From Candidatus Zipacnadia bacterium (lineage in GTDB: Bacteria; Armatimonadota; Zipacnadia; Zipacnadales; UBA5352): DNA of 38,577 nucleotides. Shown in pieces: positions 1 through 38,577 of the stretch. The position numbers were made by a program, and so were the translations under genes. The DNA lies in NCBI GenBank assembly GCA_029821265.1, contig JALGTR010000005.1, positions 1 to 38,577 on the forward strand, in the 5' to 3' direction. The notes beneath the pieces were generated by a model, which was given only the letters and a program-made list of their open reading frames with translations, made no database searches and was not told the origin of the DNA. Positions within the stretch are counted from its first letter, which is position 1; each line of letters begins with the position of its first letter.

Positions 1-1
1 C

Positions 2-2773
2 CCGGATAACGGGGACATCATCTACGCGCCGGACCGCGGGACGGACGGGGACAAGAAGTATCCGCGCGAGGTCTACGGACGCGCGGGCCTCAAGCGCCCC
101 GTGATCGTGTTCCGCTGCGCGGCGACGGATCTTTACGATCTGGTGGACGAGCGCTACTTCCAGACGCTTGAGAAGGTGTTCGTGTACGACGCCGAGGACT
201 ACTCTGAGCCGATCTCGTATGGGTACTCGATTAACGAGATCGTTGTGGCCGCCGAGTTCCCCTCGTACGTGGAGCCGTGTGCGGTGATCTACTCGATGCC
301 CGACCTTAACATGCAAGTGACGATGTCGATGGGTCTGGTGGGCATCCGGATGGTGTGTATCAACGCGACTCCGCAAAAGCCAACCGGCGAGGGCTTCCTT
401 GCGAAGGAGACGCCGGCGATTCCGCTCACGCCGCTGCAGATCGCGCACGACATGTGGCTGCTCGACGAGAGCCGGATCAACAAGCTGCAGCAGCACGGGA
501 TCGCGAACCAGCGCGTGGTTGAACTGCACCAGACCGCTGCAGACGTGCTCTCGGTGGCTGACGACGCACTGGAGAATGCGGAGTACGACAAGGCGGTGGC
601 GGCGGCCCGGCACGCGTGGGGGTATGAGTCCCGGGCGTATCCTGATGTCCAGAAGACGGCAGAGGACGTCGTGAAGGGCGTGCTGTTTTACCTGGCGATT
701 CTGCTGCCCTTTGCGTTCTTCGGCGAGCGGCTGTTTGTGCACGCGAGGACGATCATCGGGCAGATTGTGGGCATGGTGGTGGTGTTCATCATCGTGTTCC
801 TGCTTCTGGCGCTGGTGCACCCCGCGTTCTCGCTGACGACGAGTCCGCCGATCATCCTGCTGGCATTCATTGTCATGGCTCTGGCGGTGCTGGTGATCAG
901 CATCGTTACGATGAAGTTCAACCAGGAGCTTAAGTCGATGAAGCAGTCGCGGGGCGGCGTGCACGAGGCTGACGTGGGTCGGCTGTCGGTGGCGGGCGCG
1001 GCATTCAGTCTCGGTATCGCGAACATGCGCCGGAGGAAGGCGCGGACAGCGCTGACGGCGATCACGCTGATCCTGCTGACCTTTACGGTGCTGTCATTCA
1101 CGTCGGTGCGGTCATTCCTGCGCGAGAACAAGATCGGTCTGGCACATCAGCCGAGCTACCAGGGCATCATGTTGCGGGACCGCTCGTGGTTGTCGCTTGA
1201 GGCGCCGACTGCAGACATCATCGCCAATGAGCTTGGCGAGGAGGCGACGGTGTCGCCGCGCGCGTGGTATACGAGCGCGGATATCGAGAAGGAACTGATG
1301 GTGGACATCGCGCTGTCGGATGACCTCACGAGGACCTACACGGTCAACGCGCTGCTGGGTCTGTCTCCTCAGGAGCGAGAGGTGATGGAGGCAGAAGAGT
1401 GGCTCGAGGCCGGCCGGTGGATCCGTGAGGGCGAGAGGAACGTCATCCTGTTGCCCACGTCGATCGCCGAGGAGCTTGGTGTGACGGCGGACGAGGTGGG
1501 CGAGGCCAAGGTGAAGTTGTTCGGCACCGACTTCACGGTCATCGGTATCATCAACGAGACCCGGATGCGTGAGATGACAGACCTCGACGGGGAGCCGATG
1601 ACGCCGGTGAACTACGCGATGCTCCGGCCGGAAGTTATCCAGGAGCTGAAGCGTCAGGCACAGCGGCAGAGCCAGCTTGGTTCAAGCGGCGCGCAGTCGC
1701 TGCTGCAGGACTACAAGCACTATGGTCCTGAGAAGCTGGCGGTGATCCCGTACGGTACGGCGCTGCAGCTTGGCGGCACCTTGCGGTCGGTGGCGATCCG
1801 CTTCGAGGAGCCGGAGCAGGTTGCCGAGACGGTAGAGCGGATGATGAAGCGCTTTGCGCTGAGTCTGTATGCGGGCATCGGTGACGCCGCGTTCCTGTTC
1901 AGTTCGGTGGGTATGGCGAGTGCTCAGGGGTTGCAGACGATGGCGATCCCGATTCTGATCGCCGCGCTCATCGTGTTGAACACGATGCTCGGCGCGGTGT
2001 ATGAGCGGACCAAGGAGATCGGCATCTACAGCTCGCTTGGTCTGGCGCCCTCGCACATTGCGACGCTGTTTCTGGCGGAGGCGTCCGTGTTCGCGAACCT
2101 TGGCGCGATCGTGGGCTATCTGCTCGGGCAGGTCCTGGCGAAGATCATCCACGTGTTCAACATACAGGCGGGTGTTGAGCTGAACTACTCGTCATTGTCG
2201 GCGGTGGGTGTGACGGTGCTGGTCGTGGTGGTGGTGCTTCTCTCGACGCTCTATCCGTCGAAACAGGCGTCGAAGATCGCGTCACCGGGCATCGCCCGGA
2301 AGTGGGAGCTGCCGGAGCCTGAGGGTGACGTGTTGACGGTGCGGCTGCCGTTCACGGTGACGGGGCGTGATGCGTTCGGCGTTGCGGCCTTCCTGCAGGA
2401 GTTCTTCTCCGAGTACGTGGGGTATGCGGGCGGAGAGTTCCTGGCCGAGAACGTGCGGCTGGAGGCGCTTGGGGATAAGCCGGAGGACGGCGTGGCGGTG
2501 AAGCTGCGAATGTGGCTGGCGCCGTACGACCTGGGTGTGAGCCAGGACTTCGTGCTCGCGTGCATCCCCACGGAGGATGAGGATATCTTCGCGATCGAGA
2601 TACGGCTGATGCGTCTGGCCGGCGACATCACGTCGTGGAAGAAGACGAACTCGCTCTTCCTGTCGTCGATTCGCAAGCAGTTCCTGATCTGGCGGACGGT
2701 ACCGCAGGGCGAGAAGGTCGCCTACGCCGAGCAGGGCGAGAAGGTCGTGGAGGAAGGCGTTATCCTCACCTGA
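2..2773 (+). CDS. ABC transporter permease, FtsX/MacB-like domain (5'-truncated by window edge)
   Basis: The reading frame is open from base 2 through the listed GTG at 101, so the true start lies outside the window. Several hydrophobic segments; region MAIPILIAALIVLNTMLGAVYERTKEIGIYSSLGLAPSHIATLFLAEA is typical of an FtsX domain. Confidence 0.85.
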   Translation, partial: PDNGDIIYAPDRGTDGDKKYPREVYGRAGLKRPVIVFRCAATDLYDLVDERYFQTLEKVFVYDAEDYSEPISYGYSINEIVVAAEFPSYVEPCAVIYSMPDLNMQVTMSMGLVGIRMVCINATPQKPTGEGFLAKETPAIPLTPLQIAHDMWLLDESRINKLQQHGIANQRVVELHQTAADVLSVADDALENAEYDKAVAAARHAWGYESRAYPDVQKTAEDVVKGVLFYLAILLPFAFFGERLFVHARTIIGQIVGMVVVFIIVFLLLALVHPAFSLTTSPPIILLAFIVMALAVLVISIVTMKFNQELKSMKQSRGGVHEADVGRLSVAGAAFSLGIANMRRRKARTALTAITLILLTFTVLSFTSVRSFLRENKIGLAHQPSYQGIMLRDRSWLSLEAPTADIIANELGEEATVSPRAWYTSADIEKELMVDIALSDDLTRTYTVNALLGLSPQEREVMEAEEWLEAGRWIREGERNVILLPTSIAEELGVTADEVGEAKVKLFGTDFTVIGIINETRMREMTDLDGEPMTPVNYAMLRPEVIQELKRQAQRQSQLGSSGAQSLLQDYKHYGPEKLAVIPYGTALQLGGTLRSVAIRFEEPEQVAETVERMMKRFALSLYAGIGDAAFLFSSVGMASAQGLQTMAIPILIAALIVLNTMLGAVYERTKEIGIYSSLGLAPSHIATLFLAEASVFANLGAIVGYLLGQVLAKIIHVFNIQAGVELNYSSLSAVGVTVLVVVVVLLSTLYPSKQASKIASPGIARKWELPEPEGDVLTVRLPFTVTGRDAFGVAAFLQEFFSEYVGYAGGEFLAENVRLEALGDKPEDGVAVKLRMWLAPYDLGVSQDFVLACIPTEDEDIFAIEIRLMRLAGDITSWKKTNSLFLSSIRKQFLIWRTVPQGEKVAYAEQGEKVVEEGVILT

Positions 2774-2799
2774 GCGGGAGACCTGACACGACACAGACA

Positions 2800-2829
2800 G
2801 GCGCGCCCCGGCCGTTTGCGGGGCGCGCC
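2800..2829. terminator. GC-rich perfect inverted repeat (10-bp arms, 10-nt loop)
   Basis: ggcgcgcccc-ggccgtttgc-ggggcgcgcc in the gap between the FtsX gene and the next ORF; no T-tract. Confidence 0.55.
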
Positions 2830-2844
2830 GATGACGGGGAAGTG

Positions 2845-3852
2845 ATGACGACGGACACGTCAGCATGCAAGCAGGCGGCGATCAAGGCCGTCAGGTGGCT
2901 TATCAGGCAGCAGAATGAGGATGGATCGTTCCAGCCGCTCTCCGAGGGGATGGCGGGCTTTCACAAGGTGCCCTACGCGCTGGCGCTGAGCGGCCAGAGC
3001 GGGCGTGGCGTGCGGCTGTGCAACTGGATCGTGGACAACAGTCTCGATGACGAGGGCGACCTCGGCGCGATGTTCGGCAGGCAGGGGCCGCTGGAGCGCT
3101 ACTACGAGTATGGTCCGGCGTGGATCATCGCGGGGGCGCAGCGGCTGGGGCAGTTTGGCCTGTCGATGCGCGCGTGGGGCTTTCTGTCGAGCCTTCAGCA
3201 TCCGGACACCGGCGGTTTTCTACGCGGGGGGCCGGACGCGGGGCTCGACGACGAGCAGGACATGCTCGGCACGGCCGCGGCGGGCCTGGCGGCGCTTTAC
3301 ATGGGCGACGAGCGCGTGGGGAGGGCCGTTGGCGACTTCCTGCTCAGGCGCCTCGAGAGCATGCCCGCGACTGGGGAGAGAATGTATCTGATGGTGCGGC
3401 GGGGCGAGGAGCCGGTGCGCGTGCACGGTGAAGGCCTCGACGAGGAGTATACGATCGAGATCGGCGAGAGCGGGCAGTGGTACTTCGTGCCGAGCCTCGT
3501 CGCGGGCTTTCTGGCGAAGCTGGCTGAGGCCACGGAGGAGCGGAAGTACCTGCGCGGGGCGCAGGCGTATGTGGATTTCTGCGAATCAGGGGCGGAGGAT
3601 CGCTACGTCAGTCCGCGCAGCGGGTTCTTCGGCTGGGCGGCGTCACATCTGTACCTGGTGACGGGAAACGTTAACTACCGGCGGATCGCGGCCTCGGTGC
3701 TCGAGGGCATAGTGGAGCGACAGAACCCGGATGGGAGCTGGCTGGAGCCGCAGCTTCCGAGCGACGCGCTGTCGGCGCAGACCGACGCGACGGCCGAGGC
3801 GTTGATCGTGATCCTGGAGACGCTCGATAATCTCGAGGCGGGCGCTGAGTAG
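2845..3852 (+). CDS. Prenyltransferase/squalene-oxidase-like alpha/alpha-toroid protein
   Basis: ORF MTTDTSACKQAAIKAVRWLIRQQNEDGSFQPL...; QW-like repeats QQNEDGSF and RQNPDGSW. No DxDD cyclase motif seen. Confidence 0.7.
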   Translation: MTTDTSACKQAAIKAVRWLIRQQNEDGSFQPLSEGMAGFHKVPYALALSGQSGRGVRLCNWIVDNSLDDEGDLGAMFGRQGPLERYYEYGPAWIIAGAQRLGQFGLSMRAWGFLSSLQHPDTGGFLRGGPDAGLDDEQDMLGTAAAGLAALYMGDERVGRAVGDFLLRRLESMPATGERMYLMVRRGEEPVRVHGEGLDEEYTIEIGESGQWYFVPSLVAGFLAKLAEATEERKYLRGAQAYVDFCESGAEDRYVSPRSGFFGWAASHLYLVTGNVNYRRIAASVLEGIVERQNPDGSWLEPQLPSDALSAQTDATAEALIVILETLDNLEAGAE

Positions 3853-3933
3853 CCTCGGGCTTTCGCGCCGCCGGGCGGCCGGCGGCTTGATGATGGACGG
3901 CTGGCTAAGATGAAGGACGGAGGGAATAGATCG

Positions 3934-5001
3934 ATGGATAAGATTGGATTCGGGATCATCGGGTGTGGTGTGATCTCCGGCACCCACCGCAAGGCGATCG
4001 AGGCCGTGGAGGCCGCCGAGCTGGTGGCTTGCTGCGACGTGGTGGAGGAGAAGGCGCGGGCTTTCGCAGAGGAGGCCGGGATCGGCGACGCGTGGTATCG
4101 CGACATCGAGGAGATGCTGGCCCACGACGGTCTGGATGCGGTGTGTATATGCACTCCGAGCGGGATGCACTCCGAACACGCGATCATGGCTGCGAACGCC
4201 GGCAAGCACATCCTGTGCGAGAAGCCGCTGGATGTGACGCTGAAGAAGATCGACGATATGATCGCGGCGGCGAAGGAGAACGACGTGAAGCTGGCCGGCG
4301 TTTTCCAGCGCCGCACGTACGAGAGCACCAAGAAGGTGCGCGAGGCTGTGCGGCAGGGCAAGCTGGGCAAGCTGGTGCTGGGCGACTGCTACCAGAAGTA
4401 CTATCGTTCGCACGAGTATTACGCGTCGGGCGACTGGCGTGCGACGTGGGAACTTGACGGCGGCGGGGCGCTGATGAACCAGGGCGTGCATGGGATCGAC
4501 CTGATCATCCATCTGATGGGCCCGGTCAAGCGCGTCTCGGCCAACTGCCGACGCCTGGTGCGGAACATTAGCGTTGAGGACACCGCGACCGCGATCATCG
4601 AGTTTGAGAACGGTGCGCTGGGCGTCCTCGAGGGCACCACGAGCGTGACGCCCGGACAGGGCTGCGAAGTCGAGATTTGCGGCGACAAGGGCACAGTTGG
4701 CCTCTCGGGCGACACCATCACCAAGTGGGAGATCGAGGGTGAGGCGGACCACGTCGAGGCGGAGGAGAAGGAGACGGAGGGCACGGCCTCCGATCCGACC
4801 GCCCTGCAGGCCACCGGCCATGCGGCGCACGTGCAGGATCTGTGCGAGGCGATCATCGAGGACCGCGAGCCGGCGATCCCGGGCTCCGAGGCCCGGAAGG
4901 CCGTCGAGCTTATCAAGGCGATCTACAAGTCGTCACGAGAGGGTGGCGCGCCGGTCGTGCTGCCGCTCTCGTACGTGGACGACGGTCCTGGCATCGACTG
5001 A
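3934..5001 (+). CDS. Gfo/Idh/MocA family oxidoreductase
   Basis: N-terminal Rossmann MDKIGFGIIGCGVISGTHRKAI, and ILCEKPLDVTLKKID (EKP motif). Start could be 3910. Confidence 0.9.
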   Translation: MDKIGFGIIGCGVISGTHRKAIEAVEAAELVACCDVVEEKARAFAEEAGIGDAWYRDIEEMLAHDGLDAVCICTPSGMHSEHAIMAANAGKHILCEKPLDVTLKKIDDMIAAAKENDVKLAGVFQRRTYESTKKVREAVRQGKLGKLVLGDCYQKYYRSHEYYASGDWRATWELDGGGALMNQGVHGIDLIIHLMGPVKRVSANCRRLVRNISVEDTATAIIEFENGALGVLEGTTSVTPGQGCEVEICGDKGTVGLSGDTITKWEIEGEADHVEAEEKETEGTASDPTALQATGHAAHVQDLCEAIIEDREPAIPGSEARKAVELIKAIYKSSREGGAPVVLPLSYVDDGPGID

Positions 5002-5025
5002 GCCATGCGCAGCGAAGGATCTACT

Positions 5026-5055
5026 CCGGGCGCCGGCCACGTGGTCGGCGCCCGG
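5026..5055. terminator. GC-rich perfect inverted repeat (10-bp arms)
   Basis: ccgggcgccg-gccacgtggt-cggcgcccgg directly after the Gfo/Idh/MocA stop codon; no T-tract. Confidence 0.55.
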
Positions 5056-5126
5056 CTGCTTAAGCGCCGCCTGAGGGGGCAGGCCGGCCCGGAGAGCCCG
5101 GCGCTCATCGGCGGAGCCGCACGGTC

Positions 5127-5155
5127 TTGATTCGGCGCGGCCGGTGGGTTACCAT
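5127..5155 (+). promoter_or_regulatory. Candidate sigma70-type promoter (TTGATT-N17-TACCAT)
   Basis: -35 at 5127-5132, 17-nt spacer, -10 at 5150-5155, upstream of the PHP gene and downstream of a hairpin. Confidence 0.45.
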
Positions 5156-5205
5156 GGGGCAGACTTATGTACAGGGACCGACGCATGCTTACACGGGAGA
5201 CGAGG

Positions 5206-5997
5206 ATGGAGTTTCACTTCTTCGACTGTCACACCCACAGCGAGTTCTCGTCGTGCGCCGAGGACGTGACGCTGTCAGGATATGCCGAGATCGCCCGGAC
5301 CACGAACACGCGCTTCGCCGTGACCGACCACTCCGCACAGATCTTCTATCCGCCGGACAACCGCTGGGGATTCTGGAGCGATGAAGCGGTTGAGCTGTTC
5401 GAGGCCAGTCGCGACGGCGGCCGGCAGCGGGTAGAGCACTGGCTGCGGACGCTGCGCGAGGCGCAGACCGGCGGCATGCTGGTGGGCACCGAGCTCGACG
5501 TGCTGCCCGACGGGCGTCGGGTCTTTCCGGACGAGATGCTGGAGACGCTTGACGTGGTGCTCGGCGCGGTGCACTCGATGCCCACGCTCCGGGACGAGCG
5601 ACCGGTGGCAGAGATCCATGACGAGTTCCGCTTCCAGGTCGAGGCACTCGCCGGTCATGGCATAGAGGTGCTGGTGCATCCCTACCGGCTCCTGCTGGCG
5701 GCCGAGGTGCCGGTTCCCGAGGGGCTGGTGCGATGGACGGTGGAGGCGGCGCGGGAGCTCGGCTTCGCGCTGGAGATCAACAGCCATAAGCAGTACCCGG
5801 AGCACGACGTGCTGATGGCGCGGATGGCGCTGGAAGAGGGCGTGCCGCTGGCGATCGGCACGGACACGCATCGGTCGTCGGAGTTCGGGGATTTCAGCTA
5901 CCACGAGCGGGTTCTGGGTGAGGTGCTGCCCGACGGCGACTGGGCGAGGCACCTCTGGGAGCCGACCGTCGAGGTTCGCGAGGCGGCGGCCGGCTGA
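5206..5997 (+). CDS. PHP-domain metal-dependent phosphoesterase
   Basis: MEFHFFDCHTHSEFSSCAED...AVTDHSAQ...IGTDTHRSSEF; HxH, TDH and TDTH metal-site motifs of PHP proteins. Start could be 5167. Confidence 0.85.
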   Translation: MEFHFFDCHTHSEFSSCAEDVTLSGYAEIARTTNTRFAVTDHSAQIFYPPDNRWGFWSDEAVELFEASRDGGRQRVEHWLRTLREAQTGGMLVGTELDVLPDGRRVFPDEMLETLDVVLGAVHSMPTLRDERPVAEIHDEFRFQVEALAGHGIEVLVHPYRLLLAAEVPVPEGLVRWTVEAARELGFALEINSHKQYPEHDVLMARMALEEGVPLAIGTDTHRSSEFGDFSYHERVLGEVLPDGDWARHLWEPTVEVREAAAG

Positions 5998-6117
5998 GGT
6001 CCGACCGGGAGGACGTGGATTCTCAAGGCTCGGGGGCCGAGGCGCCCGGGCGTCGAAGTATCATGTACGGACGTGACGGGCCGCATCAGAGGCGCGGCGG
6101 AGGAGAGAGGGACGCAG

Positions 6118-7584
6118 ATGAGTGAGAATGGCCGCTACGACCTCGCGATCGTCGGAGCGGGGCCTGGTGGATATGTCGCGGCGCTGCGCGGGCGCCAGCT
6201 GGGACTTTCGGTCGCGCTGATCGAGGAACGTGAGGTGGGGGGGACGTGCCTCAATCGGGGGTGCATTCCCTCGAAGGCGCTGCTGCACACCGCGCACGTG
6301 CTGGAGACCTGTGAGGGCGCCTCGCGCTACGGTGTGACTGTCGAGGACTTCAGTATCGACATCGACCGCGCACGCCGACACAAGCAGCGCGCGGTGAAGC
6401 AGCTCGTGTCCGGCGTGGAGACGCTGCTCGAGAAGGCCGAGGTGGACCTCTGCTGCGGCCACGGCGAGTTCGCCGACGAGCATACGCTGTCGGTCCGGTC
6501 GAAGGATGGCGAGAAGCGGATCGAGGCCGAGCAGATCATCGTTGCGACGGGCTCGGTGCCGGTCGTGGACATGATCGAGGGTGGGCGCGGGCGGAACGTC
6601 TGGACCAGCGACACGGCGCTGAACGTGCCCTTCGTGCCGGAATCGATGATCGTCGTCGGCAGCGGTGCGGTAGGGATGGAGATCGCGGCGATGTACCTGC
6701 ACTTCGGCAGTCAGGTCACGGTCCTGGAGCTTTTCGACCGGGCGCTTCCGCGAGAGGACCACGAGGCGAGCGAGGTCGTGACGCGCACGTTCCAGCGTCG
6801 CGGCGGTCAGGTTGAGGTCAACGCGATGGTGAAGGCCATCGATGACGGCGATGATAAGCGCAAGCGGGTGGTCTTTGAGCGCGGCGGCGAAGAGGAGATG
6901 CTTGAGGCCGAGGTGGTCCTGCTCGCCGTCGGACGCAAGGCGAATCTGAGTGAGCTCGGCGCCGAGGAGATCGGGCTGCGCATCGAGCGGCATGGCATCT
7001 GTGTGCAGGAGGGCGTGACCACGCCGGCGTCCGACCCGGATCGGCCGCCGTCCACCGTCTGCCCGGGGACGCAGCTGCGCACCTCGCTCGATCACGTCTG
7101 GGCGATCGGGGACTGCATCCGGGGCATCGGGCTCGCGCACCTGGCGATGCACGAGGGGGTGGCGGCCGTGGAGGCGTCGCAGGGGATAGAGACGCACATC
7201 AACTACAACGCGGTGCCGACCGCGATGTACTCGCATCCGGAGATTGCCTCAGTGGGCCTGCTGGAGTACCGTGCGAAGGAACTGGGGATCGAGGTAGACG
7301 TGGGGCGGTTCCCGTTCGCGGCGAACGGCCGCGCGGTTTGCACCGGCGCGCGGCACGGTTTTGCGAAGCTGATCTCGGATCCCGAGAGCGGTCAGTTGCT
7401 CGGCGCCACGGTGTGTGGCCTGTACGCCACCGAGCTGATACCGGAGCTGACGCTGGCGATCGAACAGAAGCTGCCGGTGGACGCAATCATCGACGTGATT
7501 CACGCGCATCCGACGCTGAGCGAGGCGCTGCACGAGGCGGCGCTGGCGACGCAGGGCCGGGCGCTGCACATTCCGCTTGCGTAG
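6118..7584 (+). CDS. lpdA: Dihydrolipoyl dehydrogenase / pyridine nucleotide-disulfide oxidoreductase
   Basis: YDLAIVGAGPGGYVAALRGRQLG; redox site GGTCLNRGCIPSKALL; C-terminal IHAHPTLSEALHEAAL. Confidence 0.93.
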   Translation: MSENGRYDLAIVGAGPGGYVAALRGRQLGLSVALIEEREVGGTCLNRGCIPSKALLHTAHVLETCEGASRYGVTVEDFSIDIDRARRHKQRAVKQLVSGVETLLEKAEVDLCCGHGEFADEHTLSVRSKDGEKRIEAEQIIVATGSVPVVDMIEGGRGRNVWTSDTALNVPFVPESMIVVGSGAVGMEIAAMYLHFGSQVTVLELFDRALPREDHEASEVVTRTFQRRGGQVEVNAMVKAIDDGDDKRKRVVFERGGEEEMLEAEVVLLAVGRKANLSELGAEEIGLRIERHGICVQEGVTTPASDPDRPPSTVCPGTQLRTSLDHVWAIGDCIRGIGLAHLAMHEGVAAVEASQGIETHINYNAVPTAMYSHPEIASVGLLEYRAKELGIEVDVGRFPFAANGRAVCTGARHGFAKLISDPESGQLLGATVCGLYATELIPELTLAIEQKLPVDAIIDVIHAHPTLSEALHEAALATQGRALHIPLA

Positions 7585-7628
7585 CCGATACCCTGACAGA
7601 CGTGATAGCACGCGAGGTGGGGCAGAGG

Positions 7629-9164
7629 ATGAAGCTCGTCATCGCCGACGAGATGCGGGAGATGGACCGGAGGACGATCGAGGACTGGGGCATGCCCGGC
7701 GTGGTTCTGATGGAGAACGCCGGGCGCGCGATCGCGGATCTGTGTGACCGGTTGCTTCAGGAGATGGCGCCGGGCCGGACGGTGGTTGTGGCGGGGAAGG
7801 GCAACAACGGCGGCGACGGCTTCGTGGTCGCGCGCTGGCTGCACTGGGCGGGGCACGAGGTCGAAGTGCTGCTGCTTGCGGAGGGCGACGAGCTGTCCGG
7901 GGACGCGGCGACGAACTACCGCTTCGCGAAGCGGATGGGCGTGGTGATCCGCGAGCAGGCGACGCGAGCGGTGATGGACGAGCGGCTGGCTGGCGCCCGG
8001 CTGATCGTTGACGGCGTGCTGGGGACGGGGGTCTCGGGCGAGGTGCGCGGGTCGGCGCGGGAGGCGATTGAGGCGATGAACGCCGCCGACGCGCCGGTCG
8101 TTGCGGTGGATATCCCCACCGGTGTTGACGGGGACAGCGGGGCGATCCTCGGGGATGCCGTCTGGGCGGCCTACACCGTAACGATGGCCATTCCGAAGAT
8201 CGGGCTATATCAGTATCCCGGGCGTGAGCGCTGCGGTGAGATCATCGTGGCGCCGATCGGGATGCCCCGCGAGCTGACAGAGGCCGAGGAGCTGAGGACG
8301 AACCTGACGCAGGAGAGCGACGCCGCGTGGATGCTGCCCGGGCGAAGCCCCGATATGCACAAGGGCGACGCCGGGCGTCTGCTGGTGATCGCCGGATCGG
8401 TGGGCATGACGGGGGCGGCGGCGATGACGGGGCTGGCAGCGACGCGGTCGGGCGCGGGGCTTGTCTACGTGGCATGCCCTGAGAGCCTGAACGATGTGCT
8501 GGAGACGAAGTGCACGGAGGTCCTCACGCGGCCGATGCCGGAGACCGATGCGCGGTCGCTGGCGCTGGCGGCAGAGGAGCCGCTGGTGGAGTTCGCGGAA
8601 GGTATGGACGCGGTTGTGCTGGGACCAGGACTGTCGCGGGATGATGAGAGTGCGGAGCTCGCGCGCAGGCTGGCCATGCGGCTCGAGCTGCCTATGGTGA
8701 TCGACGCGGACGGCCTCAACGCCTTCGCCGGGCGCGCGGAGCAGCTGCGCGAGCGGCCGGCGCCGACCGTCATCACACCGCACCCGGGCGAGTTTGCGCG
8801 ACTGACGGAGCGGTCGATCGGCGAGGTCCAGGCGGATCGCCTCTCCGCGGCCAGGGACCTTGCCAGGCGGGCGGAGGTGATCGTTCTGCTCAAGGGTGCG
8901 GGGACGGTCATCGCGGCGCCGGACGGTGAGGCGTGGGTCAACCCGACGGGAAATGCGGGGCTGGCGTCCGGGGGAACGGGCGATGTGCTCTCGGGCATGA
9001 TCGGCGCATTCCTCGCGGGCGGATCGACGGCGCTTCAGGCCGCTGTCGCGGGCGCTTTCTACCACGGCCGGGCGGCGGAGATCGCTGCCGGGCCAGGAGA
9101 GCGCGGGCTGGTGGCGCCGATGCTGCTGGAAGTGCTGCCGGGCATCTTTCCACCGGACGAGTGA
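7629..9164 (+). CDS. nnr: Bifunctional NAD(P)H-hydrate epimerase / ADP-dependent NAD(P)H-hydrate dehydratase
   Basis: N-terminal YjeF domain (VAGKGNNGGDGFVVARWL) fused to a carbohydrate-kinase-like domain (NPTGNAGLASGGTGDVLSGMIGAFLA). Confidence 0.93.
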   Translation: MKLVIADEMREMDRRTIEDWGMPGVVLMENAGRAIADLCDRLLQEMAPGRTVVVAGKGNNGGDGFVVARWLHWAGHEVEVLLLAEGDELSGDAATNYRFAKRMGVVIREQATRAVMDERLAGARLIVDGVLGTGVSGEVRGSAREAIEAMNAADAPVVAVDIPTGVDGDSGAILGDAVWAAYTVTMAIPKIGLYQYPGRERCGEIIVAPIGMPRELTEAEELRTNLTQESDAAWMLPGRSPDMHKGDAGRLLVIAGSVGMTGAAAMTGLAATRSGAGLVYVACPESLNDVLETKCTEVLTRPMPETDARSLALAAEEPLVEFAEGMDAVVLGPGLSRDDESAELARRLAMRLELPMVIDADGLNAFAGRAEQLRERPAPTVITPHPGEFARLTERSIGEVQADRLSAARDLARRAEVIVLLKGAGTVIAAPDGEAWVNPTGNAGLASGGTGDVLSGMIGAFLAGGSTALQAAVAGAFYHGRAAEIAAGPGERGLVAPMLLEVLPGIFPPDE

Positions 9165-9919
9165 TGGAGGCGATGACGATGCGGCTTTCACCGCTGGTGT
9201 GCGCGCACCGAGGTCGATCGAGCGTTGCGCCCGAGAACACGATGACGGCCTTTGAGGCCGCTGTCGAAGTCGGTGCGGATTTCATGGAGCTGGACGTGCG
9301 CCGCAGTCTCGACGGTGAGATCGTGTGCATGCACGACGCGACCGTCGATCGCACAACGGATGGCTCGGGCGAGGTCGCACAGATGACGCTCGAGGCGCTG
9401 CGGGAGCTGGATGCGGGCTCGTGGAAGGGCGAGGAGTACGCCGGCGAGCGGATTCCGCTGCTGCGCGAGGTGCTGGAGCAGATCGCGCCACGGCTTGTCG
9501 TGGACATCGAGATCAAGCAGCGGGGGATTGCCGAAGAGGTGGTGCAGCTTGTGCGTGATGCCGACTGCCTGCGGCGCGTAACGATTATATCGTTCGATGC
9601 CGGTGATCTGCGGCAGGCGAAGGCAGCCGAGCCCACGCTGGCCTGCGGGCTGATCACCGGCTGGACGGAAGACGCGGATGAGAGCGATCTGGCGGCGCTG
9701 CTCGATAAGGCGCTGAGCTGCGGCGCGAACTGCATCTCCTGCCTGCATGCTCACGTGACGGAGCGGCTTGTGCGCGAATGCCACCTTGCGGGACTGGCGC
9801 TGAAGGCCTGGACGATGGATGACAGGGAGGAGATCGAGCGCATGATCGACCTGCGCGTCGACGGCCTTGTCAGCAATTACCCTGAGCGGGCGATTGCGGC
9901 GCTGGAGGCGAGGGGATGA
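9164..9919 (+). CDS. Glycerophosphodiester phosphodiesterase
   Basis: [59 protein letters not shown] overlap with the previous gene; start may be 9173 or 9179. Confidence 0.92.
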
Positions 9920-10719
9920 GACAGATACCGGTTGCGCTAACGATCGCTGGATCGGACTCGGGCGGTGGGGCCGGGATACAGGCGGACCTGAAGACCTTTA
10001 CGGTGCTGGGCGTCTACGGCATGAGCGCGATCACCGCGATCACGGTGCAGAATACCGTCGGGGTGCGCGACGCGCTGGTGCTGGAGCCTGAGCTGGTGGC
10101 GGCGCAGATCGACGCGGTGCTTGAGGACATCGGCTGCGACGCCGCCAAGACCGGTATGCTCGGCACCGCGCAGGTCGTGCGCGCAGTCGCGGATCGGGTC
10201 GCCGCGCACGAGGTCAGGAATCTGGTGGTCGATCCGGTGATGGTCGCGAAATCCGGGGACCGCCTGCTGGCTGAGGACGCGAGCTCGGCGCTGGTGGCGG
10301 ACTTGCTGCCGCTGGCGAGGGTGGTGACACCGAACCTGCCGGAGGCTGAGGCCCTGCTGGGACACGAGATCGCCGAGGACGCGATGGAGGACGCGGCGCG
10401 GGAGATCTGCGCGCTGGGATGTCGGGCGGTGGTGCTCAAAGGCGGGCACGGTGGCGGCGACGAGGCGATAGACCTGTTCTTCGACGCAGAGACGGAGCGC
10501 ATCGAGCGGATGAGCGCGCCGCGCTACGATACGCGGAACACGCACGGAACCGGCTGCACATTCGCGTCGGCGATCACCGCGCACCTGGCGAAGGGCCTCG
10601 ATCTGCGCAACGCGGTCGCGATGGGGAAACGCTTTGTGACCGAGGCGATCCGGCGCGGACTGCCGCTTGGCTCGGGGCACGGTCCCACCGATCACATCGG
10701 CGCCGGCAGGCTGTTCTGA
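9916..10719 (+). CDS. thiD: Bifunctional hydroxymethylpyrimidine kinase/phosphomethylpyrimidine kinase
   Basis: [43 protein letters not shown]-terminal [21 protein letters not shown] overlap with the upstream gene. Confidence 0.94.
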
Positions 10720-10772
10720 CGGGCAGGCGCGGGTATGCACCACAACTGCAGTGTGAAGAGGAGCGATCGACG

Positions 10773-11246
10773 ATGGCGGACATGCTGGTGAAGCTGTATG
10801 AGCTGCCGGAGCTGAAGCCGCGCCTGGACGAGCTTGCGAGGGAGGGGATTATCGTCCGGCGCGCGCAGCCGTGGGAGCTCCGGGCGGTGCGGCGGTTCAT
10901 CGGCGAGCATTTCAGCGAGGGCTGGGTGGACGAGATGACCCTTGGCTTCGCACGCCAGCCGATCAGCGTGTTCATCGCCCAGGACGGCAAGCGGATAGTC
11001 GGATTCGCGGCATACGAGTGCACCGCGCGGAACTTCTTCGGCCCGATGGGCGTGGATGAGGCCTACCGCAAGCGCGGGATCGGCGCGGCGCTGACACTTG
11101 CCTGCATGCACTCGATGGCGGCGATGGGCTACGGCTACGCAATCATCGGTGGCGCCGGTCCGGAGGCGTTCTACACTCGCGTCTGTGGCGCCGAGCCGAT
11201 CGAGGGCAGCAAGCCCGGGATCTACCGGTGGGAGAGCGTGGAGTAG
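10773..11246 (+). CDS. GNAT family N-acetyltransferase
   Basis: MADMLVKLYELPELKPRLDELAREGIIVRRAQPWELRAVRRFI...GVDEAYRKRGIGAALTLACM (acetyl-CoA binding RKRGIG motif). Confidence 0.8.
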   Translation: MADMLVKLYELPELKPRLDELAREGIIVRRAQPWELRAVRRFIGEHFSEGWVDEMTLGFARQPISVFIAQDGKRIVGFAAYECTARNFFGPMGVDEAYRKRGIGAALTLACMHSMAAMGYGYAIIGGAGPEAFYTRVCGAEPIEGSKPGIYRWESVE

Positions 11247-11281
11247 ACGCCGGGCCGGGTTCAGCATGAAGGCAGAATGAT

Positions 11282-11309
11282 GGCGGCGCGCCGACTAAGG
11301 CGCGCCGCC
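11282..11309. terminator. GC-rich perfect inverted repeat (11-bp arms, 6-nt loop)
   Basis: ggcggcgcgcc-gactaa-ggcgcgccgcc, 36 nt after the GNAT stop. Confidence 0.6.
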
Positions 11310-11547
11310 TGTTGCGTGGCCGATCAGAATCCATTCAGCCGCACAAGCCAGTTGCGGCCGAGCACGATGCCGGGCGCCTCTTCGAGAGCCTGAGTCGGCA
11401 TCGCCCTGTATAGGAATGCCGCGAGCACGATGATCAGAGCCGTGATCTGGGCGACCGGGCCCGCGGAGGTGACCGCATCGTTGGCGCCGGCGCCTGCTTC
11501 GGGGTTGGAGCTTTGCGAACGTGAACGCGGGAGAGGCGCGGCGTGCT

Positions 11548-11576
11548 TTGACGGGGCCAGCGGAGGGCCGTATAAT
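11548..11576 (+). promoter_or_regulatory. Near-consensus sigma70-type promoter (TTGACG-N17-TATAAT)
   Basis: -35 TTGACG 11548-11553, exactly 17-nt spacer, -10 TATAAT 11571-11576; TPR gene begins at 11609 with a GAGGGG ribosome-binding-like site. Confidence 0.75.
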
Positions 11577-11608
11577 CGCGGTATCACGCACGAGTGAGGG
11601 GTGCTGGC

Positions 11609-12163
11609 ATGTGGCCGTTCGGCCGCCGGGACGACGAAGAGAAGAAGCACCGCAGGGCCTTCCGGGAGGCGACGCGGGCGCTGGAGAGGGGCGAACGCTC
11701 GAATGCCATCGAAACTCTCGCGAAGGTTGTGCAGGAGGCCCCTGAGGATTTCGCGGCGAGGGTGAACCTCGGGGCCGCCTACTACCAGAACGGCGAATAC
11801 GTGGCGGCGGCCCGACAGTTCGAGGCTGCGCACGAGCTGCAGCCAGAGAACCCGAAGGTGCTGCTGAACCTCGCAGCAGCAAAGAGCGCCCTGGACCAGG
11901 ACGATGAGGCAATCGAGCTCTTGCTGCAGATCCTGGAGATCGATCCGCAGTTCCGCGATGTGCACTACAACCTCGGGATCGCGTACTGGCGAAAGGGACG
12001 GCTGCCGGAGGCGATGGCTGAGGTGGAGATGGAGCTGGCGCTGCATCCTGACCACGAGGCCGCCCGGCAGACGCTGCAGAGACTGCGTGCGGCAGCCGGG
12101 GCCGGTGACGAGGAAGCGGGGGCGCAGGCGCCGAATCACCGCACTGACGATGCGGACGAATGA
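11609..12163 (+). CDS. Tetratricopeptide repeat protein
   Basis: MWPFGRRDDEEKKHRRAFREATRALERGE...; tandem TPR units such as AARVNLGAAYYQNGEYVAAARQFEAAHELQPENP and VHYNLGIAYWRKGRLPEAMAEVEMELALHPDH. Confidence 0.85.
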   Translation: MWPFGRRDDEEKKHRRAFREATRALERGERSNAIETLAKVVQEAPEDFAARVNLGAAYYQNGEYVAAARQFEAAHELQPENPKVLLNLAAAKSALDQDDEAIELLLQILEIDPQFRDVHYNLGIAYWRKGRLPEAMAEVEMELALHPDHEAARQTLQRLRAAAGAGDEEAGAQAPNHRTDDADE

Positions 12164-12199
12164 CATCAGGCTCGAGGTGGGGCGAGGAGGCAGAGTCTG

Positions 12200-12355
12200 A
12201 TGGAGGTCAAGGATGGCGACGTCCTGATCTGCCAGTGTGATCAGCGTGATGTGGAGCTGACGGTCACGAAGGCGTGCTCGCAGGGCTCATGCGGGGAGTG
12301 CATGAATATCAGTGCACGGTGCTGCGGCGTGGAGATGGTGAAGAAGGAGATCTGA
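12200..12355 (+). CDS. Small cysteine-rich protein of unknown function (51 aa)
   Basis: My translation: MEVKDGDVLICQCDQRDVELTVTKACSQGSCGECMNISARCCGVEMVKKEI. Seven Cys; GGAGG about 10 nt upstream of the ATG; ORF shorter than the supplied track cut-off. Confidence 0.6.
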   Translation: MEVKDGDVLICQCDQRDVELTVTKACSQGSCGECMNISARCCGVEMVKKEI

Positions 12356-12381
12356 GCTTTGTCCTGATGCAGGTTTGAATG

Positions 12382-12413
12382 TGCCGGCCGCGGGTGGGAG
12401 TTCGCGGCCGGCA
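12382..12413. terminator. GC-rich perfect inverted repeat (11-bp arms, 10-nt loop)
   Basis: tgccggccgcg-ggtgggagtt-cgcggccggca, 26 nt after the Cys-rich ORF stop. Confidence 0.6.
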
Positions 12414-12481
12414 TCGCTTTGCGTGGTGCGTGCATGACATGGCGAAGGAGTCCGTGACGGACGCACGGGTGGTTTCGGCGA

Positions 12482-13360
12482 ATGAGTGAGCTGCATCTGG
12501 CGTATCTGATGGCGGGCGGCGCGACCCTCGCGTGGGGCCTGGTCGTGATCTTCATCAAGCGCTCGCGCACGTCCGGCCGGCTCGGGATCGCCATCGCCAT
12601 GGCGACCGGCGTGATCACGATGTTCGTCCTCTCCGGCCGCGACATCGTGGTGCTCGCGACCCTCAGCTACCGGGAGTTCGGGCTGTATTTTGTCACCGGT
12701 GCGATGCAGTTCACGCTCGGGTGCATGCTCTACTACCAGGCGATCAGGCACGGGAGCCTGTCGGTGGCGGTGCCGATCACGCGGGCCAAGATCCTCATCA
12801 TCCTGGCGCTTTCGATCGCGCTGGGGCTGGAGGTCTTTCGCTGGGGGCTGCTGGCGGCCGCTCTGCTGATGTTCTTCGGCGGCCTGCTGGTGGGCAAGCC
12901 GGCCAGCGGCCTGAACACCGCGGAACGGGACAGACATCGGGTCGCGTTGGGCTATGCGATCGGCGCCTGCGTCTTCTGGGCGATCTCGGAGACGCTGATG
13001 GGACTTCTCCCCGAGCGGGTGCCGGCGATGGCATCGAACTTCATGCTGCTCGCGTCGGGGCTGACGGCGTGGATGGTGTATGCGCTGGCGAGCGGCGCAT
13101 GGCGGGAGCTTCTGGAGATGCCCGGGCACGATATCTGGTGTTATATGGGCCACGGGCTGGTGAGTTTCTCGGCCGCGTACGCGCTGTTTGTGGCGGCGAT
13201 CAAGATCGCGGGCCCGCCGCGTGTGGTGATCATCACCTCGACGTACCCGCTCATCTCGGCTCTCGTGGGGTGGCTGGGCTACGAGGAGCGCTTCAGCCTT
13301 CGCCTGGTCTTCGGTGCGCTGCTGCTGATCGGCGGGGTCATCACGCTGCAGTTCGTCTGA
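12482..13360 (+). CDS. EamA/DMT-family transporter
   Basis: About ten hydrophobic segments; two-fold EamA-like repeat ending in PRVVIITSTYPLISALVGWLGYEERFSLRLVFGALLLIGGVITLQ. Confidence 0.85.
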   Translation: MSELHLAYLMAGGATLAWGLVVIFIKRSRTSGRLGIAIAMATGVITMFVLSGRDIVVLATLSYREFGLYFVTGAMQFTLGCMLYYQAIRHGSLSVAVPITRAKILIILALSIALGLEVFRWGLLAAALLMFFGGLLVGKPASGLNTAERDRHRVALGYAIGACVFWAISETLMGLLPERVPAMASNFMLLASGLTAWMVYALASGAWRELLEMPGHDIWCYMGHGLVSFSAAYALFVAAIKIAGPPRVVIITSTYPLISALVGWLGYEERFSLRLVFGALLLIGGVITLQFV

Positions 13361-13374
13361 CCCGGAAGTGAGGC

Positions 13375-13415
13375 CCGGTGCGCCGCGAGGGTCACCCTAT
13401 CTCGCGGCGCACCGG
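13375..13415. terminator. Bidirectional terminator candidate (15-bp perfect stem, 11-nt loop)
   Basis: ccggtgcgccgcgag-ggtcaccctat-ctcgcggcgcaccgg between the convergent EamA (+) and trpA (-) genes. Confidence 0.7.
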
Positions 13416-13461
13416 ACGCTCGTGCCGGAGGGCGGCAGCCCTGCGGCAATTCAGTGCGCGC

Positions 13462-14241
13462 CTACGGTCGCAGCTCTCGCACCTTCGCCTCCACGCGCTG
13501 CGGGAGATCCTCGCCGCCCTGCGCGATGACATTGACGACCGCGGATCCGACGACCGCTCCGTCGGCGATCTCAAGCACCTCGGACACCTGCCGGGCCGTC
13601 GAGAGGCCGAAGCCGACCGCGACCGGCACCTCTGCGCGCTGTTTGACGCGCTCGACCAGCGCCTGCAGGCCCTCGTAGATGTCCTCCCGGGCACCCGTGA
13701 CGCCGGGTCGGGAGATGACGTAGACGAACCCCGTGGTGGCCTCGATCGCGCGTTCGATATGCTCATCAGTGTTGCCCGGCGCCACCAGTTGGACGGTCCC
13801 CAGGCCGGCCTCGCTGGCGATGCGGGTCCACTCCTCGGCCTCGCGCGCGGGCAGGTCGCTGACGAGCACGCCGTCGACGCCAGCCGCCACGGCATCGCCC
13901 GCGAAGTCCTGCATCCCGTAGGCGAGGATCGGGTTGAAGCAGGTCATCAGCACGAGCGGGATCTCGGAGCGCTCGCGGATTCGGGCCGCGGCCTGCAGGA
14001 CCATGCGGGGGGTGGTCCCCGCGTCCAGCGCGCGCTTGCACGCGGCCTGGATGGTTGGACCATCGGCGGTCGGCGCCGCGAAGGGGATGCCCAGCTCGAT
14101 GATATCCGCGCCGCCGCGCTCGGCTGCGAGGACTATCTGCTCGGTGGACTCAGGGCTCGGGTCGCCCGCGGTGACGTAGATGATGAGGGCCCCGGGGCCG
14201 CTGGCGTTCGCGCGTTCGAATGCCTGATGTATACGCTCCAT
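13462..14241 (-). CDS. trpA: Tryptophan synthase alpha chain
   Basis: MERIHQAFERANASGPGALIIYVTAGDPSPESTEQIVLAAERGGADIIELGIPFAAPTADGPTIQAA; YVISRPGVTGAR. Confidence 0.95.
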   Translation of the reverse strand: MERIHQAFERANASGPGALIIYVTAGDPSPESTEQIVLAAERGGADIIELGIPFAAPTADGPTIQAACKRALDAGTTPRMVLQAAARIRERSEIPLVLMTCFNPILAYGMQDFAGDAVAAGVDGVLVSDLPAREAEEWTRIASEAGLGTVQLVAPGNTDEHIERAIEATTGFVYVISRPGVTGAREDIYEGLQALVERVKQRAEVPVAVGFGLSTARQVSEVLEIADGAVVGSAVVNVIAQGGEDLPQRVEAKVRELRP

Positions 14242-14252
14242 GGTCGTGGCGG

Positions 14253-15437
14253 CTACTCGGTTAGCCGCTGCACCTCCTCACAGTCCTTGTCGCCGCGTCC
14301 TGAGATGTTGATGATGACGAGGTCATCGTCGGTCAGCTCGTCGGCCATCGCCAGCACCTGGGCGACGGCGTGGGCGCTCTCGAGGGCGGGGATGATCCCC
14401 TCGAGCTCGGTCAGCGTGCGGAATGCCTCGAGCGCCTGCTCGTCGGTGACGGCGACGTAGCGGCCGCGGCCGGAGTCGTGGAAATCCGCGTGCTGGGGGC
14501 CGACGGCGGGGTAGTCGAGGCCGGCTGCCACTGAGTGGGCGGGGAGGACCTGGCCGTCCTCGTCCTGGATAACGTAGGTGGCCGCGCCGTCGAGCACGCC
14601 GAAGGTTCCGGCGCAGATGCTGGCGGAGTGCTGTCCGGGCTGCAGCCCAAGACCCGCCGCCTCAACGCCGATCAGCTCCACGTCGTCCTCGAGGAACGCG
14701 TAGAACAGCCCGATGGCGTTCGAGCCGCCTCCGACGCAGGCCACGAGCTTCGTCGGGAGACGACCCTCGGCGTCGAGGATCTGCCGTCGAGCCTCGTCGC
14801 CGATGACGCGCTGGAAATCGCGCACCATGGTCGGATACGGGTGCGGGCCGGCGACCGACCCGAAGACGTAGAGCGTCTCCTCATACTGTCCCATCCACGC
14901 GCGCATGGCCTCGTCGCAGGCGTCCTTGAGTGTGCCGGAGGTCCCCTCGACGGGGATCACTTCGGCGCCGAGCAGGCGCATGCGGTAGACGTTCAGGCGC
15001 TGGCGGCGAACGTCCTCGACGCCCATGTAGACCTGGCATGGAAGCCCGAGCAGCGCAGCGACGGTTGCCGTGGCGACGCCGTGCTGGCCCGCGCCCGTCT
15101 CGGCCATGATGCGCCTCTTGCCCATGCGCTTTGCCAGCAAGCCCTGGCCGATGGTGTTGTTGATTTTATGCGCACCGGTGTGATTGAGGTCCTCGCGCTT
15201 GAGGTAGACCTTCGCGCCAACGCGCTCGCTTAGCCGTGGGGCCGGATACAGCGGGCTCGGGCGGCCGACGTAGTCGCGCAGCAGCCTGTGGTACTCTTCG
15301 TTGAACTCGGGGTCATCGCGCGCATCAAGAAACGCCGCCTCCAGCTCGTCCAGCGCGCTGAGAAGCGTCGCGGGCACGTATTGCCCCCCGAAGCGCCCGA
15401 AATACCCGGGGCGGCTTGTAGTCGCGTCGTGTGCCAT
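14253..15437 (-). CDS. trpB: Tryptophan synthase beta chain
   Basis: [86 protein letters not shown]. Confidence 0.97.
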
Positions 15438-15519
15438 CGATCTTCGTCCTTTCGGTCGGTCATGGTGCAGTTCACGTGCAAGGATACATTACTCGCGACG
15501 GGTGCGTGAAGTCGCGGCT

Positions 15520-16329
15520 TCAGCGCCGCCAGCGCTTCACCCTGACGCCGGTGAGCCGACGCAGGGCCCTCCCGGGGCTGGCCGCGCGCATCAGTGTGGT
15601 GCCGACGAGCACGGCGTTCGCACCGGCCTCGGCGAGGCGCCGCACATCTGCACGGGAGTTGACGCCGCTCTCGGCCACGAGAATCCGCTCGTCCGGGATG
15701 GCCTCGGCGAGGCGCTCGGTGGTCGCGAGATCGACGTTGAAGGTGTGCAGGTCGCGGTTGTTGACTCCGATGATGCGCGCGGGGGTCTGCAGCGCCGAGT
15801 GGACCTCCTCGCGCGTGTGGGTCTCCACGAGCGCTGACATGCCGAGATCGCGCGTGAGCGCCAGCAGATCGTGCAGGATCGTCGGCTCGAGCACCGCGAC
15901 GATGAGCAGGATCGCGTCGGCGCCGGCCGCCCGCGCCTCATAGATCTGCCACGGCTCGAGCACGAAGTCCTTGCGCAGGACCGGTATCTGCACTGTGCGG
16001 CGAGCCTGCCGCAGGAACTCGAGGCGGCCGGCGAAGAATCGCTCGTCGGTGAGCACGCTCAGCGCCGCCGCTCCGCTGTGCTCGTAGCCGCGCGCGATCG
16101 CGGCCGGATCGAAGTCCGCCGGGCGGATACTGCCCGCAGAGGGGCTCGCGCGCTTGATCTCGGCGATGATGCGCACATCATCGCCGCGCAGCGCGGCGGC
16201 GAAGTCGCGCGCAGGTGGCGCATCCTCCGCCTCTTTGCGGATCTCCGCGAGCGGCGTCGCGGCCCTGCGCGCGGCGAGCTCCTCGCGCTTGTGAGCGATG
16301 ATCTCCCGCAACACGTTGGGAATGCTCAC
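15520..16329 (-). CDS. trpC: Indole-3-glycerol-phosphate synthase
   Basis: VRIIAEIKRASPSAGSIRPADFDPAAIARGYEHSGAAALSVLTDERFFAG; IIGVNNRDLHTFNVDL; ILVAESGVNSRADVRRL. Confidence 0.96.
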   Translation of the reverse strand: MSIPNVLREIIAHKREELAARRAATPLAEIRKEAEDAPPARDFAAALRGDDVRIIAEIKRASPSAGSIRPADFDPAAIARGYEHSGAAALSVLTDERFFAGRLEFLRQARRTVQIPVLRKDFVLEPWQIYEARAAGADAILLIVAVLEPTILHDLLALTRDLGMSALVETHTREEVHSALQTPARIIGVNNRDLHTFNVDLATTERLAEAIPDERILVAESGVNSRADVRRLAEAGANAVLVGTTLMRAASPGRALRRLTGVRVKRWRR

Positions 16330-17366
16330 TGCACCCGCGCCCCAGCGAGCGTGTTGGTCATCGCGCAGAGGTCTTCGAGCTTGCGCGTCACGGCGCCCGA
16401 CTCGATGGTCTCGCGCGCGATCTCGATGCCCTCGCCAAGTGTGTTGGCGAGGCCGCCGACGTATATCGCCGCGGCGGCGTTGAGCACGGTGATATCGGTG
16501 GTCGCGCCGCCGTCGCCCGCGATCGCACGCTGTAGGATCTCGGCCGACTGCTCGGGGTCGCCGCCAGCGATCTCCTCAATCGTCGCGCGTCGCAGACCGA
16601 ACGACTCCGGGGTGACCTCGTAGGTTCGTACCCGTCCATCGCGCAGCTCTGACACGCGCGTAGGGCCGACGGTGGACAGCTCGTCCATGCCGTCGAGCCC
16701 GTGGACGACCATCGCGTGTATCGATCCCAGTTCGCCGAGAGTCCTGGCCAGGACCTCGGTCAGCTCGGGCGCGAAGACGCCGAGGAGTTGCCGACGCGCG
16801 CCGGCGGGGTTGGTGAGGGGACCGAGCACGTTGAAGACCGTTCGCAGGCCCAGTTCGCGGCGCGGGCCGATGGCGTGCTTCATCGCCGGATGCAGGCTCG
16901 GCGCGAAGAGGAAGCCGATCATCAGCTCATCGATGCAGGTTTCGACCTCGAAGGGTTCAAGGTCGATACGGACGCCCAGCGCCTGCAGCACATCGGCGCT
17001 CCCGCAGGTGCTGGAAACCGAGCGATTTCCGTGTTTCGCGACCGGGACGCCCGCGGCTGCGGTCACCAGCGCGGCGGCGGTCGAGACGTTGAACGTGTCC
17101 AGTGCATCGCCGCCGGTGCCGCAGGTGTCCACCACATCCGCGTGCCTGGTGTTGATGCGCACGCAGTTTTCGCGCATGGCCTGGGCGAAGCCGGAGATCT
17201 GATCGACGGTCTCACCTCGCATCCTCAGAGCGACGAGAAAGGCGCCGATCTGCGCATGGGTGCAGTCTCCGCTCATGATTGCGGCCATCGCCGCCTGGGC
17301 CTCGGAACGATCGACAGGCAGTCCGTCCACGACCTTCGCTATCGTCTCGTTGATCATCACAGTCAC
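16326..17366 (-). CDS. trpD: Anthranilate phosphoribosyltransferase
   Basis: VVDTCGTGGDALDTFNVSTAAALVTAAAGVPVAKHGNRSVSSTCGSADVLQALG; ATGA-type overlap with trpC. Start may be 17357. Confidence 0.96.
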   Translation of the reverse strand: MTVMINETIAKVVDGLPVDRSEAQAAMAAIMSGDCTHAQIGAFLVALRMRGETVDQISGFAQAMRENCVRINTRHADVVDTCGTGGDALDTFNVSTAAALVTAAAGVPVAKHGNRSVSSTCGSADVLQALGVRIDLEPFEVETCIDELMIGFLFAPSLHPAMKHAIGPRRELGLRTVFNVLGPLTNPAGARRQLLGVFAPELTEVLARTLGELGSIHAMVVHGLDGMDELSTVGPTRVSELRDGRVRTYEVTPESFGLRRATIEEIAGGDPEQSAEILQRAIAGDGGATTDITVLNAAAAIYVGGLANTLGEGIEIARETIESGAVTRKLEDLCAMTNTLAGARVQ

Positions 17367-17401
17367 CTCGTGCGTGAGTGTGAAAACGTTGGCTGCGAGC
17401 G

Positions 17402-17989
17402 CTACACGCGCACCGCGCCGGTGGCAGCAAGCTCGAGGAAGTTGCGCAAGAGCCGCTTGCCCGGCGCGGTCATGATCGACTCGGGGTGAAACTGCACGCC
17501 CTCGACGACGAACTCGCGATGTCGCGCGGCCATGATCTCGTCCTGGTCGCTCAGCGCCGAGACCTCGAGGCAGTCCGGCACGCTGGGCGGATCGATGACC
17601 AGGGAGTGGTAGCGGACAGCATCGAACGGGTTCTCGATCCCGTCGAAGATGGTCCTCCCGTCATGGTTGATCGGCGAGGTCTTGCCGTGCATCAGCCGGG
17701 GAGCGCGGACGATATCGCCGCCGAAGACCTGGCCCATACACTGATGCCCGAGGCAGACCCCGAGGATCGGGATCTCGCCGGCAAAGCGCTCGATCGTCTC
17801 ACAGGAGACGCCGGCCTCGTTGGGCGTGCATGGGCCAGGGGAGATGACGATGCTGTCGGGTCGCATCCGGGCGATCTCCTCGGTGGTGATTCGGTCATTG
17901 CGCACCACCTCGACCGTCTCGCCCAGCTCGGAGAGGTACTGATAGAGGTTGTATGTGAACGAATCGTAATTGTCGATCAGCAGGACCAT
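17402..17989 (-). CDS. trpG: Anthranilate synthase component II (glutamine amidotransferase)
   Basis: MVLLIDNYDSFTYNLYQYLSELGE; SPGPCTPNEAGVS; GVCLGHQCMGQ; GVQFHPESI. Confidence 0.95.
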   Translation of the reverse strand: MVLLIDNYDSFTYNLYQYLSELGETVEVVRNDRITTEEIARMRPDSIVISPGPCTPNEAGVSCETIERFAGEIPILGVCLGHQCMGQVFGGDIVRAPRLMHGKTSPINHDGRTIFDGIENPFDAVRYHSLVIDPPSVPDCLEVSALSDQDEIMAARHREFVVEGVQFHPESIMTAPGKRLLRNFLELAATGAVRV

Positions 17990-18050
17990 TGGTAGGCCTC
18001 CTCTTGCGCGTCTGCAAAGTGGCGCACGGGGCAGCGCTCGGGTGGAACTG

Positions 18051-19556
18051 CTACCTCAGCCCCGCCTCGGCCATGCGCGCCGCGTCGAGCATGGCCCCGG
18101 CCTTCATCAGCGTCTCCTGATACTCCGCGTCCGGGTCCGAATCCGCGACGATGCCGCCCCCGGCCTGGAAGTGCACCGTGCGGCCTTTCACGACCATCGT
18201 GCGCAGGGTGATGCACGTGTCCATTGCGCCCGAGAAGCTGAAGTATCCGACGACGCCCGCGTAGGGCCCGCGGTGGACCGGCTCGAGCTCCTCGATGATC
18301 TCCATGGCGCGGATCTTCGGGGCGCCGGAGACCGTTCCGGCCGGGAATGACGCGCGCAGGACATCGTACTGGTCCCTGCCCTCGGCCAGTCGGCCGACGA
18401 CGTTCGAGACGATGTGCATCACATGCGAGTAGCGCTCGACCTTCATCAGCTCATCCACCTCCACCGTGCCCGGTTCGCAGACCCGCCCGATGTCGTTGCG
18501 ATGCAGGTCCACGAGCATGATGTGCTCGGCGCGCTCCTTTTCGTCCGCGAGCAGCTCCTCCTCGAGCGCCCGGTCCTCGCTCTCGGACTCGCCCCGCCTG
18601 CGCGTGCCGGCGATCGGCCGGGTGACGACCTCGCCGTCCTCGCAGCGCACCAGCAGCTCGGGCGAGGCGCCGATGATCTTCGCGTCGCCGAAGCTCAGGT
18701 AGTACATGTACGGGGAGGGGTTGACCGCGCGCAGGCCGCGGTAGAGGTCGAATGGATCGACGTCCAGCTCCGCTGACATGCGGTGGGAGAGGACCACCTG
18801 GATGACGTCGCCAGCCGCGATATACTCCTTGGCCTTGAGCACCGCCTCGCGATGCTGTTCGCGGGTCATCGTCGAACGCATCGCGGTGGCGTCGGAGGGG
18901 ATACGCGCGAACGCGCTGTTGCCGTCCTCGTGTCGCTGCAGAGGCTGCTTGAGCGCGTCGACGAGCCGGTCGATGCGCTCGATGGCCTCCCAGTAGGCCT
19001 CCTGTGGGTCCCCCGTAACGTGCGCGTTGGCGACCACGCGCATCTTCCGCGTCACGTGATCGAAGATGATCAGCGTGTCAGTGATCATGAAGTGCGCGTC
19101 CGGGAGCTGAAGGTCATCGGGCTTTTCGCAGGGGATGTCCTCGAAGAATCGTACCGCGTCGTAGCCGAGGTAGCCGACGGCGCCGCCGTAGAAGCGATCG
19201 CCCTTGTCAACCGGGACGAACTGATAGCGCTCGAGCATCCCGCGGATGAGGTCGAGAGGATCCTCGCCGTCCTCGAGCTGCCGGGTGCGGGAGGAGCCGT
19301 TCTCGCCGATGGTCGCAGTGCGTCCCCTGGTTGAGATGATCTCGAGCGGGTCGAAGCCGAGGTAGGAGTAGCGCGCGATCTGTTCGCCGCCGGCGACCGA
19401 CTCGAGCAAGAACGCGTTCCTGTCGCCGCCAGTGTGCCGGAGCTTCATGAACGCGGAGACGGGCGTGTCGGTATCGGCGACGAACTCGCGGTAGACGGGG
19501 ATGAGGTTGCCCTCGTCGGCCTTCTTCACGAACTCGTAGAGTGTTGGAGTGTACAT
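18051..19556 (-). CDS. trpE: Anthranilate synthase component I
   Basis: VVLSHRMSAELDVDPFDLYRGLRAVNPSPYMYYLSFGDAKIIGASPELLVR; PIAGTRRRGESESEDRALEEELLADEKERAEHIMLVDLHRNDIGRV; SFPAGTVSGAPKIRAME. Confidence 0.96.
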   Translation of the reverse strand: MYTPTLYEFVKKADEGNLIPVYREFVADTDTPVSAFMKLRHTGGDRNAFLLESVAGGEQIARYSYLGFDPLEIISTRGRTATIGENGSSRTRQLEDGEDPLDLIRGMLERYQFVPVDKGDRFYGGAVGYLGYDAVRFFEDIPCEKPDDLQLPDAHFMITDTLIIFDHVTRKMRVVANAHVTGDPQEAYWEAIERIDRLVDALKQPLQRHEDGNSAFARIPSDATAMRSTMTREQHREAVLKAKEYIAAGDVIQVVLSHRMSAELDVDPFDLYRGLRAVNPSPYMYYLSFGDAKIIGASPELLVRCEDGEVVTRPIAGTRRRGESESEDRALEEELLADEKERAEHIMLVDLHRNDIGRVCEPGTVEVDELMKVERYSHVMHIVSNVVGRLAEGRDQYDVLRASFPAGTVSGAPKIRAMEIIEELEPVHRGPYAGVVGYFSFSGAMDTCITLRTMVVKGRTVHFQAGGGIVADSDPDAEYQETLMKAGAMLDAARMAEAGLR

Positions 19557-19684
19557 TGGTCGAACCTCCGGTCTGTGAGATGGGATGCTGCCTCAATTCG
19601 CATCTCGCCGCCGGGGCTCAGGTGGTGCACCGGACTCTCAGGTACTGCATTGCCGGGTGCGGGTCGCTGCGTGGTGCGGTACCG

Positions 19685-19723
19685 AAAAAACCGCGGCGGC
19701 TTCAGTTTGATGAAGCCCCGCGG
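19685..19723 (-). terminator. Intrinsic terminator (attenuator) in the trpE leader
   Basis: On the minus strand: ccgcgg-ggcttca-tcaaac-tgaagcc-g-ccgcgg-tttttt. 13-bp stem with one bulged base, followed by T6 (+ strand A6 at 19685-19690); about 130 nt upstream of trpE. Confidence 0.85.
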
Positions 19724-19868
19724 CTGGCAGGGGGAAGGGGTCTGTTTTCTTCTACACAGTGAGGCGCCGGATCGTGGCCTCAGTACACTGCGAGAGCCGC
19801 GGGGGGGTTTCGCGAGCCGCCCGCGGCCTGGTTCTTTCCGGCTTTCCTGTTGCAGCGCGAACCAGACG

Positions 19869-19940
19869 CTAAGCGACTCGCAGTCGCCAGCGCCAGGCCC
19901 AGAGACAAACCGCCGAATGTCTGCAACAGTCAGTATTCAT
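19869..19940 (-). CDS. trpL: Candidate trp leader peptide MNTDCCRHSAVCLWAWRWRLRVA
   Basis: Minus-strand ATG (19940-19938) to TAG (19871-19869), 23 codons plus stop. Trp codons at 19901-19899, 19895-19893 and 19889-19887; located between a promoter-like element and the intrinsic terminator. Confidence 0.7.
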   Translation of the reverse strand: MNTDCCRHSAVCLWAWRWRLRVA

Positions 19941-19954
19941 GGTTATTGTGCGAA

Positions 19955-19983
19955 ACAGTAGCAGAAGCCGAGGGGGCTGTCAA
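19955..19983 (-). promoter_or_regulatory. Candidate trp operon promoter (TTGACA-N17-TACTGT, TGC extended -10)
   Basis: Minus-strand TTGACA (+ 19978-19983), 17-nt spacer, TACTGT (+ 19955-19960) preceded by TGC. Confidence 0.65.
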
Positions 19984-20005
19984 GAGCTTTCTGCTGCCTT
20001 CTCCT

Positions 20006-20032
20006 CTGAGCCGGCCGCGAAACGGGGCTCAG
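20006..20032 (-). terminator. Hairpin overlapping the stop codon of the endonuclease III gene
   Basis: ctgagcc ... ggctcag (7-bp arms), just upstream of the trp promoter; no clear T-tract. Confidence 0.35.
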
Positions 20033-20715
20033 CCCTCTCGCGGTTCGACGTCGCCGTTTCTGTACGCATCGCAGAATCTGGAGATGACGCATTCGTGGCA
20101 TTCAGGGCGCGAGGGGTGGCACGTCTCACGGCCGTGCTGCACCATGTTGAGATGAAGCTGGAAGTGCAGATCCGCGGGGATTGCGTCGGTGAGGATATCG
20201 TAGGCCTTCTCCGCCGACGCGTCCTCGGGGATCCAGCCCAGGCGGCCGCTGACGCGATGCACGTGTGTGTCCACCGGGAAGAATGGCATGCCGCAGTCAA
20301 ACAGCAGCACGATTGCGGCGGTCTTCGGGCCCACGCCCTTGAACCGCGAGAGGTACTGACAGGCCGCATCGGGCTCCATCTCGCAGACGTGGTCGAGCGA
20401 GAGCTCGCCGCGCTCGGCGGCAAGCTGGTCGAGTATGTTGTATATGCGCTTCGATTTCGTTGGGGCCAGGCCCGCCGGCTCGATTGGCTTCTCGATCTGG
20501 GCCGGGCCCGCCTCCAGCGCGTCCTCCCAGTCCGGAAAACGCTGTTTGAGGGCCTCGAACGCCGGGATCGAGTTCCTGTCGGTGGTGTTTTGCGAGAGGA
20601 TGGTGCGAATCAGCGAATCGAGGGGGTCACCGGGAACCCGGTGCTTCTCGCCGTACGCCTCCGCCAGCAGCTCGTTGACGCGCCGAAAGGTCCTCGGCCG
20701 GAGCTCTTGCGCCAC
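20029..20715 (-). CDS. nth: Endonuclease III / HhH-GPD base-excision DNA glycosylase
   Basis: LIRTILSQNTTDRNSIPAFEALK; LSRFKGVGPKTAAIVLLFDCGMPFFPVDTHVHRVSGRLGWIP; C-terminal cysteines CHPSRPECHECVISRFC fit an Fe-S loop. Confidence 0.9.
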   Translation of the reverse strand: MAQELRPRTFRRVNELLAEAYGEKHRVPGDPLDSLIRTILSQNTTDRNSIPAFEALKQRFPDWEDALEAGPAQIEKPIEPAGLAPTKSKRIYNILDQLAAERGELSLDHVCEMEPDAACQYLSRFKGVGPKTAAIVLLFDCGMPFFPVDTHVHRVSGRLGWIPEDASAEKAYDILTDAIPADLHFQLHLNMVQHGRETCHPSRPECHECVISRFCDAYRNGDVEPREG

Positions 20716-20717
20716 CC

Positions 20718-23700
20718 TTACCCCTCGTCCCCGTCGGTTTGATCCCCGGTCGGGCGCTGTTGCTCAGCGCCGGGGTCCTCCGCCGCGTCATCGGGCTCAT
20801 CGGTCCCGGGGTGCTGATCGAGCAGCGGCACCGTCTCGACCGTGACATTGCCGGCCGCATCGCGCGCGCGCACCTTCAGCTCCGTCTCCTCGACCGGGAT
20901 CTGCGGCAGGCTGATCGTGAACAGCTCCTCGCGGGCGTCCAGCAACCCGTCGCGCACAGGCGCGGCGCGCCACCGCTGCTCACTGCCGAACGTCCAGTCG
21001 ATCGACGTGAGATGGCTCAGCTCATCCGTGGCGAGTCCACGCAGCTCAAGCAGGTCATCACCGCGGCGCGGCGTGGACATGATCTTTACCTGAGGGTATC
21101 CGTTATCGACGATCACTCTCCGGACGATGACCTCCTCGGTCGCCGCACCGATCGGGTTGCTCGGCTCGTCGCTGATCACCAGGCGCAGGTCGTAAACGCC
21201 GTCCTCGACGTCCTCGGTGTTCCACTTCCAGGAATCCTCGCCCTGCACGGTTTTGAGCTCCGTCCACTCCTCCTCGCCGGCTGCGCGAGAGGAGATCGTC
21301 ACGGCGAGCGTGTCATCGTCGTCGTCCTCGGCATCCCACTTGAGCTCGAACTCCCCGCGGATGGACTCGCCGGCGTGCGGCGCCTTCACCTCCAGCGTCG
21401 GCCTGCGGTTGCGCGGCAGGTAGCTTACGGCGATCCGTGTCAGCTCCGGACCTGCAGCGCAGGTTCCGGCCATGCGCAGTCGATACTGAAGGTAGCGCGC
21501 GGCAGGTGCCTGCAGCCGTTCGCCGGGCGTCGTCAGGGCGCGGGTCCAGCCGCTCCAGCTGCCATCATCCGGGACTCGGGAGTTGCCCGAGCGCGCGTCC
21601 ACCTCCAGTGTCGCCGTGCCAGGCAGTTGTGCGTCCCAGTCAACGCGCGCCCAGCGGCTGACGCGCTCGGCGTCGAGGGCCTCTGAGGCGTAGCTGCCCT
21701 TCGCAGGCGCGGTCGGCTGCAGGCGCCACAGCCGCACGGGGTTGCTCGCCGCGGCGAAGACGGAATCGGCGCCGGCAGAGATCGCCGTGATCCGCGCCGA
21801 GACCTCATCCCGGGCCGCCACGGCGGTGCGTGCCTTCTCATCGACCGCTACGATCTGCCCGTCGCTGGCGGTGGCGACCCAGGCCATCCTCGAGGCGAAT
21901 GCGACGCCAAGCGCGTCGTCGTCCGCCTTCCAGGCCTCGGTGGCGTCGCCATCGGCATCAACGATGAAGACCCTGCCATCCTCGGCCGTCGTGACCACGA
22001 GGCGGCCGAGGTCATCAAGCGCCAGTCCGGTGATCGCGTCCTCCTCGCACCCGAACACGCTGCGCGCGTGGCCCTCGGGGTTGATCGCGAAGACGACGCC
22101 CTGGTCGTCGCCGACGCCCGCGTAGAGCGTGTCGCCCGCCGACAGGAGGTCGAGGACGTGACGTCCGGAGAGCTGCGCGAACAACTGCGCCTCATCCTCC
22201 AGCGCGTAGATCCGGCCCTCGGTGCCCGTGCCCGCCAGGACACGTCCCGCATGGCTCTCGAGCGACCAGACGTAGTCCTCGGGCAACTGCCATTCGCGCA
22301 GGATGGCGCCATCGGCGCTGAGGTGCAACACACGGCCGTCGGGGCCGGTGCCAGCCCAGATCCCACCCGAGCCGTCAGGCAGGAGGCTCAGTACCAGCGC
22401 GCTGCCGATGTCGGCGACCGTCTCCACGCCCTCGCCGGGCCGCCAGCGGTAGATCCGCCCGGGATTGCCGACGGCCAGCCAGCAGGCATCGCCGTCAGCG
22501 GCGATCGCCCACGCGATCGAGGCGTCGATCTGCGCGACCATCTCGGCGGGCGGAGCGAGGATCACCGCGCCATCGCTGCGGACCATTGTGCCGTCGGTCT
22601 CGCCCTCCTCGAAGTCGTCGGCATCGGTGTGCAGGAAGCTGCTGAGGCCGCGGGCCAGTGCCTCGCCATCGGGCTCAGGATGCTCGCGTGTGTCGTCATC
22701 CTCGTCCGCCTCGTCCTCGTCCTCGTCGTCATCACCGTCGATCTTCGGCTCAGGCGCCGGCTCTTCGTCCTTCGGCTCGAGCTCAGGCGTGGGCAGGTCG
22801 GCGTTCTGCATCGGGCGGGCGTCGGTCTGCAGTGAGTCCATCGCCCACCACAGATGCGGGAGTCTGTCCATCGCCGACGCAAAGGTGGTGCTCTCCTCCT
22901 CCGCGTCCGGCCTCCCTGTGACCTTTCCGCGCTCGCCGAGGCGATTCTCGGTCGGAAGGTTCGCAATCTGCCAGCCGAAGAGGAAGTACTCGGTGTCGAA
23001 TGTCTCGCTCAGTTCACGGTAGCCCGCGACCACATCGCTGCTGGTGTCCTCGGCGATGAGCTTCGAGGCCTGCACCGGAAGCCCGACCAGTTGGGTGCCG
23101 TCGAGGCCCAGCGCCACCTCCGGGATTGCGGCTGCGACGTACAGCTGGTTGCCGCGCTTCATCTCCGCCACCAGCTTCGCGAGGTCCTCGAGGCTGTCGA
23201 TCTGCGGCATCAGCAGGCGCAGGAAGGCGCGCAGGCTGTACTCCTCGGTCCCGGACGCCGCTCCAACCCGGAGCTGGCCCTTCGGCAGGTCCTCGGGCAG
23301 GTCGAAGCGCACCACGCGCTCGAACTCCTCGCCGCCCTCGGGTCGCATGACGACGTGGACCGTGAGCTGCTCGCCGGCGCGCGCGACGTGTTCCTCGACG
23401 TAGACCCGCTCGATCGCGGCGATCTTCTCATCGTCGGAGAGGGTCACGCGGGCGGTCAGCGAGGCCGGCTGCTGGGGAGAGAAGCGGTTCTGGGTCAGGT
23501 AGTAGAGAGCCTCCTCGACCCAGCTCACAACGGGGATGACTGAGCCCGGGTGGTAGACAACATCCTCGCGCGTGATCACCGCGCCCCCGTCGCCCTCCAG
23601 CTCGAACGCCAGGGTACCCACGCCGTCGCTGCCGGGATTGCAGGTCGCCTCGACGGCAGAGAGCATCGACGTCATCAGCAGCCCGGGCGTCACCATCTCG

Positions 23701-24734
23701 TGGCTGGCGGCGCGCACGTTGAAGGTGCGGGTCAGGTTCCGGTCCTCGCTGGTTACTGTGATCCGCGCGGGCACCATAGGCGCGTCCTCGCCCAGCTCAC
23801 AGCCGACCGACCACGCCCCGTCACGCAGCAGGGCTCCCACGGTCCTCATCGGGGAGGAGAGCTTGTTCGATCGGCTGATGCTGGGGAGAAAGTCATGGAT
23901 CCATGCCGTCGTGATCGGCAGACGCACCTGCCCCATCTTCATCATCGGATGGCCGAAGGCCAGGATCTCATCGCCGTCGCGCCAGGTGAGTGTGCCAACC
24001 GTGGAGATATCGAAGTCCCCCTCGAGGAGCTGCACACCCAGCGCCGAGCCGGGCTGAAGCTCGACCTCCGGCCCGTCGGAGAGGCGCCCGGGGCCCGGGA
24101 TCGCCTCGAGTCCGTAGGGCTCGACCATCTCCCGCAGCCGCTGCATCGCAGCGTCTCCGAGGCCCGCCGCGTTAATCACCGGATTGACCGGCGCAAGGTT
24201 GATGGTGCGTTCGTCGGCGAATGCGGGGCCATCGGGATCGATGCGGGCGCGATCGATCCAGCGTCCGCACAGTTGCGCGCCGCGCAGAGGATGGTCATCG
24301 GGCAGCGAGGCCTGCTCGGTCCCGGCGGCCGAGTCGAGCATCGCGCGGATCGGGGTAACGCCGCCGATCGCCTCGCGCAGGAAGCCCCAGCCGTAGGCGA
24401 TCGCGCCGACGAGCCTGCCTCCCACGTAGATCGGGCTGCCGCTCATGCCGCCGATGATGCCGGATTCGCGCTCGACCACCGGCCCGGAGGTGACCCTGAT
24501 GAGGATCAGGTCCTCACCGAGGTTGGCCTTTTTCAGGACGCCGAGGATCTCCACGTCGAAGCGGGTGATCTCCGTCCCGGAGAAGACGCTCAGACCGTAG
24601 CCGGTCATTCCGCGCGAAAGCTCGGAGGAGTCCATCATGGTGGCGGGGTCAAAGCGCGATGAGGTCGGCTGGGCAACGGCAACAGCCGCCACCGCGACGA
24701 TGGCGAGCGCGGCGAGGGGGGCTTTCAGGCGCAT
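20718..24734 (-). CDS. Large secreted protein: SpoIVB/S55 peptidase-like domain, acidic linker, propeller-like repeats, C-terminal beta domain
   Basis: Signal peptide MRLKAPLAALAIVAVAAVAVAQ; S55-like GIIGGMSGSPIYVGGRLVGAIAYGWGF; acidic linker DGDDDEDEDEADEDDD; repeats such as GSGGIWAGTGPDGRVLHLSADG and AGRVLAGTGTEGRIYALED. Confidence 0.8.
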   Translation of the reverse strand: MRLKAPLAALAIVAVAAVAVAQPTSSRFDPATMMDSSELSRGMTGYGLSVFSGTEITRFDVEILGVLKKANLGEDLILIRVTSGPVVERESGIIGGMSGSPIYVGGRLVGAIAYGWGFLREAIGGVTPIRAMLDSAAGTEQASLPDDHPLRGAQLCGRWIDRARIDPDGPAFADERTINLAPVNPVINAAGLGDAAMQRLREMVEPYGLEAIPGPGRLSDGPEVELQPGSALGVQLLEGDFDISTVGTLTWRDGDEILAFGHPMMKMGQVRLPITTAWIHDFLPSISRSNKLSSPMRTVGALLRDGAWSVGCELGEDAPMVPARITVTSEDRNLTRTFNVRAASHEMVTPGLLMTSMLSAVEATCNPGSDGVGTLAFELEGDGGAVITREDVVYHPGSVIPVVSWVEEALYYLTQNRFSPQQPASLTARVTLSDDEKIAAIERVYVEEHVARAGEQLTVHVVMRPEGGEEFERVVRFDLPEDLPKGQLRVGAASGTEEYSLRAFLRLLMPQIDSLEDLAKLVAEMKRGNQLYVAAAIPEVALGLDGTQLVGLPVQASKLIAEDTSSDVVAGYRELSETFDTEYFLFGWQIANLPTENRLGERGKVTGRPDAEEESTTFASAMDRLPHLWWAMDSLQTDARPMQNADLPTPELEPKDEEPAPEPKIDGDDDEDEDEADEDDDTREHPEPDGEALARGLSSFLHTDADDFEEGETDGTMVRSDGAVILAPPAEMVAQIDASIAWAIAADGDACWLAVGNPGRIYRWRPGEGVETVADIGSALVLSLLPDGSGGIWAGTGPDGRVLHLSADGAILREWQLPEDYVWSLESHAGRVLAGTGTEGRIYALEDEAQLFAQLSGRHVLDLLSAGDTLYAGVGDDQGVVFAINPEGHARSVFGCEEDAITGLALDDLGRLVVTTAEDGRVFIVDADGDATEAWKADDDALGVAFASRMAWVATASDGQIVAVDEKARTAVAARDEVSARITAISAGADSVFAAASNPVRLWRLQPTAPAKGSYASEALDAERVSRWARVDWDAQLPGTATLEVDARSGNSRVPDDGSWSGWTRALTTPGERLQAPAARYLQYRLRMAGTCAAGPELTRIAVSYLPRNRRPTLEVKAPHAGESIRGEFELKWDAEDDDDDTLAVTISSRAAGEEEWTELKTVQGEDSWKWNTEDVEDGVYDLRLVISDEPSNPIGAATEEVIVRRVIVDNGYPQVKIMSTPRRGDDLLELRGLATDELSHLTSIDWTFGSEQRWRAAPVRDGLLDAREELFTISLPQIPVEETELKVRARDAAGNVTVETVPLLDQHPGTDEPDDAAEDPGAEQQRPTGDQTDGDEG

Positions 24735-24926
24735 CTGTCATCTCCTCGATGGTCGGTCTCGGTCCGGATACCATGCCGGAGCAGGCCAACATAGCATTTC
24801 CGGACGATCGCTGCCCTTACCTGCCTGCGCGCCGGGGCCACCGCGGGTCCTCAGGCCGGGGCGGTACATGGCAAGGGCGCGACGGAATGCGCCGCGCTCC
24901 GCGTGTGCCCTTTCCCGACCTCGTCG

Positions 24927-25559
24927 TCAATCGACGACCGTCGGCCAGGACTTCAGCTCGAGCTTCTGCACGAACCAGCTTCCGCGGCCGCCGGGATCGA
25001 GTGCGATGACAAACCGCTGCTCGGGCGTGCGGTTGCCGTAAAGCTGGGAGGGTTCGACCTGCGCGTACCAGGTGTGCATGCCGCCGGTCCAGCGCCTTCC
25101 GCCCTCGACCATCATCATGTTGTCCTGCGCGGGGCCGCGGCCAAGTCCGAGGTCCAGCCAGCTCCAGGTGCGTCCGCGGCGGCGCGCCTCGGCGCGCATT
25201 CGGAAGCCGATCGGCTCGTCGGTGTCGATGATCTCGCACAGGAGCATCAGCGGCCTCGGGTTGCCCCAGCTTGCGTCGAGGTTGGCCTCCTCCTCGTCCA
25301 GCGCCCCGCTCCACGGGAACACAAGGCCCTGGTTGGTGAAGGACGCCTGTGACGGCACGATGGCGCGAATGATGCGGAAGTTCCCGACCTCGACGGTGTC
25401 TCCGGGCGGGCAGGGCAGCATCGCGTCACCCACGCCGCGGTACACCTTCACGCCATCAGGCTTGAACATAATGGTCGCGCCCTCGTTCTGGGCGGCGGCG
25501 CCGAAGGCAGCCCCGAGCACGATCATCAGCGCGACGCAGGCGATCACCAGCTTACGCAT
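24927..25559 (-). CDS. Secreted protein of unknown function
   Basis: MRKLVIACVALMIVLGAAFGAAAQ signal peptide; no family recognised in the rest. ORF track start is 25583. Confidence 0.6.
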   Translation of the reverse strand: MRKLVIACVALMIVLGAAFGAAAQNEGATIMFKPDGVKVYRGVGDAMLPCPPGDTVEVGNFRIIRAIVPSQASFTNQGLVFPWSGALDEEEANLDASWGNPRPLMLLCEIIDTDEPIGFRMRAEARRRGRTWSWLDLGLGRGPAQDNMMMVEGGRRWTGGMHTWYAQVEPSQLYGNRTPEQRFVIALDPGGRGSWFVQKLELKSWPTVVD

Positions 25560-25742
25560 CGCAAGGCCCTCCTGTTCGAGCAACCCCTTCTGCGCCCGAT
25601 TCGGCTCACATCCTCGGTACAGTTACACACCCGGCGGCGTTTCCCTTCCCGCGTGCAGGGAAAGATCCAATATGCGCGGAACTACCATCGCACCCGGCGC
25701 CGGGGTCCGCCCGGCGCGCATCTGTCTGTCAACTGGAGGCAA

Positions 25743-26999
25743 ATGACCATGCCCAACCTTGCGATTAACGGCGGGGAGAAAACGCGAACCGAGGGCTGGC
25801 CGAAGTGGCCACCCGATGATCCGGGCTTCCTCGAGAACCTCAAGGCCGTGCTCGATTCGGGCGTCTGGGGCGTCAACGGGGAGTGGACGCTGAAGGCCAT
25901 TGAGATGATGTGCGACTTCCACGACGCCAATCACGGCGTCGCGGTGACCAGCGGAACGACGGCGCTGGAGGTCGCTCTGCGGGCCTGCGGGGTTAAGGTC
26001 GGCGACGAGGTCATCGTCCCGCCCTACACCTTCGTGGCGACCGCCAGCTCAGTGGTGGCCATCGGCGGGATCCCGGTCTTCGTGGATATCGACCCGGAGA
26101 CATTTAACATCGACCCCGATGCCATCGAGGACGCGATCACCGATCGTACCGCGGCCATCATCGCGGTGCATATAGGCGGATCGCCCGCGGACATGGAGCC
26201 GATCATGCAGGTCGCGCGCAAGCACGGTCTGAAAGTGGTCGAGGACTGCGCGCAGGCCCACGGCGCCATCTACCGCGGTCGGCGTGTCGGCGCCATCGGC
26301 GATGCGGGCGCCTTCAGCTTCCAGTCCTCCAAGAACGTGACCGCGGGCGAGGGCGGCATGATCCTGACCAACGATCCGGACCTTTACAGCAAGTGCTGGT
26401 CGCTGCACAATATCGGGCGCGTGCCCGAGGGCGGCTGGTATGATCACCGGGTCATGGGCTTCAACTACCGCATGACGCAGTTCCAGGGCGCGCTGATCTG
26501 CCGCGGCATGGAGCTTCTGCCGGAGCACTTCGAACTGCGGGCGAGGAACGGCGACTACCTGCGCCAGCGGCTGGAAGAGGTCGAGGGCGTGGAGCTGCAG
26601 AAGCTCACACACCCCGACAACGTGTCGGCCTTCCACCTGTACATCTTCCGCTACGATCCGGAGGCCTTCGATGGCCTCAGCCGCGACCGCTTCCTGCAGG
26701 CGCTCGGCGCCGAGGGCATCCCGGCGGCGAGGGGGTACAACCCGCTCTACCGCGAGGGGATGTTTGCGGACAAGGTGAACACCGACGAGTTCCCGTTCTG
26801 CCCGCCCTTCTACGAGGGTACGGTCAACTACAAGGAGGTCTCGTGCCCGGCGTGTGAGCACATATGCGACGTCGGCAGCTTCTGGATGAGTCAGCGGACT
26901 GGCCTCGCGGACGAGAAGGCCATGGATGACATCGTCGACGCGATACTCAAGATCCAGGCAAACCTTGACGAGCTCGAGGAGGAAGAGGCCGCACAGTGA
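25743..26999 (+). CDS. DegT/DnrJ/EryC1/StrS family PLP-dependent aminotransferase
   Basis: NHGVAVTSGTTALEVALRACGVKVGDEVIVPPYTFVATASSV; VEDCAQAHGA; GDAGAFSFQSSKNVTAGEGGMILTND. Confidence 0.93.
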   Translation: MTMPNLAINGGEKTRTEGWPKWPPDDPGFLENLKAVLDSGVWGVNGEWTLKAIEMMCDFHDANHGVAVTSGTTALEVALRACGVKVGDEVIVPPYTFVATASSVVAIGGIPVFVDIDPETFNIDPDAIEDAITDRTAAIIAVHIGGSPADMEPIMQVARKHGLKVVEDCAQAHGAIYRGRRVGAIGDAGAFSFQSSKNVTAGEGGMILTNDPDLYSKCWSLHNIGRVPEGGWYDHRVMGFNYRMTQFQGALICRGMELLPEHFELRARNGDYLRQRLEEVEGVELQKLTHPDNVSAFHLYIFRYDPEAFDGLSRDRFLQALGAEGIPAARGYNPLYREGMFADKVNTDEFPFCPPFYEGTVNYKEVSCPACEHICDVGSFWMSQRTGLADEKAMDDIVDAILKIQANLDELEEEEAAQ

Positions 27000-28798
27000 C
27001 CGTGCTTCGCACCGCGTTTTTCGCCGCGGCGATCGCGGCAGCGGCCACGCAGCCGGCCTGCGCCCAGCATCTGATGCGCCTGCTCGAGCGCGGGCCGGTT
27101 GGATTCCTGCACGGACAGACGCTGCTGCAGGTCAGCGGTGATCTCACCGCCGGTGACTTCTCGCACCCCGCCGTCGCCGACTGGGATGGGGACGGCTCTG
27201 CCGACCTCGTGGTGGGGTCGGGCTATGGTGATCTGCTGCTTTTCAGCCGCCCCGATGATGGTCCCTACGAGCCCGCCCGGGCGCTGTTGCCTGCGGAGGA
27301 CCTGCCGCTCGGGGCCGTGCCCCAGCGCCGCCAGATTTCCCCCTGGCTGGGCGACCTCGACGGCGACGGCACCCTCGACCTGTTGATGGGCGTGGGTGAG
27401 CGCGTCTATCGCTACGTTGTGCGCGACGCCGCAGCGCGAGAGGGCAGGTTGCTCGCCGGTCCCGGCTCTCAGGTGACGCTGCCGGGACCACTTGCGCCGG
27501 CGGCGGCCGATCTCGACGGCGACGGGACCGCCGAGGTCATCATCGCCGACGGCCGCGGACAATTGCACCGCCTCGTTAGCAGCTCGGCGCAGCCGGTGGT
27601 CGCCGGTGGCGCGATCCTGCAGGTCACTCCGCCGGTGCGTGCATGGGCCGGCGACTGGGATGGCGATGCGAGAGCCGATCTGCTGCTCGGCGCAGGTGAT
27701 GGTCGCGTGCTGCTGTGCGCGGGAGGCGCAAGTGGCCTCGCCGGGCCCGCAGAGCTCCTCTCATCGGGCGATCGCCTCGAGGCTGCGCCATGGGCGACTG
27801 ACTTCGATGCCGACGGCGACCTCGACCTGCTTGTGGGTGAACGCGGGGGGCGGGTGGTGCTATTCACGCGCGAGGGCGATGTGTTGACCGAGGCCGGTGC
27901 GCTGCAGCAGCACGAGGCGCCGATCGACGCCGGACGTTGCCCGGTGGCGACCGCAGGCGACTGGGATGGCGATGGTGATCAGGACCTTGTGATCGGCGGG
28001 GAGGACGGCTCGGTGCGGCTGTACGAGCGGGTGGCGGGCGGGGAGCTGCGCTTCGCCCGAGGGCTGCAGAGCGCCGATGACGAGGGCCTGGTGATGGCGC
28101 CCGGCGAGGGACCTTTGCGCTACGCCGCCCCGGCGCTGACCGACTGGGACAGCGACGGCGACCTCGACCTGCTCGTGGGCGGCGCGTGCGGCGAGGTGCA
28201 CCTGTGGCGCAACGACAGAGGGCTGCGTCACGCCGGGCCGATGCGGGTCAGCGGCGAGCCGCTGGTGCTGGCCGGGATCACCATGCCCGCGCCCTTCGAT
28301 TACAACGGCGACGGGGACATGGACGTCTTCATCGGGGCGCGGCCTCGTCCCGATCGGCGCAGTGGCGAGGGCATCGTGCTCCCGGAGCTGGCGCCCGGCT
28401 GCGCATACTTCGAGAACACCACCGACCGCGCGGGCGTGCTGCCGATCTTCGCCAAGGGCGTGCCATTGGCGATGACGATCACGTCAGAGGATGCCGGGCT
28501 GCGACGCGACGCGGGCTTTCTGGCGCCCTACGCCACCTACCCAACTGAGTGGACGCCCGGGCGGATCGACTTCATCACGGTCACCCTGCAGGGCACCTTC
28601 GTCTTCCGTAACACCGCCGGTCGCGGATCGTACGCCCTCCTCGAGACGACCTCCGAAGGCCGGGCGCTGCCACGTGCGCTCCTGCCGCCGCTATACTCGG
28701 CGGTGCCGGTCCGGCTGGACGAGCGACAGGGCCTGCTGGCGGCCGGCTGTGCGTCAGGCTTCGTCGTGTGGTATCCGCGCGAGGCGCTGGAGCCGTAG
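26996..28798 (+). CDS. Secreted FG-GAP/VCBS repeat protein
   Basis: Signal peptide; eight DxDxDG units, e.g. DWDGDGSADLVVGSGYGDLLLF, DLDGDGTLDLLMGVG, DLDGDGTAEVIIADG, DFDADGDLDLLVGERG, DWDSDGDLDLLVGGACG, DYNGDGDMDVFIG. GTG start overlaps the upstream TGA. Confidence 0.88.
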   Translation: MTVLRTAFFAAAIAAAATQPACAQHLMRLLERGPVGFLHGQTLLQVSGDLTAGDFSHPAVADWDGDGSADLVVGSGYGDLLLFSRPDDGPYEPARALLPAEDLPLGAVPQRRQISPWLGDLDGDGTLDLLMGVGERVYRYVVRDAAAREGRLLAGPGSQVTLPGPLAPAAADLDGDGTAEVIIADGRGQLHRLVSSSAQPVVAGGAILQVTPPVRAWAGDWDGDARADLLLGAGDGRVLLCAGGASGLAGPAELLSSGDRLEAAPWATDFDADGDLDLLVGERGGRVVLFTREGDVLTEAGALQQHEAPIDAGRCPVATAGDWDGDGDQDLVIGGEDGSVRLYERVAGGELRFARGLQSADDEGLVMAPGEGPLRYAAPALTDWDSDGDLDLLVGGACGEVHLWRNDRGLRHAGPMRVSGEPLVLAGITMPAPFDYNGDGDMDVFIGARPRPDRRSGEGIVLPELAPGCAYFENTTDRAGVLPIFAKGVPLAMTITSEDAGLRRDAGFLAPYATYPTEWTPGRIDFITVTLQGTFVFRNTAGRGSYALLETTSEGRALPRALLPPLYSAVPVRLDERQGLLAAGCASGFVVWYPREALEP

Positions 28799-28844
28799 CG
28801 GTGGCGAGGCGCCGTCGCGTGGGGATCCGAATGCATCGAACTGA

Positions 28845-28860
28845 TGTTTCACATGAAACA
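28845..28860. promoter_or_regulatory. parS-like ParB-binding palindrome TGTTTCACATGAAACA
   Basis: 15 of 16 positions match the ParB/Spo0J consensus TGTTTCACGTGAAACA; lies between the FG-GAP stop and the likely pgeF start. Confidence 0.7.
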
Positions 28861-28873
28861 ATTGGAGGGGCCG

Positions 28874-29584
28874 ATGGACGTCTGGGAGCATAAGCTTGAG
28901 TGGGAGGGGGCGCGGGGCGGCTTCGTCGGCCGCTCAGCGCGTGCGCGCGGCGACGATCCGCTGCCGGATCGCCTCGCTGACGCCCTGACGGAACTGGGGC
29001 GGGATCGAACGCTGGTCGAGGCCGAGCAGGTGCATGGTGGCGAGGTCGCCGTGGTGCGCGAGGAGTCGCTGAGGGATGCCCGGAGCCCCTTCGGCGTGCC
29101 GGGGGCCGATGGACTGGTGACGGATGCTCGCGAGGCCGCGCTGGCGATCTACGTTGCCGACTGCCTGGCGGTCTTCCTGCATGATCCAGTGCACCAGGCC
29201 GTCGGTCTCGCGCACGCAGGCTGGCGTGGGTTGTTGGAGGATATTCCCGGCGAGCTGGTTCGCGCGATGGTGCGCGGATGGGGCGGTGATCCGGCCGAGA
29301 TGCAGGTGGCGCTGAGCCCGTGCATCCGGCACTGCTGCTTCGAGGTGGGCGAGGAGGTGGCGCGTGAGTTCGATGACCTGCCCGGCGCGGTCGATCGCTC
29401 GCGCGAGAGGCCACACGTGGACATGATCGCGGTGGCGCGGGCGCAGATCGAGCGCCAGGGCGTGCCGGCAGGGAGGATCGAGGTCATGTCCGGCTGCACT
29501 CGCTGCGAGCCCGAGCGCTTCGCGTCCTACCGATGGGACCCCGATCGCTGCGGCCGGAACGTGGCGCTGATTGCGCTCGCCTGA
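28874..29584 (+). CDS. pgeF: PgeF/YfiH (laccase-domain) purine nucleoside phosphorylase family protein
   Basis: EAEQVHGGEVAVV; DGLVTDAREAALAIYVADCLAVFLHDPVHQAVGLAHAGWRGLLEDI; SPCIRHCCFEVGEEV. GGAGG 5 nt before ATG 28874 favours this start over 28844. Confidence 0.9.
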   Translation: MDVWEHKLEWEGARGGFVGRSARARGDDPLPDRLADALTELGRDRTLVEAEQVHGGEVAVVREESLRDARSPFGVPGADGLVTDAREAALAIYVADCLAVFLHDPVHQAVGLAHAGWRGLLEDIPGELVRAMVRGWGGDPAEMQVALSPCIRHCCFEVGEEVAREFDDLPGAVDRSRERPHVDMIAVARAQIERQGVPAGRIEVMSGCTRCEPERFASYRWDPDRCGRNVALIALA

Positions 29585-29635
29585 GGACAGGCGGGCGACG
29601 GTACGTGAGCTGCGCTTCACACGGGCGGCGGCGAG

Positions 29636-31414
29636 TCAGTCCTGTGCCTGCTGCCCCCGGTGCTCGCTCCTGATGACCTGGTGGTATGCGCTGCGCCAGT
29701 ACTGTGAGAGCATCCGCTGCGTGTTGAAGAACGACCCGTTGAACGCGATGCAGTAGCGTCGGATCCGCGCGAACTCCAGCGGATGGCCGTAGAACAGGGG
29801 CATGATCTTGTGCTGCAACGTGTCGTAGAGGTCGGCGCGCTCCTGCGTCGGCTCACTCGTCTCATCGCGGTCGCCGATGGCCCAGCCGGTGATGCCCTCG
29901 ATGTGCCCTTCCAACCACCAGCCGTCCAGCACGCTGAGGCTCGGCACGCCGTTGAAGGCGGCCTTCATGCCTGAGGTCCCGGACGCCTCGTGGGGCTTGA
30001 GCGGCGTGTTCAGCCAGACGTCCACGCCTGAGACGAGGTAGCCGGCCAGCTCGATGTCGTAGTCCTCGAGATAGATGACCGGGATGTGCCCACGAAGCTC
30101 CTCGGCGGCCCTGAAGACGCGCTTGATCATCTCCTTGCCGCCGATGTCTCGCGGATGCGCTTTGCCCGCGTACAGGATCTGAAGCGGGCCTGCCTTCTTC
30201 GCGATCCGCTTCAGTCGCTCGATGTCCGCGAACAGCAGGTCGGCTCGCTTGTACTCCGTGGCGCGGCGCGCGAAGCTGAGCGTCAGGGCGTCGGGATCGA
30301 GCTGGATCCCGGTGCGCCTGTGTACCTCCTCAAGCAGGCGGTTCTTGGCCTTCTGGTGCGCTTCCTGGATCCTCTCGAGCGGAATCCCGAGGGCGTAGCG
30401 CAGGTACTGGTTGTCCTGCAGCCACTCCGGGATCTCCTCGTCAAACAGCTCCGCGAATGGGGGAGCCGTCCACATGCCGACGCAGGCCCCGTTGGTGATT
30501 GAATGGATGGGGTAATCGGGGAACATACCGGCCGAGATCTCGCCATGGCGGAGCGCCACGCCATTGACGTAGCGGGAGAATCGCAGCGCAAGGTAGGTCA
30601 TGTTCAGCATCGAGTCGCGCTGCACGCCCATGCACTTGAGTGTCTCGGCGCGCTGAGGTCCGAGCACGCGGGTGACGAGGTTCCAGTCGAACTTATCGTG
30701 GCCGGTCGGAACCGGCGTATGCGTGGTGAACACGCACCTGTTGCGCACCGCCTCCTGATCCTCCGGTGTGCAGGTGGTGGGGCCTTTCTCGCCCACCCGG
30801 AGCTCCAGCAGACCCAGCGTGAGCAGAGCCGAGTGTCCCTCGTTCATGTGGTAGATGAGCCGTCCGTCAATGCCGAGGGCGTGGAGCATCGCGACGCCGC
30901 CGAGCCCCAACAGAGCCTCCTGGCAGAGCCGATAACGTCGGTCTCCGCCGTAGAGATCATTGGTCAGTGTGCGGTCCCAGTCGCTGTTCTCGGGCAGGTC
31001 CGTGTCGAGGAACAGGACGTTCACGAAGTGCCCGAGGGCACCGTCGATCCTGTATCGCCAGGCCCGAACGTGCACCGTACGCCCCTCGATCTCCACAGTG
31101 ACGCGTTTGTCGATCGGGGTGAGCACCTCTTCGGGCTTCCAGTTTACGGGCGTCTCCGTCTGGTTGCCCTTCGCATCGAGGTGTTGCCTGAAGTACCCGT
31201 TGCGGTAGAGCAGCGTCACAGCGATCATGGGCATCCCCATGTCGGCGGCCGCGCGCATCGTATCGCCCGCCAGGACGCCCAGTCCGCCCGCGTATGTGGG
31301 GATCTCGGAGTTAATGCCGATCTCCATCGAGAAATAGGCGATCGCCTCTTCGCGGTCGCCCGGTTCCCCGCTCATGCCGTTCTCAACTATCAATCGCGGC
31401 AGGGTTTCGCTCAC
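29636..31414 (-). CDS. glgP: Alpha-glucan (glycogen) phosphorylase, short GT35 form
   Basis: EAIAYFSMEIGINSEIPTYAGGLGVLAGDTMRAAADMG; FTTHTPVPTGHDKFDW; ATEYKRADLLF; LNTPLKPHEASGTSGMKAAFNGV. Confidence 0.92.
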   Translation of the reverse strand: MSETLPRLIVENGMSGEPGDREEAIAYFSMEIGINSEIPTYAGGLGVLAGDTMRAAADMGMPMIAVTLLYRNGYFRQHLDAKGNQTETPVNWKPEEVLTPIDKRVTVEIEGRTVHVRAWRYRIDGALGHFVNVLFLDTDLPENSDWDRTLTNDLYGGDRRYRLCQEALLGLGGVAMLHALGIDGRLIYHMNEGHSALLTLGLLELRVGEKGPTTCTPEDQEAVRNRCVFTTHTPVPTGHDKFDWNLVTRVLGPQRAETLKCMGVQRDSMLNMTYLALRFSRYVNGVALRHGEISAGMFPDYPIHSITNGACVGMWTAPPFAELFDEEIPEWLQDNQYLRYALGIPLERIQEAHQKAKNRLLEEVHRRTGIQLDPDALTLSFARRATEYKRADLLFADIERLKRIAKKAGPLQILYAGKAHPRDIGGKEMIKRVFRAAEELRGHIPVIYLEDYDIELAGYLVSGVDVWLNTPLKPHEASGTSGMKAAFNGVPSLSVLDGWWLEGHIEGITGWAIGDRDETSEPTQERADLYDTLQHKIMPLFYGHPLEFARIRRYCIAFNGSFFNTQRMLSQYWRSAYHQVIRSEHRGQQAQD

Positions 31415-31471
31415 AGTGTTGCCTCCCGCGGCGGGGGCGCGTTGCCCTCGCCGCTCGATCTCAAGTGTGGC

Positions 31472-32626
31472 TCAGTACCATCCGTATTCGTCCAGCGCCT
31501 CGACCATCGCGAGGATGTTCTCGGTCGGGACATCGGCCTGTATGTTGTGCGACGTGTTCAGCACGTAGCCGCCGCCGGGGGCGAGATCGTCGATCCGCCG
31601 TCTCACCTCGTCTTTGACGTCCTGCGGCGAGCCGCTCGGCATCACGTGCTGTGTGTCGATTGCACCCCAGAACGTGACGTCGTCTCCGAATTCGCGCCCC
31701 AGGCGCGCGGTGTCGCCCATCTTCGCGGCGCTGACCTGGACGGGGTTGAGGATATCGATACCCGTCTCGATCAGGTCCGGCAGCAGGTCGTAGACCGAGC
31801 CGCAGGTGTGAAAGAACATCTTCGCGTGCGGCGCCGCCTTCTTCACCGCCTCGTGATACTGCACGTAGCGCGGCGCCAGCAGCTCCTGGAACCATTCCCG
31901 GCGGACGATCGGGCCGTCCTGCATGCCGAGGTCATCGCCGTTATAGAAGATATCGACATACGGGCCCACGCGCTCAAGTACGGCTTCCGCGTAGGTGATC
32001 TTCAGCTCGACGATGTGGTCGAGGATGGCCTCGGTCACTGGCCTGTTGGTGAGAAGATTCATGTACCCCTGGTTATAGCCCTGCAACCAGAGGACAAGTT
32101 CCAGCATACCCGAGCCGAAGCCGCCGACGATTATGGGGTAGTCGCCGGAGCGCTTGATCTGCAGACACGCGTCCTCGATTGCGTCGAGGTCGAGCTCCGC
32201 GAGCGGGTCCGGCCAGCTGTAGGCGTCGACGTCAGCGACGGTCTCGGCGCCCCGCAGGGGGTGTTCGCACATGTCGTAGTAGAGGCCCCCGTCCTTCGGC
32301 ATCCTCCGGCGAATTCCCCACTCACAGGTGTCGTAGAAGTACTGCTCATCCTCCTCGACGTCGGTCAGCGTGCGGCCCGGCATTCTCAGATAGGTCGAGC
32401 GCGTGTCCACGCCCAACTCGCGCAGGACCTCCTCGTGCGGCATCGCGAGCTGCTGGAATGGGTCCAGCAGCGGATGTCGCTCGAGGTCGTCCATGCCCAT
32501 CGCCTCGAGCAGGGTGTCGTAGGCGATGCGGTGGATGCCGGTCACGAATGTCGTCCCCAGGTCAAAGGGGACGCGGTCGGGCTCGGAGTGGTGTAGCGCA
32601 GACAGGACGCGCTCGCGTGAGGTCAT
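31472..32626 (-). CDS. Uroporphyrinogen decarboxylase (URO-D) superfamily protein, probably not HemE
   Basis: MTSRERVLSALHHSEPDRVPFDLG; YVDIFYNGDDLGMQDGPIVRREWFQELLAPRY; FFHTCGSVYDLLPDLIETGIDILNPVQVSAAKMG. Confidence 0.85.
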   Translation of the reverse strand: MTSRERVLSALHHSEPDRVPFDLGTTFVTGIHRIAYDTLLEAMGMDDLERHPLLDPFQQLAMPHEEVLRELGVDTRSTYLRMPGRTLTDVEEDEQYFYDTCEWGIRRRMPKDGGLYYDMCEHPLRGAETVADVDAYSWPDPLAELDLDAIEDACLQIKRSGDYPIIVGGFGSGMLELVLWLQGYNQGYMNLLTNRPVTEAILDHIVELKITYAEAVLERVGPYVDIFYNGDDLGMQDGPIVRREWFQELLAPRYVQYHEAVKKAAPHAKMFFHTCGSVYDLLPDLIETGIDILNPVQVSAAKMGDTARLGREFGDDVTFWGAIDTQHVMPSGSPQDVKDEVRRRIDDLAPGGGYVLNTSHNIQADVPTENILAMVEALDEYGWY

Positions 32627-32832
32627 CGATCATCCTCCATTCCGCCGATGCGACTCCAACTGGCATTGTACGAGAGCCGCCTCCTCGGGTCAAGAAGCCC
32701 GAAGACCGCATGGGCCATATCCGGGGCAGTGGCATGCGAGGGGCGACATCCCCTTGCGCGGAACGGCGCGGAAGGATACACTTGCGTGGGTTGGCCGGGC
32801 TGCAACCGGCCGCGGCCATTCCGGGAGGAGGC

Positions 32833-33387
32833 ATGATGCGCGTTATCGCCGGCAGCGCTGGCTCTCTGCGGCTGCAGTGTCCGAGGGGGTTGCAGATTCG
32901 CCCCACTACTGATATGATTAGGGAGAGCCTTTTCAACAGTCTGGGGCCGCGCGTGGTTGGCGCGGCGGTATGTGACCTGTACGCGGGCTGCGGCTCCGTT
33001 GGTATTGAGGCCGCCAGCCGCGGGGCGTCACGTGTCGTTTTCATCGAACGCGCTCGCAGGGCCATCGAGGCCATCGAGGCCAACCTCGAACATACGCGGT
33101 TGTCTGACGTGGCGGAGATCATCCGCGGCCCGGTGATGCGTCGATACGGGGATGCCGCCCGGCGCTTTGGGCCGTTTGAGGTGGTCTTCGCCGATCCGCC
33201 GTACGGTCTGGCCGAGCTTCCGGAGCTGGTTCGGCGGCTGGTCGAAGATCGTGAGGGGCTGGCGGAGGGGGCTGTGGTGGTCGTGCAGCATTCGGCCGAG
33301 CAAGATCTGGGACCTGCGCCCACGCGTACCAGGGCTTTTGGTGACAGCGTTTTGTCGTTCTTTGAGGTGGCGGGCGAGGGTCGGTGA
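32833..33387 (+). CDS. rsmD: 16S rRNA (guanine(966)-N(2))-methyltransferase RsmD
   Basis: MMRVIAGSAGSLRLQCPRGLQIRPTTDMIRESLFNSLGPR; VCDLYAGCGSVGIEAASRGAS; VFADPPYG motif IV. Confidence 0.92.
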   Translation: MMRVIAGSAGSLRLQCPRGLQIRPTTDMIRESLFNSLGPRVVGAAVCDLYAGCGSVGIEAASRGASRVVFIERARRAIEAIEANLEHTRLSDVAEIIRGPVMRRYGDAARRFGPFEVVFADPPYGLAELPELVRRLVEDREGLAEGAVVVVQHSAEQDLGPAPTRTRAFGDSVLSFFEVAGEGR

Positions 33388-33878
33388 CTGCAGTGAACGA
33401 CGGTCGCACGGCAATCTGCCCGGGGACCTTCGACCCGGTGACCCTCGGACATCAGGACGTCTTCGAGCGCGCCGCGACGCTGTTCGAGCGCGTCGTCGTT
33501 GCGGCCGCGGCGGTCTCGGGGAAGAACACGCTTTTTTCGCTCGCCGAGCGTACGGAGCTGATCCGGCTCTCGGTGGCGCACCTTGATAACGTCGAGGTCG
33601 ACAGCTTCGACGGGCTTCTCGTCGATTTCTGCCGCGAGCGGGGCGCTGCGGCAATCGTCAAGGGGCTGCGTTCGATTGACGACTTTCAGCACGAGCAGCA
33701 GATGGCGATGATGAACCGCCGGATGCTGCCCGAGATCGAGACCGTGCTGCTCATGACCTCTCCACACGTCCAGTACATCAGCTCAAGCCTCGTACGAGAA
33801 ATCTGGGCGCTCGGCGGAGACGTCTCGGAGTTCGTGCCCGAGCCGGTCGTCGAGGCCCTGGAGCGCAAGCGCCATTAA
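33384..33878 (+). CDS. coaD: Phosphopantetheine adenylyltransferase
   Basis: TAICPGTFDPVTLGHQDVFERAATLF; VKGLRSIDDFQHEQQMAMMNRRMLPEIETVLLMTSPHVQYISSSLVREI; GTG start overlapping rsmD. Confidence 0.95.
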   Translation: MTAVNDGRTAICPGTFDPVTLGHQDVFERAATLFERVVVAAAAVSGKNTLFSLAERTELIRLSVAHLDNVEVDSFDGLLVDFCRERGAAAIVKGLRSIDDFQHEQQMAMMNRRMLPEIETVLLMTSPHVQYISSSLVREIWALGGDVSEFVPEPVVEALERKRH

Positions 33879-33972
33879 TCGCGGCACAGATGAAGAACAG
33901 GTCGCCAGCGGGCGGCCCGCGGACAGCTCCGCGGAGACGCCGTCCGCGCGTGTGCAGGGAGGTCGTCATCCG

Positions 33973-34467
33973 ATGGAGATCTTGCGACTGCTCGAAGAGC
34001 TCGACGCAATGGCGGACGAGGGTGAGAAGTGGTACTGTCGATTCCCGCCGTTCTGGGGCAAGACCGTTCTCGACGCCGACGAGCTGTTTGCGCTGATCGA
34101 GGAGATGCGCTCGAGCCTGCCGCAGGAGATGACGGAGGCCTCGCAGCTCGCGCGCGACCGCGATCGGATCATGCAGGAGGCGCACGAGCAGCGGGCCAAG
34201 ATCATCGAGGCCGCTCGCGAGCAGGCGCAGCTGATGACGTCCAACGATGAGCTGGTGAAGCAGGCCGAGGAGCGGGCCCGGCAGATCATCGAGGAGGCCG
34301 AGGTTGAGGCCGAGCACATCCGGTCGGAGGCCGAGGCGTGGGCCCGCGGCGTTGTCGAACGGCTCGAGAATTACACCGATCGTATACAGGCTACCGTGCA
34401 GAAGACCAAGAAGATGCTCCTCGCCCAGGAGCCCGGACGCGAGCCGGAGGAGGCCGGGATGCCGTAA
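33973..34467 (+). CDS. DivIVA-like / coiled-coil protein
   Basis: MEILRLLEELDAMADEGEKWYCRFPPFWGKTVLDADELFALIEEMRSSLPQEMTEA followed by a long Ala/Glu/Arg coiled coil. Confidence 0.7.
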   Translation: MEILRLLEELDAMADEGEKWYCRFPPFWGKTVLDADELFALIEEMRSSLPQEMTEASQLARDRDRIMQEAHEQRAKIIEAAREQAQLMTSNDELVKQAEERARQIIEEAEVEAEHIRSEAEAWARGVVERLENYTDRIQATVQKTKKMLLAQEPGREPEEAGMP

Positions 34468-34569
34468 CAATCCCGCCCGAGGCACCTTCGACCCCGCGCA
34501 GCCGGTGGTGCGCACCGTCGCTCGCACCACGACTGCCGCCGTCCCCGCCACCAACACGGAGGGAAATCT

Positions 34570-35790
34570 GTGAACGTACTTGTCGTCAACTGCGGCAGTT
34601 CTTCCCTGAAGTATGAGCTCATCGATATGGAGACCGAACAGTCGCTCGCAAGCGGCATCTGCGAGCGACTTGGCACGGATGGGGCGAAGATCGAGCACGA
34701 GACGCATGATGGTCGGACGTACGAGGCCGCTGTGGAGATGCCCTCGCACACCGAGGCCTTCCAGGAGGCGGTCTCGGCCCTCACCGACGCTGAGTATGGC
34801 GTCATCGGCTCACTCGAGGAGATCAGCGCGGTCGGCCACCGCGTGGTGCATGGAGGCGAGGATTTCGCGCATTCGGTGCTGATCGACGAAGAGGTGGAGG
34901 AGGCCATCGACCGCTTCGGCGAGCTGGCGCCACTGCACAATCCCCCGAACCTGCTGGGCATTCGCGCCGCGCGGAAGCTCCTGCCCGACGATCCCCACGT
35001 GGCGGTCTTTGACACGGCGTTTCATCAGACGATGCCCCGCCACGCCTTCATCTACGGCCTGCCGTGGGAGATGTACGCCGAGCACGGTATCCGGCGCTAC
35101 GGCTTCCACGGGACCTCGCACCGCTACGTCTCCCTGCGCGCGGGGCAGTATCTGCTGGAGCATGGCATTCCGATCGAGGAGCATCGGATCGTCACCTGCC
35201 ACCTCGGGAACGGCTGCTCGATGGCGGCGGTGAAGGCCGGGAAGTCGATCGACACGACGATGGGTTTCACGCCGCTGGAGGGCCTTCTGATGGGCACGCG
35301 CTGCGGCGACCTCGATCCGGCGATCGTCATCTACCTGGCGCAAACGCTTGGCATGCGGTTGGAGGAGATCGATCGCATGCTGAACAAGGAGAGCGGCCTG
35401 CTTGGCCTCTCGGGCGTGAGCAACGACATGCGCGACCTGCAAAGCGCCGCCTCGGAGGGCAACGATCGGGCGCGCGTGGCGATGGACCTGTTCGCCTACC
35501 GTGTGCGCAAGTACATCGGGGCGTACGCGGCGGCGCTCGAGGGCATCAACTGCGTGGTCCTGACCGGCGGAATCGGCGAGAACGATCATCTGCAGCGGCG
35601 CTGGTGCGTCCAGGGCCTTGAGCACCTCGGGATCGTCGAAGACCCGGCGAAGAACGTGGCGGATCTCGAGTACGAGGACGGGATCGCACCGATCGGAACC
35701 GACGATTCGCCGACACATCTGCTTGTGATCAAGACGGACGAGGAATTGATGATAGCGCGGGACACCGTGGAGGTGCTCTCCGCGCAGTAA
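34570..35790 (+). CDS. ackA: Acetate kinase
   Basis: MNVLVVNCGSSSLKYELIDME; VGHRVVHGGEDF; FDTAFHQTMPRHAFIYGLP; RRYGFHGTSHRYVS; CHLGNGCSMAAVKAGKSIDTTMGFTPLEGLLMGTRCGDLDP. Confidence 0.96.
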   Translation: MNVLVVNCGSSSLKYELIDMETEQSLASGICERLGTDGAKIEHETHDGRTYEAAVEMPSHTEAFQEAVSALTDAEYGVIGSLEEISAVGHRVVHGGEDFAHSVLIDEEVEEAIDRFGELAPLHNPPNLLGIRAARKLLPDDPHVAVFDTAFHQTMPRHAFIYGLPWEMYAEHGIRRYGFHGTSHRYVSLRAGQYLLEHGIPIEEHRIVTCHLGNGCSMAAVKAGKSIDTTMGFTPLEGLLMGTRCGDLDPAIVIYLAQTLGMRLEEIDRMLNKESGLLGLSGVSNDMRDLQSAASEGNDRARVAMDLFAYRVRKYIGAYAAALEGINCVVLTGGIGENDHLQRRWCVQGLEHLGIVEDPAKNVADLEYEDGIAPIGTDDSPTHLLVIKTDEELMIARDTVEVLSAQ

Positions 35791-36081
35791 GTAAGGTCGG
35801 GGGAGGTCGGTGCGGCGACGGTGACGAATTACCGCCGCGCGACGCCCACCACCGACGCGTCGCACAGTCTGCGGGTGCCAGCGCGGAAACTCCATGTGCC
35901 GGGAGAACGAAACATGGAGACTTTCGTGTGTGCAAGAGCCCCGCTGGACGGAACGGCGCCCTGAATATGGGCGCGTGGCAACAGCAGCGGGCGCGGCGAC
36001 GCGCCACGCGCAAGAGATCGCGATATGGGGGCGGCCGGGCGGCCGCGCGCAGATCGCGACACCCGAAGGAGAACACGCACA

Positions 36082-36336
36082 ATGGACGCGATCCAGGTCA
36101 TCGACTGGGTTGCTCTCGGCCTGGTCCTGCTACTGGCGGTCCTTGCGATCCACCTGCGGGACCTGCTGAAGGGGGCCGTGGCGCTGGCGCTGATGTCAGC
36201 GATCCTCTCGGCGGTCTTCTACCGCCTCGGCGCCCCGTGGGCGGCGATGTTCGAGCTCAGCGTCTGCGCGGGCTTCATCACCGTGCTGTTTCTGGCAGTG
36301 ATCGCGCTGACGGAGGCGAGGGAGCCCAATGACTAA
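36082..36336 (+). CDS. Small membrane protein, NuoJ N-terminal / MbhD (DUF4040)-like
   Basis: MDAIQVIDWVALGLVLLLAVLAIHLRDLLKGAVALALMSAILSAVFYRLGAPWAAMFELSVCAGFITVLFLAVIALTEA; three hydrophobic segments; precedes NuoK/NuoL-like genes. Confidence 0.75.
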   Translation: MDAIQVIDWVALGLVLLLAVLAIHLRDLLKGAVALALMSAILSAVFYRLGAPWAAMFELSVCAGFITVLFLAVIALTEAREPND

Positions 36337-36556
36337 GTTCGGCGGTATCGTTCTGGCCGTCGCCATCGTGGTGGGGTTAAACTTCATCTTCCTGTCCGAT
36401 GTCACGCCGGTTCGGCATTTCGGGGAGTTCACCACGCTGTTCCGCGACCTGATGTGGAATGGGCGGGCGCTCGATGTGCTGGCGCAGATGCTGGTGATCC
36501 TCGCCGGGACCTTTGGCGTGCTGGCACTGACGAAGGAGAGGGTTGATCTCGGATGA
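36329..36556 (+). CDS. Small membrane protein, NuoJ C-terminal / MbhE-like
   Basis: MTKFGGIVLAVAIVVGLNFIFLSDVTP...LDVLAQMLVILAGTFGVLALTKERVDLG; 8-nt overlap with the preceding gene. Confidence 0.65.
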   Translation: MTKFGGIVLAVAIVVGLNFIFLSDVTPVRHFGEFTTLFRDLMWNGRALDVLAQMLVILAGTFGVLALTKERVDLG

Positions 36557-36849
36557 GTCCCATTGCGGGCGTCGGCATCACCCTTTTCGTCATCGGCCTC
36601 TACGCCACCATCACGCGCACGAACCTGCTGCAAGTGGTGATCGGGCTCGAGATCATGGCCCGGGGCGTGTCGCTGGTGTTTGTCGTCGGCGGCGCGCTCA
36701 CCGGGACGATGGCTGCCGCCCAGTCGGTGGTCATCACAAGCATCGTGATCGAGGCCGTCACCGTGGCAATCGCACTCTCCCTGGTGGTTGCCGCCTACCA
36801 TCACAATCAGAGCCTGTCGGTCACGGCTCTCCGGCGGCTGAAGGGGTGA
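36553..36849 (+). CDS. NuoK/MrpC-like antiporter subunit
   Basis: GITLFVIGLYATITRTNLLQVVIGLEIMARGVSLVFVVGG...SVVITSIVIEAVTVAIALSLVVAAY; ATGA overlap with the upstream gene. Confidence 0.85.
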   Translation: MSPIAGVGITLFVIGLYATITRTNLLQVVIGLEIMARGVSLVFVVGGALTGTMAAAQSVVITSIVIEAVTVAIALSLVVAAYHHNQSLSVTALRRLKG

Positions 36850-36867
36850 GCTGTCACGTCAACTGAA

Positions 36868-38577
36868 ATGCTCGCATTACTGACTGTCCTTGTTCCGCTC
36901 GGCGGCTGTCTGCTGGTGCCTGTGCTGGCGCGGGTCAACGAGCGGGCGATGAAGTGGTATTCGGTCATCGTTGGATTCGCGACTGCGGCCCTCACGGTGG
37001 CGCTGGTCTTCCGCGCCGGTGAGCCGGTGGCCGCCGTCTACTGGATCCCCGCGATTGAGCTGACGGTCTCGCTGCACCTGTCCGGCATCGGCGTCTACGT
37101 CGCGGCCGTGGCGGGCTGCATCGGCTCGCTCGCGGTCCTCTACTCAGTCAGGTACATGGAGGACCTCGAGAAGGAATACGGCCCGGCGCGATACTACTTC
37201 CTGACCCTGCTGTTTATCGGCTCGATGATCGCGCTGGCGCTGGCCGATAACTTCCTCGTGCTGTATATCTTCTGGGAGGTCATCGGCTTCTGCTCGTTCG
37301 CGCTGATCGCCTACGAGTACAAGCGGCCCGAGGCGCGGCGGGCAGGCGCCAAGGCCTTCATCGTCACGCGGTTCGGTGATATCGGCCTGCTGGTCGGCGT
37401 CGCGGTGCTGTGGGCGGCGATGAACAAGCTCGGGAACGTGACGAATCCGTTCAGCATCTCGGAGACGATTCAGGCGGCTGTCGGTGGACAACTGCCCCAC
37501 TCCGTGCTGGCGATCGCGGGTGCCGGCTTCATGGCCGGTGCGATCGGCAAGTCGGCGCAGTTCCCGCTGCACGTGTGGCTGCCGGACGCGATGGAGGCGC
37601 CCACCACCATCAGCGCACTGATTCACGCGGCCACGCTGGTCAACGCCGGCGTCTATCTGACCGCGCGCACGCTGCCGATGTTCGAGCACGTGGCGTGGTG
37701 GCTGCCGACGCTGGCGTGGATCGGCGCTATCAGCGCTTTGCTGACCGCGATCCTGGCGCTGATGGAGAAGGACCTCAAGCGGGTGCTCGCGTTCTCGACG
37801 ATCTCGCAGCTCGGCTACATGATGGCAGGGGTCGGCGCCGCGACTGTTTTCGCGAGCCAGTTCCACCTGCTCAACCACGCGATCTTCAAGGCGCTGCTGT
37901 TTCTGTGCGCCGGCTCGGTGATCCACGCGGTGCGCACGCGCAGCATGTACGAGATGGGCGGGCTGAGCCGTTCGATGCCCGTGACGCACTGGACCTTCCT
38001 GATCGGCACATTTGCGCTTGCGGGCGTGCCGTTTTTCAACGGCTTCTGGTCGAAGGATGCCATCTTCGAGGCGCTGGCGGAGCAGGCTCATGTGATGCCG
38101 ACGATGTACGGGCCGCTGATCATCCTGATCGTGACGGCCTTCTTGACTGCGATCTACTCGATGCGCATGTACTGGCTGACCTTCCAGGGTGAGCCGCGCG
38201 GCGAGGCAGAGCCCCACGAGGCGCCATGGGAGATGGCGGTGCCTCTTACGCTGCTGGCCGTCGGCACGCTTGTGTCGTGGACCTACGTCAGCGGATACAC
38301 CGACACCCTCGGCCTTGGCCTGCCGCACCATCATGTGCACGAGATCGAGAGTGTGGGGGCTCTGATGACGCACACCTTCACCAGTCCGATGATCGCGATT
38401 GGGGTGGTGGTGGTGCTGCTGCTCGGAGGCCTTGGGGCCTGGTGGAAACAGACCGGCCCGCCCGTCCCGGAGGGGCCGCAGATGTGGGCGGACCTGCTGA
38501 CCGACACCAAGGGGCTCTTCGACTGGTTCTGGGGCTTCTGGGCGGTTATGATGCGCGGAGTAGCATCTCTTATCAGT
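36868..38577 (+). CDS. NuoL/MrpA-type proton-translocating antiporter subunit (3'-truncated by window edge)
   Basis: My translation from ATG 36868 is open to the window end: MLALLTVLVPLGGCLLVPVLARVNER...FIGSMIALALADNFLVLYIFWEVIGFCSFALIAYEYKRPEARRAGAKAFIVTRFGDIG...KSAQFPLHVWLPDAMEAPTTISALIHAATLVNAGVYL. Missing from the supplied track, presumably because it has no stop. Confidence 0.9.
   Translation, partial: MLALLTVLVPLGGCLLVPVLARVNERAMKWYSVIVGFATAALTVALVFRAGEPVAAVYWIPAIELTVSLHLSGIGVYVAAVAGCIGSLAVLYSVRYMEDLEKEYGPARYYFLTLLFIGSMIALALADNFLVLYIFWEVIGFCSFALIAYEYKRPEARRAGAKAFIVTRFGDIGLLVGVAVLWAAMNKLGNVTNPFSISETIQAAVGGQLPHSVLAIAGAGFMAGAIGKSAQFPLHVWLPDAMEAPTTISALIHAATLVNAGVYLTARTLPMFEHVAWWLPTLAWIGAISALLTAILALMEKDLKRVLAFSTISQLGYMMAGVGAATVFASQFHLLNHAIFKALLFLCAGSVIHAVRTRSMYEMGGLSRSMPVTHWTFLIGTFALAGVPFFNGFWSKDAIFEALAEQAHVMPTMYGPLIILIVTAFLTAIYSMRMYWLTFQGEPRGEAEPHEAPWEMAVPLTLLAVGTLVSWTYVSGYTDTLGLGLPHHHVHEIESVGALMTHTFTSPMIAIGVVVVLLLGGLGAWWKQTGPPVPEGPQMWADLLTDTKGLFDWFWGFWAVMMRGVASLIS

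Follow-up and report, generated by a model that had tools for sequence, protein, structure and literature searches.

A candidate tryptophan leader peptide and a predicted his-type relay of RNA hairpins upstream of the trp operon of a Candidatus Zipacnadia bacterium

The window, that is, the whole stretch of 38,577 nt that was analysed, encodes on its minus strand a tryptophan biosynthesis operon with the gene order trpE-G-D-C-B-A. trpE (18051–19556, TIGR00564 match) is followed by trpG, trpD, trpC, trpB and trpA (13462–17989). trpF is absent from the operon (13462–19556), and the sole PRAI match in the genome is partial and lies on another contig (G000:C249:5443-5634, L175). On the other side of the leader, a 1338-aa ORF (20718–24734) without an NCBIfam match carries GIIGGMSGSPIY, which we take to resemble SpoIVB-type (S55) peptidases. 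Upstream of trpE, a short minus-strand ORF, trpL (19869–19940), encodes MNTDCCRHSAVCLWAWRWRLRVA. It starts with an ATG at 19940–19938, ends with a TAG at 19871–19869 and has three TGG codons (19901–19899, 19895–19893 and 19889–19887) in the arrangement TGG-GCC-TGG-CGC-TGG (W-A-W-R-W, 19887–19901), which are the putative regulatory codons. A −35 element, TTGACA (19978–19983), and a −10 element, TACTGT (19955–19960), are separated by a 17-nt spacer; CTTGAC is invariant and TAnnnT is kept in all 10 members of the family. The consensus promoter scan has no entry for this promoter because its −10 matches at only three of six positions. The ATG lies 14 nt past the −10 and the transcript therefore has almost no 5′UTR, which from this position would be only ~6–8 nt long and lack a Shine-Dalgarno (SD) sequence for the leader ORF. 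Between trpL and trpE lies an intrinsic terminator, with a stem at 19725–19691 (19725–19711 against the segment called 6 below) followed by TTTTTT (19690–19685), and its 5′ arm starts 144 nt after the last base of the stop codon. The SD of trpE (GGAGG, 19569–19565) is held in a predicted hairpin, GCCCCGG...CCGGAGG (19565–19617), the position of which is conserved in eight family members.

A preliminary description of this DNA had already reported the ORF with its three TGG codons, which matches base for base, together with a promoter-like element just upstream and a terminator ~145 nt past the ORF, both of which are present as given above. Its reading of the ORF as a candidate trp leader peptide is supported by the Trp clusters of relatives, by a shuffle test and by the trp operon downstream. 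It did not cover the RNA part, in which a long antiterminator helix and the middle hairpins may form a relay.

The source is an uncultured bacterium of the phylum Armatimonadota, and by TrpE its closest named relative is Candidatus Zipacnadia (70%). We compared the region with relatives found by whole-genome search, which returned 9 further family members and 31 additional genomes from elsewhere in the order. In all 10 family members the ORF begins with ATG, contains three or four Trp codons and closes with a stop in the same frame, and gaps within it occur only in multiples of three. The preliminary description had proposed as a check that relatives should conserve start codon, spaced TGG codons and stop against drifting flanks, and the family passes it. 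The Trp motif is WAWRW in nine family members and WGWWW in L088; other families of the order have WCW, WAWCW, WGWRW (f4), WWWRW (f6), WWCWRK (f5) or WFSWWYWF (f3), and wider relatives have WWWR or WWWW leaders. The interspersed arrangement that the preliminary description had pointed out, W-x-W-x-W, is a trait of the family, as leaders with tandem WWW(R) are found in other parts of the phylum. In distant families the Trp cluster is retained while the rest of the peptide differs. The motifs thus vary between families while the cluster persists, and on these alignments it is therefore the Trp content that is kept and not one fixed RNA sequence. Similar Trp leaders are also carried by records from outside the phylum (L070, L072 and L076).

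The chance expectation was derived from dinucleotide shuffles, using as rule an ATG-initiated ORF upstream of trpE with at least three Trp in six codons. None of 2,000 shuffles of the 700 nt before the trpE of the window produced such an ORF. Such an ORF is present in 23 of the 36 trpE upstream regions of the order (0.12 expected from shuffles) and in 9 of 31 in the wider class and phylum (0.10 expected). About one-third of the upstream regions of the order fail the rule, among them regions with two Trp (WCW) and others on short contigs, and many of the genomes compared are incomplete. The Trp cluster of trpL did not arise by chance, and the short ORF is very probably, judging from its sequence and position, a tryptophan-sensing leader peptide ahead of the Trp synthesis genes. 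One genome of f4 with 8% contamination (G032) carries an additional trpE 5′ end whose leader is of the f3 type (L116); this is probably a stray contig.

Family alignment revealed conserved blocks past the stop codon, and downstream of the Trp codons two alternative sets of pairings are predicted between six segments: 1:2, 3:4 and 5:6, the last being the terminator with its U6 tract, or 2:3 together with 4:5. Hairpin 1:2 (19858–19901), a putative pause and protector hairpin, has its 5′ arm on the Trp codons. Segment 2, GCGAGTCGCTTAGCGTCTGGTTC (19859–19881), comprises the end of the ORF, the stop codon and CTGGTTC; segment 3 is GAACCAGGCCGCGGGCGGCTCGC (19812–19834); segment 4, CCCCGCGGCT (19795–19804), can pair with 3 or with 5; segment 5, AGCCGCGGGG (19716–19725), is the 5′ arm of the terminator and a partner of 4 or 6; and segment 6, TGAAGCCGCCGCGG (19704–19691), forms with the U6 tract the stretch 19685–19704. 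The alignments behind the following values were cut by hand from few sequences that are related to each other. The 2:3 helix consists of 22 pairs with two bulges, and across 8 distinct sequences 95.9% of its cells are paired, with three pairs changed on both sides; sliding the partner lowers pairing to ~40%. Pairing is likewise retained in 93.6% of cells for 3:4, with compensatory changes, in 95.5% for 4:5 and in 92.0% for 5:6, each of the latter two with three pairs changed on both sides. One position of segment 5 is A in the window but G in its relatives, and the window carries a U opposite this A in segment 4 as well as in segment 6. The idea that 4:5 arises because terminators in this genome all look alike was ruled out, as only 0.1% of pairs among the other terminator-like hairpins of this genome reach its duplex energy. 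Conserved GGGCGGCTCGC, considered as a T-box TGGN motif, is instead accounted for by its place in the 2:3 helix, of which it forms the distal part. Within the leader ORF, CTGTTGCAG (19921–19929) is complementary to CTGCAACAG past segment 2 (19847–19855), and this complementarity is mostly kept in the main group of the family; the pairing may be why CCR/CCS is conserved in the peptide and may close the structure formed when no ribosome is present.

The effect of ribosome position was predicted by folding transcripts that end before segment 6, with the bases masked up to a ribosome on a chosen codon, the edge of the ribosome being a chosen value. With the mask extending to the last UGG, the window is predicted to form 2:3 (~14 pairs) and 4:5, and with the mask extending to the stop codon it is predicted to form 3:4; moving the ribosome from the last UGG to the stop codon reduces 4:5 from 11.7 to 2.5 pairs and brings 3:4 up to 8.8. 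Opposite structures for the two positions are seen in 8 of the 10 family members, the exceptions being L083 and L088, in which 4:5 is predicted even with the ribosome at the stop codon. Shuffling segment 2 of the window removes 2:3 and shuffling segment 5 removes 4:5 (0 of 60 shuffles attain the value of the window in either case), while 3 of 60 segment 2 shuffles match its switch amplitude; in most family members, shuffling either segment abolishes the switch. Both states recur on unrelated sequences in families f4 and f3. The last-Trp mask yields them in L090, L098 and L097, and only the first-Trp mask does so in L089, L108 and L115, and most f4 cases require the ribosome to be placed at the first Trp codon; the exceptions are L099, which forms 3:4 in both masked states, and L093, in which the stop-codon mask leads to 4:5. 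In equilibrium folds extended through segment 6, the terminator frequently prevails even if the mask places the ribosome at the last Trp codon (5:6 at 14.2 pairs in the window), and the switch must therefore rely on the order of folding during transcription. Folding the complete leader at equilibrium fails to show the switch in some cases and is not a clean test of it.

From sequence comparison and predicted folding, we consider it likely that this region is a ribosome-mediated transcription attenuator of the trpEGDCBA operon. The locus combines a short ORF with clustered codons for the product of the operon, mutually exclusive antiterminator and terminator structures past the ORF (by prediction and covariation) and an intrinsic terminator before the first structural gene, the U tract of which is poor in 3 of 10 relatives (L082, L084 and L112). 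In the model that we propose, translation, stalling, timing and termination are the steps that we infer. A ribosome would initiate on the leader ORF very close to the transcript's 5′ end. Under a shortage of Trp-tRNA, it would stall on the UGG codons and leave segment 2 (the tail of the ORF, the stop codon and CUGGUUC) free to pair with segment 3, thereby releasing segment 4, which would capture segment 5 before segment 6 is transcribed. The 4:5 helix would block the 5:6 terminator, and RNA polymerase would proceed into trpE. When Trp-tRNA is plentiful, the ribosome would reach the stop codon and cover segment 2, so that 3:4 would form at once, segment 5 would pair with 6 and transcription would end at the U6 tract. 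If the leader is not translated, hairpin 1:2 would take over the blocking role.

The history of the hairpins bears on an alternative that we regard as unlikely, a plain four-segment trp attenuator in which 1:2, 2:3 and the terminator suffice, 3:4 is a tandem terminator copy that has decayed and the duplication gave rise to 4:5 as a by-product. Hairpins 3:4 and 5:6 are indeed alike in sequence, tandem duplicated palindromes automatically cross-pair, and in deeper members (L087, L088, L089 and L108) hairpin 3:4 has its own U tract, so that two tandem terminators are present there. In the window, however, 2:3 touches neither segment 5 nor segment 6, and without 4:5 no signal from the ribosome would therefore arrive at the only terminator with a U tract. 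The retained pairing of 4:5 (95.5%, with its three double-sided changes) also speaks against a by-product, as does L097, where 4:5 (GTCGGCCCGC:GTGGGCCGAC) uses bases beyond the second terminator stem. In the main group of the family, 3:4 has lost its U tract and, in the relay model, would serve there purely as a relay. A single terminator is present in families f5 and f6. Of 15 further leaders examined, 14 have a hairpin with a T tract 50–100 nt past their stop codon.

The hairpin over the trpE SD could add a second level of control. Segment 6, freed under starvation, would also pair with this SD-hiding hairpin, so that the stalled ribosome would control both termination and trpE translation, and in the three relatives whose U tract is lost (L082, L084 and L112) the relay would be a purely translational trp switch; we think this rather improbable. 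Coupling of segment 6 to the SD hairpin (6:7) was considered and set aside, being unsupported in the folds of most family members. That control is mainly translational, with an upstream switch freeing or hiding the SD and termination having a minor part, appears quite improbable. The SD hairpin is predicted in most family members, 5:6 is without a U tract in those three relatives, and segment 6 (GCCGCCG) could pair with CGGCGGC of the SD hairpin, as it did in two folds, but in most folds the SD stays closed in both states and the U tract is clear in the window and most relatives. It is very improbable that the TGG codons are conserved just for pairing in hairpin 1:2, with the ORF neither translated nor sensed: the Trp codons do sit in the 5′ arm of this hairpin, but other families keep Trp clusters despite unrelated sequence and structure, and gaps in the ORF preserve the frame. 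A T-box, a TRAP site or another RNA regulator is scarcely credible, as T-box-like RNAs occur elsewhere in the genome but no Rfam family lies at the site and neither TRAP nor TrpR was found.

The searches behind this last point were as follows. Rfam models gave nothing credible at the trpL site at gathering or permissive thresholds. The Trp_leader covariance model RF00513 had no match at the site or in the genome, while the E. coli control matched, and the T-box model RF00230 had no match at the trp leader. Five T-box-like RNAs were detected elsewhere in the genome (L151–L154), the best at 84.8 bits and all below the gathering score; T-boxes probably serve other genes of this organism and not trp. 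The TRAP protein (PF02081) was not found in the genome, which is 92.6% complete, and TrpR was found neither in this genome nor in 41 genomes of the order.

The E. coli trp attenuator (trpL, RF00513) shares with this locus a leader ORF with Trp codons, the logic of 1:2, 2:3 and terminator and the position upstream of trpE. The window differs from it in its interspersed Trp codons, the missing RF00513 match, a long antiterminator helix that includes the stop codon, an additional hairpin pair between 2:3 and the terminator, and a genome in which no TrpR was found. The predicted topology is instead that of the enterobacterial his attenuator, with the same six-segment relay and an extra hairpin between pause hairpin and terminator, although the codons are for Trp and not His and the phylum is different. 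For his, Johnston et al. (1980) reportedly described six segments, A–F, with A:B, C:D and E:F set against B:C and D:E. The equivalent alternatives (1:2, 3:4 and 5:6 against 2:3 and 4:5) are predicted here, with L083, L088, L099 and L093 as exceptions. The extra hairpin of the his attenuator lies between pause hairpin and terminator and, in a model paper, serves to cut basal readthrough, E. coli trp managing without it because TrpR shuts the operon off (PMC1183508). The attenuator proposed here has the extra hairpin in an order with no TrpR found, which makes this argument testable by comparison.

Actinobacterial trp attenuators (PMC1262725) also have a Trp leader ORF, an antiterminator and a GC-rich terminator before trp genes, but in that description, unlike in the window, the UGG codons form double or triple repeats, the hairpins are classical and there is no relay. 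According to a 2010 survey, leader-peptide attenuators had been known only from Proteobacteria and Actinobacteria, to which it added Firmicutes (PMC2965389), and our search of the open-access literature turned up no account of trp leader peptides from Armatimonadota. Ribosome-mediated attenuation as such is known; what is new, in our model, is the his-type topology on a trp operon in a genome where no TrpR was found. Two tandem terminators following a Trp leader ORF were also observed in two genomes labelled Deltaproteobacteria/Desulfobacteria (L072 and L076). Two f3 leaders (L098 and L099) have a further conserved stretch past their tandem terminators and ahead of trpE; it contains an SD-like GGAGGTGATAAC as well as a small ORF beginning MAAGTVDTMQSGACPRCSW.
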